Assembly (NCBI GenBank): GCA_017994695.1
Contig: JAGOKF010000014.1
Location: 1-62,019, forward strand
Direction: 5' to 3'
Length of the DNA stretch: 62,019 nt
From: Myxococcota bacterium
GTDB lineage: Bacteria; Myxococcota_A; UBA9042; DTJE01
Shown here: positions 1 to 62,019 of the stretch, in pieces
How the letters are laid out: each line of letters starts with the position of its first letter
Numbering within the stretch: position 1 is the first letter of the stretch
Program-made: the position numbers and the translations under genes
The notes under the pieces: generated by a model
Databases searched by the model: none
What the model saw: only the letters and a program-made list of their open reading frames with translations
Told to the model about the DNA's origin: nothing

Positions 1-1077
1 GGGGCCGACACCGGCCGGGACACGGTGAACCCGCCGACGGACACCGGGACCGACACCGGCCGGGACACGGTGACGCCGCCGACGGACAACGGGACGGACA
101 CCGTGACGCCGCCGACGGACAACGGGACCGATACCGTGACGCCGCCGACGGACAACGGGACCGATACCGTGACGCCGCCGACGGACAACGGGACCGACAC
201 GACCCAGCCCCCGACCGACACCGGCGTGGACCAGGGCACCGACCCGGGCACCACCCCGACCTGCGTGGACGAAGGCGCCCGGTCCTGCAAGGGCTACTTC
301 GAGTGCGCCGCGGACTGCCCGCAGGACCAGACCGGGAAAGCGTGCCGGCAGCAGTGCCAGTCCAACCTGTCGGTCCGGGGCCTGACGGACTACAACAACT
401 TCATCCAGTGCCTGCAGCGGAACTGCGCGAACGCCCAGACCGACGAGGAGTTCTACGCCTGCCTGGAGCAGAAGTGCATCTCCGAGTACTACCACTGCTT
501 CTGGGGCTGCCAGTACCAGAACTGCGCCACCCTGATCGGGTGCCTGACGTCCTGCCCCGAGGACAACCCCTCGACGCCGAACGTCAACGAGCGCAGCGAA
601 TGCATCGGCAACTGCTGGGGCGGCGCGACTCCCGAGGCCCAGCTGGACCTCCAGGCCGCCATCGACTGCACCTCGGCCCAGTGCCCCGTGTGCAACGTCC
701 AGAATCCCACGCCCCAGCAGGAGCAGGAGTGCGACACCTGCTGGAACGACGCGGCGAACGGCGTCTGCGCATCGAATTGGGAGAAGTGCGCGTCCTACGG
801 CACGAAGAAGTGCGGCGAGATGTTCACCTGCGTGTTCCAGACCTGCCAGGACAGCGCCTGCGTGCAGCAGTGCCTGCGGGACGGCACCAAGACCGCCGGG
901 CAGCTCTGGGACGCGATGATCCAGTGCATGTTCTCCGCCTGCGATATCTGCAACGTGGGGAACCCGACTCCCGAGCAGGAGACCGAGTGCAACAACTGCC
1001 TGAACCAGACGATCAACCAGGGCGGGGTCTGCGAGTCCCAGGCGAACGCCTGCATGAACGACCAGGCGGCCCAGTAG
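1..1077 (+). CDS. Cys-rich secreted protein with acidic tandem-repeat tether (5' partial)
   Basis: The reading frame is open from the first base, so the start and any signal peptide lie outside the window; the GTG at 25 is only an internal codon. Residues 1 to about 85 are a low-complexity Pro/Thr/Asp/Gly tether built of PPTDNGTDTVT units. The rest, about 275 residues, is densely Cys-rich and contains an internal duplication: two segments run from a Cys-containing helix through NPTP(Q/E)QE..EC to a Cys-terminated tail (about 660-800 and 910-1060). This layout matches the next gene, which has a clear lipobox, so I infer a surface or periplasmic lipoprotein held off the membrane by the tether. 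No enzymatic motif is visible and the Cys domain is not one I recognise. It is probably co-oriented with the gene at 1169. Confidence 0.8.
   Translation, partial: GADTGRDTVNPPTDTGTDTGRDTVTPPTDNGTDTVTPPTDNGTDTVTPPTDNGTDTVTPPTDNGTDTTQPPTDTGVDQGTDPGTTPTCVDEGARSCKGYFECAADCPQDQTGKACRQQCQSNLSVRGLTDYNNFIQCLQRNCANAQTDEEFYACLEQKCISEYYHCFWGCQYQNCATLIGCLTSCPEDNPSTPNVNERSECIGNCWGGATPEAQLDLQAAIDCTSAQCPVCNVQNPTPQQEQECDTCWNDAANGVCASNWEKCASYGTKKCGEMFTCVFQTCQDSACVQQCLRDGTKTAGQLWDAMIQCMFSACDICNVGNPTPEQETECNNCLNQTINQGGVCESQANACMNDQAAQ
31..207 (+). repeat. in-frame tandem repeat coding for PPTDNGTDTVT tether
   Basis: A 45-bp longer variant (31-75) is followed by four 33-bp units at 76-207, each starting ccgccgacggaca. 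The second and third standard units are identical, and the others differ by a few bases or in the last residues. The repeat preserves reading frame and encodes an acidic, lysine-free spacer. Copy number may vary between strains because the units are nearly identical. Confidence 0.9.
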
Positions 1078-1168
1078 GTCCCTGATCGTCGGTCACGGCT
1101 CTTTCCCAGGGGGGATCGGCGGCCTGGTCGGGCTGCCGGTCCCCCCCGGCCATTCCCGGGGGGCGACC

Positions 1169-1939
1169 ATGAGACGATGGCTGGCAGTGATGGCAATCAT
1201 CGGCGTGTTGCCGGGTTGCGACTCGGGGAACGACGCCTCGGACGCGGGCCTGGACAACGGCCGGGACGTCCCGGTGACGACGGACGTGGCCGACCCGGGC
1301 ACGGACCCGGGGGTTCCCGCCGACCCGGGGAGGGACCCCGGGGTTCCGGTCGATCCGGGCACGCCGGATCCCGGGCGGATCGACGTGCAGGACCCGGGGG
1401 CAGGGCAGGATCCGGGAACGAACGACGCAGCGCCTTCGTGTCCCCAGTCGGTCGGCGGCTCCAAGTGCCACGAAATCGCGGCCTGCGCGATCCAGTGCGC
1501 CGATCCGGCCTTCCAGGCGGCCTGTGCGGTCCAGCCCGAGACGGGGGCGACGGAGGCCTGGGAGGCCCTGCGGACCTGCATCGACACCGCGGCCTGCTCG
1601 CCGATCTTCCAGGCCGAGCAGTACACCCAGTGCGTGATCGATGCCTGCCGATCCCAGTTGACCGCCTGCTCCCCGAGTCCGGGGGGATCCTGCCGGGACA
1701 TCTGGAAGTGCCGGAAGGACTGCGATCCCGACGACGCGGCCTGCCCGGCCCGGTGCTTCGGCCTGGGTTCGCCCGAGGCCCAGGTGACCTGGATCGGCTA
1801 CAAGGAGTGCATCCTGGGAATCGAGTGCGCCGCGACCGACATCAACGCCAACGGCTGGCCGACCTGGACCTGCGAGGCCTACGGCCAGAACCACAACTGC
1901 CCGATCCAGGCCCAGGCCTGCTTCCCGCCAACCACCTGA
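1169..1939 (+). CDS. Cys-rich lipoprotein with DPG-repeat tether
   Basis: The 256-residue product starts with a short lipoprotein signal (lipobox LPGC, Cys17). The ATG at 1169 follows a GGGGGG ribosome-binding stretch. Residues 18 to about 85 are an Asp/Pro/Gly-rich low-complexity tether with repeated DPG units. The C-terminal 165 residues carry regularly spaced Cys pairs in the same style as the preceding partial gene (helix-like segments with C..xxC, a 'CRDIWKCRKDC' segment, and a C-terminal CPIQAQAC). The two are probably tandem paralogues. I infer an exported disulfide-bonded outer-membrane or surface lipoprotein of unknown function. Confidence 0.85.
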   Translation: MRRWLAVMAIIGVLPGCDSGNDASDAGLDNGRDVPVTTDVADPGTDPGVPADPGRDPGVPVDPGTPDPGRIDVQDPGAGQDPGTNDAAPSCPQSVGGSKCHEIAACAIQCADPAFQAACAVQPETGATEAWEALRTCIDTAACSPIFQAEQYTQCVIDACRSQLTACSPSPGGSCRDIWKCRKDCDPDDAACPARCFGLGSPEAQVTWIGYKECILGIECAATDINANGWPTWTCEAYGQNHNCPIQAQACFPPTT

Positions 1940-2190
1940 TCCCGAGGACCCTGTCCTGCCGCCGTCACGGACCCTCGCCGGCCGTCCCGGGATCTCCGGA
2001 TCCGTCTGGTGGGGCGTTGCCGCACCTGGTCATGCCGGACGATTGGGAACGGGGGGGTACCGGTGGAGCCCGCGGAGCCGGTCCAGATGAAAGGCATCAG
2101 GGTAGGCCGCCAGGGGCTCCGCGCCCGTCTGGCTTGCAGGCTTGGCGCCGTTCTGCAACAGTAGGGTCACCTTCTGGCGGAGGCGGGCGG

Positions 2191-2943
2191 ATGCGTTGGA
2201 TGAACCGCATGGTGTTCCTGGTAGTCCTGGGGATCGGGTTTTCCGCAGGGGCGGCGACGCTGGAAACACTCGGCGGCGAGAAATGGACAGGGGTCGTGGA
2301 ACAGGTGGAGGGGGAGGACCTGATCTTTCTCTGGCAGAAGTCCAAGGACCAGCCCGAGGAGGTCCGGAAACAGAAGGGGGACTTCGCCTTCCAGGCCCAG
2401 GGGCACCAGGTGGAGGCCCGCCGGATCCCCATCCAGGCCGTCGCCCGGGTGGACGGCGTGGCGGCCGACCGCTTCCCGGCCCTCTTCCGGTACAACCTCT
2501 TCTTCCGGATCTTCCAGGTGTTCCAGGCGAACATCGTCCGGGCCACGGCCATCGGGACCTTCGTGGCCCAGGTCAAGTCGATGATGGCCCTGATGGTGGG
2601 GATCCTGGTGCTGGTTCCGGCGCTGCTGATTTTCGCCTCCGTGCTGCTTCCCGGCGAGCGCCTGGGGATTTTCGGTGCGGTGATCTTTTCCGGAGTGCTG
2701 ACGGTGCTGGGCTTCGGGATTGCCATGGGCATGGGCATGGCGACCGCGGCCTGGCCCTTCATGGGGAGCCCCGGGGCCCAGGTGGGGGCAAGCGTCCTGG
2801 TCATCCTGGTCGCGGGGGGAGTGATCCACGCGGCGACCTCCCACTCCTTCTGGCAGGGACTGGCCTTCCTGGTCGCGTGGGGCGCGTCGCTGGTCCTCAG
2901 CGGGAGCCTCGGGTCCCTGGTGACCCGGGGGATCAGTTCCTAG
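2191..2943 (+). CDS. exported/inner-membrane protein of unknown function
   Basis: The start at 2191 follows a purine-rich GGCGGAGGCGGGCGG run; a longer upstream frame has no support. The 250-residue product has an N-terminal signal-like segment (residues 5-25, ending in AGAA). A soluble stretch of about 100 residues follows, rich in Trp, Lys and Glu. Then come four hydrophobic segments: roughly residues 130-152, 157-183, 198-216 and 221-242. The soluble part looks like a small beta domain ('GEKWTGVVEQVEGEDLIFL') that would sit outside the cytoplasm if the signal is cleaved. I do not recognise the family. The gene converges on, and overlaps by 11 nt, the receiver-like gene on the other strand. 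Confidence 0.75.
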   Translation: MRWMNRMVFLVVLGIGFSAGAATLETLGGEKWTGVVEQVEGEDLIFLWQKSKDQPEEVRKQKGDFAFQAQGHQVEARRIPIQAVARVDGVAADRFPALFRYNLFFRIFQVFQANIVRATAIGTFVAQVKSMMALMVGILVLVPALLIFASVLLPGERLGIFGAVIFSGVLTVLGFGIAMGMGMATAAWPFMGSPGAQVGASVLVILVAGGVIHAATSHSFWQGLAFLVAWGASLVLSGSLGSLVTRGISS

Positions 2944-3589
2944 ACCGGGCCTCGGGGTCTTCGACGGCGGGACCCTGGAGGGCCGACTCCTCCGATTCCC
3001 GCAGCAGGCGTTCCAGTTCCTCCCGGATCAGGCTCTCGGCCAGTTCGGGGACCACCTCCCGGACCGTCCGCTGAATCCACTCCCGAAGGGTGGTCTCCAG
3101 CAGGGTCCGGACCTCGCCGCGGACCAGGGCCTGGAGGTCGCCCACCGGCGGCGACGGGTCGGAGGGCACCGGTGGGATCTCCCGGGCGGGAACCGCGCCG
3201 GGACGGGTCGGACCCGGGGCAACGGACGCCGCTCCGTCCCGGGAAGCGGGCCCCAGGGGAGGGAGGGCCTCCAGGAGGTCCGTGGCGGAGAAGGGGAGGG
3301 GAACCATCCGCATCCGGGGCCCCGCCGGGGCGGGAAGGGGCCGCCTGCCGGAACAGACGACCAGGGCCGGAATGCCGGGCAACAGGCGGTCCAGGGAGGC
3401 CGCGTCGAGGCCGCTGCCCTCGAGGTCCTCGTCGGTGGTGATCACGGCTCCGGGAAGGCGATCCGCGACCGCGGCCCGAAGCGCCGCCAGGGTCTCCACG
3501 ACCTGGGGCCGGTCGCCCCTCCGGGCCAGGACGACCCGGACCATCGCCTGCACGCCTCGATTCCGGGACCAGAGGACCGTCGGAGCCAT
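2933..3589 (-). CDS. degenerate response-regulator (receiver-like) protein
   Basis: The N-terminal 110 residues alternate beta-strand and helix in receiver-domain order, starting VRVVLARRG. The conserved switch Lys of the KPF motif is replaced (LPFSATDLLEAL), and no unambiguous phospho-acceptor Asp can be placed. A Pro/Ala-rich linker leads to a C-terminal amphipathic helix containing VVPELAESLIREELERLL. That helix is typical of deltaproteobacterial response regulators. I infer a phosphorylation-independent receiver. I prefer ATG 3589, which has a GGGATGAG upstream; an alternative ATG at 3604 lies only about 5 nt past the rnpB 3' end. The gene may be co-transcribed with rnpB. Confidence 0.7.
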   Translation of the reverse strand: MAPTVLWSRNRGVQAMVRVVLARRGDRPQVVETLAALRAAVADRLPGAVITTDEDLEGSGLDAASLDRLLPGIPALVVCSGRRPLPAPAGPRMRMVPLPFSATDLLEALPPLGPASRDGAASVAPGPTRPGAVPAREIPPVPSDPSPPVGDLQALVRGEVRTLLETTLREWIQRTVREVVPELAESLIREELERLLRESEESALQGPAVEDPEARSRN

Positions 3590-3608
3590 CGTCTCATCCC
3601 GCATGGGG

Positions 3609-3990
3609 CCGGTCAGGGCGGCCCGTAAGCCGGGTTCTGTCCGAGGGTCCCGTCGCCGGGAACCTCGTGGCGATCATTCCTCTCGGGCGAGGCTTCCGCC
3701 TCGCCTCCAGCGGCCTGACCCGGGGTCTCGGACGGGCCATCCTTCCCCTGTTCGGCCTTGCTCCGGGTGGGGTTTGCCGGCGTCCCCGTCACCGGGGACG
3801 CCCGTGGGCTCTTACCCCACGGTTTCACCCTTGCCGGCCGCCCCGAAGGGGACCGGCGGTCCGGTTTCTGTGGCACTGTCCCTGGGGTTGCCCCCGCCGG
3901 GATTGGCCCGGCACCCTGCCCTGCGGAGCCCGGACTTTCCTCCAGGAACCCCGAAGGGTTCCCGGCGACCGCCAGGACCGCCCTGACCGG
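3609..3990 (-). ncRNA. rnpB: RNase P RNA, bacterial type A
   Basis: This is the catalytic RNA of RNase P, which matures tRNA 5' ends. On the minus strand the 5' conserved block GAGGAAAGTCCGGGCTCC lies at 3925-3942, and the 3' conserved block ACAGAACCCGGCTTA at 3626-3640. The ends pair as helix P1: GGTCAGGGCGG near 3989 with CCGCCCTGACC near 3611. The length of about 380 nt fits type A. Strong internal hairpins with TTCG-type loops are visible, for example near 3950. The exact ends are estimated from P1. Confidence 0.95.
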
Positions 3991-3997
3991 CGTACCT

Positions 3998-4003
3998 AGG
4001 ATA
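3998..4003 (-). promoter_or_regulatory. -10 element of rnpB
   Basis: Minus-strand TATCCT lies about 8 nt upstream of the inferred 5' end of RNase P RNA, the expected distance for a sigma70 -10 element. No good -35 is visible at the usual spacing. Confidence 0.5.
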
Positions 4004-4247
4004 TCATGTCTGCGGGGAATCGGCCCGGCGGCTTGGACACCTGACCGGCCCTCCAGGGAGGCACGAGGCGGTGAGGATCCCTTTGTTCCCGGAACGGCAT
4101 GTCCCCGGGGAACGTCCCGATCCTGGGGGACTCTCCGGGGATGGCGGTTGCGGGACCGTCCCCGGCCGGTTCGGTGGGGGACGGGCTCCTGCGGAACACG
4201 GCATCGGGTCGTCCCGGTTTCGTCCTTCGGTGCGAAGGGCCGGCCGG

Positions 4248-4922
4248 ATGGTCCGATGCATCGTGCTTGCCGGGATGGTCGGCGCCTGTGCCCCGCCGCG
4301 GGAAGCGGTGCGGCGGGAAACGGCCCTCGGTCACCCGTTGGCTGCGCCCCGGGAGGGCCTGGCAGTCGCCGTCCACGGGGACCTCCAGGGGCCGGCGTCC
4401 GGGGACCGGTCTTCCGAATCGGGGCGGACGCGGCGAGCGGGGGGGCAGGAGGAATCGCGTGGTTCCGCGCCTCCCTCCCTCTCGGCGACGGCTCCGGCGG
4501 GCGGGGATGCGGCGGCCTCCCTGATGTCCTCGGCGAGGCGCCTGCTGGGCATCCGGGGGTCCTTCGACCAGCGATCCTTCCTGGGGCATCTGCTGCGGGT
4601 CTGCGACCTCCTGCCTGCCGGTGCGGGGAGCCAGGACTGGACCGCCGGGATGTCCCTGAAGAGGGCCCGGGAGTCGGGGACCCTGGGCGCCGTCGACCGG
4701 GCGGTTCCCGGTCACCTGCTGTTCTTTCCCTGCGAGGGGCGTTGCGGACCGATGGAGGCCGACGGGATCGGGGCCTGCGTGGTGATGGAGGCCGGTCCCG
4801 GGGGGGGGCGCTGCATCGGATACCTCCAGGGAGAGGTCCGGTGGCTTCGCTTCGGACAGTGGGACTCCCGGGACCTGGAGATCGGCAGGGTGGAGGGGTC
4901 CTCGCCTCCCCTGGAGCCGTGA
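4248..4922 (+). CDS. putative lipoprotein, possibly a diverged NlpC/P60- or CHAP-like domain
   Basis: ATG 4248 gives a 224-residue product with a short signal and a possible lipobox (VGAC, Cys14). The upstream extension of the frame to 4071 has no signal character and is probably not translated. A Gly/Ser/Ala-rich linker precedes a compact C-terminal domain, about residues 90-220. There the order 'LLG ... F...LL..C..LP ... S ... AVPGHLLFF ... GACVVMEAG ... GYLQGEVRW' resembles the secondary structure and PGD-L-FF turn of NlpC/P60 or CHAP peptidoglycan amidases. The canonical DCSG catalytic Cys motif is not present, so the resemblance is an inference and enzymatic activity is doubtful. Confidence 0.6.
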   Translation: MVRCIVLAGMVGACAPPREAVRRETALGHPLAAPREGLAVAVHGDLQGPASGDRSSESGRTRRAGGQEESRGSAPPSLSATAPAGGDAAASLMSSARRLLGIRGSFDQRSFLGHLLRVCDLLPAGAGSQDWTAGMSLKRARESGTLGAVDRAVPGHLLFFPCEGRCGPMEADGIGACVVMEAGPGGGRCIGYLQGEVRWLRFGQWDSRDLEIGRVEGSSPPLEP

Positions 4923-4932
4923 CCCGGTTCGG

Positions 4933-4967
4933 CCAGGAGACCCGGTGAGGTGTTCCGGGCCTCCTGG
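4933..4967 (+). terminator. bidirectional hairpin between convergent genes
   Basis: CCAGGAGACCCGG at 4933-4945 and CCGGGCCTCCTGG at 4955-4967 form a 13-bp stem with one A.C mismatch and a 9-nt loop. It sits between the stop codons of the convergent genes ending at 4922 and 5016. There is no U-tract, so it may be a processing or Rho-assisted structure rather than a classical intrinsic terminator. Confidence 0.55.
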
Positions 4968-5015
4968 ATTCCCGTTGCCGGTGAAATCCCTCCGTCGAGG
5001 GGGTGGTTCGCGGTC

Positions 5016-5660
5016 CTAGCCCAGCAGCGGAAGAACCCCCTCGAGGATCCGGGACGCGACCTCCCCGACGGCGAGCGTCCCGTCCACCTCCAGGAGGCGC
5101 TTCGGAGGCCGCATCTCGAGGGCCTGCCGGTAGCCCTTCTCCACCTTCCGGAGGGTCTCCAGGTCCTCGAAGACGTCGAACCCCGGCCGCGAGTTCCGCA
5201 GGCGGGACATCGCCACCTCCGGCGGGACGTGGATCATCACCACCAGGTCCGGGTCGGGGGCCAGGGAATTGGCGTGCCGGATGAACGGCCAGGGGGTCTT
5301 CAGGGACTGGTAGGCCAGGGAAGACCACAGGTAGCGATCCGAGACGACCACCCATCCCTCCCGGACCAGGGGAAGAATTTCCGTCGCCAGGTGGTCCATC
5401 CGGTCTGCGGCGAAGAGCAGGGCCAGGGAGGCGGCATCGAAGGGCCTGGGACGGCCCAGGACGTCCTGGCCCGTGATCCGGCCCCGGAGGACCTGGCGGA
5501 TGCACAGGCCCACCGGTCCCGAACTGGGTTCTGCGGTCTGGTGCACCCGGAGGTCCGGCCGGTGCCGGGCGATCCCCTCGGCCAGGATGCGCAACTGGGT
5601 CGTGGTCCCCGCCCCGTCGATTCCCTCCAGCACCAGGAAGCGGCCCTCTGCCGTCGTCAT
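5016..5660 (-). CDS. tmk: thymidylate kinase
   Basis: It phosphorylates dTMP to dTDP with ATP in the cytoplasm. The 214-residue length is usual for the family. The P-loop LEGIDGAGTTTQ is at the N-terminus, the DR.(Y/W) substrate motif appears as VVSDRYLWSSLAYQ, and the helical lid region follows. ATG 5660 has GGAGGA upstream and overlaps the stop of the preceding LolB-like gene by 4 nt (ATGA), so it is translationally coupled. It is the third gene of the rpoZ-lipoprotein-tmk operon. A longer in-frame start at 5744 would lie inside the upstream gene and lacks support. Confidence 0.93.
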   Translation of the reverse strand: MTTAEGRFLVLEGIDGAGTTTQLRILAEGIARHRPDLRVHQTAEPSSGPVGLCIRQVLRGRITGQDVLGRPRPFDAASLALLFAADRMDHLATEILPLVREGWVVVSDRYLWSSLAYQSLKTPWPFIRHANSLAPDPDLVVMIHVPPEVAMSRLRNSRPGFDVFEDLETLRKVEKGYRQALEMRPPKRLLEVDGTLAVGEVASRILEGVLPLLG

Positions 5661-6445
5661 TCCGGGTCCTCCGTGCAGGGCATCGGGACCGCCGATCCGG
5701 GGCATTCCACCTGGAAGTCCTCTGGGGCGATCTCGGGGTTCCATTCTACGTCACGGAGCCGCAACCGGACCCAGTCGTCGCCCGACCGGATCCGGATGGA
5801 GTCCGGCCCGTTCTCCGACTGCTCGGCCTCCCATTCCAGGGGCCGGGCGCCCCGCCGGTGATCCTCGAACCGCCGGTAGCGGCCCCCGGGGTCGATCCAG
5901 ACCCGCTGGAACGATCCCGGCCCGGTCGAAGCGTGGAGGCGCCAGGCACCCACCCGGCGGTCGAATTCCAGGTCCCAGCCCCCTTCCGGCGCCCCCACGG
6001 GAGGTCTTCCCAGCAGGGCCTCGCAGGTGGATCGGAGGTCCCATCCCGGCGGGATCAGCATTCCCAGGTTGCGAGGGCACGAAGGACCCCGGTGGCAGGG
6101 TTCGCCCCGCTGCTTCCACAGGACTTCCCGGGAATCGGCCAGTAGCGTGGCGACCCAGAGGTCGGTGACGGTCCAGGCGTCGATCCGAAGGCGCCCTTCC
6201 CGCCGCACCAGCAGCGTGGCCCGCCCCGCGAGTCGGGAACCCCGGACCCGTCCCTCGACGCGGGCCTCGGCCGCAAGGGACTCCCGTGGCCGGACGGCCG
6301 CATCGGCCCGTTCCAGCAGCGACTGGGGGTCCGTTTCGACGACTTCGGGAATCGGGTGGAGGGTGGGAGCGCATCCCGCCAGCAGGACGCCTCCCGTCGC
6401 GAAGGGCAGGAGGATCCCCCCCAGGGACGGGAGGAGCCGGGTCAT
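5657..6445 (-). CDS. outer-membrane lipoprotein, LolB/LolA-like fold candidate
   Basis: The 262-residue product has a lipoprotein signal with lipobox LAGC (Cys25). The mature part alternates short beta-strands rich in Arg, Trp and Val ('[31 protein letters not shown]', here only described by position, residues 60-92). A basic and aromatic C-terminal half follows. The pattern of a helix and then repeated strands ending in a '[12 protein letters not shown]' segment is like LolB and DUF4292-type outer-membrane lipoproteins, which form a half-barrel for lipid or lipoprotein handling. This is a fold-level guess. It overlaps rpoZ and tmk by 4 nt on each side, so all three are translated from one message. 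Confidence 0.7.
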
Positions 6446-6666
6446 TCGCCCTTCTTCGGGAGCTTCAGGATTTCCCGGACGTCCCGGCGGAACCCGACCT
6501 TTCCGGCGGCGATTTCCCGCAGGGCCGTCACGGTTTCCTTGTTGCCCGACTCCACCAGGGGCTGGTGTTCGTCCAGGAGCATCCTGGCCCGCTTGGCGGC
6601 GAGCAGGGAGAGGGCGAAGCGATTGTCCACCGCGTCGAGGCAGTCCTCGATGGTCACCCGTGCCAT
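6442..6666 (-). CDS. rpoZ: RNA polymerase omega subunit
   Basis: The 74-residue product assists RNA polymerase assembly. The family pattern is clear: an N-terminal [10 protein letters not shown], then the [18 protein letters not shown] helix, and a short basic tail (LKLPKKGE). It is the first gene of a three-gene operon with 4-nt overlaps, and a near-consensus promoter lies 21 nt upstream of the start codon. It has GGAGGTG as ribosome-binding site. Confidence 0.95.
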
Positions 6667-6686
6667 GGCGTCACCTCCGGGGGCGA

Positions 6687-6715
6687 ATGATGGGGAAGAT
6701 CCCGAGGAAAGTCAA
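6687..6715 (-). promoter_or_regulatory. sigma70-type promoter of rpoZ operon
   Basis: On the minus strand TTGACT (6715-6710) and CATCAT (6692-6687) are separated by 17 nt, just upstream of rpoZ. It would drive rpoZ, the LolB-like gene and tmk. Confidence 0.65.
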
Positions 6716-6725
6716 CGGACAACCG

Positions 6726-6848
6726 GGGGACAGTCACCTGTTTGTCGCACCGAACCGCCCGGACCTTCAGCGATTACTTGATGAGGAACGGGGGACAGGC
6801 ACCTGTTCGAAGAGGAAGGCGAGTCGCAACAGACAGGTGACTGTCCCC
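6726..6848 (+). repeat. cluster of three REP-like GGGGACAG.CACCTGT elements
   Basis: Two direct copies (6726-6746, ggggacagtcacctgtttg; 6790-6808, ggggacaggcacctgttcg) and one inverted copy (6828-6848) lie in the intergenic region between rpoZ and the GH57-like gene. The outer copies form a long inverted repeat, including the adjacent gtcgca/tgcgac. The core GGTGCCTGTCCCC type is known from REP elements mobilised by TnpA-REP (RAYT) transposases; no such transposase is in this window. The rest of the 306-nt gene-free stretch 6667-6972 holds the rpoZ promoter and a possible -10 TATCAT at 6937-6942 for the next gene. Confidence 0.75.
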
Positions 6849-6972
6849 GGAGGGAAGGTGACCGCCGGGCGTGGGCCGGGGACGGCGACCGGGAACGCCT
6901 CGGCGGCGTGGCGATGCGGGAGAATCGCGGATCGACTATCATCGGCGTCGAGTCCGGGCTGCGAGGTGGAGT

Positions 6973-9138
6973 GTGACACACAGGACGTCGGCGATCTGGA
7001 TGGCCACAGGACTGCTGCTGGCCTGGGCAGGGGCCGGATGCGGTTCCTCGGGAGGGACCGGGGACGTGGTGGCTGCGGACCTCGCGGACGTCCGGGATGT
7101 CCGGGAGACGCCCGGGGACCCCGGAACCCCGGATCTGTCCGGAGATCCGGGTACGGACCAGGCCGAGGAGGATCTCGTTCGGCCAGATGTCCCGGCCGAT
7201 GGCCCGGAAGAACTCCCCGGGGACCCGGGAGGCGACGGGGACGGGGGGTTCACGTGCCCCTCCCGCGGCCCGTGGCCTTCCATCGAGGACGGCCACAGGA
7301 AGTTCGGCCTGACGATGTTCCACTGGAACATCCAGTACGTGGCCGGCGGCCTGGTGGGGGAGTGGAACGGTCGCCCGATCAGCATCTGCGAGGAGATGTT
7401 CGGCAGCCCGGAACTGTGCGAGGGTTGGACCGACGACGTGCTGAACGACTGGATCATCCGGGTCTCCTTCCTGCCGATCCTGGACCTCTACCTGGCCCAC
7501 CCGGACTGGCGGGCCACCTTCGAGATGCCCGGCCTGATGGTCGAGGCGATGATCGATCGGCACCCGGACGTCCTGGCCAGGCTCCAGTGCGCCGCCAACA
7601 GCGGGCAGATCGAGATCGTCAGTTTCCACTGGTCCGACCAGTTGTTCCTGGCCTTCCCGTCCCGGGACCTCCTCTGGTCCATCGCGCACAACCGCCGGAT
7701 CTTCGAAGAAGCGGGCCTGCCGCTGTCCGGGGTGGTCTTCAACCAGGAGGGGCAGTCCGGGGTCGGCAAGCACCGGGTGATGGCCGAGACGGGATACACG
7801 ATCGACGTGATGCACCGGAACCTGTACCGCTACCACCAGCGGGAGGACGTCGATGACGGCGTCTGGCCGGTGTACCGGAGCCAGGGTCCCGGGGCGGCCG
7901 AGGCGGTCCGGGTGGTGGTCAGCGGCGGAGTGGACCCGTCGGCGGGGATCGACGTGAAATGGACCTTCTTCGACGACGGAGAGGTGCTGGCCACGCCGGG
8001 GAATCCCTATCTGGCCCCGGTCCAGCCCGAGCCGGACAGGAACGCCGTGAAGGACTTCGAACAGTCCCTTCAGCAACTGGCGGACCAGGGCTACCTGCAC
8101 ACCACGATCACCGACTACGTCGCCCGGCTCGAACGGCTGGGAATCGAACCCCGCTCGCTCCTCCCCATCGCCGACAGCACCTGGCAGCCTCCGAGCACCG
8201 AGGGGATCTCCCGATGGATGGGCCGGATGGGAACCCTGGGATACTCCTTCCACGAGAACGACAACCGGATCCGGACCGGCAACTACCAGGCCTCCCTCTG
8301 CCTGGCGGGAGCGGCGTTGCTGGCGGACCTAGCGGCCCGGGACGGGAAGGACGTCCGCCAGGAAAGGGCCCTCATTGTTGAGGGGTACCGGGACCTGGTG
8401 CGGGCCGAGGTGTCCGACGCCACCGGCATCAACCCCTGGCTGGGGGAGTGGGTGTACGGCTTCCGCTACAACGAGTCCTCCCAGGGGGCCTGTACGAGGG
8501 CCGTGGACGGCCTGCTGGACCTCCTCGGTCGGGACCACGTGATCCTGGACCTCGACGCGGGGGAGGCGAAGCCCGACGGGACCTTCGAACCCCAGTTCCA
8601 GCTGGCGCCCACCCCGCCGGAGGACCTGCCGGTCGCCATCGAGACCGAGGCTCCCGGACGGACCGCCGCGTGGACCTGGGCCGACGACGGTCGCGTCTTC
8701 CGGGGGGAACTGACGATCGGGCCCAGCGACGACCCCGGGGGCGAGGACCGGGCGAAGCGGACCGTGACGCTGGGGATTCCGCTGGCCGACGGGGTGCTGC
8801 GGTACACCCCGGCCCTGGTGGAGGACCGGGTGGTGTCGGTTCCCCTGGCCGACTTCCGCCTGCTGGCGAACCGGATCTACGTGCCGCTGGCCAACGGGCT
8901 GATCGGCCTGGGCCCGGACCTCTGGCTGCTGAAGTCCTGCCGGGACGTCCACCTGGCCGCCCGCATCTCGACGGGTGATGCCGACCGGATCGAGTTCATC
9001 GACGAGACGGTGCCGCAGGAAGGCGGGGTGACCTGGGTCTTCTACCTGCTGCGCGGTTCGGAGGAGGAGGCCATCGGGCTGGCACGGCTGCTGAACACCC
9101 ACCCGAACCTGGTCTTCGTGCGGTCTGGCGTTTCTTGA
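6973..9138 (+). CDS. secreted lipoprotein with GH57/GH38-like glycoside-hydrolase fold
   Basis: The GTG at 6973, preceded by GAGGTGGAG, gives 721 residues with a lipoprotein signal (Cys23, AGAGC) and an acidic Asp/Pro/Gly tether to about residue 92. From residue 110 the pattern is that of GH57-type enzymes: a strand ending in FHWN (116-119), 'DRHPDVLARLQ..ANSGQIEIVSFHW' around 200-220, and FNQEGQSG near 256-263, where Glu259 is a candidate catalytic residue. Around 400-560 there is a helical region rich in His and Asn, and the last 170 residues are beta-rich. GH57 and GH38 enzymes cleave alpha-glucan or alpha-mannoside; the substrate here cannot be told. A lipid-anchored surface enzyme acting on external polysaccharide is inferred. 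It stands alone on its strand. Confidence 0.7.
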   Translation: MTHRTSAIWMATGLLLAWAGAGCGSSGGTGDVVAADLADVRDVRETPGDPGTPDLSGDPGTDQAEEDLVRPDVPADGPEELPGDPGGDGDGGFTCPSRGPWPSIEDGHRKFGLTMFHWNIQYVAGGLVGEWNGRPISICEEMFGSPELCEGWTDDVLNDWIIRVSFLPILDLYLAHPDWRATFEMPGLMVEAMIDRHPDVLARLQCAANSGQIEIVSFHWSDQLFLAFPSRDLLWSIAHNRRIFEEAGLPLSGVVFNQEGQSGVGKHRVMAETGYTIDVMHRNLYRYHQREDVDDGVWPVYRSQGPGAAEAVRVVVSGGVDPSAGIDVKWTFFDDGEVLATPGNPYLAPVQPEPDRNAVKDFEQSLQQLADQGYLHTTITDYVARLERLGIEPRSLLPIADSTWQPPSTEGISRWMGRMGTLGYSFHENDNRIRTGNYQASLCLAGAALLADLAARDGKDVRQERALIVEGYRDLVRAEVSDATGINPWLGEWVYGFRYNESSQGACTRAVDGLLDLLGRDHVILDLDAGEAKPDGTFEPQFQLAPTPPEDLPVAIETEAPGRTAAWTWADDGRVFRGELTIGPSDDPGGEDRAKRTVTLGIPLADGVLRYTPALVEDRVVSVPLADFRLLANRIYVPLANGLIGLGPDLWLLKSCRDVHLAARISTGDADRIEFIDETVPQEGGVTWVFYLLRGSEEEAIGLARLLNTHPNLVFVRSGVS

Positions 9139-9164
9139 CAAGCCCTGCAGCGCTTCAGTACCTT
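9135..9164 (+). promoter_or_regulatory. promoter of the DGDG-repeat lipoprotein gene
   Basis: A perfect -35 hexamer TTGACA (9135-9140) overlaps the stop codon of the preceding gene and is followed after 18 nt by TACCTT (9159-9164). Confidence 0.55.
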
Positions 9165-9188
9165 GGGCTCGTGACGCAGGAGGGGATC

Positions 9189-9776
9189 ATGGCCGGTGGA
9201 TGGAAGGGGCTGTTGCCGCTGGTCCTGGCGGGTTTCGCCTGCGGGGGATCCCAGGTCGTCCACGGGGATTTCGTCACTCCGGTGATGACCCAGAAGGGGC
9301 CCGACGGGACCGTCGAGCAGACGACGGACCTGGACGGGGACGGGCAGGTGGACGTCTGGACCTCCTTCCGGGAGGTGAAGGCTGGCAAGGACCAGGTGCG
9401 CCGCCTGATGGTTCGCAAGGCGGTGGACCTGAACCGGGACGGGCGGGTGGACATCCAGATGGCCTATGACGACCAGGGGGACCTGGTCCGGGAGGAACTG
9501 GATCTGGACTTCGACGGCCGCGCCGACGTGGTTCGGCACTACCGGAAGGGGAAGCCGGAGCGGGAGGACGTGGCATCCCGCTTTGACGGTCGCATCGACA
9601 TCCGGAAGTTCTACGAGGAAGGGGTCCTGGTGGTGAAGCAGGTGGACACGGCCCGGAACGGCCATTTCGACGAGTTCCAGTACTTCGTCGGCAACAAGCT
9701 GGCCCGGGTCGGATGGGACCGGGACGGGGACGGGAAACCGGAGGTCTTCGAGGAGAACCCGGCGTTCACGGAGTAG
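9189..9776 (+). CDS. lipoprotein with repeated DGDG/EF-hand-like strand motifs
   Basis: ATG 9189 follows CAGGAGGGG and encodes 195 residues with lipobox GFAC (Cys18). The mature protein is a run of short repeats in which an Asp-rich loop is followed by a beta-strand: DLDGDGQVDVW, DLNRDGRVDIQM, DLDFDGRADVVRHY, RFDGRIDIRKFY, DTARNGHFDEFQYF, DRDGDGKPEVF. The loops resemble EF-hand or dockerin calcium-binding loops. The repeat period of 20 to 30 residues suggests a beta-solenoid or propeller-like Ca2+-binding domain. Function is unknown; I infer an envelope protein stabilised by calcium. Confidence 0.75.
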   Translation: MAGGWKGLLPLVLAGFACGGSQVVHGDFVTPVMTQKGPDGTVEQTTDLDGDGQVDVWTSFREVKAGKDQVRRLMVRKAVDLNRDGRVDIQMAYDDQGDLVREELDLDFDGRADVVRHYRKGKPEREDVASRFDGRIDIRKFYEEGVLVVKQVDTARNGHFDEFQYFVGNKLARVGWDRDGDGKPEVFEENPAFTE

Positions 9777-10800
9777 TGTTTCCCCCGGCGGCTGCTTCGG
9801 GGCTCCGCCGGCCCTGGCGGGCCACCACGCCGGCCTCCTCGAAGAGGTGGCGCGCTGCCTCGGGCAGCGGGTAGGGGTCGCGGTAGACGACTTCCCGGAT
9901 GCCCGCGTTGATGATCATCTTGCTGCACAGCACGCAGGGTTGGAAGGTGCAATAGAGGGTGGCCCCGTCCAGGCCGACTCCGTGGAAGGCCGCCTGGACG
10001 ATGGCATTTTCCTCGGCATGGCTGCACAGGCAGTCGGTCAGGCCCGAACCCGACGGGGCCAGGGAGAGGCAGCGGGGGCATCCGCCCTCGTTGCAGTTCC
10101 GGGTGCCCCGGGGGGTCCCGTTGTAGCCCGTGGAGACGATCCGGTGGTCCTTCACGACCACCGCCGCCACCCGCCGCTTCACGCAGGTGGACCGGGTGGA
10201 CACGACCTCGGCGATCCGCAGGAAGTAGTCGTCCCAGGAGGGGCGGTGGATCCGGGCGGCGGCCTGCCGGAAGACGTCCCGCACCTGGTCGTGGAGGTGC
10301 CCCAGGTCCCGGTCGTTCACGATCGTGAAGTCCGCCAGGCCGATCGTCGCGACCAGTTGCTGGGCCGCGGGGTTCCCGCTGGCCAGTTCCCGTTGTTCCG
10401 CGTCCCGGAAGGCCTCGAAATCCAGGGGGTCCCCGGGCCTGGCGCGGGCCTGGGCCCTCTGGAATCGCAGTTCGATGGGCGCGTCCACCGCGATCAGGAA
10501 GAAGTCCGGCGCCTCCCGGAGAGCCCGGACCTCGTCGGGATTGCGGATCGAGTCCACGACCTGGTTCAACCCCTGGGTGAAGCGAGCCATCGCGCGACGC
10601 GCCAGGGCATCCCGTCCCTGCTCCTCCCGGACCCGCCTGCCCTCGTCGATCAACGCGGCCCGGGAGGGCTCGATGCCGCGGTCGGCCAGCCCCCGCCGCA
10701 ACTCGTCCGACAGCGAGAAGTACTCGAACCCGGACCCCTTCAGGAAGGCCGCGACCTCTCCCTTGCCTGCGGCGTTCCTTCCTGTGATGCCCAGCACCAT
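9766..10800 (-). CDS. two-domain deoxycytidylate deaminase with N-terminal P-loop kinase-like domain
   Basis: The C-terminal half (about residues 190-330) is a zinc-dependent deaminase converting dCMP to dUMP. HAE is at 261-263 with Glu263 as proton shuttle, PCVLC at 288-292 supplies two zinc Cys, and an extra Cys cluster (NCNEGGCPRC) sits upstream. The N-terminal 180 residues begin with a P-loop (GITGRNAAGKGE) and look like a nucleotide or dephospho-CoA kinase. This domain order is known in yeast Dcd1 and in the Vibrio anti-phage deaminase DcdV/AvcD, which is longer. ATG 10800 has GGAGG upstream. Housekeeping dUMP supply for thymidylate synthesis is the default reading; defence is possible. 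Its 3' end overlaps the convergent DGDG-repeat gene by 11 nt. Confidence 0.85.
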   Translation of the reverse strand: MVLGITGRNAAGKGEVAAFLKGSGFEYFSLSDELRRGLADRGIEPSRAALIDEGRRVREEQGRDALARRAMARFTQGLNQVVDSIRNPDEVRALREAPDFFLIAVDAPIELRFQRAQARARPGDPLDFEAFRDAEQRELASGNPAAQQLVATIGLADFTIVNDRDLGHLHDQVRDVFRQAAARIHRPSWDDYFLRIAEVVSTRSTCVKRRVAAVVVKDHRIVSTGYNGTPRGTRNCNEGGCPRCLSLAPSGSGLTDCLCSHAEENAIVQAAFHGVGLDGATLYCTFQPCVLCSKMIINAGIREVVYRDPYPLPEAARHLFEEAGVVARQGRRSPEAAAGGNTTP

Positions 10801-10837
10801 TTGTCGGCCTCCGTCAACGAACTGCGGGCCCCCCTGC

Positions 10838-10866
10838 TTGACAGAGGGGGATCCGCCCAGAATAAT
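10838..10866 (+). promoter_or_regulatory. near-consensus sigma70 promoter
   Basis: TTGACA (10838-10843) and AATAAT (10861-10866) are separated by exactly 17 nt. It points at the small Cys gene, with a predicted leader of about 50 nt, and is the closest match to consensus seen in the window. Confidence 0.8.
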
Positions 10867-10920
10867 GCCACCAGTTGGGCCAGGGCCCCAGCCTTTTCTT
10901 CCCGTCCGAATGGGGGGGAC

Positions 10921-11103
10921 ATGCCGCAGAAGGTGCAGGTTCGTCTGGAAGCCCCCTTCTACTGCAAGACCCGGCGCATCGAGGTGACCGTGCAGAAGTG
11001 CCTGGATTCCTTCGTGGAGGCGAACGCCTTCTCCTTCAAGGAATCCACCTGCTTCAAGTGCACGCAGGGCCAGCGGGTCCGGAGTCTCATCGCCCGGAGT
11101 TGA
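10921..11103 (+). CDS. small Cys-containing protein, possible zinc ribbon
   Basis: It is a 60-residue basic protein starting MPQKVQVRLEAPFYC, with ATG 10921 after a GGGGGGG ribosome-binding run. Four Cys (one in FYCK, one in QKC, and a CFKC pair) could form a small zinc-binding site. The sequence is otherwise rich in Lys, Arg, Val and Phe with no signal peptide, so I expect a cytoplasmic protein. It lies alone between the divergent deaminase and the convergent GGDEF gene, behind a very strong promoter, which suggests abundant expression. I do not recognise the family. Confidence 0.75.
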   Translation: MPQKVQVRLEAPFYCKTRRIEVTVQKCLDSFVEANAFSFKESTCFKCTQGQRVRSLIARS

Positions 11104-12355
11104 CCTGACCCCCGGGAGCCTCGCCTCCGATCCCGGGATCCCAGAGGACGATCTTGTCGTTTCCCCGCTTCGCCACATAGAGGGCCTCGTCGGCCCGGGC
11201 CTGGAGTTCCGCGGCGGTCCCGGGCGGTGGGGACGACTCGGTGGACGCGATGCCGATGCTGACCCCGGGGCGGATCGAGGCTCCCTGTTCCTGGAACGAT
11301 CGGCGCGCCACCTCGTCGTGGATGCGCCGGGCCGTCTGCAACCCCTCGGCGAGGTCCATGTCCGGCAGCAGGACCAGGAACTCGTCGCCCCCGATCCTGC
11401 CCGGGACGTCCATCGCCCGGACGCTCTGGCGCAACGCCTCGCCGACCGCCCGGAGCAGCCGGTCTCCCGCTCCGTGGCCCCATCGGTCGTTGACGGTCTT
11501 CAGGTTGTCCACATCGATCATCACCAGGCAGAAATGCTTCCCCGACCGGGCGCTACGGTCGAACTCCTCCCGGAGACGGGCGTCCAGGTAGCGGCGGACA
11601 TAGAGGCCCGTCAGGCCGTCCTCGGTGGCCAGCGTGTACAGGCGCCAGTTCTCGATGGCGAGGGAGACGTGGCGACTCAGGGGATCCAGCAGCGGAAGGA
11701 CCTCCGTGGCCGGGCGCCTGGCGTCCCGGATCACCAGGGAGATGAATCCCAGGACGGTTCCCTGGGCAGGGGAGAAGAGGGGGGACGACAGGACCCGGAG
11801 CGCCGGTGCCTGGGATTCGGGGGCCGGCGGGTCCCGCAGCCAGGGGGCGTCGGAAAGGGTCGGCTCCAGCCGGAGGGTCCGGTGAACCAGCCCCACCAGG
11901 AGGGGTTTCAGCGATCGATCCCGGACCCGGACCAGGTCCCGATGTGGGCCCGCATCGCTGGAGACCACGGTCAGGACGACTCCCACGATGTCCGGAAAGG
12001 CGTCCAGCATCACCTGTCCGATCCGCCTGCCCATGTCTTCCAGGTCCAGCGTCGACGCGGCGGCCCGCCCGGCTTCCTCCAGCACCCGGAGTTCCCGGGC
12101 CTGGACCAGCAGGGACGAGACGATGCGCCAGAGGCGGAAGCAGGCCCAGGTGACCGGCAGGAAGGCCAGCGCCGTCAGTTTCAGGAGCCAGGAGACGGAC
12201 CTCTCGTCCGTGACCCCGGACAGCCGCCACAGGCCGAGGGCCACGGCGCCCAGTGCCAGGCTCGTCATCACCCAGGCGCCCGCTACGAGCCACCTGGCCC
12301 GCTTCCAGGGGCCGGGGGGCGCGGGTGCGTGGAAGGAGGTCTTCGGGTGGGTCAT
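11087..12355 (-). CDS. membrane GAF-GGDEF diguanylate cyclase
   Basis: It makes cyclic-di-GMP from GTP. The 422-residue product has two N-terminal membrane segments (about 20-42 and 55-75), a GAF-like sensor region (about 95-250) and a C-terminal GGDEF domain. The active-site signature GGDEF is intact at 322-326, and an intact inhibitory I-site RAMD lies at 313-316, five residues before it, so product feedback is expected. The start at 12355 follows GAGGGGAC and overlaps the era stop by 4 nt, so the gene is coupled to era. The last 17 nt overlap the small Cys gene on the other strand. Confidence 0.9.
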   Translation of the reverse strand: MTHPKTSFHAPAPPGPWKRARWLVAGAWVMTSLALGAVALGLWRLSGVTDERSVSWLLKLTALAFLPVTWACFRLWRIVSSLLVQARELRVLEEAGRAAASTLDLEDMGRRIGQVMLDAFPDIVGVVLTVVSSDAGPHRDLVRVRDRSLKPLLVGLVHRTLRLEPTLSDAPWLRDPPAPESQAPALRVLSSPLFSPAQGTVLGFISLVIRDARRPATEVLPLLDPLSRHVSLAIENWRLYTLATEDGLTGLYVRRYLDARLREEFDRSARSGKHFCLVMIDVDNLKTVNDRWGHGAGDRLLRAVGEALRQSVRAMDVPGRIGGDEFLVLLPDMDLAEGLQTARRIHDEVARRSFQEQGASIRPGVSIGIASTESSPPPGTAAELQARADEALYVAKRGNDKIVLWDPGIGGEAPGGQVNSGR

Positions 12356-13254
12356 GTCCCCTCGTCCAGCAGGGACCGCACCATGCGGTCCGACCGCGTC
12401 CACTCCTCGTCCACCCGGACGAAGATCCGCAGCATCACGCTCCTGCCCAGGATCGCCTCCAGTTCCCTCCGGGCCTCCGTGCCGATCCGCTTGATCATCG
12501 CGCCGTTCCGCCCGATGACGATCGGCTTCTGGGATTCCTTTTCCACGTGGATGGTCGCATCGATCTGCACCGCCCGGGGCGGTTCGGGCTCCTGGAACTG
12601 ATCGATCGTGACCGCGATCGAGTACGGGATCTCCTGCCGGGTGGAGAGGAAGACCTTCTCCCGGATGATCTCCGATGCGAGGTAGCGCATCGGGCGATCG
12701 CTGAGGTCGTCCTCCGGGTACAACGGCGGACCCACCGGCAGGCGTCGCCGGACCTCCTCGATCAGCCGGTCCACCCCGTCCCCGGTCCGTGCGCTGACCG
12801 GCACCTGGTCCTCGAAGCCGGCGTTCCGCCAGCGATCCATGCAGGGAAGCAGGTCCGACTTCTTCAGGAGGTCGATCTTGTTCAGCACCAGCAGGGTCGG
12901 CCGTCCCGATTCCCGGACCCGGTCCAGGACCAGGGCCTCCTGTTCCAGGCACGTCGACGGGTCGTGGGCATCGCTGACCAGCAGGACCAGGTCCGCATCG
13001 GCCAGGGCCTCCTCGGCCAGCCGGACCATGCGCCGGTTCAGGGCCTTGGACGGGACGTGGATCCCCGGGGTGTCGTGGAAGAGGATCTGCGCCCCCGGGA
13101 GGGTCAGGATTCCCAGGATCCGGTCCCGGGTCGTCTGGGGCTTGGGTGTCACGATGGCGATCTTGGCCCCCAGCATCCGGTTCAGCAGCGTGGACTTGCC
13201 GACGTTGGGGCGACCGGCGATGGCGACGACTCCGCAGCGAGATTCACCGGCCAT
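12352..13254 (-). CDS. era: GTPase Era, 16S rRNA/30S assembly factor
   Basis: Era binds the 3' end of 16S rRNA and checks 30S maturation. The 300-residue length is standard. G1 is GRPNVGKS (14-21), the switch region has PQTTR, G3 is DTPG, G4 NKID and G5 SAR. The C-terminal KH domain contains the GRNG(A)MIK signature of Era (VIGRNGAMIKRIG). It overlaps the prmC end by 11 nt and the GGDEF start by 4 nt, so prmC-era-GGDEF forms one transcription unit. Confidence 0.95.
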   Translation of the reverse strand: MAGESRCGVVAIAGRPNVGKSTLLNRMLGAKIAIVTPKPQTTRDRILGILTLPGAQILFHDTPGIHVPSKALNRRMVRLAEEALADADLVLLVSDAHDPSTCLEQEALVLDRVRESGRPTLLVLNKIDLLKKSDLLPCMDRWRNAGFEDQVPVSARTGDGVDRLIEEVRRRLPVGPPLYPEDDLSDRPMRYLASEIIREKVFLSTRQEIPYSIAVTIDQFQEPEPPRAVQIDATIHVEKESQKPIVIGRNGAMIKRIGTEARRELEAILGRSVMLRIFVRVDEEWTRSDRMVRSLLDEGT

Positions 13255-14146
13255 GGAGCGACTCCTGCAGGGGGGATCGGGCCGCCAGGCCCACGGGTTG
13301 GCCCGAGGGATCCCGGACCTCCACGACCGTCTCCGGAGGGAACGATGATGCCATCAGGGTCCTGGCCCGGGCCCGCTGTGTGGCGGAACCGGTCTCGACG
13401 ACCAGGTGGCCCCCGGGCCGGAGGCAGCGCAGGGCCTGGGGCAGCAGGCGGCGCAGGTGATCGACCCCCTCGGGCCCCGAGAACAGGGCCTCCGGCGGCT
13501 CGAAGTCCCGGACTCCCGGGTCCAGTTCCACCCGCTCCGTTTCCGCGACGTACGGGGGATTGCTGACGATCACGTCCCAGGGCGGATCCCAAGGCACCGC
13601 TTCCAGGAGGTCCGACCGGACCCACCGCACCCGGTCCCCCAGCCCGAGAAGCTTGCCGTTCTCCCTGGCGGTCTCGAGAGCGGCCTCGGACAGGTCCACC
13701 CCCAGGATCTCCGCATCGGGGATCCGGGATGCGAGGGCGCAGGCGATGGCGCCGCTGCCGGTGCCCACGTCCACGATGCGGGGACGGGGGGAGGCTTCGG
13801 ATCGGATCCGGTCCAGCACGGCGTCCACCAGCGACTCCGTTTCCGGCCTGGGGATCAACACCGCCGGGTTGACCCGGATTTCCAGCCCGTAGAACTCCTT
13901 CCGGCCCAGGAGGTAGGCCACCGGCTCCCCCCGGGCCCGACGCCGCACCAGTTCCCGCAGGCGGTCCCTCTCCCCGGGGGTCATGGGTCGTTCGGGGGAC
14001 AGGAAGAGGTCCAGGCGGCGAATGCCGCAGGCCTCGGCCGCCAGCAACTCGGCATCCAGGCGGGCCGTGGGGATTCCCTTTCCGGCCAGCCACCCGACGG
14101 CCAGGCGAACCGTCTCGCCGACGGTCAGAGGGGCTTCCGGCTTCAC
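13244..14146 (-). CDS. prmC: release-factor glutamine methyltransferase
   Basis: It methylates the Gln of the GGQ motif in RF1 and RF2 using S-adenosylmethionine. The 300-residue product has the helical N-terminal domain, the SAM-binding motif I VDVGTGSGAIA and the catalytic NPPY (IVSNPPYVA). LIPRPETE is the family hallmark. The usual neighbour prfA is not here; instead it leads an operon with era and a diguanylate cyclase. The intergenic gap of 85 nt to dus upstream suggests either read-through or an own weak promoter. Confidence 0.93.
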   Translation of the reverse strand: MKPEAPLTVGETVRLAVGWLAGKGIPTARLDAELLAAEACGIRRLDLFLSPERPMTPGERDRLRELVRRRARGEPVAYLLGRKEFYGLEIRVNPAVLIPRPETESLVDAVLDRIRSEASPRPRIVDVGTGSGAIACALASRIPDAEILGVDLSEAALETARENGKLLGLGDRVRWVRSDLLEAVPWDPPWDVIVSNPPYVAETERVELDPGVRDFEPPEALFSGPEGVDHLRRLLPQALRCLRPGGHLVVETGSATQRARARTLMASSFPPETVVEVRDPSGQPVGLAARSPLQESLHGR

Positions 14147-14231
14147 GATCCCACCTCGCGATCCATCGCCGCCTCGGGTCCGGGAGGACTGCTCCCGACC
14201 AGGGAAACCGGTTCCAGGTGTCGTGTCCGGT

Positions 14232-15329
14232 TCATGGGGCGTCCCAGGGAAAGTCCTCTTCCGGCGGCGGCGGACCCGGGGGCGACGCCCGCTCCTGCTC
14301 CAGCAGCGTCTCGACGGCCCCGAGGAGGCTGCTTCGACTCTGGATCATCGGCAGGAAGCGACGCAGAGCCACCGCGCCCGCCATTCCTCGGCTGTATCGG
14401 CTCAGGTGCTTCCGGAAGAGCCGTGCCGCCAGGCGGTCGTCCCCCTGGTGGGCCTCGCAGAGGAGTTCGAAGTGCCGCACGACCACCGATCGCCACTCCG
14501 GGAGATCGGGTCGGGGTGGGGCGGCAAGTCCCCGCCAGCGGGCAACCAGTTCCCGGAAGATCCAGGGGTTACCGATGGACGCCCGTCCCACCATCGCCCC
14601 GTGGCAGCCGGTCTGGCGAAGCATCCGGATGCCGTCCTCGGCGGTCAGGATGTCCCCGTTGCCGATCAGGGGACAGGAAAGCAGGCCCCGCAGACGGGTG
14701 ATCTGGGCCCAGTCGGAACTGCCCCGGAATCCCTGGGACCGGGTCCGGGCATGGAGCGTCACCAGGGCCAATCCGTGGTCCGCGGCCATCGCCGCGACCT
14801 CCTCCAGCACCGAGTGGCCCGGCGCGGCACCGGTCCGGATCTTCAGGGTGACCGGGACCCGGACCGCCTGGCGGACGGCCTTCACGATGGCCTCGAGGCG
14901 GGGCAGGTCCGACAGCAACGCGGCCCCTGCCCGGCCGTTGGTGACCCGTCTGGAGGGACAACCGGCATTGACGTCCACCGCGTCGGCTCCGGCCTCTTCG
15001 GCCTGGACCGCCGCCTCGGCCATCGTGGCCGGGTCGGCCCCCTCCACCTGCACCACCAGCGGGTGATCGTCCGGAGGGATGTCCAGGCGTCTCCGGGCGT
15101 CCTCGGCACCCCGGACCAGCGCCATGGCCGGCACCATCTCGCTGAAGCAGAGGCCCGCGCCCTGGGACCGGCAGAGCAAACGGAAGGGCCAGTCGGAGTA
15201 CCCGTCCAGGGGCGCCGCCACGAAGGGGTTGACCGCCAGCAGGTCTCCCAGGCTCGGCACCGGGTCCCGGCGCCAGCCCGCCCCGTCCGGTCGCCCTGTC
15301 GGGGAAGGAAGGTTCTTGCGAGGGATCAG
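14232..15329 (-). CDS. dus: tRNA-dihydrouridine synthase
   Basis: It reduces uridine to dihydrouridine in tRNA with FMN and NADPH. The TIM-barrel hallmarks are present: NPFVAAPLDGYSD at the start, catalytic Cys in VNAGCPSRRV, THARTR, IGNGDI, and a C-terminal helical tRNA-binding domain. The start is uncertain. No ATG or TTG lies in a sensible place; CTG 15329 has a perfectly placed AAAGGAG (6-nt spacer), GTG 15260 lacks a ribosome-binding site but is closest to the usual family start, and the longest frame (15443) would overlap the upstream gene. I chose CTG 15329. Confidence 0.88.
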   Translation of the reverse strand: MIPRKNLPSPTGRPDGAGWRRDPVPSLGDLLAVNPFVAAPLDGYSDWPFRLLCRSQGAGLCFSEMVPAMALVRGAEDARRRLDIPPDDHPLVVQVEGADPATMAEAAVQAEEAGADAVDVNAGCPSRRVTNGRAGAALLSDLPRLEAIVKAVRQAVRVPVTLKIRTGAAPGHSVLEEVAAMAADHGLALVTLHARTRSQGFRGSSDWAQITRLRGLLSCPLIGNGDILTAEDGIRMLRQTGCHGAMVGRASIGNPWIFRELVARWRGLAAPPRPDLPEWRSVVVRHFELLCEAHQGDDRLAARLFRKHLSRYSRGMAGAVALRRFLPMIQSRSSLLGAVETLLEQERASPPGPPPPEEDFPWDAP

Positions 15330-15384
15330 GTTCCGCTCCTTTCCCGGCGTGCGAACGAGAGAATCGCGGATCGCGGGCCTGCCA

Positions 15385-17949
15385 TCAGCGGATGGTTCCC
15401 GCGACCGAGGCGACGCAGCCCCGCCCCCAGACCTGCACGTCATCGATCATCCAGCCCCGGAAGGCGTTGTCCACGCCGTCCACCGAATCGAACACGAACC
15501 GGATCCGCATCCAGCCGGCCTGCTGCCAGGACGAGAGGTCGACCGAGTGGAGGACCCACGCGGGGGACCTTCCCAGTCCGCCCGACGACAGCCCCTGCTT
15601 CGCGGAAACCGCGCCCCCGTTGTCGGCCCCCTTCTTGACGTCCCGGACTGGCACCCACAGCCCCTGCTCCGACTGGGACGACGTCTGGGCCTCGACCCAC
15701 ATGCGATCCCGGTCCAGGTCCCGGGATTCCACCTCCCAGGCAGTCGCGAAGGAGAGGGTCAGGTCCACCGCGTCCCCGACGAAGATCCAGGGGGAAGTCA
15801 GGGTTCCGGCCACGGGCTTGCCGGCCTGGTCGCAGGCCTGGCCGAAGGGCAGGTAGTTTCCCAGTTCCGCGTTCCCGAACCAGAACGAACCCTGGCCGCT
15901 GTAGGCATAGGGGAGCGCGTTGGCGTAGGGAATGCACTGCCAGGTCTGGTCGCCGGAGCACAGGGAGCAGGTGGCGCCGACCTGGCAGGCCTCCTCGTCG
16001 GGGGTCAGGACGCACTCGCCCCCGGCGGAGTTGGTCGGGGTCCACTGGAGCCACTGCCAGCGGACGTCGGTTTCCAGGGGATCGATGTCCCAGGGAGGGG
16101 GCGTCTGCCCGTTGTCGGTTCCCGGGAGAGGGGTCCCCTCGAAATCGTCGGCGAAGCAGGGCGTCGGCTCGGCCGGCAGGGGTTCCAGGACCTGTTCCAG
16201 GAAAGTCACCCGGTTCGGCAGCACCAGGGGCACCGCCCGGGCGCGGAACCAGCCCGATCGGACGAACTGCAGCAGGACGTTGCCCGAGTCGGGCGGGTTC
16301 GGCGGGAGACCGGTCAGGCAGAAGAGCCCCTGTTCGGTGGTGGTGGTCTGTCCGAGGTCCGTTCCCTGGGGGTCGGTGGCCAGGACGAGCACGCCACCAA
16401 GGGGGTTCACGGAGCGGACGGCTCCATCGCTGTCCCGGACCCGGCCGCAGACCGTTCCGCCGGTGTTCCCCTGATCCACCGGGTACATCGTCACCCGGAC
16501 CGGCAGCACGTCCCCTCCGACGAGGGGAAGGAAGTCCGACCGGATGGACTGGAACTGGTCCGCGTCGACCAGCAGGCAGACGTCGCCCGGCTCTACGGCG
16601 AGGTCGAAGAGACCCTCGGGTCCTGTGATGACCTCGTAGAAGGGACCCGGGGGGACGTCTCCCTCGCAGGCGGCCCCCACGCCGACCCGGACCCGGGCTC
16701 CCTGCACCGGGGATTCCCCTGCGGCCCTGGCCTGGACGAGGGGCACCCCAGCCCCGGGCAACCGGGCTGCCGTCAGAGGTTCCGCCCGGATCACCAGTCC
16801 CCCGACGCGGACCGTCCGAAGGCAGATGTTGTCCTCGTCGGTCTGTCCGTCGCAGTCGTCGTCCACCTGGTTGCAGGTCTCGCCGGTCGGCACGCGGCCC
16901 GTGCAGACCGTTCCGCCCTCGCCGTCGCAGGCCGTCACGCCCGGGCAGGACCCGAACTCGTTCTCGATGGCGCAGACCTCTCCCGCCAGGCCTTCGTCGG
17001 TCTGCTCGTCGCAGTCGTCGTCGAGGCCGTTGCAGGTCTCCGGGGCCGGAACGGGGCCCTCGCAGGCCACTCCGCCCCCGTCCTCGGCACAGCGGGTGGT
17101 TCCGGGGCACTTCCCGAACTCGTTCTCGACGAAACAGGCCTTGTCCAGCAGGTCCTCGTCGGTCTGCCCGTCGCAGTCGTTGTCCTGGCCGTCGCAGAGG
17201 GTCTCGGAGGCCTGCCAGTCCGGCACGGCGTCGAAGACGCAGACGAATTCGCCGCCGATGCACTCCCGCCTCGGGGGCGTCGATCCGCCGCAGACCCCTT
17301 CGGAGGGGCAGGCATCGGGGGTCGGGTCCACCAGCGTCCCGGCGTCGGTCCGCCCGTCGCAGTCGTTGTCCAGGCCATCGCAGGAGGTCTCCGCCGCCTG
17401 CCAGCCGGTCACCCCGGCATAGTCGCAGACGATCCGGGCCTCCACGCAACGGGCCAGGATCGACGCCGATCCGGTGCCGCAGACCCCCTCGGAGAGGCAG
17501 CCCAGTTGCACCAGCACCGCGTTGTCCTCGTCCGGCACGTCGTTGCGGGGGTCGTACTCGTCGGGGATGCAGTCCCCGTCCCCGTCCGCCTGTGGCAGGC
17601 GCGACTCCAGGGCGTCGATGCGACCGTCATTGTCCCGGTCCAGGGGGATGCGGGGGTCGGGTCCGACCTCCAGGCCGTCGGGAACGCCGTCGCCGTCGCT
17701 GTCCGCCTTGCCCGGGTCCGTCCGGGCGAGGTTCTTTTCCACCCCGTTCTTCAGGCCGTCCCCGTCCAGGTCCCCGTCGGGGTCCAGGCACAGGTTGTCA
17801 TAGCAGATTCCCGACTCGCAGTCGGTGTCGTCCGAGCAGGAGTCCCCGACCCGCTTCTTGCGTTTCTCATCGGCGCATCCCAGGCCGACCGCGACGACGA
17901 CCAGCGCCATGACAGGGAAGAGCAGGCGGCGAAGACGGCGGGTGTCCAT
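15385..17949 (-). CDS. large MopE-repeat lipoprotein with TSP3 calcium repeats
   Basis: ATG 17949 follows AGGAGGTCAGGTC and encodes 854 residues with lipobox GLGC (Cys25). The domains in order are: a Cys module GDSC..DTDC..GIC...LC (about 35-55); thrombospondin type-3-like Asp loops such as DPDGDLDGDGL and DSDGDGVPDGLE (55-120); at least four MopE-type modules with CDG.DNDCDG.TDE (about 190-370); carboxypeptidase-regulatory-like beta domains (about 380-600); and a C-terminal Trp-rich jelly-roll-like domain ending in a conserved-looking IDDVQVWGRGC. It is a multidomain, probably surface-exposed, Ca2+-binding structural or adhesive lipoprotein. It lies downstream of rpmB on the same strand. Confidence 0.85.
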   Translation of the reverse strand: MDTRRLRRLLFPVMALVVVAVGLGCADEKRKKRVGDSCSDDTDCESGICYDNLCLDPDGDLDGDGLKNGVEKNLARTDPGKADSDGDGVPDGLEVGPDPRIPLDRDNDGRIDALESRLPQADGDGDCIPDEYDPRNDVPDEDNAVLVQLGCLSEGVCGTGSASILARCVEARIVCDYAGVTGWQAAETSCDGLDNDCDGRTDAGTLVDPTPDACPSEGVCGGSTPPRRECIGGEFVCVFDAVPDWQASETLCDGQDNDCDGQTDEDLLDKACFVENEFGKCPGTTRCAEDGGGVACEGPVPAPETCNGLDDDCDEQTDEGLAGEVCAIENEFGSCPGVTACDGEGGTVCTGRVPTGETCNQVDDDCDGQTDEDNICLRTVRVGGLVIRAEPLTAARLPGAGVPLVQARAAGESPVQGARVRVGVGAACEGDVPPGPFYEVITGPEGLFDLAVEPGDVCLLVDADQFQSIRSDFLPLVGGDVLPVRVTMYPVDQGNTGGTVCGRVRDSDGAVRSVNPLGGVLVLATDPQGTDLGQTTTTEQGLFCLTGLPPNPPDSGNVLLQFVRSGWFRARAVPLVLPNRVTFLEQVLEPLPAEPTPCFADDFEGTPLPGTDNGQTPPPWDIDPLETDVRWQWLQWTPTNSAGGECVLTPDEEACQVGATCSLCSGDQTWQCIPYANALPYAYSGQGSFWFGNAELGNYLPFGQACDQAGKPVAGTLTSPWIFVGDAVDLTLSFATAWEVESRDLDRDRMWVEAQTSSQSEQGLWVPVRDVKKGADNGGAVSAKQGLSSGGLGRSPAWVLHSVDLSSWQQAGWMRIRFVFDSVDGVDNAFRGWMIDDVQVWGRGCVASVAGTIR

Positions 17950-18014
17950 GACCTGACCTCCTGTAGGTGCCCGGCCGGCCTGGATACCCGGTGGACCCGA
18001 GGGTGCCGGGACGC

Positions 18015-18254
18015 TCAATCCACCAGCGCGGAGAGGTCCAGCCCCTTCTTGCGGGCATAGGCGACCAGGCCGACTTTCGAGATTGTACGCAGGGCGCGCG
18101 TGGAAAGCGAGAGGCGGACGTACCGCTCCAGTTCCGGAACCCAGATGCGCTTGTTCTGGACGTTGGGGTGCTGCCAGCGCTTCGTCCGGTTGTGGGCGTG
18201 GGAGATGTTCATCGCGGAGAGCCGTCGCTTTCCGGTGATTGCGCAGCGGGCCAT
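18015..18254 (-). CDS. rpmB: 50S ribosomal protein L28
   Basis: The 79-residue product begins MARCAITGKRRLSAMNISHAHN, described here by its hallmark S.A.NRTKR...PN segments, and ends in a KGLDL tail; the length is normal for L28. It has its own near-consensus promoter and an AGGAGG ribosome-binding site. The usual neighbour rpmG is not present. Confidence 0.95.
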   Translation of the reverse strand: MARCAITGKRRLSAMNISHAHNRTKRWQHPNVQNKRIWVPELERYVRLSLSTRALRTISKVGLVAYARKKGLDLSALVD

Positions 18255-18281
18255 CGGATCCTCCTAGACCAAGGGCGGCGT

Positions 18282-18310
18282 CTTATACGACTTCCGGGCC
18301 GCTCCGTCAA
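18282..18310 (-). promoter_or_regulatory. sigma70 promoter of rpmB
   Basis: On the minus strand TTGACG (18310-18305) and TATAAG (18287-18282) are separated by 17 nt, 28 nt upstream of the rpmB start. Confidence 0.75.
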
Positions 18311-18341
18311 CCGCATCCGTCGCCCCGGTCGGACGCGACTC

Positions 18342-18350
18342 TGATACAAT
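18342..18350 (+). promoter_or_regulatory. extended -10 promoter of mlaE
   Basis: TGATACAAT forms an extended -10 (TGnTACAAT) 20 nt before the mlaE start, with no recognisable -35. Confidence 0.5.
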
Positions 18351-18370
18351 CCGCCCTTCCGGGGGCGACG

Positions 18371-19129
18371 ATGCGGTTGCTGGCGGCACTCCTGGCAGGG
18401 GTCGAAGGCTTCGGGAAGGCCCTGATCCTGCTGTGGGAGGGGCTGTTCCTGGCGTTCCGGCCGCCCTGGCGCTGGCGCCTGCTGCTCCAGCAGATGGAGT
18501 TCATCGGGGCGGGATCCCTCTTCATCGTGCTGCTGACAGGCGTCTTCACGGGGATGGTCTTCGCGGTCCAGACCATCCACACCTTCCGGCTCTTCAACGC
18601 GGAGACCCTGGTGGGGTCGGTGGTCTCCCTGGCCTTGATGCGGGAACTGGCGCCGGTGCTCACGGCCCTGATGGTGACGGGGCGCGTGGGATCGGCGATT
18701 GCCACCGAGATCGGGACGATGGTGGTCACGGAGCAGGTGGATGCCCTCTCGGCGATGGCGGTGCACCCGGTGCAGTACCTGGTGACGCCGCGCCTGCTGG
18801 CGGCGGTGGTGATGCTCCCGGTGCTGACGGCGTTCTGCGACCTGGTGGGCATCGGGGGCGCCTACTACGTCAGCGTGTACTTGATGGGAGTGGACGGGGG
18901 GATGTTCCTGGACAAGATCCGGTTGTATGCCGACTCCTGGGACGTGGTCTCCGGGCTGATCAAGGCGGCGGTCTTCGGCCTGATTCTGGCCCTGGTGGGC
19001 TGCCACAAGGGGCTCGGAGCGACCCAGGGAGCCCGGGGGGTCGGCGTCGCGACCACCCAGAGCGTGGTGCTGTCGTCGATCCTGATCCTTGTGAGCGACT
19101 ACTTCCTGACCCTCCTGCTGTACCGGTGA
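18371..19129 (+). CDS. mlaE: MlaE-family ABC permease
   Basis: It is the inner-membrane permease of a phospholipid-transport (Mla-type) ABC system. The 252-residue product has the family hallmarks: E/QM..IG..S, FTGMVFAVQ, RELAPVLTALMVTGRVGSA, and IATEIGTM, with about five membrane segments. The start at ATG 18371 lies 20 nt after an extended -10. The ATPase (mlaF), the MCE protein (mlaD) and other Mla partners are normally adjacent but are not here; the next gene is unrelated. It must rely on partners elsewhere or act with another ATPase. Confidence 0.9.
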   Translation: MRLLAALLAGVEGFGKALILLWEGLFLAFRPPWRWRLLLQQMEFIGAGSLFIVLLTGVFTGMVFAVQTIHTFRLFNAETLVGSVVSLALMRELAPVLTALMVTGRVGSAIATEIGTMVVTEQVDALSAMAVHPVQYLVTPRLLAAVVMLPVLTAFCDLVGIGGAYYVSVYLMGVDGGMFLDKIRLYADSWDVVSGLIKAAVFGLILALVGCHKGLGATQGARGVGVATTQSVVLSSILILVSDYFLTLLLYR

Positions 19130-19220
19130 ACGTTCCCGGGCGCAGGGGGACGCCGGGGCTGGAAAGGCCCCGGTGGCTCGGCTATCCTTTCGAGCGCTTG
19201 GAAAGGGGTTCAGGAAACCG

Positions 19221-22200
19221 ATGGATGCCCGCAGGTCGAGTTGGTGGTGGATCGGATGCCTGCTGATCGCGGCCTGCGGCGGGGGCGGGGGAGAGGAACT
19301 CCCGGCGCGGATGGACATCCAGTACCCGGAAGACGCCGGGGACCCGGGAATGGGGATCCCGGACCCCGGGCGGGATCCAGGCCAGGACCTCTGGGAGGCG
19401 AGTCCCCCGGGGGACCTGCCGACTCCGGAGTGCACGCCCGCGACCGTCCGGACGGACTGCCAGCAGACCTGTCGCGACCTGGGCCCGTGCCAGCAGTGCA
19501 TCTGCGATCTGAACGACCAGGGGGGCACCTGCAAGGTGATCTCCCGGCCGGACCAGTCGGCCTGCGACGACGGGGACCCCTGCACGGACCCCGATCGCTG
19601 CCAGGACGGCGCCTGCGTGCCGGGGGAGGCGCTCTGCCAGTGTTCCCGGGACGACGACTGCCGTCTCTTCGACGACGAGGACCTCTGCAACGGGCGGATG
19701 GTCTGCGACAGGCGCCGGTTCCCGTTCACCTGCGTGCTGGATCCGGCCTCGGTGGTCCAGTGCTCTTCCGCCGAGGATACGGCCTGCCGGGTCAATCGCT
19801 GCGACCCCGCCCTGGGCCTCTGCCAGATGACCTCCGTGCCGGAGGGCGAGTCCTGCCTGCTGCCCGATCCCTGCGTGACCCGCGCGGAGTGCCTCCAGGG
19901 GGAGTGCACGGCCCGGGAGCGCCGGGACTGCGAGGACGGAAACCTCTGCACCACGGACGGCTGCGATCCGGGCCTGGGATGCACCCATGTGGACAACGAG
20001 GAGGTCTGCGAGGACGGGGACCCCTGCACCGTCGAGGACCGGTGCAGCCGGGGAACGTGCCGGTCCGGCCGCCCGGCCCCGTGCGACGACGGGGATCCCT
20101 GCAACGGCATCGAGTCCTGTGACCGCTCCGAGGGGTGCGTTCCCGGGACCCCCCTGGACTGCAACGACCGGAACGCCTGCACCTCCGATTCGTGCGATCC
20201 GGCGGCCGGGGGATGCGTCCACGAATGGCTTCCCGATGCCAGCGAGGGGCCGGCCGACGACCCCCGGTGCCTGAACGGCGTGGACGACGATTGCGACGGG
20301 CTGAAGGACTTTCTGGACCCGGACTGCCGGTTCGGGCTCAGCGCCGTGGACCCGGCCGACGGCCCGGAGGTGGGCGGGTTCACCACGACCTGGACCGGCC
20401 AGACCCTGGACCAGGTCGTCGGGGCCCGGGTGGACGGGACGCCGGTGCCCTTCGTGGTGAAGTCCTCGATGTCCCTCCAGGTGACGATGCCGCCTCATGA
20501 TCCAGGGCTGGTGGACGTCTCGATCGAGTCGGCGAAGTTCGTCTTCACGTTGCGCGGCGCGTTCCGGTACGTGTCCCGGGTCGAGGATCCCTCGGTGATC
20601 GGGGCCCTGACGTCGCCCACCGCGCCGGTCGTGATCCGGGAAGGGGAAAGCACTCCTCCGTTGGAAGCCACCGTGAGGATCCCCGGGATCACCGACGGCC
20701 CCTCGCCGGATCCCTCGGCGGTGATCGGGCGGTTCGGGTACGGGCCCCGGGGGAGTCTGCCCTGGGCGTCCACGGGGTGGAGGTGGTTCGGGCCCGCCGC
20801 GGGGACGCCGACGGGGGACGGGGCGCTGCGATTCTCGTCCTACACGGTGCCCCAGACGGGGGGCTACTTCGACCTGGCGGTGCGCTTCAGCCTGGACGGG
20901 GGCCAGTCGTGGATCTACCGGGACACCGTGCCGACCCGGGGAACCTACGACCCGGCTGGCGCGCTGCCGTTCACGGTGATGGGAGTTCCCCGGGCGGGTG
21001 CGGTGGTGATCAACGAAGTCTGCTGGATGGGGTCCAGCGACGACATCACCGACGAGTGGATCGAACTGCGCAACATGACCCCGGCGCCTTTCGAGATCGC
21101 GGGCTGGAAGATCACGGGCATCCGGTATCCATCAGGGGACCTGGTGCTGGGCGGGGAGGGGCAGGTCGTCCGTTCCACGGTGCTGGAACCGGAAGGGTAC
21201 TTCCTGGTCTCCCAGTACGAGGCCGGGCGATCGGCCCTGGCGGTGCTCCCGGACATCGCGGTGGTGCCGGGTACTTCTCCCCTCCGGGGCATGTCCATCC
21301 CCAACAGTCCCCCGAAGACGTGGCAACTGGTGACCCCTGGAGGACTGGTGGTGGACCAGGCGCGGTTCACCGGGACCGCCGGGGTGGACGGCAATCCCCT
21401 GCTGCTGCAACCCGAGCGAACGATGGAACGTCGGGCCACGCCGGGGACGGGCCTCCTGGACGGGGACTGGATGTCGGCCCGGGTGGCCGACGGATTCGAC
21501 GGGGATCCCCGGCAGGCAATGAACCTGGGGACCCCCCGGGGGCCGAACTCGGACATCCCCCTCTGTGCGACCGACGCCGACTGCGCCGGTCGCTGGCCCT
21601 GGGAGACCCTGACGGCCTGCGAGGTCCGGGCCTGCGACCCGGCGCTGGGCCGGTGCCGGATCGCGGCGATTCCCGACGGCGGTGCCTGCGACGACGGCCT
21701 GTTCTGCACCGTCGGGGAGACTTGCCGGTCCGGGGAGTGCGGGAATTCCCTTCCCCGGGACTGTCGAGACGCCGGGCCGGTGTCGGCCTGCACGCTGGAC
21801 CTCTGCGACGAGGAGGCCGACCTCTGCAGGAACCCCTGGAACCCCGAGGCGGTGGAGGGCCCGGCGGGCGATCCCCGCTGTTCCAACGGCGTCGATGACG
21901 ACTGCGACGGCTTCTCCGACGGGCAGGACCTCCAGTGCCGCTTCGTGGTGACCCGGGTCTCCCCCGGGGTGGTCCCCAATACGGGCGGGTGGAGCCTGGC
22001 CCTGGTCGGCGATGCCCTGAACACCGTCCGGAAGGTGCGCATGGGCGATGTGGACTGCCTCTGGAGGCTGGTCAACGACCAGCGCATCGACTTCGACTCG
22101 CCGTCGTTGCCCGGGGTCGGGTTCGTGACGGTGTCGGCCTGGGACGGGGTCGTGGAGGCGAGGCTGACCCAGGCCGTCCGGGTGATCGGACTGGCCTCGG

Positions 22201-22619
22201 GGGTCCTGGCGGGCATCGACCGTCCCACCAGCGACCTCGTCGTCGCGCTGGGAGCCTCGACCCCGCCGATCCACGGGAGGGTGCAGGCCGCCGGGGTGAC
22301 CAGCGGGCCGAATCCCGCGGACCCCGCGACGCTGATCGCGGAGATCGGGATCGGTCCCAAGGGGTTCCTGGAGACCGATCCCTTCCGGGATCCGGGCTGG
22401 ACGTGGTGGCCCGCGGCCTACAACCCCGACTGCCAGGACTGCCCCCGGCTCGGGGTGTACGAGTACCGGGCGTCGATCGTCCCCTCGGCAAGGGGCAACT
22501 ACCTGGTGGCCTTCCGGGTGTCGGTGGACGGGGGAGACCGCTTCCAGTACGGGATGCTCGGGGAACCCAGGGATGCCCCCTGGGATCCCTACCAGACCAT
22601 CATCGTCTCGGTGCAGTAG
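19221..22619 (+). CDS. giant Cys-rich lipoprotein with TIG and lamin-tail domains
   Basis: ATG 19221 (ribosome-binding site CAGGA; possible -10 TATCCT at 19183-19188) encodes 1132 residues with lipobox IAAC (Cys19) and an acidic DPG tether. Residues 75-370 are many Cys pairs in short modules such as ACDDGDPCTDPDRC and CEDGDPCTVEDRC, like EGF-type tandem repeats. An IPT/TIG-like domain follows (about 372-450). A lamin-tail-like domain begins AVVINEVCWMGSS (about 591-700) with EWIELRN. A second Cys-module block and a second TIG-like domain (about 909-990) follow. The two halves look like an internal duplication (ND.CDG.DF and ND.CDGFSDG hinges). A surface adhesive or structural protein is inferred. 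Confidence 0.82.
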   Translation: MDARRSSWWWIGCLLIAACGGGGGEELPARMDIQYPEDAGDPGMGIPDPGRDPGQDLWEASPPGDLPTPECTPATVRTDCQQTCRDLGPCQQCICDLNDQGGTCKVISRPDQSACDDGDPCTDPDRCQDGACVPGEALCQCSRDDDCRLFDDEDLCNGRMVCDRRRFPFTCVLDPASVVQCSSAEDTACRVNRCDPALGLCQMTSVPEGESCLLPDPCVTRAECLQGECTARERRDCEDGNLCTTDGCDPGLGCTHVDNEEVCEDGDPCTVEDRCSRGTCRSGRPAPCDDGDPCNGIESCDRSEGCVPGTPLDCNDRNACTSDSCDPAAGGCVHEWLPDASEGPADDPRCLNGVDDDCDGLKDFLDPDCRFGLSAVDPADGPEVGGFTTTWTGQTLDQVVGARVDGTPVPFVVKSSMSLQVTMPPHDPGLVDVSIESAKFVFTLRGAFRYVSRVEDPSVIGALTSPTAPVVIREGESTPPLEATVRIPGITDGPSPDPSAVIGRFGYGPRGSLPWASTGWRWFGPAAGTPTGDGALRFSSYTVPQTGGYFDLAVRFSLDGGQSWIYRDTVPTRGTYDPAGALPFTVMGVPRAGAVVINEVCWMGSSDDITDEWIELRNMTPAPFEIAGWKITGIRYPSGDLVLGGEGQVVRSTVLEPEGYFLVSQYEAGRSALAVLPDIAVVPGTSPLRGMSIPNSPPKTWQLVTPGGLVVDQARFTGTAGVDGNPLLLQPERTMERRATPGTGLLDGDWMSARVADGFDGDPRQAMNLGTPRGPNSDIPLCATDADCAGRWPWETLTACEVRACDPALGRCRIAAIPDGGACDDGLFCTVGETCRSGECGNSLPRDCRDAGPVSACTLDLCDEEADLCRNPWNPEAVEGPAGDPRCSNGVDDDCDGFSDGQDLQCRFVVTRVSPGVVPNTGGWSLALVGDALNTVRKVRMGDVDCLWRLVNDQRIDFDSPSLPGVGFVTVSAWDGVVEARLTQAVRVIGLASGVLAGIDRPTSDLVVALGASTPPIHGRVQAAGVTSGPNPADPATLIAEIGIGPKGFLETDPFRDPGWTWWPAAYNPDCQDCPRLGVYEYRASIVPSARGNYLVAFRVSVDGGDRFQYGMLGEPRDAPWDPYQTIIVSVQ

Positions 22620-22642
22620 GGGACCCCCGGCATGTCCCGGGT

Positions 22643-22672
22643 TTGGGAGCCTCCGCCCCGCCGGTCTACAAT
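22643..22672 (+). promoter_or_regulatory. promoter of the penicillin-binding protein gene
   Basis: TTGGGA (22643-22648) and TACAAT (22667-22672) are separated by 18 nt, ending 38 nt before the start codon. Confidence 0.5.
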
Positions 22673-22710
22673 GCGCACTCGGGGTGGCTCTTCAGCGAGG
22701 TGGCCGGAAG

Positions 22711-23898
22711 ATGACGTCTGCCTGGAGATGCCTCGCAGCGGCATTCGTGCTGCTGCTTGCCGGGGAGTCCGGGGCCCTGGGATCCCCGCCTCGAAAGGCC
22801 GGGGCGGTGAAGCGGTCCCGGGCGGTCGAGGGGGAACGGAAGGCCGTCGCCCCTGCGGAACCGAAACGGGATCGTCCCCGGTCCGCCCCTCGCCGGGTGC
22901 CGGCCTCCTTCGTGCCGGTCTCGGACGATCCCTCCCTTCCGCTGGAGACCGTCTGGACCCGGCACCTGGACCAGTGGTTCCGCCAGGTGCGACCGGCCGC
23001 GGGAGCCTTCGTGGCCCTGGACCCGGAAACCGGGGAGGTGCTGGCGTTGAGCGACTGGTCCACCCGGGGTGTCGGGAAGCCCAGGCCTGCGGTCAGCGCG
23101 GCGTTTCCCGCGGCGTCGGTCTTCAAGATCGTCACCTCTGCGGCCCTGATCCGATCGGGGAAGGTCTCCTCGTCCACCTCGGTCTGCTACCACGGGGGGG
23201 CCTCCCGCCTGGACCCGGGGCACCTCGTGGACAGCCGCCAGGACCGGTCCTGCCGGACCCTTCGGGGGGCCTTCGCCCACAGCACCAACGCCATCTTCGG
23301 GAAACTGGCGGTGCGCCACCTGTCGCCCCGGAACCTGCTGGAGATGGCCGAGACCCTGGGATTCAACCAGGTCCTTCGGGTCGGGGGCTTGGAGACCCGG
23401 CCCACCGCCTCCCTGCCCGCCGGGGACCTGGACCTGGCCCGGATGGCCGCGGGCTTCGTCCGGAGTAACCTGTCCCCCCTGGCCGGGGCGGTGATGGCTG
23501 CCGTGATCGCGTCGGGGGGGCGCTGGCCCTCGGGCGTCCTTCGGAACGGGCGGCCGGTCGAGGATCCGCAGGTCCTCCCCGAGGGTCTCTGCCGGGAACT
23601 GCGGGGGATGATGAAGGCCACCTCCACGGAAGGGACGGGCACCCGCTTCTTCGCGGGGCTTGCGGCCCAGCCGGGCGGCGGTGCGGTGGCCGTGAAGTCC
23701 GGGACCCTGACCAGCCGGGACGGGTCGGGACTCTTCGACACCTGGATGGTGGGATTCTTCCCGGCGGATCGCCCGCGCATCGCCTTCGCGGCCCTGATGG
23801 CCACGAAGGGGCCGGGGTCCGTCCGGGCCGGCCACCTGGCCCGCTTCGCCCTGCAGACCTGGGTCTCGCTCCAGCGCCTGCGGCGTCCCGAATCCTGA
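22711..23898 (+). CDS. single-domain penicillin-binding transpeptidase
   Basis: The 395-residue product has an N-terminal signal or anchor (about 5-22), a basic Pro/Arg/Lys-rich linker to residue 75, and only the transpeptidase domain. The active-site motifs are S136-VFK139 (SxxK), S191-TN (SxN) and K329-SGT, so it should be penicillin-sensitive. The dimerisation domain of class B PBPs and the glycosyltransferase of class A are both absent. It may be an accessory transpeptidase or D,D-peptidase acting on periplasmic peptidoglycan. It converges, 9 nt apart, on the thioredoxin-fold gene. Confidence 0.88.
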   Translation: MTSAWRCLAAAFVLLLAGESGALGSPPRKAGAVKRSRAVEGERKAVAPAEPKRDRPRSAPRRVPASFVPVSDDPSLPLETVWTRHLDQWFRQVRPAAGAFVALDPETGEVLALSDWSTRGVGKPRPAVSAAFPAASVFKIVTSAALIRSGKVSSSTSVCYHGGASRLDPGHLVDSRQDRSCRTLRGAFAHSTNAIFGKLAVRHLSPRNLLEMAETLGFNQVLRVGGLETRPTASLPAGDLDLARMAAGFVRSNLSPLAGAVMAAVIASGGRWPSGVLRNGRPVEDPQVLPEGLCRELRGMMKATSTEGTGTRFFAGLAAQPGGGAVAVKSGTLTSRDGSGLFDTWMVGFFPADRPRIAFAALMATKGPGSVRAGHLARFALQTWVSLQRLRRPES

Positions 23899-23907
23899 AC
23901 CCGCATG

Positions 23908-24912
23908 CTACGGGTGCTCGGTGAACTCCAGGCGGTGGAACCGGAGTCCCGGGTCCAGACTCCGGAGGGTGAGCCGGTGAGGACCGACCTCGGGGTTGCG
24001 GACGATCTGGAAGACCCCGGGGAGGGCGATGGTCAGGAGGGCCTCCTCGCCCGAGGCCGGCAGGTCCTCTCCCCGGAGTTCCTTCCCCAGGGGGGTCCCG
24101 TCCTGGAAGATCTGGACCCGGCCGGTCGTTCCGGCGCGGGACGGGGAGGCCACCAGCCAGACGACCCGGGCCTCGTAGTCGATCCGGACCAGGGCCGGTT
24201 CCCCCCCGGCGTGCTCCTGGGCGTCGGGAAGGTTCAGGAAGGCGCCCTCCAGGAAGGCTGAACCCCGGTGGTCCGGTTCCCCGCTCAGGTACCGGACCAC
24301 CCGGTCCGGCGCGAAGCCCTCGGGGTTGCCCAGGCGTCCCTGGAGATAGCCGAAGGGCGCCGGCGGGGTGACCACCCGAGGAACGAATCCCTCCTGGTCC
24401 TCGGGACGCAGGGGCTCGATCACGGGGGGGAACACCGGGGCCGGCTGGCCCTCGCGCAGCAGGGTCTGGATGGACAGTTCGAAGGGGGGCCAGGGCCCCT
24501 GTTCGACCAGGCAGTCCGCCAGGAAGCCTCTCCGATCCGCCAGGTAGGCCGAGGGGATCGGCGGGGTCCCCAGGGCCTCCCAGAGGTCGAGATCCAGGTC
24601 GGTCGCGACGGGAAAGGGCAGTCCCATCTGGTCCAGGATCCTCCGGGTCCAGGAGGGGTCCTTGCCGAAGCCCAGGCGGGGCAGCAGCACTCCCAGGACC
24701 GACAGCCCGTGGGAGGTGTAGCGCCCGTGCCAGGCCCGGAGGTATGGCAGGACCCGCAGGGAATCCACCTGGGCGAAATCCCAGAAGAAGAGCAGGACGA
24801 CCCGGCCGGGGTGCCCGTCGGGGACGAGGGATGGCCGGTCGGGCCACCAGAGGCGGTCCAGGGGCGGCAGCGGCAACCGGCCCCGGGGAAGTCGCAGTCG
24901 GGTTCCTTCCAT
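23908..24912 (-). CDS. thioredoxin-fold protein lacking the CxxC motif
   Basis: ATG 24912 follows GGGGAGCAGG and gives 334 residues without a signal peptide. The first 150 residues show the TlpA/peroxiredoxin-like pattern: VVLLFFWDFAQVDSLRVLPYLRAW, then 'GLSVLGVLLPRLGF' and 'FPVATDLD'. The redox CxxC is replaced by DFAQVDS, so the domain cannot do dithiol chemistry. This is the arrangement found in some NHL-repeat or AhpC/TSA-like proteins. The C-terminal half is beta-rich, with a possible DiSB-like cup-shaped domain (about 220-330). It closes the greA-tsaE-rdgC operon, separated by only 41 nt. Function is unknown. Confidence 0.7.
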   Translation of the reverse strand: MEGTRLRLPRGRLPLPPLDRLWWPDRPSLVPDGHPGRVVLLFFWDFAQVDSLRVLPYLRAWHGRYTSHGLSVLGVLLPRLGFGKDPSWTRRILDQMGLPFPVATDLDLDLWEALGTPPIPSAYLADRRGFLADCLVEQGPWPPFELSIQTLLREGQPAPVFPPVIEPLRPEDQEGFVPRVVTPPAPFGYLQGRLGNPEGFAPDRVVRYLSGEPDHRGSAFLEGAFLNLPDAQEHAGGEPALVRIDYEARVVWLVASPSRAGTTGRVQIFQDGTPLGKELRGEDLPASGEEALLTIALPGVFQIVRNPEVGPHRLTLRSLDPGLRFHRLEFTEHP

Positions 24913-24953
24913 CACCTGCTCCCCAGAGATGCCTGCCAAACGCCCTCTCCCAA

Positions 24954-25505
24954 TCAGCCCCCGTCGTCCCCGGGGTCCGTTCCGGGGAGGTTGTCCACCC
25001 ATCGACCGATGGAGGCCATCTCCCGTTCCCATGCCTCCGGGTCCAGCCGGATCCGGATGAAGGACAGAAACAGGCCCTGCAGGAGGGCTTCCACCTGATC
25101 GCAGAGGTCCATCCGGAAGGACATCGTCGCGCCCGGATCGTCGCCCTCGGTCTCGGGCAGCCGGATCCCCCGGAGGCCCAGGTCGGCGCCGTGGATGGTC
25201 AGGTGGAATTCCCGTCCTTCGTGGATCAGGTTCACCCGGGCGACGCTCACCTGCTTGCCCAGGCGCAGGGAAAGGCGGACCTCCTCGCTTTCGGTCGGCT
25301 CGTCCACCTTCAGCACGGACCGGTCCTTCGCGGGATTCTGGCCGTCCAGCGTCACCACTCGTTCGAACACCACGTCGAAGGTCTCCCCGGATGGCAGCGT
25401 GAAGGACTCCCGGTCCCGGGCCGAACGGGCCATCATCCAGGTCAGAAACTCCCTTCCCAGGAACTCGGTCCGCCGGACGTGTTCCGATCGGTGGATTTCC
25501 GTCAT
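24954..25505 (-). CDS. RdgC C-terminal-like partner protein
   Basis: The 183-residue product starts MTEIHRSEHVR with a strong GAGGAGGAATCG ribosome-binding site, and overlaps the end of the upstream rdgC-like gene by 4 nt. It contains FLGREFLTWMM near the N-terminus, then beta-rich segments ('TFDVVFERVVTLDG', 'EVRLSLRLGKQVSVARVNL') and a C-terminal helical stretch. These resemble the C-terminal part of longer deltaproteobacterial RdgC proteins, a recombination-associated ring that binds double-stranded DNA. I infer that RdgC function is split between this protein and the upstream one. The match of this half is weaker than that of the upstream gene. Confidence 0.65.
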   Translation of the reverse strand: MTEIHRSEHVRRTEFLGREFLTWMMARSARDRESFTLPSGETFDVVFERVVTLDGQNPAKDRSVLKVDEPTESEEVRLSLRLGKQVSVARVNLIHEGREFHLTIHGADLGLRGIRLPETEGDDPGATMSFRMDLCDQVEALLQGLFLSFIRIRLDPEAWEREMASIGRWVDNLPGTDPGDDGG

Positions 25506-26152
25506 CGCGATTCCTCCTCGGTCGCGGGGTCGAACCAGAGGCCCCCTCCGAAGCGCGAGGGCAGCAGGCCCAGCACCCGCTCGTATTCCTCCGGCGCCAG
25601 GCCGTGTTCCAGCACCCCCTGGAGGTGCAGCGGCCGCAGGGTCAGGCCCAGGTCCTTCCGGGCCCGGTCGGCGAATTCCTCCCGGGCCCGGGCGGCGGTC
25701 GTGAACAGGCGGATCCGACGTTTCGGAACGTCCCAGACCACCTCGTGGGCCGTGATGGCCGGAAGGCATCGCCGGAGCAGTTCCATCCGGACCCGGTCGG
25801 CCAGTTCCTCGCGCTCCTCCTTCCGGAGCCGGGACCTCTGTCCCGCGGCCAGCGTCTCGGCCAGGCGGCGGCGGAAGTACAGGCGATAGGTGGAAGGGGG
25901 TACCGAGAGCCGGTCCATCCGGAAGGAGAAGGCCACCAGGGGGTCGAAGAAGACGTTCGCCTCGGTGAACTCGGTGTCCAGGGGGTCCTCGAACAGGGAG
26001 AACCCCGCGGCCTGATCCCGGCCCAGATCCACGTCGATGGGGCCGATGCGACCCCGCACCAGGGAATCCAGCAGGTCCTGTCGATGGTCCGGCAAGGGGC
26101 CGTCGAGGACCTCCCAGGTGAAGAACGACACCGTGCGCTGCAGGAAACCCAT
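25502..26152 (-). CDS. rdgC: RdgC-like recombination-associated protein (N-terminal part)
   Basis: The 216-residue product resembles the first two thirds of RdgC (about 300 residues in E. coli). It opens MGFLQRTVSFFTW, has a PPSTYRLYFRRRLAETLAAG helix followed by a Lys/Arg/Glu-rich helix (RLRKEEREELADRV), then LLRRCLPAITAHEVVWDV and the RLFTTAARAREEF...LGLTL core, in the same order as E. coli. RdgC forms a ring on DNA and restrains RecA. The last third seems to be encoded by the next gene, four-nt overlapped. It is third in the greA-tsaE-rdgC transcription unit. Confidence 0.72.
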   Translation of the reverse strand: MGFLQRTVSFFTWEVLDGPLPDHRQDLLDSLVRGRIGPIDVDLGRDQAAGFSLFEDPLDTEFTEANVFFDPLVAFSFRMDRLSVPPSTYRLYFRRRLAETLAAGQRSRLRKEEREELADRVRMELLRRCLPAITAHEVVWDVPKRRIRLFTTAARAREEFADRARKDLGLTLRPLHLQGVLEHGLAPEEYERVLGLLPSRFGGGLWFDPATEEESR

Positions 26153-26161
26153 GCTGCCTCC

Positions 26162-26620
26162 TCAGGGAGTTCGTTCGAACCACTCGACCCGCCGTTCGAC
26201 CTCGCGGCCCGGGACCCGGGCCAGCACGACGCGCCAGGTCTCCTCCAGGACGGCCTCGGGCACGCGATCGATCCACTCGACCAGCGTGATGCCGTCGCCC
26301 CGGACGATCTCCTGGAAACCGATTCCCTCCAGGTCCGAGGCTCCCCGGAGGCGGTAGAGGTCGATGTGGTGGACCGGGCCTCGGGACGCCTGGTAGAGGT
26401 TCACCAGCGTGAAGGTGGGAGAGTGCACCTGGCTCGCATCCCCCCCCAGTCCCCGGAGGACTCCCCGCACAAAGACGGTCTTCCCGCTTCCCAGGTCGCC
26501 CTGGATCCCCACCACGTCCCCGGGGCGAAGGAGGGTGGCCAGTTCGGCTCCCGCTGCCTCCGTTCCGGCCTCGGAACCCGTCCGGAGGACCCGGTGGCCC
26601 GCCGCGTCGTCACTGGCCAC
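26162..26620 (-). CDS. tsaE: TsaE, ATPase of the t6A tRNA-modification complex
   Basis: With TsaB and TsaD it makes N6-threonylcarbamoyladenosine at tRNA position 37. The 152-residue length is normal. The Walker A motif is GDLGSGKT, and HSPTFTLVNLY and HIDLYRL are family signatures (YeaZ-interaction and Walker B region). The start overlaps greA by 11 nt. The other t6A genes are not in the window. Confidence 0.93.
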   Translation of the reverse strand: MASDDAAGHRVLRTGSEAGTEAAGAELATLLRPGDVVGIQGDLGSGKTVFVRGVLRGLGGDASQVHSPTFTLVNLYQASRGPVHHIDLYRLRGASDLEGIGFQEIVRGDGITLVEWIDRVPEAVLEETWRVVLARVPGREVERRVEWFERTP

Positions 26621-27095
26621 CGTAGCGAACCTCCATCACTTCGTATCGACGGGTGCCGCCGGGGGCCTGAAAGACCACCTCGTCCCCGGCCTCCTTGCCC
26701 AGCAGCGCCCTTCCCAGGGGCGCCAGGATCGAGATGCGCCGCTCCCGGATGTCGGCCTCGGGATCCCCGACGAGCTGGTATTCCGTCGTTTCGTCCCGGT
26801 CCTGGTCGTAGAGGGTGACCCGGGCCCCGAAGCGCACCCGGGTGTCCCGGGTCTGGCGGTAGTCGATCACCTGGGCCCGGGACAGGATGTCCTCGAGCTT
26901 GCGGATGTGGGCCTCCACGATCCCCTGCCGCTCCCGGGCCGCATGGTACTCGGCGTTCTCCGACAGGTCCCCGTGGGCCCGAGCCTCTCCAATGGCCTGG
27001 ATCACCCGGGGGCGTTCCTCCTTGAATCGTTTCAGTTCCTCGGCAAGGCGCTCGTAGCCTTCCGGAGTCAATGGGATGCGGTCCACCTCGCTCAT
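26610..27095 (-). CDS. greA: transcription elongation factor GreA
   Basis: It stimulates RNA-polymerase transcript cleavage to rescue backtracked complexes. ATG 27095 (ribosome-binding GGGGGAGG) gives 161 residues with the standard two parts. These are an N-terminal coiled coil with PLTPEGYERLAEELKRF and the tip residues GDLSENAEYH (Asp-Leu-Ser-Glu-Asn), and a C-terminal FKBP-like domain with the SILAPLGRALLGK strand. It is first in a greA-tsaE-rdgC operon and has an extended -10 promoter just upstream. Confidence 0.94.
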   Translation of the reverse strand: MSEVDRIPLTPEGYERLAEELKRFKEERPRVIQAIGEARAHGDLSENAEYHAARERQGIVEAHIRKLEDILSRAQVIDYRQTRDTRVRFGARVTLYDQDRDETTEYQLVGDPEADIRERRISILAPLGRALLGKEAGDEVVFQAPGGTRRYEVMEVRYGGQ

Positions 27096-27120
27096 GGCCT
27101 CCCCCCCGAAAGAGGCCCGA

Positions 27121-27129
27121 TTGTAGCAG
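27121..27129 (-). promoter_or_regulatory. extended -10 promoter of greA
   Basis: On the minus strand TGCTACAAT (27129-27121) gives an extended -10, 26 nt upstream of the greA start. No -35 is evident. Confidence 0.5.
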
Positions 27130-27170
27130 AACCCCGGGGACACGGGCCCGGGACCGAGCGACGGCGCGAT

Positions 27171-27198
27171 GGACGGACGCAGGGGCGGGACCTACAAT
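27171..27198 (+). promoter_or_regulatory. promoter of the beta-propeller lipoprotein gene
   Basis: TGGACG (27171-27176) and TACAAT (27193-27198) are separated by 16 nt and lie 29 nt before the GTG start. It is divergent from the greA promoter. Confidence 0.5.
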
Positions 27199-27227
27199 GA
27201 ACCGGATTCGTCGCGGAGGGCCGGTTC

Positions 27228-29219
27228 GTGAACGGGATCTGGCGAGGCATCGGGCGGTACACGGGACTCGCGATCTGCCTCGTGGCCGGGATCGCCTGCG
27301 CCGGATCGGCCGTTCCTGGCGAGGACGGGAACTCCGGGGATCGGGGGGATCTGCCGGCCCAGGACGTCGCCGGGGACCGGGGACCGGAGGTCCCGGGAGA
27401 GGTTTCCCAGGACGTTCCTTCCAGGGACGGCCCCGGGGAACTGCCCGGGGTGGATTCCGGGTTCGACGATGGTGCCTGGGATCTGCCGGAAGACCCTGCC
27501 CCGGGCGATGCCGGCGGGGATCTCCAGGGGGACCCCGAGGGACGGGTGTCCCTGGTGGCCATCGACCGACTGGGGGAGATCCTGGCGGGGACGTCCGCGG
27601 CCGACGGACGGGCCTGGCTGGCGGGGCGCAACGGCCTCGTGGTCCGCAGCGACGGAGACGACTTCTGGCCGTTCCCCGGTCCCTCGGGGGCCGGGGACCT
27701 GACCGGGGTCTCGGTGTCCGACGGGACGGTCTTCGTGACGGATGCCCGGGGATCCATCCACCGATGGAGAGAAAGGGAGGGCTGGACCCGCCTGCGGGAA
27801 GGGGATGGGGCCTCCCTGAACGGGATCGCGGCGGTTTCCGGGGAGGAGTTCTGGGCCGTGGGCAACGGCGGCCGGGTCTTCCACGGGATCGACGGGGAGG
27901 TCCTCCCGGACCCCACGGGGATCACCTATGACCTGTTCGGAGTGCAGGCCTCCCGGGAGGGAGGCGTCCGGGCCGTGGGCCGGTACGGAACCCTGTTGAC
28001 TCGCGGAGCCGTCGCTTGGGAACGCACCACGATCGGATCGTCCTCGGTGACGCTCCGGGCCATCTGGCGGGGAGGGGACGGCCGGATGGTGGCGGTGGGC
28101 GACCGAGGAGTCGTGGTGCGGCACGACGGGATTTCCTGGAAACTGGACCTCACCAACGAGACGGAGGATCCGCCTCGGGACCTGTACGCCGTCTGGGGAA
28201 CGGCCTCGGACGACATCCTGGCCGCGGGAGACGGCGGGGCCCTCTTCCGCTTCGACGGGAAACGGTGGAGCCGGGAGGCCGTGGCCGGCCCCGGCGGGGT
28301 GCGCCTGGCCATCCGGGCCGTGGCGACCCGGCGGCGAGGGGACGGAACCTGGGCCTGGACCGCGGCGGGGCTGGATTCCCTGGCGCTGGACCGCGTCGAG
28401 GGGGCCTGGAAGGACCGGGTCCTGGGGATCGCGACCTCGATCTACGGCGCGGAGACCGGTCCCGACGGGGAGGTGGTCGCCGTCGGGGAGCAGGGCCTGG
28501 TGTTGCGGTGGCGTCCGGGGGAGTCGCCCTGGGCCGTCCGGGCGCAGGTTCCCGGAAGCCTCCTCGCGGTCTCCTGGCCCCTGGCGGTCGGCCAGCGGGG
28601 CGCCCTGGTCCGGATCGACGGGGGGCGCACGGAGACCCTGGACTCCCTCGGGAACTCGGACCTGACCGGGGTGAAGGCCGGGGCGGGAGGGGCCTGGATC
28701 ACCGACGACGGCGGGACCCTCTGGCGCTGGTCGGAGGCGGGATCCGAGGTCCGGGCGACCCGCCCGGTCCCCCTGTGGGCCGTCGCCGAGTCGGACGGCC
28801 TGTTGTGGGTCGCCGGGGGAGACGGTCGCCTGGAGGTCGATGTCGGGGAGGGGTTCCGGGTGGTCCCGACCGGCACCTTTTCCACGATCCGGGCCCTGTT
28901 GCCCCTACCCGGTGGCCGGGTGATTGCGGCGGGGGACTTCGGCCTGGTGATCGAGTGCGATGCGGCGCAGTGCCGGCGGGTGTACGAGGATCCGGGGACC
29001 TTCCTGTTCGCCCTGGGGCAGAACGGCGGGATTCCCCTGGCGGCGGGCTGGGCGGGCACGCTGGTCCGGCGGGGATCCGGCGGGTCCTGGGAGGCCCTCG
29101 AGAGCGGCACCCGGAGGGTGTTCCGGGCGGCGGCGGGCCTGCCGGCAGGCGGGGCGGTGCTGGCCGGACTCGACGGGACCCTGGGGACCCTGGAAGCCTG
29201 GGGAGTGGGGGGGCCATGA
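27228..29219 (+). CDS. lipoprotein with WG/BNR-like beta-propeller repeats
   Basis: GTG 27228 (ribosome-binding GGAGGG) encodes 663 residues with lipobox GIAC (Cys24) and an acidic Asp/Gly/Pro tether to residue 105. The rest is a repeating pattern of about 45 residues: short strands such as VVRSDGDDFWPF, VFHGIDG, VVRHDGISW, LFRFDGKRW, with W-(A/G)VG-GG-hinges. This is typical of seven-or-more-bladed propellers of the Ycf48/BNR type. Such domains usually mediate binding of protein or sugar. It ends in a 4-nt overlap with the next gene, so the two are likely produced together. Exact blade count cannot be settled by eye. Confidence 0.78.
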   Translation: MNGIWRGIGRYTGLAICLVAGIACAGSAVPGEDGNSGDRGDLPAQDVAGDRGPEVPGEVSQDVPSRDGPGELPGVDSGFDDGAWDLPEDPAPGDAGGDLQGDPEGRVSLVAIDRLGEILAGTSAADGRAWLAGRNGLVVRSDGDDFWPFPGPSGAGDLTGVSVSDGTVFVTDARGSIHRWREREGWTRLREGDGASLNGIAAVSGEEFWAVGNGGRVFHGIDGEVLPDPTGITYDLFGVQASREGGVRAVGRYGTLLTRGAVAWERTTIGSSSVTLRAIWRGGDGRMVAVGDRGVVVRHDGISWKLDLTNETEDPPRDLYAVWGTASDDILAAGDGGALFRFDGKRWSREAVAGPGGVRLAIRAVATRRRGDGTWAWTAAGLDSLALDRVEGAWKDRVLGIATSIYGAETGPDGEVVAVGEQGLVLRWRPGESPWAVRAQVPGSLLAVSWPLAVGQRGALVRIDGGRTETLDSLGNSDLTGVKAGAGGAWITDDGGTLWRWSEAGSEVRATRPVPLWAVAESDGLLWVAGGDGRLEVDVGEGFRVVPTGTFSTIRALLPLPGGRVIAAGDFGLVIECDAAQCRRVYEDPGTFLFALGQNGGIPLAAGWAGTLVRRGSGGSWEALESGTRRVFRAAAGLPAGGAVLAGLDGTLGTLEAWGVGGP

Positions 29220-30559
29220 GGAGGGCGTCCCTGTTCGTCGGGATCGCGACCGTCCTCCAGGGGAGCATCGCTGCGACCGGGCCTCTGCCCCCCGCTCCGC
29301 CGCCCCGGCCGGTGGAACTGTCGCCCCGGGAGGCCCGGGACCTGATCCGCAGGCAGTTTGGCCTCGAGTGCGGCGATCCCGGGATCGAAGGCGATTTTTT
29401 CTTCTTCGAGGTGGACGGCTACAGGGATCCCAGGCGGAACTGCCCGATGGAGGGGATTCCGGGGATGAAGTGCGGGGGGCTCGAGTTTCGCCCTTCCGAG
29501 GCCCGGGTTCGTCGGGAGGCATGGATCGCCCCGGTGTCGGGGCACCTGGCGCGAAACCTCGTCGTGACGGTCTCGCTCTTCTCCGACGCAGTTCCCCCGT
29601 CCAGCGGCACCATGCACGGGATGCTGGTGCTGGACCGGCCGGACCCCGCTTCCCGGAAGGCCGCCTTCGGGTGGTACCTGGGCCGCGAGGTGCCCCCCGG
29701 AGACGTGACCTTCCAGGACGTCACCGGGGACGGGGTCCCGGACGTCCTCTACACCTACGAGATGTTCCTGGGGCCCTTCGGAAGGGTCGTGGCCAGGGAC
29801 CTGTGGACCTTCGCGGGCCTGTCGGCGGAACGGGTGATCTCCTCGGGGGAGTTCCTGGCCGGGATCTTCATGGGCTCCTTCGAGGGATTGGCCCTCTGGT
29901 GGGACGGGGTCATCGACGAGGTCACCCGGGTTCGGGGGGCCTTCCGGTTCGAGGAGGTGCGGCCGGGGGCTCCCGCCCTCGGGGTTTTCGAACGGGCCCG
30001 GACCGGTGCCGGGGGGCCGGGGATGGACTTCTGGGTCCTCGGGGACTTCGGCGAGGGATGGATCCTTGCTTTGGCCGGGACGGACGGGCAGCAGCCTTCC
30101 GGGGAGACCGGGGATTCCCTGGACTGCGCGGCCCGGGAGGTCCCGGTCGATGCGCCGCTGGAGGTTCGTCGCCGGCTGATCGGCCTGGAGACCGTCTGTC
30201 GGATGGTCCTGGGAGCGATGGAACCGGGCCCGGTCCCCGGGATTCCCATCCCGCGGCCCGATCGGCTGTGGGCCGCCCTGGCGGCCCGGCGGCTGGGCTT
30301 CCCGATCCTGGCCCTGGCGGTCCGGGAGAGACTGGCCCGGGACCTGCCGGACCGGGGTCCCGGCTTCCTTTTGTTGCGGGGGGTCCTGGCCCTGGCGGAC
30401 CTCTCGACGATCATCGCGGCGACGGACTCCCTGTGGCCCCGCGCCCCGCTTGATGAGCGGGTCGAGAACTGGGCGAAGGCCCTGGCCCATCCCCTGCTGG
30501 AACAGGCCGTTCGAGGGGTCCAGGACCTCCGGACGCGCGTCGAATCCCTGGTGCGGTGA
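29216..30559 (+). CDS. secreted protein of unknown function, paired with the propeller lipoprotein
   Basis: The ATG 29216 overlaps the stop of the propeller gene by 4 nt. The 447-residue product has a Sec-type signal (about 1-20, cleavage near SIAA). A mature region starts with a Pro-rich stretch, contains Cys pairs around residues 50-85 and long beta-rich segments, and ends in a helical, Leu/Ala-rich section (about 330-445). No known domain is apparent. The translational coupling implies that it acts with the propeller protein, probably in the periplasm or outer membrane. Confidence 0.72.
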   Translation: MRRASLFVGIATVLQGSIAATGPLPPAPPPRPVELSPREARDLIRRQFGLECGDPGIEGDFFFFEVDGYRDPRRNCPMEGIPGMKCGGLEFRPSEARVRREAWIAPVSGHLARNLVVTVSLFSDAVPPSSGTMHGMLVLDRPDPASRKAAFGWYLGREVPPGDVTFQDVTGDGVPDVLYTYEMFLGPFGRVVARDLWTFAGLSAERVISSGEFLAGIFMGSFEGLALWWDGVIDEVTRVRGAFRFEEVRPGAPALGVFERARTGAGGPGMDFWVLGDFGEGWILALAGTDGQQPSGETGDSLDCAAREVPVDAPLEVRRRLIGLETVCRMVLGAMEPGPVPGIPIPRPDRLWAALAARRLGFPILALAVRERLARDLPDRGPGFLLLRGVLALADLSTIIAATDSLWPRAPLDERVENWAKALAHPLLEQAVRGVQDLRTRVESLVR

Positions 30560-30625
30560 TCCCTCCAGGACGGGATGCCGACCCCTTCCGGAGATGGCCT
30601 GGCAACGGGACCATCGCAGCGGCGT

Positions 30626-30655
30626 TTGACTTCCGGGCGGCAGATGGGGCAGACT
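30626..30655 (+). promoter_or_regulatory. possible promoter of the RHH gene
   Basis: TTGACT (30626-30631) and CAGACT (30650-30655) are separated by 18 nt, 29 nt before the GTG start. The -10 is weak. Confidence 0.35.
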
Positions 30656-30684
30656 CGCCGCTGGCGCGCGGACGAGGGGGGGCG

Positions 30685-30891
30685 GTGAGGAAGGTTGCGA
30701 CGACGATCTACCTGACCATGGATCAAGATGCCCGACTGAAAGAGGCCCAGCGCCGCACCGGGTTGTCGATGGCGGAACTGGTCCGCCAGGGCGTGGACCT
30801 CATCCTGGAACGCTACCAGTCCTACGGTGTCGCCGAGGAGGCCGAGGATCAGGCTCCGATCCGCGTGGGACGAGCCTTCCGCAAGGGCTAG
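30685..30891 (+). CDS. ribbon-helix-helix DNA-binding protein
   Basis: The GTG at 30685 (ribosome-binding GAGGGGGGGCG) encodes 68 residues. The N-terminal part ([20 protein letters not shown], then [19 protein letters not shown]) is the ribbon-helix-helix pattern of CopG/Arc-type regulators: a beta-strand followed by two helices, with an '[11 protein letters not shown]' second helix. A short C-terminal tail follows. Many such proteins are antitoxins, but no toxin gene lies on either side, so it is probably a stand-alone regulator. A target could be its own promoter or the downstream sugar-nucleotide gene. Confidence 0.75.
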
Positions 30892-30962
30892 GGCCCGTTT
30901 CGCACCGGAGTGGGAGAAAGGAATCGTGCCGGCGTGGTCCGGCCGGTGACAGGGAGGATGGG

Positions 30963-31919
<957 letters not shown>

Positions 31920-31952
31920 ACGGGCGCTTCCCTCCCCGGCCCTCCAGGTCGT

Positions 31953-32963
31953 TCACGGGCGGAAGACTTGCGTCTCGACGAAGTCGTCGCCCAGTTCTCG
32001 CTTCAGGAATTCCTTGAACCGCTTCTTGATGCGTTCCTCGACCTGCCGGGCCCTCTCCCGGCTGACCCCGAAGCGCTCGCCTACCTCCTGGAGGGTCACC
32101 GGGTCGTCGGAGAGGAGCCGGCGGTCCCAGATGTACCGGTCCCGCTCGTTGTCCAGCGTGGCGCCGAACTCGGCAATCTTGGCCTTCAGCCGGTCGGTGA
32201 TCTCCCGGGCGGACGTCTCCTCCTCCGGGCTGTCGCTCCCGGCCAGCGTGCTCAGCAGGGTGGTCTTGCCCTCGGGGTCCCGGGGGGCGTCCAGGTAGAG
32301 GTCCGGCTGGTCCATCCGGTCCATCATCTCCTGTACCGTCTCCTCGGGGACCGAGAGGTTCTGGGCGATGAGCTTCGCGGTGGGGTCGAACCCCATGTTC
32401 TGGAGGCGCTGCCGCTCCCGGCGCAGGTTGAAGAAGATCTTCCGCTGGGCCTGGGTGGTCCCCAGTTTCACCATCCGGTGATTGTTCAACAGGTAGTAGA
32501 TGATATAGGACCGGATCCAGTACTGGGCATAGTGGGACAGGCGGACCCCCCGGAGGGGATCGAAGTGATTGACCGCCTGCACCAGCCCGATGTTGCCCTC
32601 CTGGATCAGGTCCAGCACCTGTCCCGTGAAGGTCCGGTACTCCAGGGCGATCTTGACCACCAGCCGGAGGTTGGACGACACGAGCAGCGCCGCCAGGCGC
32701 GGGTCCTTCGTCTCGGTGTAGGCCCGGGTCAGCCGCTGCTCTTCTTCCGGCGTCAGCAGCGGATACCTCTGGATGTCCTTGATGTAGCGGTAGAGGAGGT
32801 CGACCCGGCCCTCGGAGTCCGCGGGAACCGGCAAAGATGCCTTTCCGGGGGACGCGGACAGGTCCAGTTCCTCCTCGGATGCGTCGTCTTCCGTGCGGGA
32901 CGGTTCCTGGTCCCGATCCTCGTCTTCGCTCACTCGGTCCTCCTTCGGATCCGGCCGGGTCAT
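31953..32963 (-). CDS. rpoH: heat-shock sigma factor RpoH family
   Basis: The 336-residue product is a group-3 sigma factor. It has an acidic N-terminal extension of about 50 residues, region 2 (LVKIALEYRTFTGQVLDLIQEGNIGLVQAV...FDPLRGVRLSHYAQYWIRSYI, described by landmark), the RpoH-box (QRKIFFNLRR), and region 4 with VTLQEVGERFGVSRERARQVEERI. It probably directs RNA polymerase to stress promoters. It follows degP at 76 nt and has its own vegetative promoter, consistent with combined basal and heat-induced expression. Vertebrate-like differences are not relevant; sigma28 or flagellar roles are unlikely given the RpoH-box. Confidence 0.93.
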   Translation of the reverse strand: MTRPDPKEDRVSEDEDRDQEPSRTEDDASEEELDLSASPGKASLPVPADSEGRVDLLYRYIKDIQRYPLLTPEEEQRLTRAYTETKDPRLAALLVSSNLRLVVKIALEYRTFTGQVLDLIQEGNIGLVQAVNHFDPLRGVRLSHYAQYWIRSYIIYYLLNNHRMVKLGTTQAQRKIFFNLRRERQRLQNMGFDPTAKLIAQNLSVPEETVQEMMDRMDQPDLYLDAPRDPEGKTTLLSTLAGSDSPEEETSAREITDRLKAKIAEFGATLDNERDRYIWDRRLLSDDPVTLQEVGERFGVSRERARQVEERIKKRFKEFLKRELGDDFVETQVFRP

Positions 32964-32984
32964 CGGTCCGTGTCGTTCTGCCCG

Positions 32985-33013
32985 ATCGTAGGATGCGAAC
33001 GGGTTCCGGTCAA
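32985..33013 (-). promoter_or_regulatory. vegetative promoter of rpoH
   Basis: On the minus strand TTGACC (33013-33008) and TACGAT (32990-32985) are separated by 17 nt, 22 nt upstream of the rpoH start. It gives rpoH transcription independent of the upstream degP. Confidence 0.7.
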
Positions 33014-33039
33014 CGCGAACGCGGCGGCGACCCGGGCCG

Positions 33040-34527
33040 TCACGGTTTCTGGACGACCACGTAGAAGTAGTTGCGGCCCCGGAGGATCAGCAGCAGCACC
33101 TGGTCGCCCGAGGCGGTCCGCGAAAGGACCCGCTGGACGTCCTCGATGCTTCCGACCGGCTGCCGGTTCACCTCGAGCAGGATGTCCCCGGGGCGGATGC
33201 CGGTCCCGGCCGCCGGGCCTTCCTCGTCCAGTTCCCGGACCTTCAATCCCTGGCCTTTCGGGAGATCCAGCCGGGCCGCCTCCCGGTCCGTCAGGGGGAC
33301 CAGGTCGAGGCCCAGGTTCCCGGCCTCTGGGGATTCCCCCTTCTCGGAGGGCGATCCGTCCTCGCTCCGCTCGGTGATGGTCGCCCGGATCGTCCGGTCC
33401 TTTCCGTTGCGGCGCACCAGCAGGGAGATCTCCCTTCCAGGTTCCGCCAGCCCGACAATGCGGGTGAGCGTCGTGGGGTCGTTGGTGGGGGTGCCGTCCA
33501 CCGACAGGATGACGTCCCCCCGCTGGAGGCCCGCCTTCTCGGCGGGGCTTCCGGGAAAGACCTGGGACACCAGGACCCCCTGGGACTCCTGGATGCCCAG
33601 GCTCCGGGCGAGTTTCGGGGTCAGTTCCTGGATGCCCACTCCGAGCCAGCCCCGGGCCACCCGGCCCTTCTCGAGCACGTCCCGGACGAACTTCTTGGCC
33701 ATGTTCACCGGAACTGCGAACCCGATGCCCTGGGCCGCGGCGTGGATGGCGGTGTTGATCCCCACGACATTGCCGGCCGAGTCGAAGAGCGGTCCCCCGG
33801 AGTTGCCGGGATTGATGCTGGCGTCGGTCTGGATGAAGTCGTCGAAGGGCCCGGCCCCGATCACCCGGTCCTTCGCCGAGACGATGCCCGCGGTGACCGT
33901 GTGGGAGAGCCCGAAGGGGCTGCCGATGGCGATCACCCAGTCCCCGACCTCCAGGGTGTCCGAGTCCCCCAGGGGCACGACCGGCAGGGCATCCTTCGTG
34001 TCCACCTTCAGCAGCGCCAGGTCGTACCGCTCGTCCTTCCCGACCACCCGGGCCGTCAGTTCCCGTTCCGGTTCGACCAGGCGGACCCGGATCTCGGTCG
34101 CCCCGTCCACCACGTGGTTGTTGGTCAGGATGTAGCCGTCGGCGTTGATGATGAAGCCGGATCCCAGGGAATTCCGCCTCTCCGGCGGCATCTCCCATCG
34201 ATCGCCGAAGAATCGCCGGAAGAGGTCCTCCGGTCCCAGGTCGTAGGGCGAGGAGCCCCGGGGACCCCTGCGGAACAGGCGTTGCCCCGGGACCTCGGTG
34301 GTGGTCGAGATGTTCACGACGGCGGGCTTCAGACGCTTCACCAGCGGTGCGAAGGACGACGCCGGCGAGAATCCCGCGGGGACGGTTGCCGGCGAGGACC
34401 CCGCCTCGGTCCAGATGCGCCCGTTCTTTTCCGCCGCCACGGGGGCCCGGCCGGACCCGCAGAACAGCAGGACCACGGCCGGCAGCACGAGGACGGATGC
34501 CAGGGCCACCTTCTTCCACGTCACCAT
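33040..34527 (-). CDS. degP: periplasmic serine protease DegP/HtrA
   Basis: It degrades misfolded envelope proteins. ATG 34527 (ribosome-binding GGAGGGAAGG) gives 495 residues with a signal peptide (about 5-24), a trypsin-like domain with catalytic His138 (NNHVVDG), Asp169 (RYDLALLKV) and Ser243 (NPGNSGGPL), and two PDZ domains (about 285-375 and 400-490). The trypsin loop near 80-120 is Phe-rich. The minus-strand promoter candidate is of heat-shock type, and rpoH follows downstream, suggesting a stress module. Cysteine pairs are absent. Confidence 0.94.
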   Translation of the reverse strand: MVTWKKVALASVLVLPAVVLLFCGSGRAPVAAEKNGRIWTEAGSSPATVPAGFSPASSFAPLVKRLKPAVVNISTTTEVPGQRLFRRGPRGSSPYDLGPEDLFRRFFGDRWEMPPERRNSLGSGFIINADGYILTNNHVVDGATEIRVRLVEPERELTARVVGKDERYDLALLKVDTKDALPVVPLGDSDTLEVGDWVIAIGSPFGLSHTVTAGIVSAKDRVIGAGPFDDFIQTDASINPGNSGGPLFDSAGNVVGINTAIHAAAQGIGFAVPVNMAKKFVRDVLEKGRVARGWLGVGIQELTPKLARSLGIQESQGVLVSQVFPGSPAEKAGLQRGDVILSVDGTPTNDPTTLTRIVGLAEPGREISLLVRRNGKDRTIRATITERSEDGSPSEKGESPEAGNLGLDLVPLTDREAARLDLPKGQGLKVRELDEEGPAAGTGIRPGDILLEVNRQPVGSIEDVQRVLSRTASGDQVLLLILRGRNYFYVVVQKP

Positions 34528-34575
34528 CCTTCCCTCCTCTCCGGCATGCAGCCGGGTGCGCCCGGACAACCCCCA

Positions 34576-34603
34576 AGATGGGATTTCCATTCCCGAAGGC
34601 AAC
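34576..34603 (-). promoter_or_regulatory. candidate sigma32 (heat-shock) promoter of degP
   Basis: On the minus strand GTTGCCT (34603-34597) and TCCCATCT (34583-34576) are 13 nt apart. The -10 matches the E. coli sigma32 consensus CCCCATnT at 7 of 8 positions; the -35 matches CTTGAAA only in the TTG core. It lies 49 nt before the degP start. Confidence 0.5.
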
Positions 34604-34638
34604 CTCCCCGGGCCGGTCCTGTGCTACCCTCGGCCCCG

Positions 34639-36087
34639 ATGACCGGCACTGGCACCAGAGTCGGGATCGGGATCGCGACCTGCTCGGTGCTGGTCTTGTG
34701 CCTCGGTCCGGCCTGCAGCCGGTCTTCCCGGGATCCCAGGACCCTCCTACCCGCCGACAGCGACGTGCTGGTTTCCTTCCCCTCGGTGGTCCAGGCCCAG
34801 GACGAGGCCGGTCCGTTCTTCGAACGGGTCCCCGAGGCGGCCGGATTGCTGGAATGGATGCGGTCTCTCGGCGGCATCGATCTCCGGTCCGCCGACCGGA
34901 CCCGGGAGGAGGGATGGGACCCGGGTCGCCCCTGGGGTGCCGCCTGGCGTGCCGGGGAATGGTGGATCACGCTGCCGGTCGAGGCCGAGGGGAGGGTTCG
35001 CCGGCGTCTCGGGCTGCGGATGGCCCGTTTGGGAATGGTGGCTCGGGAGTCCCCGGGACCCGGGGTCTTCTTCCAGGACCTCCGGGACCCCCGCCGCCGG
35101 GCCTGGGCCCTGGTGGAGGGGGGCGTTGCCCGGATCTGCCTGTCCGGGGAGGACGGCTGCCAGGCTCCTCCGCCCCCGGGGGCGGACCCGGGGGGCGTCC
35201 CGGCGCGGATCGAAGCGGTGGCCCGGGAAGCGGGGCTCGAGAGGCCCGCGCTGGTCTTCCAGATCGCCGGGGATGCCCGGATGCGGCTGCTGCCCAAGGA
35301 CTGGCGATCGAGGTGGCCCGGAGGGCTGGCGGGGCAGGTGGCCTGGGCCGCGGTGGGAGAGATCCGGGGGGCGATCCAGTGGGCCCCGTCGCCGGTGATC
35401 CGGGTGCTGGCCGGGGCTCCGGGCGGGGCGGTCGAACCGCCCGGGCCCGTCCCGCCGCTGGGTTCCGGGGAGGTGGCAGGCCTGGCTCTGGACCTGGGTC
35501 CCTGGATGTCCGCGATCCGCGGTTCTGCCGGGGACCTGGGGCTGTCCAGGGAGGCCGGGGAGTTCCTCCGGGGGGGCTGGGACGGGCGGCTGCGCCTGTC
35601 GGTCGGGGAGGGCGGTCCGGCGACGGGGTCGAGTCCCCTTTCCTGGCGGGAGCGGTTTCCCCTGGGTGCGCGACTGGGGGTGCGGCAGGACCAGGGGTTC
35701 TTCCGGGAGGTCGGGGTGCCGGTTGCCGGCGGGCCGGGAACCGGCGAGGGGACCGTCGAACAGGCGCCGCCGGGGACCGATCTGCGGTTCGTGCTGCCGG
35801 TCCTCGGAGAGGTCCGGGGAGTCCTAGCGGGCGGGGAGATCCGGGTGACCGCCGGTCCGCTGGACCCCGGCGCGCTGCCCGGCGGTTCCCTGGAACTGGA
35901 AGGCGGCCTGATCGCCTGGATGCGGGTGGACTGGCAGCGGGTGGTCCGGGGGCTCGGGGGGGACTCCCTGGGACTTCCGGGACACCTCGCGGCGGTGATC
36001 CGGGAGGTCCGGGGCCGGGTCTTCCGGCAGGGGGCGAGGGTGGTGGTCGAGGCAGGTCTGTCGGGATGGCAGGAAGCGGATCGATGA
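34639..36087 (+). CDS. lipoprotein associated with an ABC transporter
   Basis: ATG 34639 encodes 482 residues with lipobox LGPAC (Cys26) and no tether. The mature part alternates Arg/Gly/Pro-rich strands and helices with no motif that I recognise; a repeat of 'WDGRLRLS' and 'WMRVDWQRVV' strands suggests a beta-rich DUF-like fold. A possible -10 (TACCCT, 34625-34630) is 9 nt before the start, which would make a leaderless or nearly leaderless message. Its stop overlaps the ATG of the LolD-like ATPase by 4 nt, so the three genes are a translationally coupled unit. It may be the substrate or the accessory partner of the transporter. Confidence 0.75.
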   Translation: MTGTGTRVGIGIATCSVLVLCLGPACSRSSRDPRTLLPADSDVLVSFPSVVQAQDEAGPFFERVPEAAGLLEWMRSLGGIDLRSADRTREEGWDPGRPWGAAWRAGEWWITLPVEAEGRVRRRLGLRMARLGMVARESPGPGVFFQDLRDPRRRAWALVEGGVARICLSGEDGCQAPPPPGADPGGVPARIEAVAREAGLERPALVFQIAGDARMRLLPKDWRSRWPGGLAGQVAWAAVGEIRGAIQWAPSPVIRVLAGAPGGAVEPPGPVPPLGSGEVAGLALDLGPWMSAIRGSAGDLGLSREAGEFLRGGWDGRLRLSVGEGGPATGSSPLSWRERFPLGARLGVRQDQGFFREVGVPVAGGPGTGEGTVEQAPPGTDLRFVLPVLGEVRGVLAGGEIRVTAGPLDPGALPGGSLELEGGLIAWMRVDWQRVVRGLGGDSLGLPGHLAAVIREVRGRVFRQGARVVVEAGLSGWQEADR

Positions 36088-36809
36088 ACGGGTTCGTCAT
36101 CGAGGTCCGGGGACTGGTCCGGGTCTATCCGGGGCAGGGAGACGGGAGGTCCCCGGCCCTCCAGGGCGTGGACCTCGCCGTCCGGGCCGGCGAGAGCGTC
36201 GCCGTGGTGGGCCGGTCCGGGTCCGGCAAGACGACCCTGCTGAACATCCTGGGGGGACTGGACCGGCACTGGTCCGGGGAGGTGCTGGTTCGAGGGAAGG
36301 ATCTGGGGAGGCTCGGGGACGAGGAACTGTCGGACCTGCGGAACCGTCACCTGGGGTTCGTCTTCCAGGCCTTCCACCTGCTGCCCCACATGACGGTCCT
36401 GGAGAACGTGCTGCTGCCGTCCTGGTTCGGGGACGGGGCGCTGCTGCGGGCGGGCCCCGATCGGGCCGAAGCGGCCCTCCGCAGAGTGGGCCTGTGGGAC
36501 CGGGCCAGCGATCTGCCCGGACGCCTCTCGGCCGGGGAGCGCCAGCGGGTGGCCGTTGCCCGGGCCCTGCTGAACCGGCCCTCCCTGCTGCTGTGCGACG
36601 AGCCCACCGGGAACCTGGACCGGGAGACGGGCCAGGTGGTGCTGGACCTCCTGCTGGATCTGAACCGGGAGGGCACCACGCTGGTGATCGCCACCCACGA
36701 GGACCGCATCAGCCGGGTGTCGGGGCGGACGGTGGAACTGCGGGAAGGCCGGGTGGTCCGGGACGAGACCAGGGAACCCGGCGGGCCGCCGGGCGGGGGG
36801 GCGCCATGA
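36084..36809 (+). CDS. LolD/MacB-type ABC ATPase
   Basis: It energises a lipoprotein-release or MacB-type transporter. The 241-residue product has Walker A GRSGSGKTT, Q-loop FVFQAFHLLP, the signature LSAGERQRVAVARAL, Walker B LLLCDEPTGNLD and switch-His IATHED. These are the diagnostic features of LolD (FQ..HLLPHMTVLEN). It overlaps the lipoprotein upstream and the permease downstream by 4 nt each. Sequence cannot distinguish LolD from close relatives, but the gene order with a single FtsX-type permease suggests a homodimeric LolE-like system. Confidence 0.9.
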   Translation: MNGFVIEVRGLVRVYPGQGDGRSPALQGVDLAVRAGESVAVVGRSGSGKTTLLNILGGLDRHWSGEVLVRGKDLGRLGDEELSDLRNRHLGFVFQAFHLLPHMTVLENVLLPSWFGDGALLRAGPDRAEAALRRVGLWDRASDLPGRLSAGERQRVAVARALLNRPSLLLCDEPTGNLDRETGQVVLDLLLDLNREGTTLVIATHEDRISRVSGRTVELREGRVVRDETREPGGPPGGGAP

Positions 36810-38566
36810 CGCTGGCCACCCGGTTCGGGATGGTGGGGAGGCACCTGGCCCGCAGCCGGACCCACCTGGCCTTCGCGGCGGTGGGGCTGGTCGTGGGGTC
36901 GGCGTCCCTGGTGTTCTTCCTGGCCCTGACCGGGGGCATCCGGGAACGGGTGCTGAACCGCCTCTACCCCGTGAACCAGGCGGAACTGCAGCGGGAGATG
37001 GTCCGGGTCTTCGGGCTGGGACTGGAGGTCCCCTCCCGGCTGGACGATGCGGTGCTCTCGGCCCTCCGGGGACTCCCGGGGGTCCAGGGGGTGTGGCCCA
37101 AGCAGAAGAGCCGGTTCCAGGCCATCCTGTGGGGAGGCCGGGAGGTCTTCGGCCGGGACTTCCGGGTGGAGTCGTTCTTCGACGGCATCGACCCGGTGCT
37201 GGTCCGGGAGGAGATCCGCCAGGCGGAACGGGAGGCCTACGGTCCGGAGATCCTGTCGGGCCGGTGCGAGACCGATCGGGACTGCGGGCTTGGCGCCGCC
37301 TGCCGGGGAGGCACCTGCGGTCGCCGGTCCTTCTGGGACCGCTTCCGGGACCCCGGCGGTCATCTTCCCTGCCGCGACGACGAGGGATGCCCGCCGGGGG
37401 AGGCCTGCATCGCCGGCAGCTGCGGCATCCCCTGCGGAAAGGGAGGATGCGGCGAGGGGCGGGTCTGCGACGGGGGGAGGTGCCTGGCCGCCTGCCGGTC
37501 GGACGACGACTGCCTTCCCGGGGAAGCCTGTTCCGACGCGGCCGGGATCCGGGCCTGCCGCCGCCTGGCCTGCCGGCTCGAGAACGTCCAGCAGGTCTTC
37601 TCGGCCGATCCGGAGGTGATCCGGGGATGGGTGGTTTCCCCCGACCCCGGGGTGGGGACGGGCCCCAGGCGATGTCCGGAAGGGACCTTCTGCGCCACCG
37701 GGTCCCTCCGGTCCGTCGAGGGGACCTGCGAGGCCCCCATCCCGGTGATCCTGTCCCCGAGCCTGCTGGAGATCTACAACCGGGTCGTGGCGTCGGCGAT
37801 GGGCATGCAGCCGGTGTCTGGACTGGAGATCCTGCTGGGAGTCCCCTTTTCGATGATCTTCGGAGAGTCCTTCTTCATCGAGGATGCGCCCGTGGACCGG
37901 CGGGTGCTGCGGCGGTGCGTGGTGGTGGGCTTCTCGAACAAGGCCCTGGAGTTCGGCTTCACGGTGCCTCTGGGGGTGGTTGTCCGGGCCAACGCGATGA
38001 TGCGGGGCCGGGAGGGGGCCGCCGAGGCCACCAGCGTCATCCTGGAGACGGCGCGGAACGAGGACCTGGCGGCGGCGGTGGAGGACGCGAAGGTGCTGGG
38101 GCTCGTGCCGGCGCCCCGGAGCGAGGAGGCCCGGAAGGCCTCCCAGGTGCTCCGGATCCTCAGCTGGATCTTCGGGCTGGTCAGCGGCGTGATGCTGATC
38201 GTCTCGTCCATCCACATCACCCACACCTTCCTGATGCTGCTGACCGAGAGGCGCCTGGAGATCGCCGTGTACCGGGCCGTGGGGGCCCGGCTGTCGGACA
38301 TCCGGGCCATGGTCTTCCTGGAGGCGGGCCTGCTGGGGATCTTCGGGGGCCTGGCGGGGACGGGTCTCGCCTGGCTGCTGGCCCAGGGGGTGAACCTGCT
38401 GCCGGGACTGGGCGTGACGGGGCTGGCCGGGGCCTCCCGGCTCTTCAGTTTCTCCCCGGCGGTGCTGCTGGCAGGCGTGGCCTGCGCGGAACTCTTCGCC
38501 CTGGTGGGGGCTTGGCTGCCCGCCCAGCGGGCCGCCCGGATGGACCCGGCCTCGGTCCTGTCCTGA
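36806..38566 (+). CDS. LolE/FtsX-type permease with a 20-Cys inserted domain
   Basis: The 586-residue product has the four-segment topology of LolC/E and MacB permeases: one membrane segment at the N-terminus (about 22-43) and three near the C-terminus (about 460-585). A large periplasmic domain lies between them. Inside that domain, residues 154-308 are a foreign-looking Cys-rich insertion with 20 Cys. It includes four modules of the type C..(D).DC..G.AC..G.C (CETDRDCGLGAACRGGTC, CRDDEGCPPGEACIAGSC, C..GGCGEGRVCDGGRC, CRSDDDCLPGEACSDAAG). The same type of module occurs in lipoproteins of this window. C-terminal TERRLEIAVYRAVGAR is the FtsX hallmark. Coupled by 4-nt overlap to the ATPase. Confidence 0.88.
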   Translation: MTLATRFGMVGRHLARSRTHLAFAAVGLVVGSASLVFFLALTGGIRERVLNRLYPVNQAELQREMVRVFGLGLEVPSRLDDAVLSALRGLPGVQGVWPKQKSRFQAILWGGREVFGRDFRVESFFDGIDPVLVREEIRQAEREAYGPEILSGRCETDRDCGLGAACRGGTCGRRSFWDRFRDPGGHLPCRDDEGCPPGEACIAGSCGIPCGKGGCGEGRVCDGGRCLAACRSDDDCLPGEACSDAAGIRACRRLACRLENVQQVFSADPEVIRGWVVSPDPGVGTGPRRCPEGTFCATGSLRSVEGTCEAPIPVILSPSLLEIYNRVVASAMGMQPVSGLEILLGVPFSMIFGESFFIEDAPVDRRVLRRCVVVGFSNKALEFGFTVPLGVVVRANAMMRGREGAAEATSVILETARNEDLAAAVEDAKVLGLVPAPRSEEARKASQVLRILSWIFGLVSGVMLIVSSIHITHTFLMLLTERRLEIAVYRAVGARLSDIRAMVFLEAGLLGIFGGLAGTGLAWLLAQGVNLLPGLGVTGLAGASRLFSFSPAVLLAGVACAELFALVGAWLPAQRAARMDPASVLS

Positions 38567-38952
38567 AAACGTTTCGTTGGGGTCTCGGGGCCCGGTCCCC
38601 GGATCGATCCAGATTCCGCCAGAACCTGCCCGATGTCCCACCTCCGTGCCTGGGCCCGAAAGTTTTCTTGGAAGGGAATCGCGAGGCTTGCGGAGTCGGG
38701 AAACCCAATGGGGATGCGGGGATGAAGTGTCCTGCAACGAATTCATTGGCCCGGAAGGTGTCCGCGGAAGCAAGGAATGTAGCGAGAACTTGAACTTGCG
38801 AGGATTCTGTGAAAAAATGAATCATCCGTCGGCTTTCCCGGAGGGGAGGCCGGGACGGATTGCTGCTGGGACGCGGGAAGACCCGGAAACCCGCTCCTGG
38901 AGCCGTTTGGCGGGGAATGGTGAAAATCTCGGTCGCCGGGGCAGAAAAAGGC
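38567..38952 (+). other. gene-free stretch upstream of the division cluster
   Basis: No convincing coding frame or structured RNA was found. Base composition drops locally near 38780-38825 (gaacttgaacttg, gaaaaaatgaatc). That part could hold a second, upstream promoter: TTGAAC (38790-38795) and AAAAAT (38813-38818) with 17 nt between. Confidence 0.5.
38790..38818 (+). promoter_or_regulatory. possible distal promoter of the division cluster
   Basis: TTGAAC (38790-38795) and AAAAAT (38813-38818) are separated by 17 nt in the AT-rich part of the long leader. It would make a leader of roughly 180 nt before mraZ. Confidence 0.35.
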
Positions 38953-38980
38953 TTGACCTGGATCGATTCGGGCATAAACT
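38953..38980 (+). promoter_or_regulatory. proximal promoter of the division cluster
   Basis: TTGACC (38953-38958) and TAAACT (38975-38980) are separated by 16 nt. It lies 28 nt before mraZ and is followed directly by the TGGG repeats. Confidence 0.65.
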
Positions 38981-38994
38981 GGGCCTTAGTGGGG
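38980..38994 (+). promoter_or_regulatory. candidate MraZ operator (TGGG direct repeats)
   Basis: TGGGC (38980-38984) and TGGGG (38990-38994) are spaced 10 nt apart, start to start, overlapping the transcription start region of the proximal promoter. E. coli MraZ binds TGGGN direct repeats of this spacing upstream of its own gene. A degenerate third copy (CGGGC) lies 11 nt further upstream. Negative autoregulation is inferred. Confidence 0.6.
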
Positions 38995-39007
38995 AGGTGC
39001 CAGGATC

Positions 39008-39523
39008 ATGCCCGAGGCTGCCGCCGGTAGCGACCTCTTCGGGATCTACGAAGGCCGGGTGGACCTGAACTCGGGCCGCCTGACCCTTTCCTCCGATTTC
39101 GAATCCCTGAAGTTCTCGAAGGTCCGGGTGGGGATCGAGCCCAGGAGGCGGTACCTCCAACTGCGGCCGCTGTCCACCTTCGAGGAGATGCAGGAGCGGA
39201 TCCGCCGGAAGGCCGACACCCTCGGACCCGAGGACGGCCTGTTCCTGCGAACCCTCTACCTGGGGTCCTTCGGACTCACCCAGGTGGATACCAGCTACCG
39301 GGTCGTCCTCCCGAAAAAGGCGCGGGACCTCCTGAAAGGGAGTCCCGACGTGGTGATCGTCGGGGTGGGGGACGAGTTGCAGATCTGGCCCCTGGCGGCG
39401 TGGGAACGCAGCCAGGAGGAGGCCCAGAAGCGGCTCCAGGAAACGTACGAGCAATACGCCACCGAGATCTACCGATGCGCTCCGGCTGGAGAGGCCCAGG
39501 CGGTATCGGGACCGGTGGGATGA
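39008..39523 (+). CDS. mraZ: transcriptional regulator MraZ
   Basis: It heads the division and cell-wall cluster. The 171-residue product (slightly longer than the usual 140-150) has two AbrB-like half domains. The second is well preserved (GSFGLTQVDTSYRVVLPKK, then DVVIVGVGDELQIW), while the first is diverged. MraZ forms a ring that binds TGGGN repeats and represses its own operon; such repeats lie just upstream. The ribosome-binding site is GGGGAGGTGCC. The stop overlaps rsmH by 4 nt. Confidence 0.88.
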   Translation: MPEAAAGSDLFGIYEGRVDLNSGRLTLSSDFESLKFSKVRVGIEPRRRYLQLRPLSTFEEMQERIRRKADTLGPEDGLFLRTLYLGSFGLTQVDTSYRVVLPKKARDLLKGSPDVVIVGVGDELQIWPLAAWERSQEEAQKRLQETYEQYATEIYRCAPAGEAQAVSGPVG

Positions 39524-40419
39524 ACGATTTCGTACAGCATGTGTCCGTGATGCTTCGCCAGGTGGGCGATCTGTGCGCCGACCTGGAGGAGGGTTGGGTC
39601 GTGGACGGCACCGTCGGGCTCGGGGGCCACGCCGAGGAGATCCTGAAGCGGACCCCGGGATCCGTCCGGGTGCTGGGAACGGACCGGGACCCCGCGGCGC
39701 TGGAGGTCGCGAGGGCCCGGCTGGCGTCCTTCGGGGGGCGGTTCGTGGCGGTGCACCGGGGCTACGAGGAACTGCCCGAGGTACTGGAGGAGCGGGGCAT
39801 CGGCCCGGTGGCCCGGCTGATCCTCGACCTGGGGCTCTCGAATGCCCAGCTGGCCTCGGATCGGGGCTTTTCGGTCCGTCCGGGACAGCCCCTGGACCTG
39901 CGGTTCGACCCTGGCGAGGGCCGTCCGGCCCGGGACCGGATCCGGGAACTTCCGGAGCCCGTTCTCGCCAGGGCCCTGAGGGAATATGGCGACGTCCCGG
40001 CGGCCCCGCGCCTGGCCCGGCGTCTCAAGGAGGAGGCCCGCCGGGGGCGCATGGAGACCACCGACGACCTGGTCCGCGTGTGCCGCGAGGTCCTCGGACC
40101 GAAGGTCCGCACGATGCCCAGCGCCCTGCTACCCCTCCAGGCGCTCCGGATCCTGGTCAACGACGAACTGGGCCGCCTGGATCGGCTGCTGGACCGCCTG
40201 GACCAGGTGGTCCGGCCAGGGGGACGGGTCGGGGTGCTGACCTTCCACAGCGGCGAGGACCGCCGGGTCAAGCAGGCCTTCCGGCGCCTCGCGGCCACGG
40301 GGGAGTTCCGGCTGCCGCAGCGAAAGCCCGTCTCCCCGGACCCCGAGGAGGTCCGGAGGAACCGCCACGCCCGGTCGGCCCACTGGCGCGTGCTGGAGCG
40401 GGCAGGGGGGGATCGATGA
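39520..40419 (+). CDS. rsmH: 16S rRNA (cytosine-1402-N4) methyltransferase
   Basis: Formerly mraW. It methylates 16S rRNA using S-adenosylmethionine. The 299-residue product has HVSVMLRQV, the SAM motif VDGTVGLGGHAEEIL, LILDLGLSNAQL and TFHSGEDRRVKQAF, the last being the family signature (usually FHSLEDR). The residue after FHS is Gly where Leu is typical. ATG 39520 overlaps mraZ by 4 nt. Confidence 0.93.
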   Translation: MNDFVQHVSVMLRQVGDLCADLEEGWVVDGTVGLGGHAEEILKRTPGSVRVLGTDRDPAALEVARARLASFGGRFVAVHRGYEELPEVLEERGIGPVARLILDLGLSNAQLASDRGFSVRPGQPLDLRFDPGEGRPARDRIRELPEPVLARALREYGDVPAAPRLARRLKEEARRGRMETTDDLVRVCREVLGPKVRTMPSALLPLQALRILVNDELGRLDRLLDRLDQVVRPGGRVGVLTFHSGEDRRVKQAFRRLAATGEFRLPQRKPVSPDPEEVRRNRHARSAHWRVLERAGGDR

Positions 40420-40721
40420 ACCGGGAACGGCAGGCCCGTCGTCGAAGGGCCCGGGGAGTCCTCGGGATGCTGCTGGTGGCCCTCGTGACCGTGGGCATGG
40501 GAATCCTGCACGTGTCCCGGACCAAGGAGGAACTCGCCCTGCGCAGGGGGATCTGGAACGAGGTCCGGAGGTCCCGTGCGCTGGATGACGATCGGGCCCG
40601 GATCCGGAGGCAGATCACCGAACTGCTGGCGATTCCGCGGACGACGGTCAAGGCGGAGGTGATGGGGTTGCGCCCCCTGGACCGCAACCAGGTGCTGGAC
40701 CTTGCGGAGCCGGAGGAATAG
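40416..40721 (+). CDS. ftsL: cell-division protein FtsL
   Basis: The 101-residue product has a basic N-terminus, one membrane segment (about 15-34) and a periplasmic heptad-like helix (EELALRRGIWNEVRRSRALDD). FtsL is identified by size, topology and position between rsmH and ftsI. Sequence itself is not conserved in this family. It overlaps rsmH by 4 nt and links the septal ring FtsQLB complex to FtsI. Confidence 0.85.
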   Translation: MNRERQARRRRARGVLGMLLVALVTVGMGILHVSRTKEELALRRGIWNEVRRSRALDDDRARIRRQITELLAIPRTTVKAEVMGLRPLDRNQVLDLAEPEE

Positions 40722-40723
40722 GG

Positions 40724-41467
40724 ATGCGGGGACTCTGGACGGTCGCCTGGGTGCTGGTGCTGGGGGTCGCCTGCTCCGGGTCCGGGAACCGGGCCAACCC
40801 GGACGAGCGATCGAAGTCGGATTACCACTACCGCCTGGCCCGGGGCTACTACGGGGACCGCAACATCGCGATGACCCAGCGGGAACTGCACTTGGCGCTC
40901 CAGGCCGATCCCGGGAACTGGGAGGCCTGGCATCTCCGGGGATTCATGCGCCTCGGACTCCAGGACCCGTCCGGGGCCCTGGCCGATTTCCGGGAAGCGG
41001 TGCGCCTGAAGCCCGATTGCGGCGAGTGCCGGAACAATCTCGCCAGCGCCCTGATCGAACTGGGACGCTACCAGGAGGCCCTGGAGGCGCTCCAGCCGGT
41101 CCTGGAGGATCCCCTCTATCCCACCCCTGCCTTCGCCCACGCCAATGCGGGCTGGGCCCACTACCAGTTGAGAAACCTCCCCGAGGCCCAGCGACACCTG
41201 ACCATGGCCATCTTCCTCGCCCCAAGGATGTGCAAGGCCTTCAACAACCTCGGGATCGTCCATCGGGATCTCGGGAACCTCGCCGACGCGCAGGATTCTT
41301 TCGAGAAGGCCGTCCGGATCTGCCCGAACTACGGAGAGCCCTGGTACCACCTGGGAATCCTTCGCCAGGCGGCAGGGGACGGACCGGGGGCCGAGGAGGC
41401 GTTCCGGAGGTGCATCGAGGCGGCGCCCGACACCCCGCTGGCGAGACGGTGCGAGGCCCGGAAGTAG
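40724..41467 (+). CDS. TPR lipoprotein, PilF/PilW/Tgl-like
   Basis: It is a 247-residue lipoprotein with lipobox GVAC (Cys17). The mature part consists of about six tetratricopeptide repeats (ELHLALQADPGNWEAWHLRG, DFREAVRLKPDCGECRNNLA, HLTMAIFLAPRMCKAFNNLG, SFEKAVRICPNYGEPWYHLG). The overall layout is like PilF/PilW and Myxococcus Tgl, which help assemble the type IV pilus secretin. A TPR adaptor for septal proteins or peptidoglycan enzymes is an alternative. Only two nt separate it from ftsL, inside the division cluster. Gene position between ftsL and ftsI is not standard. Confidence 0.8.
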   Translation: MRGLWTVAWVLVLGVACSGSGNRANPDERSKSDYHYRLARGYYGDRNIAMTQRELHLALQADPGNWEAWHLRGFMRLGLQDPSGALADFREAVRLKPDCGECRNNLASALIELGRYQEALEALQPVLEDPLYPTPAFAHANAGWAHYQLRNLPEAQRHLTMAIFLAPRMCKAFNNLGIVHRDLGNLADAQDSFEKAVRICPNYGEPWYHLGILRQAAGDGPGAEEAFRRCIEAAPDTPLARRCEARK

Positions 41468-41495
41468 GGTTCCGGCGGCAGGCTGGGGGAGGAAG

Positions 41496-43355
41496 ATGGC
41501 TGCGACCCGTTTCTGGAACCGGTGGATGCGCCGCCTCCACGGTCCCCTCGGGGGCCGGGACGGAGGGGTCACCTTCCGGATGACGTTCGCCCTCTTGTTC
41601 CCCATCGCCGGGCTTGGTTGGGTCATCACTCAGGCGGGCTGGTTCCAACTGGAACCCGAGAGCGTCGCGGCGGCCCGGTCGATGGATGCCCTGGAGAAGG
41701 AGACCCCCATCGCCGGCCGCCGGGGAGAGATCCTGGACCGCACCGGACGGCGGATCCTGGCCCTGACGGTCCCCACGGTCGAGGTGGCCTTCGTGCCGAC
41801 GTCCTGGGAGGTCGATCGCCTGGAAACCTCCTGGGCCCTCGCCGAGGCCCTGGGAATCCCCGCGGAGCCCCTGATCTCCGACATGTTCTCCGGCCGGGAC
41901 TACGTCCGGGTCAAGTCCCGTCCGACCCCGGAGGAGGTGTCCCTGGTCCAGCGCCTGGGGCTGAAGGACGTGCGCCTGGAGACCCGGGACCGCCGCTACT
42001 ATCCCAACGGGTCGTCCCTGGGCCCGACCCTGGGCTACGTGGGCATCGCCAACGAGGAGGAGGCGCGGTCCGGATTGCGGGAGCGGGGCCGGATGGGCAT
42101 CGAGGCCCGCTATGACGAGGGGCTCCAGGGAGAGGTCCGGCAGGTGTCCTTCTGGCGGGGCCGGGGGAAAGCCCGGTACTACCAGGATTCCCTCGGCCAG
42201 GGGCTGGACCTGGACGGGGACTCGCTCCAGATCGCGGTCGATGCCCAGATCCAGGCCATCCTGGACGCCGAACTGGCGGCCCAGATGGACCAGGAGCAGG
42301 GCGACGCGGCGATGGGGGTCATCCTGGACCCCGAGACGTTCGAGGTGCTGGGAATTTCCAGCCTTCCCGCCCTGGACCCGAACCAGTTCGAGGGGGCGTG
42401 CCAGGAGCGGAACTGGCTCCCGAAGGAACCGCCCGTTCCGGCCCTGCTGCTGAACCCCTGCGCCAACAAGGTCCTTTCCTACCCCTTCGAGCCGGGATCC
42501 GTCGGGAAGATCTTCACGGTGGCCACCGCGGTGGAGCACGGAATCGCGAACCTCGACACCGTGCTGGACGGCGGGGGAGGGCGCTGCCAGATCGGACGGC
42601 ACCAGGTGACGGACCTCCACAAGGTCGGCCGAGTGCCTCTGTGGCAGGCCTTCAAGTACTCCTCGAACTGCGCCCACCTGGACCTGGCGACCCGCCTGGG
42701 ACCCGAGCGGATGCAGTGGGGACTGACCCGCCTGGGCATCGGCCGGGGAACGGGGATCGACCTGCCTGGCGAGGTGATCAGCCGGTTCCAGACTCCCGAG
42801 GACTGGCGGAAGACCGGGTATCGGACCGCGGGGTATGGCTACGGCTACACGGCGACACTGATGGAACTGGCGACGGCCGTGGCCACGCTGGTGAACGGCG
42901 GAATCCGCAGGACGCCGCACCTGGCGAAGGCCTGGCGTTCGTCGGAAACGGGGGAATCGACCGAGGTGGACTGGCAGGAGGGCGCCCGGATCTTCTCCGA
43001 GGAGACCTCCCGGGTGATGCGGGAGGTGATGCGGTTCGTGGTGATGGAACCCGACGGGACGGGGCGGAAGGCCCGGCCCGAGCACTACACGGCCGGGGGC
43101 AAGACCGGCACGGCCCGGTTGCTGGTTCCCGGGAAGGGCTACTCCAGCGAGGCCTACCTGTGCTCGTTCATCGGCTTCGCCCCGGCCGAGTCCCCCCGGG
43201 TCGTGATCGCGGTCACGATGGCGAATCCCAAGGCGCACAAGACGGCGGCCGGGGCCATTGCGCCGGTCTTCGGGAGGGTCGTGGACCGGGTCCTTCCGAT
43301 CCTGGGGGTTCCGCCCCAGGACGGTCCGGAGTCCCGCGTGGTGGTGAGCCGATGA
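41496..43355 (+). CDS. ftsI: septal transpeptidase FtsI (PBP3)
   Basis: It cross-links septal peptidoglycan. The 619-residue product has an N-terminal membrane anchor (about 28-50), the class B dimerisation domain (RRGEILDRTGRRIL) and the transpeptidase domain with S335-VGK, S389-SN and K536-TGT. The usual PASTA or other C-terminal additions are lacking. Its stop overlaps murE by 4 nt. The cysteines (residues 302, 322, 364, 392) around the transpeptidase are more numerous than usual and may form disulfides. Confidence 0.95.
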   Translation: MAATRFWNRWMRRLHGPLGGRDGGVTFRMTFALLFPIAGLGWVITQAGWFQLEPESVAAARSMDALEKETPIAGRRGEILDRTGRRILALTVPTVEVAFVPTSWEVDRLETSWALAEALGIPAEPLISDMFSGRDYVRVKSRPTPEEVSLVQRLGLKDVRLETRDRRYYPNGSSLGPTLGYVGIANEEEARSGLRERGRMGIEARYDEGLQGEVRQVSFWRGRGKARYYQDSLGQGLDLDGDSLQIAVDAQIQAILDAELAAQMDQEQGDAAMGVILDPETFEVLGISSLPALDPNQFEGACQERNWLPKEPPVPALLLNPCANKVLSYPFEPGSVGKIFTVATAVEHGIANLDTVLDGGGGRCQIGRHQVTDLHKVGRVPLWQAFKYSSNCAHLDLATRLGPERMQWGLTRLGIGRGTGIDLPGEVISRFQTPEDWRKTGYRTAGYGYGYTATLMELATAVATLVNGGIRRTPHLAKAWRSSETGESTEVDWQEGARIFSEETSRVMREVMRFVVMEPDGTGRKARPEHYTAGGKTGTARLLVPGKGYSSEAYLCSFIGFAPAESPRVVIAVTMANPKAHKTAAGAIAPVFGRVVDRVLPILGVPPQDGPESRVVVSR

Positions 43356-44848
43356 ACCGGATCGTCCTCGGGCACGAACACCTGCACCTCCTCCGGGCCC
43401 GGGCGGCTTCCCCAGGGGCCGTCGGGACGGTCATCGAGGCCGTGGTCGCGGACAGCCGCCAGGTCCGTCCCGGATCGGTGTTCGTGGCCCTCCGGGGGAG
43501 CCGGGTGGACGGTCACGACTTCCTGGACTCGGCGTCCGGGGCGTCGCTGGCGGTGGTCCAGGACGGAAGGCGCCCGTCCCGGGGCGAGTGGATCGAGGTG
43601 GAGGACACCCGGGAGGCCCTGGGCCTGCTGGCGTCGTGGATCGCCGGCGAGCCTTCCCGGGCCTTCCCCCTGGCCGGGGTGACCGGCACGGACGGCAAGA
43701 CGTCCACCGTCTGGGCCATCTGCGCGGGATACGAGGCCTGCGGCCTTCCGGCAGGCCTGATCGGCACCATCGAGTACCGGTATGGCGGGACCCGGATCCC
43801 GGCGCCGCTCACCACCCCCGACGCCCTGGAACTCCAGCGGCTCTTCTGGGAAATGGTCCGGGCCGGCGTGCGGGCCGCGGCGATGGAGGTCTCTTCCCAC
43901 GCCCTGGACCAGCGCCGGGTCTCGGGCACGATGTTCGACGTGGCGGTCCTGACCTGCCTGACCCGGGACCACCTGGATTACCACGGGACGCCGGAGGCAT
44001 ACCGCGCGGCCAAGGAACGCCTGTTCACCGAGGTGCTGCCCCGGAATCCCCAGGCCCGGGGGGCCGTCGTGAACGGGGACGACGCCTTCGGGCGGCACCT
44101 GGTCTCGGCGTGCCCCCTTCCCACCCGCACCTTCAGCCTGGTTCCCGGGGGCGGGGATCTCTTTCCCGAGGAGGCACGGTTCGACCTCCGGGGGTTCCGG
44201 GCGCGGGTCCGGACGCCCTGGGGGACCCACCTGCTGGAAAGCCCTCTGCTGGGGCGCCACAACCTGGCGAACCTGATGGCCGCCATCGGGGTCGCGGGCC
44301 TGCTGGAACTGGACCTGACCAGGTTCATCGAGGGCCTGTGCCGCCTGTCCCGGATTCCGGGGCGCCTGGAACGGGTTCCCGGCCCGGCGGGGTCCCCGTT
44401 GGTGGTGGTGGACTACGCCCACACGCCCAAGGCCCTCGAGGGGGTGATCGCGGCCGTCCGGGACCTGGAACCCGGACGCCACCTGACGGTGGTGATGGGG
44501 GCAGGCGGGGACCGGGACCGCGGCAAGCGTCCCCTGATGGGAAGGGCCTGCGTGGTCGGGGCCGACCGGGTGGTGGTCACCAGCGACAACCCTCGGACCG
44601 AGGATCCCCTGGCCATCATCGAGGCGATCCTCGGGGGCATCGAGGAGGCGAGGCGGGAAGGGGTGGCCCGGGCGGAGGTGTCCGTCGAGCCCGACCGCCG
44701 GGAGGCCATCTTCCAGGCGATCCGGAAGGCGCCGCCCGACGGGATCGTGATCGTCGCCGGGAAGGGGCACGAGGACACCCAGACGCTGGGGACCCGGAAG
44801 GTGCATTTCTCGGACGTGGAGACCGCCACGGAGGCGTTGCAGGGATGA
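43352..44848 (+). CDS. murE: UDP-MurNAc-L-Ala-D-Glu:meso-diaminopimelate ligase
   Basis: It adds the third residue of the peptidoglycan stem peptide in the cytoplasm. The 498-residue product has the ATP motif GVTGTDGKTS, the lysine-carbamylation region, MEVSSHALDQ, and SDNPRTEDP; the DNPR sequence indicates meso-diaminopimelate specificity, so this is a Gram-negative type wall. The final 'GKGHE' motif is also present. ATG 43352 overlaps ftsI by 4 nt. Confidence 0.95.
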   Translation: MNRIVLGHEHLHLLRARAASPGAVGTVIEAVVADSRQVRPGSVFVALRGSRVDGHDFLDSASGASLAVVQDGRRPSRGEWIEVEDTREALGLLASWIAGEPSRAFPLAGVTGTDGKTSTVWAICAGYEACGLPAGLIGTIEYRYGGTRIPAPLTTPDALELQRLFWEMVRAGVRAAAMEVSSHALDQRRVSGTMFDVAVLTCLTRDHLDYHGTPEAYRAAKERLFTEVLPRNPQARGAVVNGDDAFGRHLVSACPLPTRTFSLVPGGGDLFPEEARFDLRGFRARVRTPWGTHLLESPLLGRHNLANLMAAIGVAGLLELDLTRFIEGLCRLSRIPGRLERVPGPAGSPLVVVDYAHTPKALEGVIAAVRDLEPGRHLTVVMGAGGDRDRGKRPLMGRACVVGADRVVVTSDNPRTEDPLAIIEAILGGIEEARREGVARAEVSVEPDRREAIFQAIRKAPPDGIVIVAGKGHEDTQTLGTRKVHFSDVETATEALQG

Positions 44849-46290
44849 GCCCGACATCGGCACTGCGTCTGACGGGGGAGATGATCGCCGTGGCCACCCG
44901 GGGCGAACTGGTTCGCGGTTCCGGCGTCCTCGCCGACGAGGGGGCCTGCATCGACAGCCGCATCGCCCGTCCGGGGCAGGTCTTCTTCGCCATCCGGGGT
45001 CCCCGGTTCGACGGGCACGACTTCATGGCCCAGGCGCTGGAGAAGGGCGTCACCGGGCTCGTGGTCCGGGGCGACCGGGCCGCCGAGGCCATGGCCCTGG
45101 CCGCCGGGCACGGCGATTCGGTCTTCGTGGTGGCGGTCGAGGACCCGGAGGCGGCCCTGATCGCCTCGGCCAGGGCCTGGGTCTCGATGCTTTCGCCCCG
45201 GATCCTGGCCATCACGGGTTCCGTGGGCAAGACGACCGTGAAGGACATGGCGCTGGCCGTCGTCGAGACCCGGTTCCGGACCCACGGGACCAAGGGGAAC
45301 CAGAACAATTCGCTGGGCCTCTCCCTGACGTGCCTCGGCCTGCTGCCGCAGCACGAAGCGATGGTCGTCGAGATGGGGATGAGCGCGCCGGGGGAGATCG
45401 CGGCCCTCTGCGGCATCGCTCCCCCGGACGTCGGTGTGGTCACCTGCGTGGCGCCGGTGCACCTGGAGACCCTGGGTTCCCTGGACCGCGTGGCCGAGGC
45501 CAAGGCCGAACTGGTCGAGGCCCTTCGACCCGAGGGACAGGCGGTGCTGAACGCCGACGACCCCCGGGCGAGGGCGATGGCGGCGCGATCCCGGGCCCCC
45601 ACGCTGCTGTTCGGAAGAGCGGAAGACGCGAGGGTCCGCCTGCTGGACGTGACCCTGGATTCAGGGGCCTGTCCGACCTTCCTGCTGCGGGTGGACGGTC
45701 GGGACATCCGGGGCCGCCTGGGACTGGTGGGAGCGCACCACGGGATCAATGCCGCGGCCGCCGTCGCGGCGGGCCTCGCGATGGGCATCCCGCCGGAGGA
45801 GGCCGTCGCGGCCCTTCAGGGGGTGCGCCCGGGCCGCCACCGGATGCAGGAAGTCGTCGCGGGGACGATCCGGATCCTGGACGACTGCTACAACGCCTCG
45901 CCTCTCTCCGTGGAGGCGGCCCTCTCGACTCTGGCCGCGGTGGCCCCGGGGCGCCGGGTGGCCGTGATCGGGGACATGCGGGAACTGGGGGACCTCGCCT
46001 CGACGGCCCACTGGCAGGTGGGCGAACAGGCGGCCCGGCAGAAGGTCGACGTCCTGATCGCCATCGGCCAGTACCGGGGACTGGTGCGGGAAGGCGCGCT
46101 GGCGGGCGGAATGTCCCCGTCCCAGGTGTTCGAGGCCGAGGACGCCATCGCCGGGGCGACCCTGGCGATGGTGATGGTGCAGCCCCGGGACACGGTGCTG
46201 GTGAAGGCCAGCCGGGCCCTGGGTCTCGAACGGGTGGTGGATGCCCTGGCCCGCCGTTTCCAGGCGGACGGGGTTGCACAGGGGGAGTGA
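44845..46290 (+). CDS. murF: UDP-MurNAc-tripeptide:D-Ala-D-Ala ligase
   Basis: It completes the stem peptide. The 481-residue length is usual. Hallmarks are ITGSVGKTTVKD (P-loop), TKGNQNNSLG, MVVEMGMSAPGEI, and ILDDCYNASPLS (DDCYNANP in the family). The start overlaps murE by 4 nt. It is followed by mraY after 22 nt. Confidence 0.95.
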   Translation: MSPTSALRLTGEMIAVATRGELVRGSGVLADEGACIDSRIARPGQVFFAIRGPRFDGHDFMAQALEKGVTGLVVRGDRAAEAMALAAGHGDSVFVVAVEDPEAALIASARAWVSMLSPRILAITGSVGKTTVKDMALAVVETRFRTHGTKGNQNNSLGLSLTCLGLLPQHEAMVVEMGMSAPGEIAALCGIAPPDVGVVTCVAPVHLETLGSLDRVAEAKAELVEALRPEGQAVLNADDPRARAMAARSRAPTLLFGRAEDARVRLLDVTLDSGACPTFLLRVDGRDIRGRLGLVGAHHGINAAAAVAAGLAMGIPPEEAVAALQGVRPGRHRMQEVVAGTIRILDDCYNASPLSVEAALSTLAAVAPGRRVAVIGDMRELGDLASTAHWQVGEQAARQKVDVLIAIGQYRGLVREGALAGGMSPSQVFEAEDAIAGATLAMVMVQPRDTVLVKASRALGLERVVDALARRFQADGVAQGE

Positions 46291-46312
46291 GGCCGCTGGC
46301 CCGGGGGAAGTC

Positions 46313-47422
46313 ATGCTGTTCTATCTGGCCGAATGGCTGCGGGAGTACCTGGGCTTCCTGAACGTGGCCCGCTACGTCACCTTCCGGGTGATGGCGGCCT
46401 TCGTCACGAGCCTCGTGATCTGCCTGGTGCTCTTTCCCTGGCTGATCGGGAGGCTGAAGTCCCTGCAGATGGGGCAGGTCATCCGGGAGGAGATGCCCGC
46501 GAACCACCACGCGAAGGCCGGCATCCCGACGCTGGGGGGCCTGCTGGTGATGGTCTCGATCCAGATCTCCTCGCTCCTCTGGTGCCAGTTGTCGAATCGG
46601 CTGGTGCTGCTGACCCTGGCCGTCGGGTTCCTGTTCGCCACGGTGGGCTTCATCGACGACGCCCGGAAGCTCCGGGAGCGCCATTCCCGGGGCCTGCCCG
46701 GGAAGGTCCGGCTGGCGGTGGAGTTCCTGGTCACCGGGGCGCTGTTGTGGAGCCTCCTGGCTTGGTGGGGCAGGGACTACTCCTACGACCTGCGGCTCTA
46801 CCTGCCCTTCGTGTCGGCGGAGCGGTTCTGGTGGAACCTCCCGCTCTGGCTGTACTTCGTCCTGGGTCTGCTGGTGATCGTGGGAACGGCCAATGCCGTG
46901 AACCTCACGGACGGTTTGGATGGCCTTGCGGCGGGCCCGATCCTCACGGCATCGGCGGTCTTCCTGATCCTGGCCTACCTCACCGGCGCGAAACTGGGAA
47001 GCCTGGACCTCTCCCGCTACCTGCTGATCCCCAAGGTGGTGGGCGCCCAGGAACTGTCCATCGTCGCCAGCGCCATCATGGGCGCGACCATCGGATTCCT
47101 GTTCTACAACACCTATCCCGCAGAGATCTTCATGGGGGACACCGGCGCGCTGGGCCTGGGGGCGATGCTGGGGTCCATGGCCGTCCTGACCAAGAACGAA
47201 CTGCTCTCGACGGTCGTCTTCGGGGTGTTCCTCTTCGAGGCCATCAGCGTGATCCTCCAGACCACCTCCTTCAAGCTGACCGGCAAGCGGGTGCTCCCGA
47301 TGGCCCCGCTGCACCACTCCTTCGAGAAGATCGGCTGGAAGGAGCCCAAGATCGTCGTCCGCTTCTGGATCGCATCGCTGCTGCTGGCGATGGTCGCCCT
47401 GGCTTCCATCAAGGTGAGGTGA
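46313..47422 (+). CDS. mraY: phospho-N-acetylmuramoyl-pentapeptide transferase
   Basis: It transfers phospho-MurNAc-pentapeptide to undecaprenyl phosphate, making lipid I. The 369-residue product has about ten membrane segments, HHAKAGIPTLGG, VGFIDDARKL (the catalytic Asp pair), NAVNLTDGLDGLA and FMGDTGALGLG. ATG 46313 has GGGGGAAG upstream. The longer frame from 46241 has no membrane-protein character. Confidence 0.95.
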   Translation: MLFYLAEWLREYLGFLNVARYVTFRVMAAFVTSLVICLVLFPWLIGRLKSLQMGQVIREEMPANHHAKAGIPTLGGLLVMVSIQISSLLWCQLSNRLVLLTLAVGFLFATVGFIDDARKLRERHSRGLPGKVRLAVEFLVTGALLWSLLAWWGRDYSYDLRLYLPFVSAERFWWNLPLWLYFVLGLLVIVGTANAVNLTDGLDGLAAGPILTASAVFLILAYLTGAKLGSLDLSRYLLIPKVVGAQELSIVASAIMGATIGFLFYNTYPAEIFMGDTGALGLGAMLGSMAVLTKNELLSTVVFGVFLFEAISVILQTTSFKLTGKRVLPMAPLHHSFEKIGWKEPKIVVRFWIASLLLAMVALASIKVR

Positions 47423-47426
47423 GGAG

Positions 47427-48665
47427 ATGCCCTGGGCTCGGTGGGAACGCTGGAAGACCGGAATCCGATGGGCGCTTCGCCAGAGGCCCTTCGGCCTTCC
47501 CCCGGCCGGGGGGAGTTTCGATCGGGCGTCCCTGCTGGCGGTGACCGCCCTCGTGGGCATCGGGACGCTGCTGGTGTTCAGCGCCACGGCCCTCGGGACC
47601 GGCGACGGGTCCGAGGATGGGCTGACCTGGGGACCCCTGGTGCGCCACCTGGTCAGCATCGGCGTGGGGGTCCTCGCCTTCCTGGGCGCCCTGACGCTGA
47701 AGCCCCGGACGCTGCGCTGGCTGTCGAAGTACCTGGTGTGGTTCTCCCTGGTGCTGCTGTGGCTGGTGCTGGTCCCGGGACTGGGCCGCAAGGAGTTCGG
47801 CTCGACCCGGTGGCTCGACCTGGGCGGGTTCCGGTTCCAGCCGTCGGAGGTGGCGAAACTGGGCATGGGACTGTTCCTGTCGAACTACCTGGCGGGCTTC
47901 CGGTCGGTCCTGCAGGACTGGAAAAAGGGCCTGGTCCCCATGGCCGTGGCCCTGGCGCTGGTCATCGCGCCGCTGTTCCTGGAGCCCGACATGGGGTCCA
48001 TCTTCCTGCTGGGGATCCTGGCGACCCTGATGGTCGCCGTGGCGGGGACGCGCCTGCGGTATCTGGCGATGCTCTTCGGCACGGCCGTCGTTGGTCTGCT
48101 GGTGCTGTTCGTCCAGGACCCCGTCCGGTTCGCCCGGCTGGTCGGATGGCTCTTCCCGAACCTGTCCTACCAGGGCGCCGGCCACCAGAACCACTTCGCG
48201 ATGCGGTTCATCACGGCCGGCGGCCCCACCGGATCGGGTCTCGGGGCGGGGCCCGGCCACTCCCTGGGCTACCTGACCCAGTCCTCCTCGGACTTCATCT
48301 TCTCGGTGGCCGGCGAGGAACTGGGGTTCGTGGGAATCGTGGGAATCGTGGTGCTCTTCGCCGTGATCGCGGTCCAGGGCATGCGCCTGGTGCACCGCTG
48401 CCGGGAGGATTTCCAGCGGTTCGCGGCCTTCGCCCTGACGCTGCTGCTCGTGCTGCCGGCCTGGATCCACATGATGGTCAACATGGGGATGGTGCCGACC
48501 AAGGGGATCGCCTGCCCGTTCCTCAGTTTCGGCGGGACGTCCATGGTGATCAGCCTGGCCGCCGCGGGCCTACTCCAGCGACTGCACCTGGAGGCGACGG
48601 CCGCCGAGTCGGCCGTGGATCACTGGCGCCTCGCGACGAATCCCCACGCGGAGGGGGCCCGATGA
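47427..48665 (+). CDS. ftsW: septal peptidoglycan polymerase FtsW
   Basis: SEDS-family glycosyltransferase that polymerises lipid II with FtsI. The 412-residue product has about ten membrane segments, VFSATALG, the GSTRWLDLGGFRFQPSEVAKL region, PLFLEPDMGS (the catalytic Asp region) and SFGGTSMVIS. The usual preceding murD is absent; mraY is only four nt upstream. It overlaps murG by 4 nt. Confidence 0.94.
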   Translation: MPWARWERWKTGIRWALRQRPFGLPPAGGSFDRASLLAVTALVGIGTLLVFSATALGTGDGSEDGLTWGPLVRHLVSIGVGVLAFLGALTLKPRTLRWLSKYLVWFSLVLLWLVLVPGLGRKEFGSTRWLDLGGFRFQPSEVAKLGMGLFLSNYLAGFRSVLQDWKKGLVPMAVALALVIAPLFLEPDMGSIFLLGILATLMVAVAGTRLRYLAMLFGTAVVGLLVLFVQDPVRFARLVGWLFPNLSYQGAGHQNHFAMRFITAGGPTGSGLGAGPGHSLGYLTQSSSDFIFSVAGEELGFVGIVGIVVLFAVIAVQGMRLVHRCREDFQRFAAFALTLLLVLPAWIHMMVNMGMVPTKGIACPFLSFGGTSMVISLAAAGLLQRLHLEATAAESAVDHWRLATNPHAEGAR

Positions 48666-49762
48666 CGGGGCAGACGCAGACCCCCCGGGTCCTCCTGACC
48701 GGCGCCCAGACCGGCGGCCACCTCTATCCGGCCATCGCCCTGGGGCGGTACCTGCTGGATCGGGGGATCGAGGTGGTCCTGGTGACCTCGGGGGAGTCGG
48801 TCGAGCAGCAGGTGCTCCAGGGGGCGCCGGTCCCGGTCGAGGTGATCCGGGTGGGGAAGTGGAAGGGCATGGGGATCCGGGCCCGCCTGAAGGGCCTCGC
48901 GAGCCTTCCCGGGGCCCTGGTCCGGGCCCGGAGCCTGGTGCGACGCATCCGCCCGGTCGCCGCGGTGGGATTCGGGGGCTACACGACGGGTCCCGTGATG
49001 CTGGCGGCGGCCCTGGCGGGCGTCCCGTCGGCCATCTGCGAGGAGAACGCGGTCCCGGGAATGACCAACCGGCTGCTGGCCCGCTTCGTGGACGTGGCCT
49101 TCGTGCCGTCCGATCCCGCCGCGGCCCGCCTGGCCTGCCGCCGGACGGTGGTTTCGGGCGTGCCCGTGCGACCGGAGATCCTGGCCGTGGAACCCCGGGA
49201 CCCCGGAGAGGAACCCCGGCGGGTGCTGGTACTGGGGGGATCCCAGGGATCGGCCTTCCTGAACGTCCGCGTTCCCTCGGTCCTGGCCCGGGTGGCTGCC
49301 CGCATGCCCAGGATCCAGGTGATCCACCAGACCGGAAAGGGCCGGGAGGAGGGTGTCCGGAAAGCCTACCGCGATCTGGGGATCGACGCCGACGTGCGGG
49401 AGTACCTGCCCCGGGTCTCCGAGGCCTACGCCTGGGCGCACCTGGTGATCGCCCGGGCCGGGGCCGGGACCGTCTCGGAGGTCTCGGCGGTGGGAATCCC
49501 GGCGCTCTTCGTCCCCTTCGCGGCCGCCACGGACGACCACCAGGCCGCCAACGCCCGTCCCATCGTCGAGGCGGGCGGGGCCCTGATGGTCCGGGAGGAG
49601 GAATTCGACGAGGAGCGGGTCGCCGTGAACCTGGTCCAGGTCCTCGGCGATCCGGAGAGGCTCCGGGAGATGGGTCGGCGGAGCCGATCCCGGGGAAGAA
49701 GGGACGCGATCGAGGTGATGGGTCGGCAGGTGCTGGAGTGGGCGGCGGGGGGGGCCCGCTGA
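48662..49762 (+). CDS. murG: UDP-GlcNAc transferase MurG
   Basis: It turns lipid I into lipid II at the inner membrane face. The 366-residue length is normal. It has GAQTGGHLYPAIA (the TGGH loop), VGFGGYTTGPVMLAA, VLGGSQGSAFLN and RAGAGTVSE. The start overlaps ftsW by 4 nt, and ftsQ follows after 25 nt. The genes murC, murB and ddl that usually separate murG and ftsQ are missing. Confidence 0.94.
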   Translation: MTGQTQTPRVLLTGAQTGGHLYPAIALGRYLLDRGIEVVLVTSGESVEQQVLQGAPVPVEVIRVGKWKGMGIRARLKGLASLPGALVRARSLVRRIRPVAAVGFGGYTTGPVMLAAALAGVPSAICEENAVPGMTNRLLARFVDVAFVPSDPAAARLACRRTVVSGVPVRPEILAVEPRDPGEEPRRVLVLGGSQGSAFLNVRVPSVLARVAARMPRIQVIHQTGKGREEGVRKAYRDLGIDADVREYLPRVSEAYAWAHLVIARAGAGTVSEVSAVGIPALFVPFAAATDDHQAANARPIVEAGGALMVREEEFDEERVAVNLVQVLGDPERLREMGRRSRSRGRRDAIEVMGRQVLEWAAGGAR

Positions 49763-49787
49763 AGGCCCGAGGGGCCGGGAGGAAACG

Positions 49788-50660
49788 ATGGCCAGCTGGC
49801 GGAGCAATCGGCGGCGGCGGACCTGGGGTGGGCGCATCCGGAACGCCGGGTCCGGCCTGGGACGGTTCCTGCGATGGGCAGTCGTGCCCGTGCTGGGCAT
49901 CCTGACCGGCTTCGGGGCCGTGGTGGGGGGCCACGAGGCCTGGACCCGGGTCCGGGAGTCCCCCCGGTTCCTGCTGCGGGAGGTCCGGATCGCCGGGGAG
50001 GGCGAACTCTCCCGGGAGGAAGTCCTGGCTGCCTGCGGGATCGTCCCGGGGAAGACGCGGGTGCTGGGCCTCGACGTGCAGGAGGTCGCCCGGCGCTGCC
50101 TCGGGGACCTCCGGATCCGGTGGGCCCGGGTCGAAACGCGCCTTCCCGACGCAGTCACGGTGACCCTGCAGCGGGAGACCCCGGTCCTGGCGGTGGCGAC
50201 CTCCTGGGGCATCCAGTGGATGAACCGGCAAGGCGAGATGTTCGCCCCCTGGGACGCCCTGGAAGGGCCCGGCGAAGTCCCCCTGCTGGTGCCCGTGTCG
50301 GGATCGGCCCCTTCCTGGTCCCGGGAGGAACTGTCCCAGGCCGTGACGCTGGCGGGGCTCTACCGGCGCATCGACGAGACCGGGGACCTCTGGAAGGTCG
50401 AGTGGGACCCGGCCCTGGGAGCGAGAGCGATGGTGGGGCACCGGGGGTTCCGGGCGTACCTCGGATTCGGCCCGTACGGACGGAAGATGGAACGCCTGGG
50501 GAAGGCCCTGTCGGTGGCGCGGTCCATCGGGCTGCCCGTCGGCGAGATCCGGGTGGACGGCGTGGTCCGTCCCAACCGGGTGGTCATCCGTCCCTCCTTT
50601 GCCGGCGCGATGGTCTGGAACGATGTCCCCGACCCCTCAGGATCCAGGGGGATGCCATGA
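49788..50660 (+). CDS. ftsQ: cell-division protein FtsQ/DivIB
   Basis: The 290-residue product has a basic cytoplasmic N-terminus, one membrane segment (about 30-50), a POTRA domain (FLLREVRIAG...GI.PGKTRVLGLDVQEV) and a beta domain with LPDAVTVTLQRETP. The family is recognised by POTRA order and by position just before ftsA. It recruits FtsL and FtsB to the septum. ftsA starts within its stop (4-nt overlap). Confidence 0.9.
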   Translation: MASWRSNRRRRTWGGRIRNAGSGLGRFLRWAVVPVLGILTGFGAVVGGHEAWTRVRESPRFLLREVRIAGEGELSREEVLAACGIVPGKTRVLGLDVQEVARRCLGDLRIRWARVETRLPDAVTVTLQRETPVLAVATSWGIQWMNRQGEMFAPWDALEGPGEVPLLVPVSGSAPSWSREELSQAVTLAGLYRRIDETGDLWKVEWDPALGARAMVGHRGFRAYLGFGPYGRKMERLGKALSVARSIGLPVGEIRVDGVVRPNRVVIRPSFAGAMVWNDVPDPSGSRGMP

Positions 50661-51892
50661 AAGGGACGGGGGAGGTCATCGGGGTCGTCGATTTCGGCAC
50701 CACCAAGGTCGTCATCCTGGTGGCCCAGGTGGAGAAGGACGGCCGTCTGACGGTCCTGGGAGCCGGGAGCGCCCCTTGCGAGGACGGCCTGCGGATGGGC
50801 ATGGTCATCGCCATCGGCAAGGTCGTGGACGCGCTACGGAAGGCCCGGGCCGACGCGGAGAAGATGTCCGACTGCCTGATTTCCGAGGTGGTCGTGGGCG
50901 TCGGCGGGACCCACGTCGCGGGCGTGAACAACCAGGCGATGGTCTCCCCGAAGGGGGAGATCACCCGGGAGGACGTGGAGCGGGTGCTGCGCCTGGCGGG
51001 AAAACTGGCCCTTCCGGTGGACCGGAAGGTGATGGACATCCTGCCGAGGCAGTACGTGGTGAACGAGCACGACGGGATCCAGGACCCGGTGGGCATGGTG
51101 GGCGTGCGGCTGGACGCGGAAGTCCACCTGGTCACGGCCTCCGCCTCGGCCCTGGACAACCTGAAGCGGTGCTGCGAGCGGGCGGGGCTCCGGGTCCGGC
51201 AGTTCGTGGCGAACCCCGTGGCGTCGGCGATGGCGGTGCTGGAGGACCACGAGCGGGAACTCGGCGCGGCGGTGGTGGACCTGGGAGGGGGCACCACCCA
51301 GTTGACGATCTGGCGGGGGGGGCGGCTGGTCCACACCCGGGTCATCGGCCTGGGGGGCGAACTGGTGACCCGGGACATCGCCCTGGGACTGCGGCTGCCG
51401 GTTTCCATGGCGGAGGAACTGAAGGTCCGCCACGGGAACGCCTGGACCGAACTGGTGCAGGCCGGCGAGCAGATCTCTCTGCCGGCCTACGGGCCGAGGG
51501 CCGGCCAGAACATGGGACGAAGGGTCCTGACGGAAATCATCGAGCCCCGGGTGATCGAGATCCTGAAGGCGGTGGAACGGGAGATCCAGCAGGCCCAGGG
51601 GCAGGACATGCTGGCGGCCGGCGTGGTGCTGACCGGCGGGGGATCCCAGCTGGACGGGGTGGTGGAGTTCGCCCAGGAGGTGCTGAACCTGCCCGTGCGG
51701 CAGGGGACGGCCCGGGACCCGGGGAGCCTGGGCCAGATGCTGGCATCGCCGGTGTACGCGACGGCCTATGGCCTGGCCCTGTTCAAGAGCCTGGCCTGGA
51801 GGGAGGACATTCCCTACTCGATGCGCCCGGTGTCGGAAACCGAGAGGCAACCGGGCTGGTGGATGCGGGTGATGCGGTTCTTCGGCATGTGA
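50657..51892 (+). CDS. ftsA: cell-division protein FtsA
   Basis: Actin-like membrane tether for FtsZ. The 411-residue product has VVDFGTTKVVILVAQ (phosphate 1), VVVGVGGTHV (1C domain start), GAAVVDLGGGTT (phosphate 2), VLTGGGSQLDGV (adenosine motif) and a C-terminal amphipathic helix (WWMRVMRFFGM) that should bind the membrane. It lies directly upstream of ftsZ, 65 nt apart. Confidence 0.95.
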   Translation: MKGTGEVIGVVDFGTTKVVILVAQVEKDGRLTVLGAGSAPCEDGLRMGMVIAIGKVVDALRKARADAEKMSDCLISEVVVGVGGTHVAGVNNQAMVSPKGEITREDVERVLRLAGKLALPVDRKVMDILPRQYVVNEHDGIQDPVGMVGVRLDAEVHLVTASASALDNLKRCCERAGLRVRQFVANPVASAMAVLEDHERELGAAVVDLGGGTTQLTIWRGGRLVHTRVIGLGGELVTRDIALGLRLPVSMAEELKVRHGNAWTELVQAGEQISLPAYGPRAGQNMGRRVLTEIIEPRVIEILKAVEREIQQAQGQDMLAAGVVLTGGGSQLDGVVEFAQEVLNLPVRQGTARDPGSLGQMLASPVYATAYGLALFKSLAWREDIPYSMRPVSETERQPGWWMRVMRFFGM

Positions 51893-51957
51893 GGGGACGG
51901 GCGACCGGGGGAACCGGTCGGGGGCATTCCGGGAAGAAGAGAAAGAGGAGGTGCGCG

Positions 51958-53280
51958 ATGGCCGGGGGATTCGAACTGGTGCGGGACGATTTCGAGGACC
52001 TGATGGAGGACGTCCAGGAGGAGGCGCGGATCCTGGTGGTGGGGATCGGCAGCGCCGGGGTCAATGCCCTGAACACGATGCTGGAACAGGACGTCCGCGG
52101 CGTGGACTACCTGGCCATCAACACCGACGTGCAGAGCCTCCGCCAGAGCCGGTCGAAGAAGCGGATGCTGTTGCGGACCTCGGGCCGCCAGGGCCTCGGG
52201 ACCGGCGGGAACCCCGTCCTGGGCCGGGAGGCGGCTCTCCAGGCGATGCAGGAACTGGAGGGGATCCTGGCGGACTACGACATGGTGGTGATCGCCACCG
52301 GCTTCGGCGGCGGGACCGGATCCGGGGCCTCCCCGGTCCTGGCCGAGATTGCCTCCCGCCGGAACGTCCTGTCCCTGGCCGTCGTCTGCATGCCGTTCGA
52401 ATGGGAGTGCGCCCGCAAGAAGAAGGTCGCCGAGGACGCCCTGGGAGAGCTGCGGCAGCACGTGGACTCCTACATCCTGATCCCGAACGATCGCATCTAC
52501 TCGGTGGCCGGAGAGGACGTGTCCACCTGGGAGGCCTATGCCCGGATCGACCAGGTGCTCTGCGACACGGTCCGCGGCGTCGTGGAACTGATCACCCGCC
52601 CCGGGTTCATCAACCGGGACTTCCGGGACGTCGAGGCGGTGCTCAGCAAGGCCGGGCGGTGCGTGATCGGGGTCGGGACGGCCACCGGGCCCGACCGGGC
52701 GGTCCACGCCCTGGACCTGGCGGTGAACAACCCCCTCCTCCAGGACTGCTCCATCGAGGGGGCGGACCGGGTGCTGGTCCAGGTGGTCCAGGGGCAGGAC
52801 GGCAAGATGCTGGAACAGAAGGTGATCGGGGAGCGCCTGGCGAAGGCCCTGGGCCGGGAGGGCCAGGTCAACGCGGGCCTCGCCCGGGACGACTCCCTGA
52901 CGGGAAGCATCCGGGTCACCGTGATCGCGTCGGGAATCGACGACATCGAGCCCCTGGACGCCGAGGACGCCCAGGAGGAGGACCCTTCCTGGACTCCCTC
53001 CGAGTCCTGGTCGGGGTCCCGTGGCAGCGGCCAGGGACTCAGCGCGCCCGTGGAAGCGCCCCGGGAGACGCGCCCGAGCATGCTCCGCCACGCCTCCCGT
53101 CGGGGGGCCTCCCGGGACCCCGGGGGCGAGCCGGAGGTGGTGAACGGCGTCGCCTGCCAGTCGGCCCCCTACGGCCTGCCGATCCAGAGCCCCCTGGACG
53201 GGGACAGCGAGTTGTCCGAAATCCCCGCCTACACCCGGATCCCCCGCTGGGAACGCCCCTGGCATCGGAACAAGGAATGA
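51958..53280 (+). CDS. ftsZ: cell-division GTPase FtsZ (diverged motifs)
   Basis: Tubulin-like GTPase forming the division ring. The 440-residue product has ILVVGIGSAGVNALN at the N-terminus and the tubulin signature as GGGTGSG (117-123, normally GGGTGTG). The T7 loop is NRDFRDV (219-225) with both catalytic acidic residues present, and the C-terminal peptide region is SEIPAYTRIP. The linker 330-420 is long and disordered. The preceding motif reads VIATGFGGG and a switch segment is CMPFEWEC where FxFEG is usual. So several otherwise rigid motifs have changed but the catalytic residues remain. The start has AGAGGAGGTGCGCG. It ends the cluster. Confidence 0.93.
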   Translation: MAGGFELVRDDFEDLMEDVQEEARILVVGIGSAGVNALNTMLEQDVRGVDYLAINTDVQSLRQSRSKKRMLLRTSGRQGLGTGGNPVLGREAALQAMQELEGILADYDMVVIATGFGGGTGSGASPVLAEIASRRNVLSLAVVCMPFEWECARKKKVAEDALGELRQHVDSYILIPNDRIYSVAGEDVSTWEAYARIDQVLCDTVRGVVELITRPGFINRDFRDVEAVLSKAGRCVIGVGTATGPDRAVHALDLAVNNPLLQDCSIEGADRVLVQVVQGQDGKMLEQKVIGERLAKALGREGQVNAGLARDDSLTGSIRVTVIASGIDDIEPLDAEDAQEEDPSWTPSESWSGSRGSGQGLSAPVEAPRETRPSMLRHASRRGASRDPGGEPEVVNGVACQSAPYGLPIQSPLDGDSELSEIPAYTRIPRWERPWHRNKE

Positions 53281-53440
53281 ACCGGGAGTGATCCGGGCGT
53301 TCCCAGGACCCCGTTCCCCGCACCCAGAAGACAGAGACCGGGGCCACCGTCCAGACCCTCCCCTCCCCGGGTCCTCAGGCCTTGACCGGAACGACCCGTC
53401 CGGGCCAGGATCGGGTCCATCCCGTCATGGAGGTCGAGCG

Positions 53441-53695
53441 ATGAACGGAAGAAGGAACCGCGTTCGCCGGGTGCTCTGGATGGTCGTCCTGTCTGCTCTG
53501 GCCCTCGGCCACCTTGGATCCGGGTGCGAGCCGAAGTGCGGGGACTCCTGTTCCTCCGACGAGGACTGCGGAGGCGACCTGGTCTGCTACTCGGACCAGT
53601 GCGCCCCGAGGGAATGCCGGGAGAACTGCATGGAATACGGGATCAACATCTGCTATTTCGATCGCGTGACCTGCGACTACCTCCACTGCGACTGA
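53441..53695 (+). CDS. small Cys-rich lipoprotein
   Basis: ATG 53441 (GGAGGTCGAGCG) encodes 84 residues. The signal ends in LGSGC (Cys29). The mature part of about 55 residues has 11 Cys, including a module CGDSCSSDEDCGGDLVCYS in the style of those in the large lipoproteins, and ends CDYLHCD. It is likely disulfide-bonded and surface-exposed. TTGACC at 53382-53387 could be its -35, with CAGGAT after 18 nt, a weak -10. The remaining 160 nt upstream, after ftsZ, holds no gene. Confidence 0.75.
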   Translation: MNGRRNRVRRVLWMVVLSALALGHLGSGCEPKCGDSCSSDEDCGGDLVCYSDQCAPRECRENCMEYGINICYFDRVTCDYLHCD

Positions 53696-53722
53696 GTGCC
53701 GCGGCCGGAGGGGGGAGGAGCG

Positions 53723-54142
53723 ATGAAGTCGTACCGCGAGGAACTGACCTTCCAGGTGCCGGCCCGGAGGGGCTTTGTGAACATCACGCCCCAGGTCCAG
53801 CGGGCCCTCGAACAGAGCGGCATCCGGGAGGGGCTCTGCCTGGTCAACGCGATGCACATCACGGCCAGCGTCTTCATCAACGACGACGAGCCGGGACTGC
53901 ACCAGGACTACGACGACTGGCTCGAAACCCTGGCCCCCCACGAGCCGGTGGGCCGCTACCGCCACAACCGGACCGGAGAGGACAATGGGGACGCGCACCT
54001 GAAGCGGCAGATCATGGGCCGCGAGGTGGTGATCGCGGTGACCGGCGGACGCCTCGACTTCGGCCCCTGGGAGCAGGTCTTCTACGGCGAGTTCGATGGG
54101 CGGCGAAGGAAGCGGGTCCTCGTGAAGATCATCGGCGAATAG
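53723..54142 (+). CDS. yjbQ: YjbQ/UPF0047 family protein
   Basis: The 139-residue product is a small cytoplasmic protein of the YjbQ family, described in some bacteria as a thiamine-phosphate synthase-like enzyme with a conserved His-rich metal site. It shows [19 protein letters not shown] (family hallmark) and [15 protein letters not shown] followed by [21 protein letters not shown]. These match the family well. The start ATG 53723 has GGGGGAGGAGCG. Its role in this organism is not known. Confidence 0.85.
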
Positions 54143-54260
54143 GATTTCACGACGGGGCTTGGTCGCCATCTCCGGCCTGTCCGCTGCCGGCGGGTCCGGG
54201 AGCAGGGAAGGGACGGCGGCGCGTGGCGGGATGGGCAGGCGACCCGAGGCGGGGGGCACG

Positions 54261-54833
54261 ATGCGTTCACCGGGGATTCGGCTCCTGGCGCTGGCGGCGG
54301 CCCTGGCGGTCCTGCTGGACTCGTGCAGCGACGACGAGTGCGCGGTGGAGGATGACCACTGCCGGGGCAACGTGGCCTGGGTCTGCAACGGCGGAGGGGA
54401 CAAGGGTCCCCTGAAGTGGGAGACCTGGGACTGCGACCGGGAGGGACTCCTCTGCAGGAACGGCGCCTGCTTCGCCGAGCCGCTGGTCCCCTGCGACCCG
54501 GGGGATGCGGGGCAGTGGACCTGCGACCCCGAAGGCCGGATGCCTGGGCGGTGCAGCGAGCAGGGCTTCTGGGGATGGGACGCATCCCATCGTTGCGAAC
54601 CGGACAGGAACGAGACGTGCGCGACGGGACGCATCACCCAGGACGGCCAGGAGGTCACGCTGGCTCTCTGCGTGCTGGACCCGCCCTCGGACTGCTCTCC
54701 GGGGACCGCGACCCGCCGGTGCCAGGGAGACCTGGTCATCGAGTGCACGCCCATCGGCCTCTGGGGGATCACCACCGACTGCCATGCGGCCGGGGAAACC
54801 TGTTTCGAGGGAACCTGCTCGGCGCCGCAGTGA
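54261..54833 (+). CDS. Cys-rich lipoprotein
   Basis: ATG 54261 encodes 190 residues with lipobox LDSC (Cys22) and no long tether. The mature part has 18 or more Cys in pairs with Trp and Gly (CVEDDHCRGNVAWVC-like), similar in general style to the other Cys-rich lipoproteins but not clearly a module repeat. An upstream ATG at 54231 is possible but would put a charged stretch before the signal. The next gene has its own promoter. Confidence 0.72.
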   Translation: MRSPGIRLLALAAALAVLLDSCSDDECAVEDDHCRGNVAWVCNGGGDKGPLKWETWDCDREGLLCRNGACFAEPLVPCDPGDAGQWTCDPEGRMPGRCSEQGFWGWDASHRCEPDRNETCATGRITQDGQEVTLALCVLDPPSDCSPGTATRRCQGDLVIECTPIGLWGITTDCHAAGETCFEGTCSAPQ

Positions 54834-54893
54834 ACCGGGGCGCGGATTCCGCACGGCGCTTCGGGGATTGAAGGGCGGGGAGCAGGATTCCGG

Positions 54894-54922
54894 TTGCCTT
54901 TGACGCGGTGCGACGGTACAAC
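54894..54922 (+). promoter_or_regulatory. promoter of the transketolase operon
   Basis: TTGCCT (54894-54899) and TACAAC (54917-54922) are separated by 17 nt, with an alternative -35 TTGACG at 54900. It is about 50 nt upstream of the first gene. Confidence 0.55.
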
Positions 54923-54970
54923 TCTCCGGGAACGGTCCTTACTACGAACGCTCTCTCCAGGGAGATGCCG

Positions 54971-55801
54971 ATGCTGGACGCCAGGGAACGGAAGCGCCTG
55001 AAAGACAAGGCCCGGGAACTCCGGGAACGCATCATCGAGGTCACCTTCGCCTGCGGGGGCGCCCACGTGGGCGGGGCCTTCAGCCAGCACGAGATCCTGG
55101 TGGCCCTCTACTACAAGGTCCTCCGGATCGATCCGAAGAGGCCCGACTGGGAGGACCGCGACCGCTTCATCCTGTCGAAGGGCCACGGGGGCATCGGCCA
55201 CGCGGTGATCCTCGGCGACCTGGGCTTCTTCGACCCGGCCCTGCTGAAGGACTTCAACAAGACCGGATCCCCCTTCGGGATGCACCTGGACCGCCTGAAG
55301 GTCCCGGGGGTGGACTTCAGCACCGGGTCCCTGGGCCACGGCCTGGGGCTTGGCGTCGGGGCGGCCCTGGGGGCCCGGGTGGCGGGCAAGGACTGGCGGA
55401 CCTATGTGGTGCTGTCGGACGGCGAGTGCGCCGAGGGGTCCACCTGGGAGGCGGCGATGGCCGCCGGGAACTTCCGCGTGACGAACCTGACGGCCTTCGT
55501 GGACCGGAATCGGCTGTCCCTCGACGGCGAGACCGAGAAGATCATGCGCCTGGAGCCTCTCGAGGCGAAGTTCGAGGCCTTCGGGTGGCGGGCCCTGCGG
55601 ATCGACGGCCACGACTTCGACCAGATCCTCGACGCCGTGGAGGCCTCGAAGTCCGAGACGCAGCGCCCGGTGGCCGTCATCGCGGACACGATCAAGGGGA
55701 AGGGCGTGGACTACATGGAGAACCAGATCGCGTGGCACTACGGCGGCCTGGACGAGGAGATGAAGGAGAAGGCGATCCAGGCCATCCGGCGATCCAAGTG
55801 A
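54971..55801 (+). CDS. transketolase N-terminal subunit (ThDP-binding)
   Basis: The 276-residue product is the first half of a split transketolase. It has GGAHVGGAFSQHEILVALYY, SKGHGGIGHAVIL, the diphosphate-binding VDFSTGSLGHGLG and the GDG-like thiamine-binding motif (VVLSDGECAEGSTWEAAMAAGN...VDRN). ATG 54971 is spaced 7 nt from AGGGAG and is preferred over ATG 54965. With the next gene it would transfer a two-carbon unit between sugar phosphates. It begins the unusual operon that runs to the window end. Confidence 0.9.
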   Translation: MLDARERKRLKDKARELRERIIEVTFACGGAHVGGAFSQHEILVALYYKVLRIDPKRPDWEDRDRFILSKGHGGIGHAVILGDLGFFDPALLKDFNKTGSPFGMHLDRLKVPGVDFSTGSLGHGLGLGVGAALGARVAGKDWRTYVVLSDGECAEGSTWEAAMAAGNFRVTNLTAFVDRNRLSLDGETEKIMRLEPLEAKFEAFGWRALRIDGHDFDQILDAVEASKSETQRPVAVIADTIKGKGVDYMENQIAWHYGGLDEEMKEKAIQAIRRSK

Positions 55802-55853
55802 CGGGACCGGAAGGCGGGCGGGTCCTTCCGCCCGGCCCCGAGGGGAGGGAGAC

Positions 55854-56867
55854 ATGGCCAAGGCACAGGGTCTCACCTGGACGGTGCTCGATGCGGACCA
55901 CATGACCCAGGCGGAGATCTACGGGGAAGTCCTGACCCAGATCGGCCTGAAGGACCGACGGGTCGTGGCCCTGACCGCCGACCTGGCGAAATCCACCAAG
56001 ATCGGCAAGTTCGAGGAGAAGATCCCCGAGCGCTTCTTCAACGTCGGCATCGCCGAGGCGAACATGATCGCCATCGCCGCCGGGATGACCGAGGCGGGCC
56101 TGATCCCGGTGGTCAGCACCTTTGCGACCTTCGCCTCCATGCGGGCGGCGGAGTTCGTCCGCACGGACCTCTGCTACCAGAAGCGGGCCGTGAAGATCAT
56201 CGCCACCCACTCGGGGACCTCCTTCGGCCAGGCGGGTACCACGCACCACTGCACCGAGGACCTCGCCATCATGCGGTCCTTCGCCGGCATGACCGTGATC
56301 GCCCCCGCGGACGCCTACGAGACCGCCCGGGCCGTGTCGGCCTGCATCGACTGGCCGGGCCCGGTGTACATCCGCATCGGTCGCGGCTTCGAACCCCCGC
56401 TGCATCGCTCGATGGACTTCGATTTCCAGATCGGGAAGGCGATCCCGCTGCGGGACGGACGGGACATCACCGTGATCGCCACCGGGGTCTGCGTGCTGCA
56501 CGCCGTGGAGGCCGCCGAGCGGGCCGCCCAGAACGGGGTCTCGGTCCGGGTGCTGGACATGCACACCCTGAAGCCCCTGGACGAGGAGGCGGTCCGCCAG
56601 GCCCTCCTGGACACCCGGCGCATCATCACCGTCGAAGACCACTCGGTGATCGGGGGCCTCGGGGACGCGGTGGCGGACGTGATCGCCCGGACCGGAAAGG
56701 GGTGCGCCTTCCGGAAACTGGGGTACCAGGACGCCTTCTCGAAGGTGGGGTACTACGAGGACCTGCTCCACGACTACGGCCTGGACGCCGACGGCATCCT
56801 CGAGGCCATCGGGCAGGTGCTGAAGGCGGAGTTCGAGGCGGACGAGGACTGGGAGGACGAGATCTGA
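55854..56867 (+). CDS. transketolase C-terminal subunit
   Basis: The 337-residue product supplies the pyrimidine-binding and C-terminal domains of a split transketolase: RFFNVGIAEANMIAIAAGM (catalytic Glu), PVVSTFATFASMRAAE, THSGTSFGQAGTTHH and 'TLKPLDEEAVRQALL...TVEDHSVIGGLG'. It is separated from the N-terminal subunit by 52 nt, with AGGGAGGGAG. The stop shares one base with the next start (TGATG). Split transketolases are found in several bacterial biosynthetic and pentose pathways; the specific reaction here is not known. Confidence 0.9.
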   Translation: MAKAQGLTWTVLDADHMTQAEIYGEVLTQIGLKDRRVVALTADLAKSTKIGKFEEKIPERFFNVGIAEANMIAIAAGMTEAGLIPVVSTFATFASMRAAEFVRTDLCYQKRAVKIIATHSGTSFGQAGTTHHCTEDLAIMRSFAGMTVIAPADAYETARAVSACIDWPGPVYIRIGRGFEPPLHRSMDFDFQIGKAIPLRDGRDITVIATGVCVLHAVEAAERAAQNGVSVRVLDMHTLKPLDEEAVRQALLDTRRIITVEDHSVIGGLGDAVADVIARTGKGCAFRKLGYQDAFSKVGYYEDLLHDYGLDADGILEAIGQVLKAEFEADEDWEDEI

Positions 56868-57640
56868 TGGCGGATGCGACCCAGGAGTTGCGGGCCCGCG
56901 TGTTCCTCCGGTCGGCCTTGCCCCTGGTCAAGGTCGTGCTGGCCGAGCGGCCCCGTTTTCGGTACCTCCTCTACCGGGCGAAGGGCGTGGTGCAGTTCCA
57001 GGCCCGGGACAGCGAACAGGCCGCCCACGTGCTGCTGTCCCCGGAGGGCATCGACGTCCAGCCCGGCCGCCACGAGACCCCGGACCTCGTGATCGAGTTC
57101 CGGAGCCTGAAGGACCTGAACGCCTTCTTCGCCGGTGGCATGGCGCTGCCCTTCCTCCGGGGCCTTCCGGGGATCCCGCTGCTGTTGCGGCTGCTTCCGT
57201 TCCTGCTGAAACTGAAGATCCTGCTGCCGACGGCGATGCCCGACGACCCGGCGGAGAAGGCCCTGAAGGTCCGCATGCTGCTCCAGATGGTCGCCTCGGG
57301 TCTGTCCCAACTGATCAAGGGGGGGGACGAGGTGCTGGCCGGCTACGCGAAGAAGAGCCCCGACCGGGTCTTCCAGTTCACCGTGGAAGGCGGAGGTCCC
57401 GCGTGCTATCTCCGGGTCAAGGCCGGGAAGAGCAAGGCGGGCCTGGGGACCTACGCGAGGCGTCGGCCCTACGTCCACATGATCTTCCGGGACATCGACG
57501 GGGCCTTCGAGGTCCTGACCCAGCGGGTGGGGACCGTCGAGGCCGTGAAGCGCGGCTACCTGCGGGTCGAGGGGGCGATGGAGGGGAGCAAGGACATCGG
57601 GGCGTTCATGCAGCGCCTGGATGCCTTGACGATGGGATAG
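56867..57640 (+). CDS. protein with SCP2-like lipid-binding segments (first of pair)
   Basis: The 257-residue product has an N-terminal region with a strand-helix order (FQARDSEQAAHVLLSPEGIDVQPG, then ETPDLVIEFRSLKDLNAFFAGG). This resembles the SCP2 sterol-carrier pattern of a substrate strand followed by the PDL.I.....DL..GG hinge. A hydrophobic Leu/Pro helix (about 105-125) and a second similar region (about 165-255) follow. SCP2 domains form a hydrophobic pocket. No enzyme motif is visible. It overlaps the transketolase subunit and has a paralogue immediately downstream. The resemblance is by eye and moderate. Confidence 0.6.
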   Translation: MADATQELRARVFLRSALPLVKVVLAERPRFRYLLYRAKGVVQFQARDSEQAAHVLLSPEGIDVQPGRHETPDLVIEFRSLKDLNAFFAGGMALPFLRGLPGIPLLLRLLPFLLKLKILLPTAMPDDPAEKALKVRMLLQMVASGLSQLIKGGDEVLAGYAKKSPDRVFQFTVEGGGPACYLRVKAGKSKAGLGTYARRRPYVHMIFRDIDGAFEVLTQRVGTVEAVKRGYLRVEGAMEGSKDIGAFMQRLDALTMG

Positions 57641-57649
57641 GAGGGAGTC

Positions 57650-58459
57650 ATGGGACTGCCGATTCTGCGGAAGGTTGGGCTCGACGGGACCCCGTCCGTC
57701 CGGGATCGGGTGCGGGCGTCGATGCACCTCCACGCGGTGCTGGGGAGCCTGCCCCACCTGGTGCGACTGGACCCCGAGGCGGCGCGACTGGCCCGGGGGG
57801 TCGGGACCGTGGCGCTGGAATTCCGGGTCTATGGGGGACCGCGGGTCGTGCTGGAGTTCCGCCAGGGAACGGTGGCGGCCCGACGCGAGGGAGGCAGCGA
57901 CGTGGGGCTGTTCTTCCCCTCCTGCCAGGCCCTGAACCGGATGTTCGACGGCGAGAAGGTGACCCCGATCCCCTTCAAGTTCCGCGGGCTCGGGAACCTG
58001 CGGGCGCTCCAGCGGTTCCCGGCCCTGACCGACCGGCTGACCCACTTCCTGAAGCCGACCCGGGAGGCCCTGGAGGACCCGTCCTTCCGGGCCCGGCACG
58101 TCGAGATGTCGCTGCTGGTGGGACTGGCGGCGGTCCAGGCCCTCATCGAAAATGACCCCAAGGTGGGCCAGCGCATGGGCCCTGCCCTCCGCCACGGGAC
58201 GATTCAGTACGAGGTCCCGGGGGTCTTCGCGGTCCATGTCTCCCTGTCCCCCAGGGGCATCGAGGCGAAGGCCGGGCCGGTCGAGAACCCGGCCACCACG
58301 ATCACCATCCGGGACGTGGACCTGGCCCTGGGGCTCCTCCAGGGGACCGTGGACACCTTCGCGGCCAACGGCAGCGGCGACATCCGGGCCTCCGGGGACC
58401 TGCACCTGGCCGACGAGTTCAACCAGGTCTTCGAGCGGGTCGGCTTCTACCTGAAATAG
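57650..58459 (+). CDS. protein with SCP2-like lipid-binding segments (second of pair)
   Basis: The 269-residue product resembles the preceding gene in layout. An N-terminal strand-rich part (VALEFRVYGGPRVVLEF) leads to a Phe-rich FFPSCQALNRMFDGEKV hinge, and a helical middle (about 110-165) to a C-terminal beta/alpha part with VHVSLSPRGIEAKAG and PATTITIRDVDLALGLLQG, which is SCP2-like. The likely pairing of two lipid-carrier-like proteins suggests a hydrophobic intermediate or membrane ligand. It starts 9 nt after the previous stop and ends 13 nt before the aminotransferase. Family assignment is moderate. Confidence 0.6.
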   Translation: MGLPILRKVGLDGTPSVRDRVRASMHLHAVLGSLPHLVRLDPEAARLARGVGTVALEFRVYGGPRVVLEFRQGTVAARREGGSDVGLFFPSCQALNRMFDGEKVTPIPFKFRGLGNLRALQRFPALTDRLTHFLKPTREALEDPSFRARHVEMSLLVGLAAVQALIENDPKVGQRMGPALRHGTIQYEVPGVFAVHVSLSPRGIEAKAGPVENPATTITIRDVDLALGLLQGTVDTFAANGSGDIRASGDLHLADEFNQVFERVGFYLK

Positions 58460-58472
58460 GGCGGAGGGGACG

Positions 58473-59711
58473 ATGAAACTGTATCGCTTCGACCGGTCCC
58501 AGGAACTGTTCGCCCGGGCGACCCGGGTGACGCCCTCGGGAATTTCGGGCAACAAGAACCCGGCCTTCGCGGTCCCGGGGTCCTTCCCCTACTACGCGGA
58601 GCGGGGTTCGGGATGCCGCTACTGGGATGTCGACGGCAACGAGTACATCGACTACCTGGCCGGCTACGGGCCGATCGTGCTGGGGTACAACGACCCGGTG
58701 GTGGACGCCGCGGCCGAGGCCCAGCGGAAACTGGGGGCCGCCTTCAACCACCCCACGCCCCGGGCGGTGGAACTGGCCGAAAAGATGGTCTCCCTGATCC
58801 AGGGCATGGACTGGGCCGCCTTCGGCAAGAACGGAAGCGACGTGACCGCCTACGCGATCCAGACCGCCCGGGAGCACACCCAGCGTCGCAAGATCCTGAA
58901 GGCCCGGGGCGCCTACCACGGGAGCCAGTCCTGGTGCCGCAGCGGCCTGGGGGGCCTGATCGAGACGGACTACGAGCACGTTCTGGACTTCGGGTGGAAC
59001 GACGCCACCGAGGTCGAGGACCTGATGAAGCGCCACGACGGGGACGTGGCGGGGGTCATCATCACCCCCTACCACCACCCGGCCTTCGGGGACCAGGTGT
59101 TGCCGAAGCCCGGGTTCCTGCAGGATCTCCGGGCCCTCTGCGACCGGTACGGAGCGGCGCTGATCCTGGACGACGTCCGGGCGGGCTTCCGGCTGGACCT
59201 CCGGGGCAGCCACGCGTACTTCGGCTTCCAGCCGGACCTGGCGTGCTACTGCAAGGCCATGGCGAACGGCTACGCGGTGGCCGCCTGTATGGGGACCGAC
59301 GCGATGAAGCCCGCCGCCTCCCGGGTCTTCTTCACCGGGACCTACTACACCTCGGCGGTGGAGCAGGCCGCGTCGCTGGCCTGCCTGGCGGAACTGGAGA
59401 AGCGCAACGCGGTGGACCACATGATGGCGATGGGCCGGAGGCTGACCGAGGGCCTCGGGAGACTGGCCGAGGCCCGGGGGCTCCAGGTGACCCTGAGCGG
59501 CCCGCCGACGCTGCCCTTCATGACCTTCACGAACGAGAAGAACTTCCGCCGGAGCCAGCGGTTCAGCGGCGAGGCGGCCCGGCGGGGCGTGCTGCTCCAC
59601 CCCCACCACAACTGGTTCATCATCCATGCCCACACCGAGGCGGACATCGACCGGACCCTCGACGTGGCGGACACCTGCTTCGGCATCGTGAAGAAGGAGT
59701 TCGGCGGCTGA
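58473..59711 (+). CDS. class III aminotransferase, GSA-aminomutase-like
   Basis: PLP-dependent enzyme of 412 residues. It resembles glutamate-1-semialdehyde 2,1-aminomutase in the N-terminus (ARATRVTPSGISG, 'YWDVDGNEYIDYLAGYGPIVLGY') and in the core (GKNGSDVTAYAIQTAREHT, ARGAYHGS). The catalytic loop is DDVRAGFR (233-240, DEVxTGFR in most) and the PLP Lys is probably Lys261 (CYCKAMANGY). Because it is in an operon with sugar and lipid genes rather than with heme genes, I infer a side-branch aminotransferase, not hemL. The start has GGGCGGAGGGGACG. Confidence 0.85.
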   Translation: MKLYRFDRSQELFARATRVTPSGISGNKNPAFAVPGSFPYYAERGSGCRYWDVDGNEYIDYLAGYGPIVLGYNDPVVDAAAEAQRKLGAAFNHPTPRAVELAEKMVSLIQGMDWAAFGKNGSDVTAYAIQTAREHTQRRKILKARGAYHGSQSWCRSGLGGLIETDYEHVLDFGWNDATEVEDLMKRHDGDVAGVIITPYHHPAFGDQVLPKPGFLQDLRALCDRYGAALILDDVRAGFRLDLRGSHAYFGFQPDLACYCKAMANGYAVAACMGTDAMKPAASRVFFTGTYYTSAVEQAASLACLAELEKRNAVDHMMAMGRRLTEGLGRLAEARGLQVTLSGPPTLPFMTFTNEKNFRRSQRFSGEAARRGVLLHPHHNWFIIHAHTEADIDRTLDVADTCFGIVKKEFGG

Positions 59712-59736
59712 TCGGGCCGCCGTCGAGAGGAGCCCC

Positions 59737-60969
59737 GTGAGCGACCGACTCTTCGACCTGCACTGCCATCCCAGCCTGAAGATCCACTACCTGCCCTACC
59801 TCTCCCGGACCTTCCACGCGGCCGTGGGCCAGGAACGGTTCTGGAATCCCCTGAACTTCCAGACCCGCTACCAGAACCTGAAGAACAGCCCCGTGAAGGT
59901 GCTCGTGAACGCCCACTATGTGATCGAGCCGACCTTCGCCGGCAAGGGGATCAAGCGCCTGGGGCGCACGCTGGCGAAGGTGCTCACCGGGCAGTGGTAC
60001 GAGCGCCTGGTCCGGGCCGACCCCTGGGAGTCCCTGCTGGCCATGATGGACGACCTGGAACAGGCGGTCCAGAACACCAACCTGTTCGTGCTGGGAGGCA
60101 AGCGGCTCCGGATGGTCCGGCGATTCGCGGACATCCGGGACCTGAGCCCCCGGGAGATCGGCGTGGTCCATGCCATCGAGGGCCCCCATGCCCTGGGGTA
60201 CCGGGACCCCGGGCTGGACCGGGAGGCCTTCTGGCAGAGGACGAAGCAGCGCCTGGGCCTGCTGAAGGACCGGGGCGTGTCGATGATCGGCCTGGCCCAC
60301 TTCATGGACAACGCCTTCGTGCCCCAGATCGACAGCACCGAAATCATCCCGAAGGTGCGCAAGGGAACGGTGGAGTGGGCCCGGGACGACGCGTTCTACG
60401 AGATGCAGCGGGCGAACTGGTCCTTCGGGGACCCGGAACACCCCTCCGAGGAGTTCGTCCGGGAATGCCTGCGCCTGGGAATCCTGGTGGACCTGGTGCA
60501 CGTCCAGGAGGAGGCCCGGTGGCGCATCTACGATCTCTGCGCCGAGGCGGGGCGGCCGGTGGTGCTGAGCCACAACGGTCTCCAGCACTTCTTCCCCCAC
60601 GAGTACAACCTGTCGGACCAGGAGGTCCTGCGGATCCGGGAACTGGGCGGGGTGATCGGGCTGATCCTGTCGAAGCGGTGGCTGCTGTCTCCCGAGGACT
60701 GCCACTACAGCGGCGGAGACGGGATCGCGGACCTGATCGAGGTGATGCTGTACGTGCGACAACTCACCGGGGACGTGGCCTGTATCGGCATCGGGACCGA
60801 TTTCGACGGCCTGACGCACCCGTTCACGGACTGCTGCAAGCCCGACGAACTGGACCGCATCGCCTGGCGGATGAAGAAGCACTTCAGCGCCCGGGAGATC
60901 GACGACGTGCTGTTCGGGAACGCCTATCGGGTCTTCGAGAGGGGGTGGGTGGATGTCCGGCAGGAGTAA
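59737..60969 (+). CDS. M19-type membrane dipeptidase / amidohydrolase
   Basis: The 410-residue product starts at a GTG (ribosome-binding GAGAGGAGCC). It resembles renal-dipeptidase-like M19 enzymes with zinc-binding FDLHCHPS (H9, H11), a Glu in VVHAIEGPHA, HVQEE, VVLSHNGLQHFF and GTDFDGL; these correspond in order to the metal ligands and the catalytic Asp of the family. M19 enzymes hydrolyse dipeptides and some lactams. No signal peptide is apparent, so it is probably cytoplasmic. Its stop overlaps the next gene by 17 nt. Confidence 0.85.
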   Translation: MSDRLFDLHCHPSLKIHYLPYLSRTFHAAVGQERFWNPLNFQTRYQNLKNSPVKVLVNAHYVIEPTFAGKGIKRLGRTLAKVLTGQWYERLVRADPWESLLAMMDDLEQAVQNTNLFVLGGKRLRMVRRFADIRDLSPREIGVVHAIEGPHALGYRDPGLDREAFWQRTKQRLGLLKDRGVSMIGLAHFMDNAFVPQIDSTEIIPKVRKGTVEWARDDAFYEMQRANWSFGDPEHPSEEFVRECLRLGILVDLVHVQEEARWRIYDLCAEAGRPVVLSHNGLQHFFPHEYNLSDQEVLRIRELGGVIGLILSKRWLLSPEDCHYSGGDGIADLIEVMLYVRQLTGDVACIGIGTDFDGLTHPFTDCCKPDELDRIAWRMKKHFSAREIDDVLFGNAYRVFERGWVDVRQE

Positions 60970-62019
60970 GGAGACGGGGGGAGGTTCCAGGGACGCGAAG
61001 TCCGGGGGGGCGGCGGCCGGGTCCCCTGCACGGCCTTCCCGCCCGGCACCGGTGGATGCGGACCGCCTGGCGGCCGTGGCGGCCCGGTTCCGGCCCAAGG
61101 GGATCGTCCCTGCGGCGCCCCGTCCTGTGGGACCGGTTTCACCGTCCGCGGAAACGGCGCCCCAGCCGCCCGATCTGCCAACCCGTCTGGTGGAGGAACC
61201 GGGTGCGAAGAAGGCGAAGACCGCGGCCCCAGCCGCCAAGGCCCCTCCCCGGAAGCGGAAGACGCCGGGAACCGACCGGCCGGTCGCCGAGGCTCTGGCG
61301 GAAAGGCCGATGGTCGAGGACCCCGAGGTCGCCGTGCCGGAGCCCCCGGCTTCTTCGGCCCCTGACCCGCGTCCGACCCGGGAACAGGAAAAGCAGCAGG
61401 TCCAGGAGTTGATCTCCCGGATCGTCCGGGAGTGCCCCCGGAGGCAGCCGACCTCCGAGGACGAACTCCGGGCCTCCCGGATCGTCGAGGAGGAGTTCCG
61501 GCGCCTGGGGCTGGTCCTCCGGGAACACACCTTCCTGTTCAACGACAGCCTCTACAAGAACTCGCTGCTCCATGCGGCCCCGGCCGTGGTCGGGACGGCG
61601 ATCTCCGGGGTGGCCCCGGCGCTGGCCTTGCCGCTGCACCTGCTCCCGGCCCTTTCCTACTACCTGGAATCGAACCGGAAGGTGTACCTGGGACGCCGCC
61701 TGTTCCCCTTCAAGCCGTCCCGGAACATCCTGGGCATCCTGCCCGCCGAGGGCCTGGAACCGGCCCTCCGGGTGGTCCTGTGCGCCCACGTGGACGCGGC
61801 CTTCACCGGCTTTTTCTTCCGGCCGGAGGTCCTGAAGGCCGTGGGTCGGGACCCGCCCCTGGGGCAGAAGTGGATCCACCGGGCCGTGGAACTGACGGTC
61901 CGTTCGCAGTTCGCCCTGGCGGCGGCGGACGTGGCCCGGATGGTCCTGGGGCCCCTGTCCTGGCCCCTGCGGCCCCTGGAATTCCTGCTGACCGTGCCCT
62001 CCCTGCTTGCGACGCTGAC
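60953..62019 (+). CDS. M28-like zinc peptidase with disordered N-terminus (3' partial)
   Basis: The frame stays open from ATG 60953 to the last base, so the gene is cut by the window. The first 140 residues are a basic and Pro/Ala-rich disordered region (for example AAKAPPRKRKTPG), then a helix (QQVQELISRIVRECP). An M28-type domain begins with RASRIVEEEFRRLGL and SRNILGILPA. VVLCAHVDAAFTG is the metal-binding strand (HxD) of such aminopeptidases. One or more hydrophobic segments (HAAPAVVGTAISGVAPALALPLH) interrupt it, suggesting membrane attachment. The overlap of 17 nt with the dipeptidase gene indicates coupling. The second half, including most metal ligands, lies outside. Confidence 0.72.
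   Translation, partial: MSGRSKETGGGSRDAKSGGAAAGSPARPSRPAPVDADRLAAVAARFRPKGIVPAAPRPVGPVSPSAETAPQPPDLPTRLVEEPGAKKAKTAAPAAKAPPRKRKTPGTDRPVAEALAERPMVEDPEVAVPEPPASSAPDPRPTREQEKQQVQELISRIVRECPRRQPTSEDELRASRIVEEEFRRLGLVLREHTFLFNDSLYKNSLLHAAPAVVGTAISGVAPALALPLHLLPALSYYLESNRKVYLGRRLFPFKPSRNILGILPAEGLEPALRVVLCAHVDAAFTGFFFRPEVLKAVGRDPPLGQKWIHRAVELTVRSQFALAAADVARMVLGPLSWPLRPLEFLLTVPSLLATL

Follow-up and report, generated by a model that had tools for sequence, protein, structure and literature searches.

A three-gene operon encodes a cysteine-rich permease

The window, by which we mean the whole stretch of 62,019 nucleotides analysed here, contains a tightly coupled three-gene operon for a partner protein, an ABC ATPase and a permease (Table 1), and both of its gene junctions are ATGA overlaps. 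The initial annotation had placed a LolD-like ATPase and a lipoprotein gene beside the permease, and both descriptions hold. LolD was the best-scoring family for the ATPase (TIGR02211, 222 bits), though the score lies below the cut-off of 307.75, and the partner is probably a lipoprotein, judging by a weak lipobox. Across the named loci the operon has a single permease, with the ATPase on a separate gene rather than fused to it, and the ATPase gene immediately precedes that of the permease in 36 of 36 cases. A literature search, largely outside subscription journals, returned no prior description of this operon or of a Cys array in such a permease.

Table 1. Genes of the operon and features of the permease (positions in the window).
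Feature	Positions	Strand	Details
Partner, 482 aa	34639-36087	+	N-terminally anchored periplasmic; weak lipobox (C26); TP0453-like predicted fold
ABC ATPase, LolD/MacB type, 241 aa	36084-36809	+	start overlaps partner stop (ATGA)
Permease, MacB/LolCE/FtsX superfamily, 586 aa	36806-38566	+	start overlaps ATPase stop (ATGA)
TM1 helix, residues 18-53	36857-36964	+	predicted structure
Cys-rich periplasmic domain, residues 154-308, 20 Cys	37265-37729	+	sequence, predicted structure
Module 1, residues 154-171	37265-37318	+	C-x5-C-x5-C-x4-C
Module 2, residues 189-206	37370-37423	+	C-x5-C-x5-C-x4-C
Module 3, residues 210-226	37433-37483	+	C-x4-C-x5-C-x4-C
Module 4, residues 230-251	37493-37558	+	C-x5-C-x5-C-x8-C
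Core C4 module	37571-37729	+	C256-x33-C290-x5-C296-x11-C308; directly before strand PIPVILSP; invariant in aligned orthologues
TM2 helix, residues 437-481	38114-38248	+	predicted structure
TM3 helix, residues 496-530	38291-38395	+	predicted structure
TM4 helix, residues 551-577	38456-38536	+	predicted structure

The permease is a paralogue of LolCE

The permease was modelled with AlphaFold2 from 36 aligned sequences (mean pLDDT 85.3, pTM 0.76). The model has four long helices with the Cys domain between the first two, and Pfam detected an FtsX domain in residues 458-581 (57.9 bits, cut-off 25.5); matches to CitMHS, hnRNP_Q_AcD and DUF7107 all fell below the Pfam cut-offs. The best Foldseek match was LolE (9rld_E, E 3.7e-16). 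With the VIA aligner, YtrF, MacB, LolC and LolE tied at Z of about 20-22, and FtsX structures also matched. Because of these ties, we assign the permease by its predicted fold to the MacB/LolCE/FtsX superfamily without favouring LolE.

The first description of the protein as a LolE/FtsX-type permease is therefore right about the fold, since the model has a LolE fold with a periplasmic domain between TM1 and TM2, but not about LolE identity. Against the lolCE equivalog TIGR02212 the permease scored 37.9 bits, far from the cut-off of 362.45, and all 36 family members matched this model weakly (best E 1.8e-21). The same genome encodes LolCE-like permeases elsewhere, none of them above the TIGR02212 cut-off either, and has two LolA-family matches. 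The missed cut-off and the separate LolCE-like genes rule out that the permease is LolE itself; it is a paralogue of LolCE. On contig C64 of G000 (locus L040), a LolE-like permease adjoins LolD-like and BamA-like genes, both identified by eye, and this is probably the genome's canonical Lol locus.

A periplasmic array of four modules and a split core module

In the MacB/LolCE/FtsX superfamily, the stretch between TM1 and TM2 forms the periplasmic domain. The Cys stretch lies between TM1 and TM2 in the permease model, and so is predicted to be periplasmic, as first annotated; a cytoplasmic site is ruled out by the same model. Of the permease's 22 Cys, 20 fall within this 155-residue stretch, whose boundaries and Cys count agree exactly with those given originally. 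They form four C-x4-5-C-x5-C-x4-8-C modules (Cys at 154, 160, 166, 171; 189, 195, 201, 206; 210, 215, 221, 226; and 230, 236, 242, 251) and a fifth, split module (256, 290, 296, 308). Ordinary LolCE-like proteins were said to lack such an array, and three that we inspected in this genome contain 0, 1 and 3 Cys; we know of no Cys array in MacB. When the permease profile was aligned to these three proteins with hhalign, the ends aligned well and the middle poorly, so the point of insertion in LolCE is approximate.

A six-frame spacing search of the window recovered the four modules in the permease, together with Cys modules in the open frames 19110-22616 and 53144-53692. The initial annotation had reported four permease modules of a type seen in lipoproteins of the window; the search found the four, and modules of the same general kind in other proteins of the window. 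The first of these frames has 68 Cys and encodes an 1148-aa protein (19173-22616, + strand) packed with Cys modules; Pfam finds Dicty_CTDC repeats and a TIG domain in it, and LTD below cut-off. The second (+ strand) is a 183-aa open frame without a Pfam match whose 13 Cys have module-like spacing. The permease modules resemble Myxo_Cys_RPT (TIGR04201) and other bacterial C4 repeats in being four-Cys repeats of about 20 residues that are common in the genome. Unlike Myxo_Cys_RPT, they sit inside an ABC permease, and the two permease modules that match this family score 12.4 and 12.8 bits, short of its cut-off of 25.

The partner has a TP0453-like predicted fold

An iterative profile search found the partner in 36 of the 40 named loci (L046-L085), and the other four contigs end before the partner gene. 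Among 17 loci from other classes it was present in 7 and undetected in 10; of three further loci from the class one has it, it was undetected in G013 (same order), and the stretch from G018 starts too near the ATPase to tell. No Pfam family was detected in 32 partner members, and the partner sequence profile gave no match among PDB chains at E up to 1, TP0453 included. The partner model (pLDDT 82.2, pTM 0.82) did match TP0453, an anchored lipoprotein of Treponema pallidum (3k8g-3k8j), with a Foldseek E of 6.6e-6. VIA aligned 218 of 247 residues at 4.8 A (Z 10.1), and the best unrelated chain after it scored a Z of 6.7. The partner is thus predicted to have a TP0453-like fold, although it is nearly twice as long as TP0453 and shares no detectable sequence match with it.

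A review reports that TP0453 lies on the inner face of the outer membrane, and that it is proposed to carry lipids and glycolipids in outer-membrane biogenesis (PMC5421087). With start sites chosen by hand, 17 of 32 partners have a lipobox-like Cys, whereas the aligned Cys is absent in the other 15, many of which begin with a hydrophobic helix. The lipobox Cys or hydrophobic N-terminal helix suggests that the partner works tethered, in the hydrophobic-helix lineages at the inner membrane. Beyond the lipobox column no partner Cys is widely conserved, the next columns reaching 9 and 10 of 32; therefore no disulfide link to the permease is expected, and we rejected a permease-partner disulfide bridge.

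The array is the normal state of its family

We searched 52 class relatives at the protein level and 377 phylum genomes with a profile (E <= 1e-40). A permease orthologue was present in 50 of the 52 class genomes and in 145 of the 377 phylum genomes overall; the two class genomes without a match, G004 and G045, are 82% and 88% complete. Most named records with the permease bear titles of Myxococcota, Myxococcales, Deltaproteobacteria or unnamed proteobacteria; nearly all are MAGs, and a few have doubtful labels. One of these few, a locus titled Klebsiella pneumoniae (L068, CAMDBH010000001.1), has a Myxococcota-type operon. Orthologues in 50 of 52 class genomes rule out that the array is peculiar to this genome. 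The array is the normal state in the permease's own orthologous family, and the word "insertion", used in the initial annotation, is valid relative to LolCE and MacB but not within this family, where the array is a class-wide trait.

Within the array, all 29 aligned orthologues share C256, C290, C296 and C308, which are likewise invariant in a 36-row alignment of the window and the named loci. C154, C171, C189, C195, C201 and C206 are each kept in 27 of 29 orthologues, the Cys from C154 to C206 overall in 26-27 of 29, and a 27-row alignment shows no change at F180, which lies between modules 1 and 2. The conserved Cys columns and the mostly even number of Cys argue that the array is not a product of chance. 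Its size varies: orthologues have 4 to 30 Cys per domain, with 0 to about 6 modules preceding the last four Cys and hence 1 to about 7 units in total. In 20 permeases picked from 95 matching genomes of other Myxococcota classes, 4-8 Cys occupy the same place, directly before a PIPV-like strand.

We built a midpoint-rooted tree of the permease core with the Cys domain removed (48 rows, two partial rows having been dropped). The array-bearing class and the other classes split with full support, and 26 of the 28 class members have at least 14 Cys. The only class rows with fewer than 11 are G003 (8 Cys), which groups with G009 (18-20 Cys, depending on the count; support 100/98), and G006 (4 Cys), which groups with G007 (18 Cys; support 86/59). 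Both lie inside the window's family and still have the ATPase and the partner (loci L056 and L061). The simplest reading is one expansion of the array in the class, followed by two losses or cut-backs in the window's family; because the root is a midpoint one, expansion rather than reduction is only the presumed direction of the deepest change. The array thus looks like an ancestral C4 module, alone or doubled in the other classes, that was multiplied at the level of this class.

Conserved cysteines in a fast-evolving domain

Of 49 homologues, which are related rows and not 49 independent trials, 47 have an even count of domain Cys; the exceptions are G014 (29 Cys) and G033 (21 Cys). Six permease pairs retain Cys at 124 of 125 array positions, and their other array residues were 0.48-0.78 identical compared with 0.76-0.95 in the permease core. 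dN/dS was 0.22-0.31 for the array (five pairs; one further pair was saturated) against 0.07-0.13 for the core (six pairs), and the non-Cys residues of the array change at roughly three times the rate of the core. Two VKOR-family matches were detected in the genome. Because Cys counts are even and Cys is almost never replaced despite its fast-changing surroundings, the array looks like a scaffold of putative disulfides. For the partner and the ATPase, dN/dS was 0.19-0.35 and 0.10-0.21 (three pairs each). The fast rate common to array and partner would fit an interface without showing one.

The main rival to a role for the array is that it is passive filler, a disulfide-stabilised loop that is prone to duplication and deletion, nearly neutral and without a binding partner. 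The range of 4 to 30 Cys between orthologues, the two losses with the operon kept and the fast evolution of non-Cys positions all suit such a loop. However, the array's dN/dS indicates purifying selection, at least 14 Cys persist in most class members of the tree, and F180 does not vary; we therefore regard filler as rather unlikely.

Module counts do not support recognition of Cys-rich lipoproteins

The initial annotation proposed a role for the array in recognising or holding Cys-rich lipoproteins prior to their export, which would involve contacts of like with like between modules. Modules of the same general kind do occur in other proteins of the window, and the genome has 105 Myxo_Cys_RPT-type matches, mostly weak (E up to 10). 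We counted modules in 52 genomes with a DNA pattern for D-C-x2-G-x2-C-x1-3-G-x-C, which catches only one module shape. All 52 genomes, with or without the array, have matches (5 to 57, against 0-6 for a reversed control), including those in which the permease array is lost or nearly so (23 in G006, 16 in G003). Across 28 genomes, with kinship ignored, permease Cys correlated weakly with module count (rho 0.41, p 0.03) and with module density elsewhere in the genome (rho 0.32, p 0.09), but within the window's family the correlation was negative (rho -0.53, p 0.09; 11 genomes, kinship again ignored).

Genome-wide module counts thus do not support a coupling between array and lipoproteins. The poorly kept non-Cys residues are also unlike a conserved recognition surface, and other Myxococcota examined have only 4-8 Cys at this site. 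The proposal is left unsupported, and we consider recognition of this kind quite improbable.

Gene neighbourhoods differ between families

In loci of the window's family that are long enough, and with exceptions, the operon is preceded by a sigma factor and HtrA and followed by MraZ, RsmH, a TPR protein and a PBP. In the window itself, genes for a sigma-70-type factor and an HtrA-type protease (31953-34602, - strand) are divergent from the operon, an arrangement kept in several same-family loci. Within the mraZ-rsmH cluster, the TPR protein gene (40724-41467, + strand) separates a putative ftsL from the PBP gene and is conserved in relatives. Family f6 has, in 12 of its loci, a gene that clusters with apolipoprotein N-acyltransferase (Lnt), 5-8 kb upstream and in the same orientation, and Pfam confirmed this identity in 4 of 4 loci tested; the gene upstream in this family is putatively WecB-like. 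The f6 neighbourhood with Lnt leans, circumstantially, towards lipoprotein or lipid biology.

These neighbourhoods bear on the idea that the system signals as FtsEX does, the ATPase moving the periplasmic domain to control the partner, for example in cell-wall or envelope-stress control, with no transport. FtsX structures match the permease, and the window locus stands beside dcw genes (MraZ, RsmH, PBP transpeptidase), HtrA and a sigma factor. Yet only the window's family retains these neighbours, and f6 has a different neighbourhood, with Lnt. FtsEX-like signalling therefore seems to us very unlikely.

A candidate extraction machine with a proposed disulfide-rigidified arm

We tentatively propose, at somewhat less than an even chance, that the operon encodes a dedicated Lol/MacB-type machine for extracting lipids or lipoproteins, with the array as a rigid docking or spacer module. 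One LolD-like ATPase, one permease of LolE fold and an N-terminally anchored, TP0453-like partner would together make up an extraction machine dedicated to Myxococcota. Two permeases and two ATPases would form the complex, which may lift a lipid-anchored substrate, lipid or lipoprotein, out of the inner membrane's outer leaflet by mechanotransmission and pass it to the partner as acceptor or chaperone. The array would serve as a disulfide-rigidified arm that docks or spaces the partner or another envelope protein, not as a catalytic part, with an arm length that differs between lineages. Lipid or lipoprotein handling is suggested by predicted fold and neighbourhood only, and the substrate is putative. 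G006 has lost the array and G003 nearly all of it, yet both keep the operon; the array is therefore not essential to retention of the machine.

The proposed machine resembles LolCDE and LolDF (LolE 9rld_E; LolF 9w37) in its four-TM permease with a large TM1-TM2 periplasmic domain, its FtsX domain and its separate LolD-like ATPase. It differs from this group in its Cys array, single permease, anchored TP0453-like operon partner and TIGR02212 score, and in a genome that has separate LolCE-like permeases and LolA. MacB (5gko, 5lil, 5nik) has the same permease fold (VIA Z 18-21). A MacAB-like exporter of drugs or peptides, with the partner as an unusual adaptor, would account for the tie between MacB-type and LolCE fold scores and for the set of one ATPase, one permease and an adjoining anchored periplasmic protein. 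But the ATPase is unfused and scores best with LolD, and the partner, without a Pfam match, has a predicted TP0453-like fold rather than that of a MacA-type membrane fusion protein, which makes such an exporter quite unlikely.

MacB, LolCE and FtsX permeases differ mainly in their periplasmic domains, which set partner and substrate. With 1 to about 7 disulfide units and natural losses in one family, the permease offers a ready series for testing the role of that domain. Through the predicted fold of its operon partner, the system is also connected with TP0453, a protein whose function in the syphilis bacterium is still at the stage of a proposal. It is possible, if doubtful, that extraction here follows a further Lol-type route separate from LolCDE-LolA, with a LolE-fold permease, an expandable disulfide arm and a TP0453-like anchored acceptor of lipid or lipoprotein. 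If so, TP0453, an orphan lipoprotein, would gain a transporter-coupled relative, and there would be a class of extraction machines whose docking length is tuned by module number. Of the two halves of the system, the partner may prove the more interesting.

What the first reader, a model, noticed from the sequence alone, without database searches (positions are those of the whole stretch)
54971..62019. Operon of split transketolase, two SCP2-like proteins, an aminotransferase, a dipeptidase and an M28-type peptidase
Six complete genes and one partial gene are packed on one strand. Overlaps or gaps are at most 26 nt, apart from a 52-nt gap between the transketolase halves. A C2-transfer enzyme, two lipid-carrier-like paralogues, a PLP aminotransferase of the GSA type outside any heme context, and two peptidases together fit no pathway I know. 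I infer a pathway that modifies or remodels an amino-acid or aminosugar-bearing lipid. It is the most likely undescribed system in the window, but function is not shown.
Basis: partly seen in the sequence, partly recalled or inferred. Interest (0 to 1): 0.82.

Follow-up and report, generated by a model that had tools for sequence, protein, structure and literature searches.

The report
Transketolase–transaminase lipid pathway with SCP2 carriers
A conserved bacterial gene set joins an altered transketolase, a fumonisin-type aminotransferase and a dedicated lipid-carrier protein for each, and looks like an undescribed way to build sphingosine-like amino-lipids without the usual enzyme, serine palmitoyltransferase.

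Summary
The operon is real. Profiles confirm every gene, and TK_N-TK_C-SCP2a-SCP2b-AT recurs in 12 of 13 genomes of the family. It is two modules, each enzyme with its own tandem-SCP2 lipid carrier: TK-SCP2a and SCP2b-AT. They also occur apart, in Myxococcota, Planctomycetota and Zymogenaceae. In a 36-sequence tree every TK-linked SCP2 and every AT-linked SCP2 fall on opposite sides of one 100/100 branch. The genome has a separate housekeeping transketolase. The operon TK keeps its catalytic residues but, as in all SCP2a-paired TKs tested, has lost the acceptor-side R91/D469 salt-bridge pair and usually R358. Engineering such sites in E. coli TK gives activity on non-polar aldehydes. The AT is not HemL; its closest characterised relative is FumI (39%), which interconverts a sphingoid-like 2-amine and its 3-hydroxy-2-ketone. 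None of 18 Myxococcota module carriers has a serine-palmitoyltransferase-grade synthase (92 of 379 genomes do). The one family member without the operon, and a sister-family genome, do. Best explanation (about 0.5): TK adds a C2 unit to a fatty aldehyde, and AT aminates the product to a 2-amino-1,3-diol, a sphingoid-type base. The peptidases are accessory. The reverse, degradative direction is the main rival. No chemistry is shown.

The parts
54971..55801 (+). TK_N: thiamine-binding half of a split transketolase (276 aa)
   Evidence: Pfam PF00456; nearest solved structure 6yak, N half of a split transketolase; H26, H66, H100, D155, N185, H261 kept, R91 -> N
55854..56867 (+). TK_C: pyrimidine-binding and C-terminal half of the split transketolase (337 aa)
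   Evidence: PF02779 + PF02780; nearest solved structure 6yaj; D469 -> A, R358 -> A, with E411, F437, H473, S385, H461, R520 kept
56867..57640 (+). SCP2a: SCP2-family lipid carrier that partners the transketolase (257 aa; the frame used in the calls opens at 56864 with CTG)
   Evidence: PF02036; lies beside TK halves in every readable locus; its orthologues are one side of a 100/100 branch
57650..58459 (+). SCP2b: tandem-SCP2 lipid carrier that partners the aminotransferase (269 aa)
   Evidence: PF02036; AlphaFold pLDDT 93.6, two SCP2 folds; next to the AT across phyla
58473..59711 (+). AT: class III PLP aminotransferase of the FumI kind (412 aa), catalytic Lys261
   Evidence: PF00202; best PDB hit 6hbs FumI, 332 bits against 186 for GSAM; tree and residues
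59737..60969 (+). Peptidase_M19-like protein (410 aa), accessory
   Evidence: PF01244 over residues 238-401; follows the AT in only some relatives; first metal motif reads DLHCH rather than the usual HxD (sequence)
60953..62019 (+). 5' part of a membrane-anchored M28-type peptidase, cut by the contig end, accessory
   Evidence: 73% identical to L019:12481-13542, whose full 564-aa protein is PF04389

Best explanation
The core is a two-enzyme, two-carrier pathway that makes a long-chain 2-amino-1,3-diol (sphingoid-type) base without serine palmitoyltransferase. Step 1 (inferred): the split transketolase, presented with a fatty aldehyde by SCP2a, transfers a two-carbon ketol unit onto it, giving a 1,3-dihydroxy-2-ketone. 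The donor could be hydroxypyruvate or a ketose phosphate. Step 2 (inferred): the FumI-type aminotransferase, served by SCP2b, aminates C2 to give the 2-amino-1,3-diol, with alanine or serine as likely donor; serine would also supply hydroxypyruvate. Shown here by sequence: the operon and its conservation, the enzyme families, loss of the sugar-acceptor residues in the TK, the FumI kinship of the AT, the SCP2 folds, the one-carrier-per-enzyme pairing, and absence of SPT-grade synthases from the Myxococcota carriers. Not shown: any substrate, the direction, the fatty-aldehyde source, the final lipid.
For: (1) The TK is extra: a full-length housekeeping TK lies elsewhere (G000:C10), and genomes from four outgroup families have one TK only. 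(2) ThDP and catalytic residues are kept, but D469 -> A/G and R91 -> N/G in every SCP2a-paired TK that covers those sites, across Myxococcota, Planctomycetota and Zymogenaceae, and R358 is lost except in genus g3; housekeeping TKs keep R91 and D469. D469 and R91 form a salt bridge, and engineered D469/R520/S385 variants accept non-polar aldehydes (PMC5073344); the split C. hydrogenoformans TK takes bulkier aldehydes (PMC7661550). (3) AT: FumI 39% identity, GSAM 31%, own HemL 30%; clade of the SCP2-linked ATs with FumI 100/100; like FumI it lacks the GSAM gate-loop insertion and has HN in place of the FE segment; the genome's real HemL is elsewhere, 596 against 218 bits. FumI converts a 2-amino-3-hydroxy chain to the 2-keto-3-hydroxy chain with pyruvate (PMC2933618), the functional group a TK product would carry. 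(4) Both SCP2b domains have the SCP2 fold, Z 12.8 and about 10. (5) TK-linked and AT-linked SCP2s fall on two sides of one 100/100 branch. (6) TK-SCP2a is followed by an unrelated class III aminotransferase in G284 and G434, 62% identical to each other, and by a fatty-acid-hydroxylase-family gene in G243/G326. (7) 0 of 18 Myxococcota module carriers have an SPT-grade hit, against 92 of 361 others (Fisher p 0.006, not corrected for kinship); G007 (operon-less family member) and G013 (sister family) have SPT followed by a GNAT gene. (8) Among 12 distant SCP2b-AT genomes, the 4 with a TK-type second SCP2 have no AOS-family hit, or only traces (E 3e-8, 3e-4); the other 8 have one or more.
Against: SCP2b-AT also occurs where an AOS/SPT already supplies the amine (Chloroflexota, Gammaproteobacteria, Verrucomicrobia), so the AT cannot always be the step that makes the sphingoid amine. 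FumI's known direction is deamination. S385, H461 and R520, which line the sugar-phosphate site, are kept in most of these TKs. Two operon carriers (G005, G011) have partial SPT-like synthases at contig ends. At least one AOS counted in the 'AOS' group (G387) is glycine C-acetyltransferase, not SPT. No fatty-aldehyde-forming gene was looked for, and no N-acyltransferase is linked. No sphingolipid is known to me from these uncultured bacteria.
Confidence: 0.5

Rival explanations
1. The same two reactions run backwards: a scavenging route in which AT deaminates a sphingoid-type base to its 3-hydroxy-2-ketone and the TK cleaves it to a fatty aldehyde and a two-carbon unit passed to a sugar, with the M28/M19 enzymes releasing the base or processing its amide.
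For: FumI works as a deaminase with pyruvate in a catabolic pathway (PMC2933618); the TK reaction is reversible with sugar partners (own knowledge); two hydrolase genes follow the core here; a non-SPT genome could use environmental sphingolipids.
Against: No uptake, regulator or beta-oxidation genes are linked to the f1 operons; the core is kept in 12 of 13 genomes; SPT-grade hits are absent from the carriers and present in the operon-less relative and a sister-family genome, which fits replacement of a biosynthetic step better.
Confidence: 0.22
2. The TK and AT work on another hydrophobic aldehyde or ketone (for example a polyketide, hopanoid or terpenoid chain) and make a different amino-lipid; the link to sphingoid bases is only by analogy.
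For: SCP2 folds bind varied lipids, and the top domain-1 matches are the ubiquinone-pathway protein UbiJ; in L032/L035 SCP2b-AT sits beside a reducing PKS and an alpha-oxoamine synthase; G284/G434 use a PigE-like AT.
Against: FumI kinship and the depletion of SPT point to a 2-amino-3-hydroxy chain in particular.
Confidence: 0.2
3. Ordinary neighbours: a sugar-phosphate split transketolase and a GSA-like aminotransferase that share an operon by descent but no pathway.
For: Split transketolases and class III aminotransferases are common; S385, H461 and R520 are retained in most of these TKs.
Against: The same partners recur in unlinked modules across phyla with enzyme-specific SCP2 paralogues, and acceptor-site residues are lost in all SCP2a-paired TKs tested.
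Confidence: 0.08

Closest known systems
Serine palmitoyltransferase route to sphingoid bases, including the PKS + alpha-oxoamine synthase SgaAB variant (PMC12134224)
   Same: Proposed product class: a long-chain 2-amino-1,3-diol; complementary presence across Myxococcota
   Different: No alpha-oxoamine synthase; C-C bond made by a ThDP transketolase from an aldehyde and amine added by a separate transaminase; the 3-OH would be set directly, so no 3-keto reductase would be needed
Fumonisin aminotransferase FumI (6hbs; Sphingopyxis MTA144)
   Same: Class III fold, 39% identity, DDVRAGFR and HP.HN segments, no GSAM gate loop
   Different: FumI deaminates an external mycotoxin; here the enzyme is tied to an SCP2 carrier and a transketolase
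PigD/PigE of prodigiosin (ThDP C-C ligase + class III aminotransferase)
   Same: A ThDP enzyme followed by a class III aminotransferase on a fatty chain; the G284 AT matches NCBIfam PigE
   Different: PigD is not a transketolase (own knowledge), and SCP2 partners are not part of that pathway as I know it
Artificial transketolase-transaminase cascades to 2-amino-1,3-diols (PMC5813273)
   Same: The same two-step chemistry
   Different: Engineered, short polar substrates, no lipid carriers
Split transketolase of Carboxydothermus hydrogenoformans (6yaj/6yak)
   Same: Split halves, closest solved relative, tolerant of bulky aldehydes
   Different: Keeps R91, R358 and D469 and has no reported SCP2 partner
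UbiJ in the Ubi metabolon
   Same: SCP2-fold lipid presenter proposed to serve cytosolic enzymes
   Different: One SCP2 domain in the solved structures; ubiquinone pathway

Membership tests
HemL / glutamate-1-semialdehyde aminomutase | Score above the NCBIfam hemL cut-off (527 bits) | tested here: not met
   AT 217.5 bits; the genome's own HemL 595.7 bits at G000:C137
HemL / glutamate-1-semialdehyde aminomutase | GSAM gate-loop insertion and C-terminal active-site Glu segment (FE..F) | tested here: not met
   12-residue deletion and HPHHNWF in place of the FE segment
FumI-type long-chain aminotransferases | Groups with FumI apart from GSAM/HemL; catalytic Lys and DDVRAGFR motif | tested here: met
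   100/100 clade with FumI inside (on a long branch), Lys261 aligned
FumI-type long-chain aminotransferases | Activity on 2-amino-3-hydroxy long chains | not testable with these tools
   Needs enzymology
Transketolase | ThDP-binding and catalytic His/Glu residues | tested here: met
   H26, H66, H100, D155, N185, H261, E411, F437, H473 all kept
Transketolase (sugar-phosphate acceptor type) | Acceptor residues R91, R358, D469 | tested here: not met
   N, A, A in the window; R91 and D469 lost in every SCP2a-paired TK covering them
SCP2 lipid carriers | Pfam SCP2 match and SCP2 fold | tested here: met
   PF02036 above cut-off for both paralogues; SCP2b domain 2 Z 12.8 and domain 1 Z about 10 against human SCP2-like domain
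SCP2 lipid carriers | Binds a lipid | not testable with these tools
   No ligand data
Canonical sphingoid-base biosynthesis | Serine palmitoyltransferase in the genome | tested here: not met
   No NF047600 match at 1e-60 and no TIGR01825 match in the window's genome, 96.7% complete

The most novel reading that the evidence does not exclude
A natural, serine-palmitoyltransferase-independent route to sphingoid-type bases, in which a transketolase acts on a fatty aldehyde, a transaminase completes the 2-amino-1,3-diol, and each enzyme has a dedicated SCP2 lipid carrier; it has replaced SPT in several bacterial lineages.
Probability: 0.42. Interest if true: 0.92.

Novelty: categorically new. Interest (0 to 1): 0.82.

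Why it matters
As far as I know every described sphingoid-base pathway starts with an alpha-oxoamine synthase. A transketolase-transaminase route would be a second, unrelated origin of that lipid class. It would mean sphingolipid producers are missed when genomes and metagenomes are screened for SPT alone, as in the Black Sea survey (PMC11334938). One carrier of this operon, L025, is itself from a metagenome bin named BS150m-G23, probably Black Sea. It would also give ready-made enzymes for a cascade chemists have had to engineer, and show a carrier-per-enzyme arrangement for soluble lipid synthesis.

Tried and rejected
Rejected: AT as HemL. Rejected: the split TK as the genome's only transketolase. 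Rejected: the peptidases as core, since they follow the AT in only some relatives; whether M28 belongs to the pathway is left open. The second split TK of this genome (G000:C47) lacks H26 and H100 and is a different ThDP enzyme. Considered: 2-oxoacid-dehydrogenase-type ThDP enzymes beside SCP2b-AT in L030 and L034; L034's genome also has the true TK-SCP2a module, so the E1 gene is not a clean substitute. A search for the GNAT gene that follows SPT in G007 found only 28-31% relatives in G000, G001 and G006, so no ceramide synthase is claimed. Literature searches for transketolase in lipid or long-chain-base synthesis found no natural precedent; that library misses most subscription journals. 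My first ORF calls on GC-rich loci picked shadow frames and were redone. A survey of 392 Planctomycetota genomes found only two carriers, so the system is rare and patchy there.
Full report
OBSERVATION. The finding holds. Seven open frames run on the + strand from 54971 to the contig end at 62019. Pfam gives split transketolase, two SCP2 proteins, class III aminotransferase and M19 dipeptidase. The last gene is cut by the contig end, since the window is the whole of contig C8; its complete same-genus orthologue is an M28 peptidase of 564 aa with a long N-terminal extension. Spacings with the starts used are 52, -4, 9, 13, 25 and -17 nt.

CONSERVATION. TK_N-TK_C-SCP2a-SCP2b-AT is found in 12 of the 13 genomes of the window's family, whose AT identities go down to 42%; in two (G008, G009) the contig ends inside the block. 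M19 follows AT in the window genus, L022, L023 and L027. M28 lies next to, or within about 9 kb of, the AT in the window genus, L012, L020, L021, L024, L025 and L027. I therefore treat the first five genes as the core.

TWO MODULES. A profile of the SCP2 proteins over 379 Myxococcota genomes finds full-length members in 18. In G059 the modules are unlinked: SCP2b-AT on one contig and TK_N-TK_C-SCP2a on another. G243 and G326 have TK_N-TK_C-SCP2a followed by a fatty-acid-hydroxylase-family gene. G284 has TK_N-TK_C-SCP2a, a 308-aa gene without Pfam match that reads as a membrane protein, and a class III aminotransferase of another kind, best matching PigE. A Planctomycetota genome, G434, repeats the G284 arrangement with 62% identity in that aminotransferase. 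Outside the phylum, four distant genomes found through the AT have a second SCP2; in the three where the contig allows reading, TK halves lie directly before it, TK_C being 60-67% identical to the window's. In a tree of 36 SCP2 proteins all 16 TK-linked ones and all 20 AT-linked ones fall on two sides of one 100/100 branch (two of the 16, L187 and L105, were placed by similarity because their contigs end before a TK could be read). The duplication is thus old and each carrier has stayed with its enzyme. The SCP2a-paired TKs group apart from ChTK, human TK and the genome's other split TK (support 84/98, with long branches in the other group).

TRANSKETOLASE. The genome has its own full-length transketolase (705-aa frame, contig C10), and the genomes examined from four outgroup families have only one. 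Alignment with solved enzymes shows that ThDP and catalytic residues are kept. In every SCP2a-paired TK whose sequence covers the sites, R91 is N or G and D469 is A or G; R358 is A, N, S or D in all but one genus; in f34, f48 and G434 H461 is also lost. The housekeeping TKs keep R91 and D469. In E. coli TK, D469 and R91 form a salt bridge, and changes at D469, S385 and R520 moved the acceptor from phosphorylated to non-polar aldehydes (PMC5073344). The split TK from C. hydrogenoformans, the nearest solved one, accepts bulkier aldehydes (PMC7661550). So the likely acceptor is an unphosphorylated aldehyde without an alpha-hydroxyl. A fatty aldehyde is an inference from the SCP2 partner.

AMINOTRANSFERASE. 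It is not HemL: 217.5 bits against a cut-off of 527, while the real HemL of the genome scores 595.7. The best solved relative is FumI, 'aminopentol aminotransferase' (6hbs), at 332 bits; GSAM gives 186. All SCP2-linked ATs form a 100/100 clade with FumI inside it, although FumI's branch is long. They share with FumI the missing gate loop and the HP.HN segment. FumI moves the 2-amino group of hydrolysed fumonisin B1 to pyruvate, leaving a 3-hydroxy-2-ketone (PMC2933618). A transketolase acting on an aldehyde R-CHO makes R-CH(OH)-CO-CH2OH, which carries that same 3-hydroxy-2-keto group.

SCP2 PROTEINS. The AlphaFold model of SCP2b has mean pLDDT 93.6 and two successive SCP2 folds. Residues 147-267 match human SCP2-like domain at Z 12.8. 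The first domain predicted alone (pLDDT 88.8) matches SCP2 structures at Z up to 10, with UbiJ as best Foldseek hit. UbiJ is the SCP2 accessory protein proposed to serve the cytosolic ubiquinone enzymes (PMC9499169). SCP2a was not modelled; it aligns over its whole length with SCP2b in one profile, so the same two-domain plan is inferred.

RELATION TO SERINE PALMITOYLTRANSFERASE. NF047600 scores in Myxococcota separate into a group at 400 bits or more (92 genomes, counted from the listed matches) and a larger group lower down that includes BioF and glycine C-acetyltransferase-like enzymes. None of the 18 module carriers is in the first group (Fisher p 0.006, not corrected for kinship). Nine of the 12 operon carriers of the family have no match at all at 1e-60. 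The one operon-less family member (G007, 452 bits) and a sister-family genome (G013, 467 bits) have an SPT followed by the same GNAT-family gene. Among the 12 distant SCP2b-AT genomes, the 4 with a TK-type SCP2 have no AOS-family match or only traces, and the other 8 have one or more. Caveats: G005 and G011 have partial SPT-like genes at contig ends besides the operon; the 'AOS' of G387 is glycine C-acetyltransferase; the lineages are few.

HOW IT MOST LIKELY WORKS. Fatty aldehyde + C2 donor -> 1,3-dihydroxy-2-ketone (TK with SCP2a) -> 2-amino-1,3-diol (AT with SCP2b). If serine were the amino donor it would also give hydroxypyruvate, the classical irreversible TK donor, so that the net reaction would be fatty aldehyde + serine -> sphinganine-type base + CO2. 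That last idea is speculation. Chemists use the same TK-transaminase pair for 2-amino-1,3-diols (PMC5813273); I found no natural example.

WHAT DOES NOT FIT YET. SCP2b-AT also occurs beside a reducing PKS and an alpha-oxoamine synthase in Gammaproteobacteria (L032, L035), a pair like the sphinganine-making SgaAB (PMC12134224), and in Chloroflexota with SPT elsewhere in the genome. There the amine should already be made, so the AT must do something else or run in reverse. This keeps the degradative reading alive and limits my confidence to about 0.5. That TK and AT act in sequence on a hydrophobic carrier-bound substrate I hold at about 0.7.

NOVELTY. Each protein family is known, and PigD/PigE is a partial analogue. 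The combination, the altered transketolase and the enzyme-specific SCP2 carriers are not described in anything I could search. The rating 'categorically new' is for the pathway if real, not for the folds.

Noticed in passing
53696-54142: A UPF0047/YjbQ gene (TIGR00149, named secondary thiamine-phosphate synthase) lies upstream of the ThDP-dependent operon and is also nearby in L019 and L022.
   Followed up: no
L161 / G000:C47:2900-4700; L062; L065: A second split transketolase-like pair in this genome, in G001 and in G007 lacks H26 (Tyr) and H100 (Ala); function unknown.
   Followed up: partly
L032:2-13221, L035:259-11224, L041:2414-9989: Uncultured Gammaproteobacteria carry reducing PKS + alpha-oxoamine synthase + SCP2b + FumI-type AT in a row (L032 also a class IV aminotransferase and a GT2); L041 (Verrucomicrobia) has an SPT-like synthase and a GT28-like gene near SCP2b. 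They look like undescribed sphingoid-like clusters.
   Followed up: partly
L206 (G011:C128:12861-14597): Another GSAM-like aminotransferase sits near a single-domain SCP2 protein (148-aa frame); related AT genes occur in G005 and G012.
   Followed up: no
L213:4723-15685: In a Zymogenaceae genome the TK-SCP2a module is flanked by two amino-acid permeases, an alanine dehydrogenase and a class III aminotransferase, which would suit an alanine-driven transamination.
   Followed up: no
L030:2474-5077, L034:5412-7946: Fused E1-type ThDP dehydrogenases lie beside or near SCP2b-AT in a Chloroflexota and a Zymogenaceae genome.
   Followed up: partly
L204:5210-7592 and L069:1384-3846: An SPT gene followed by a conserved GNAT-family gene (53% identical) in the sister family and in the operon-less family member; the GNAT could be a ceramide synthase.
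   Followed up: partly
59737-60969: The M19 protein matches Pfam only over residues 238-401 and its first metal motif reads DLHCH instead of the usual HxD, so it may not be a normal dipeptidase.
   Followed up: no
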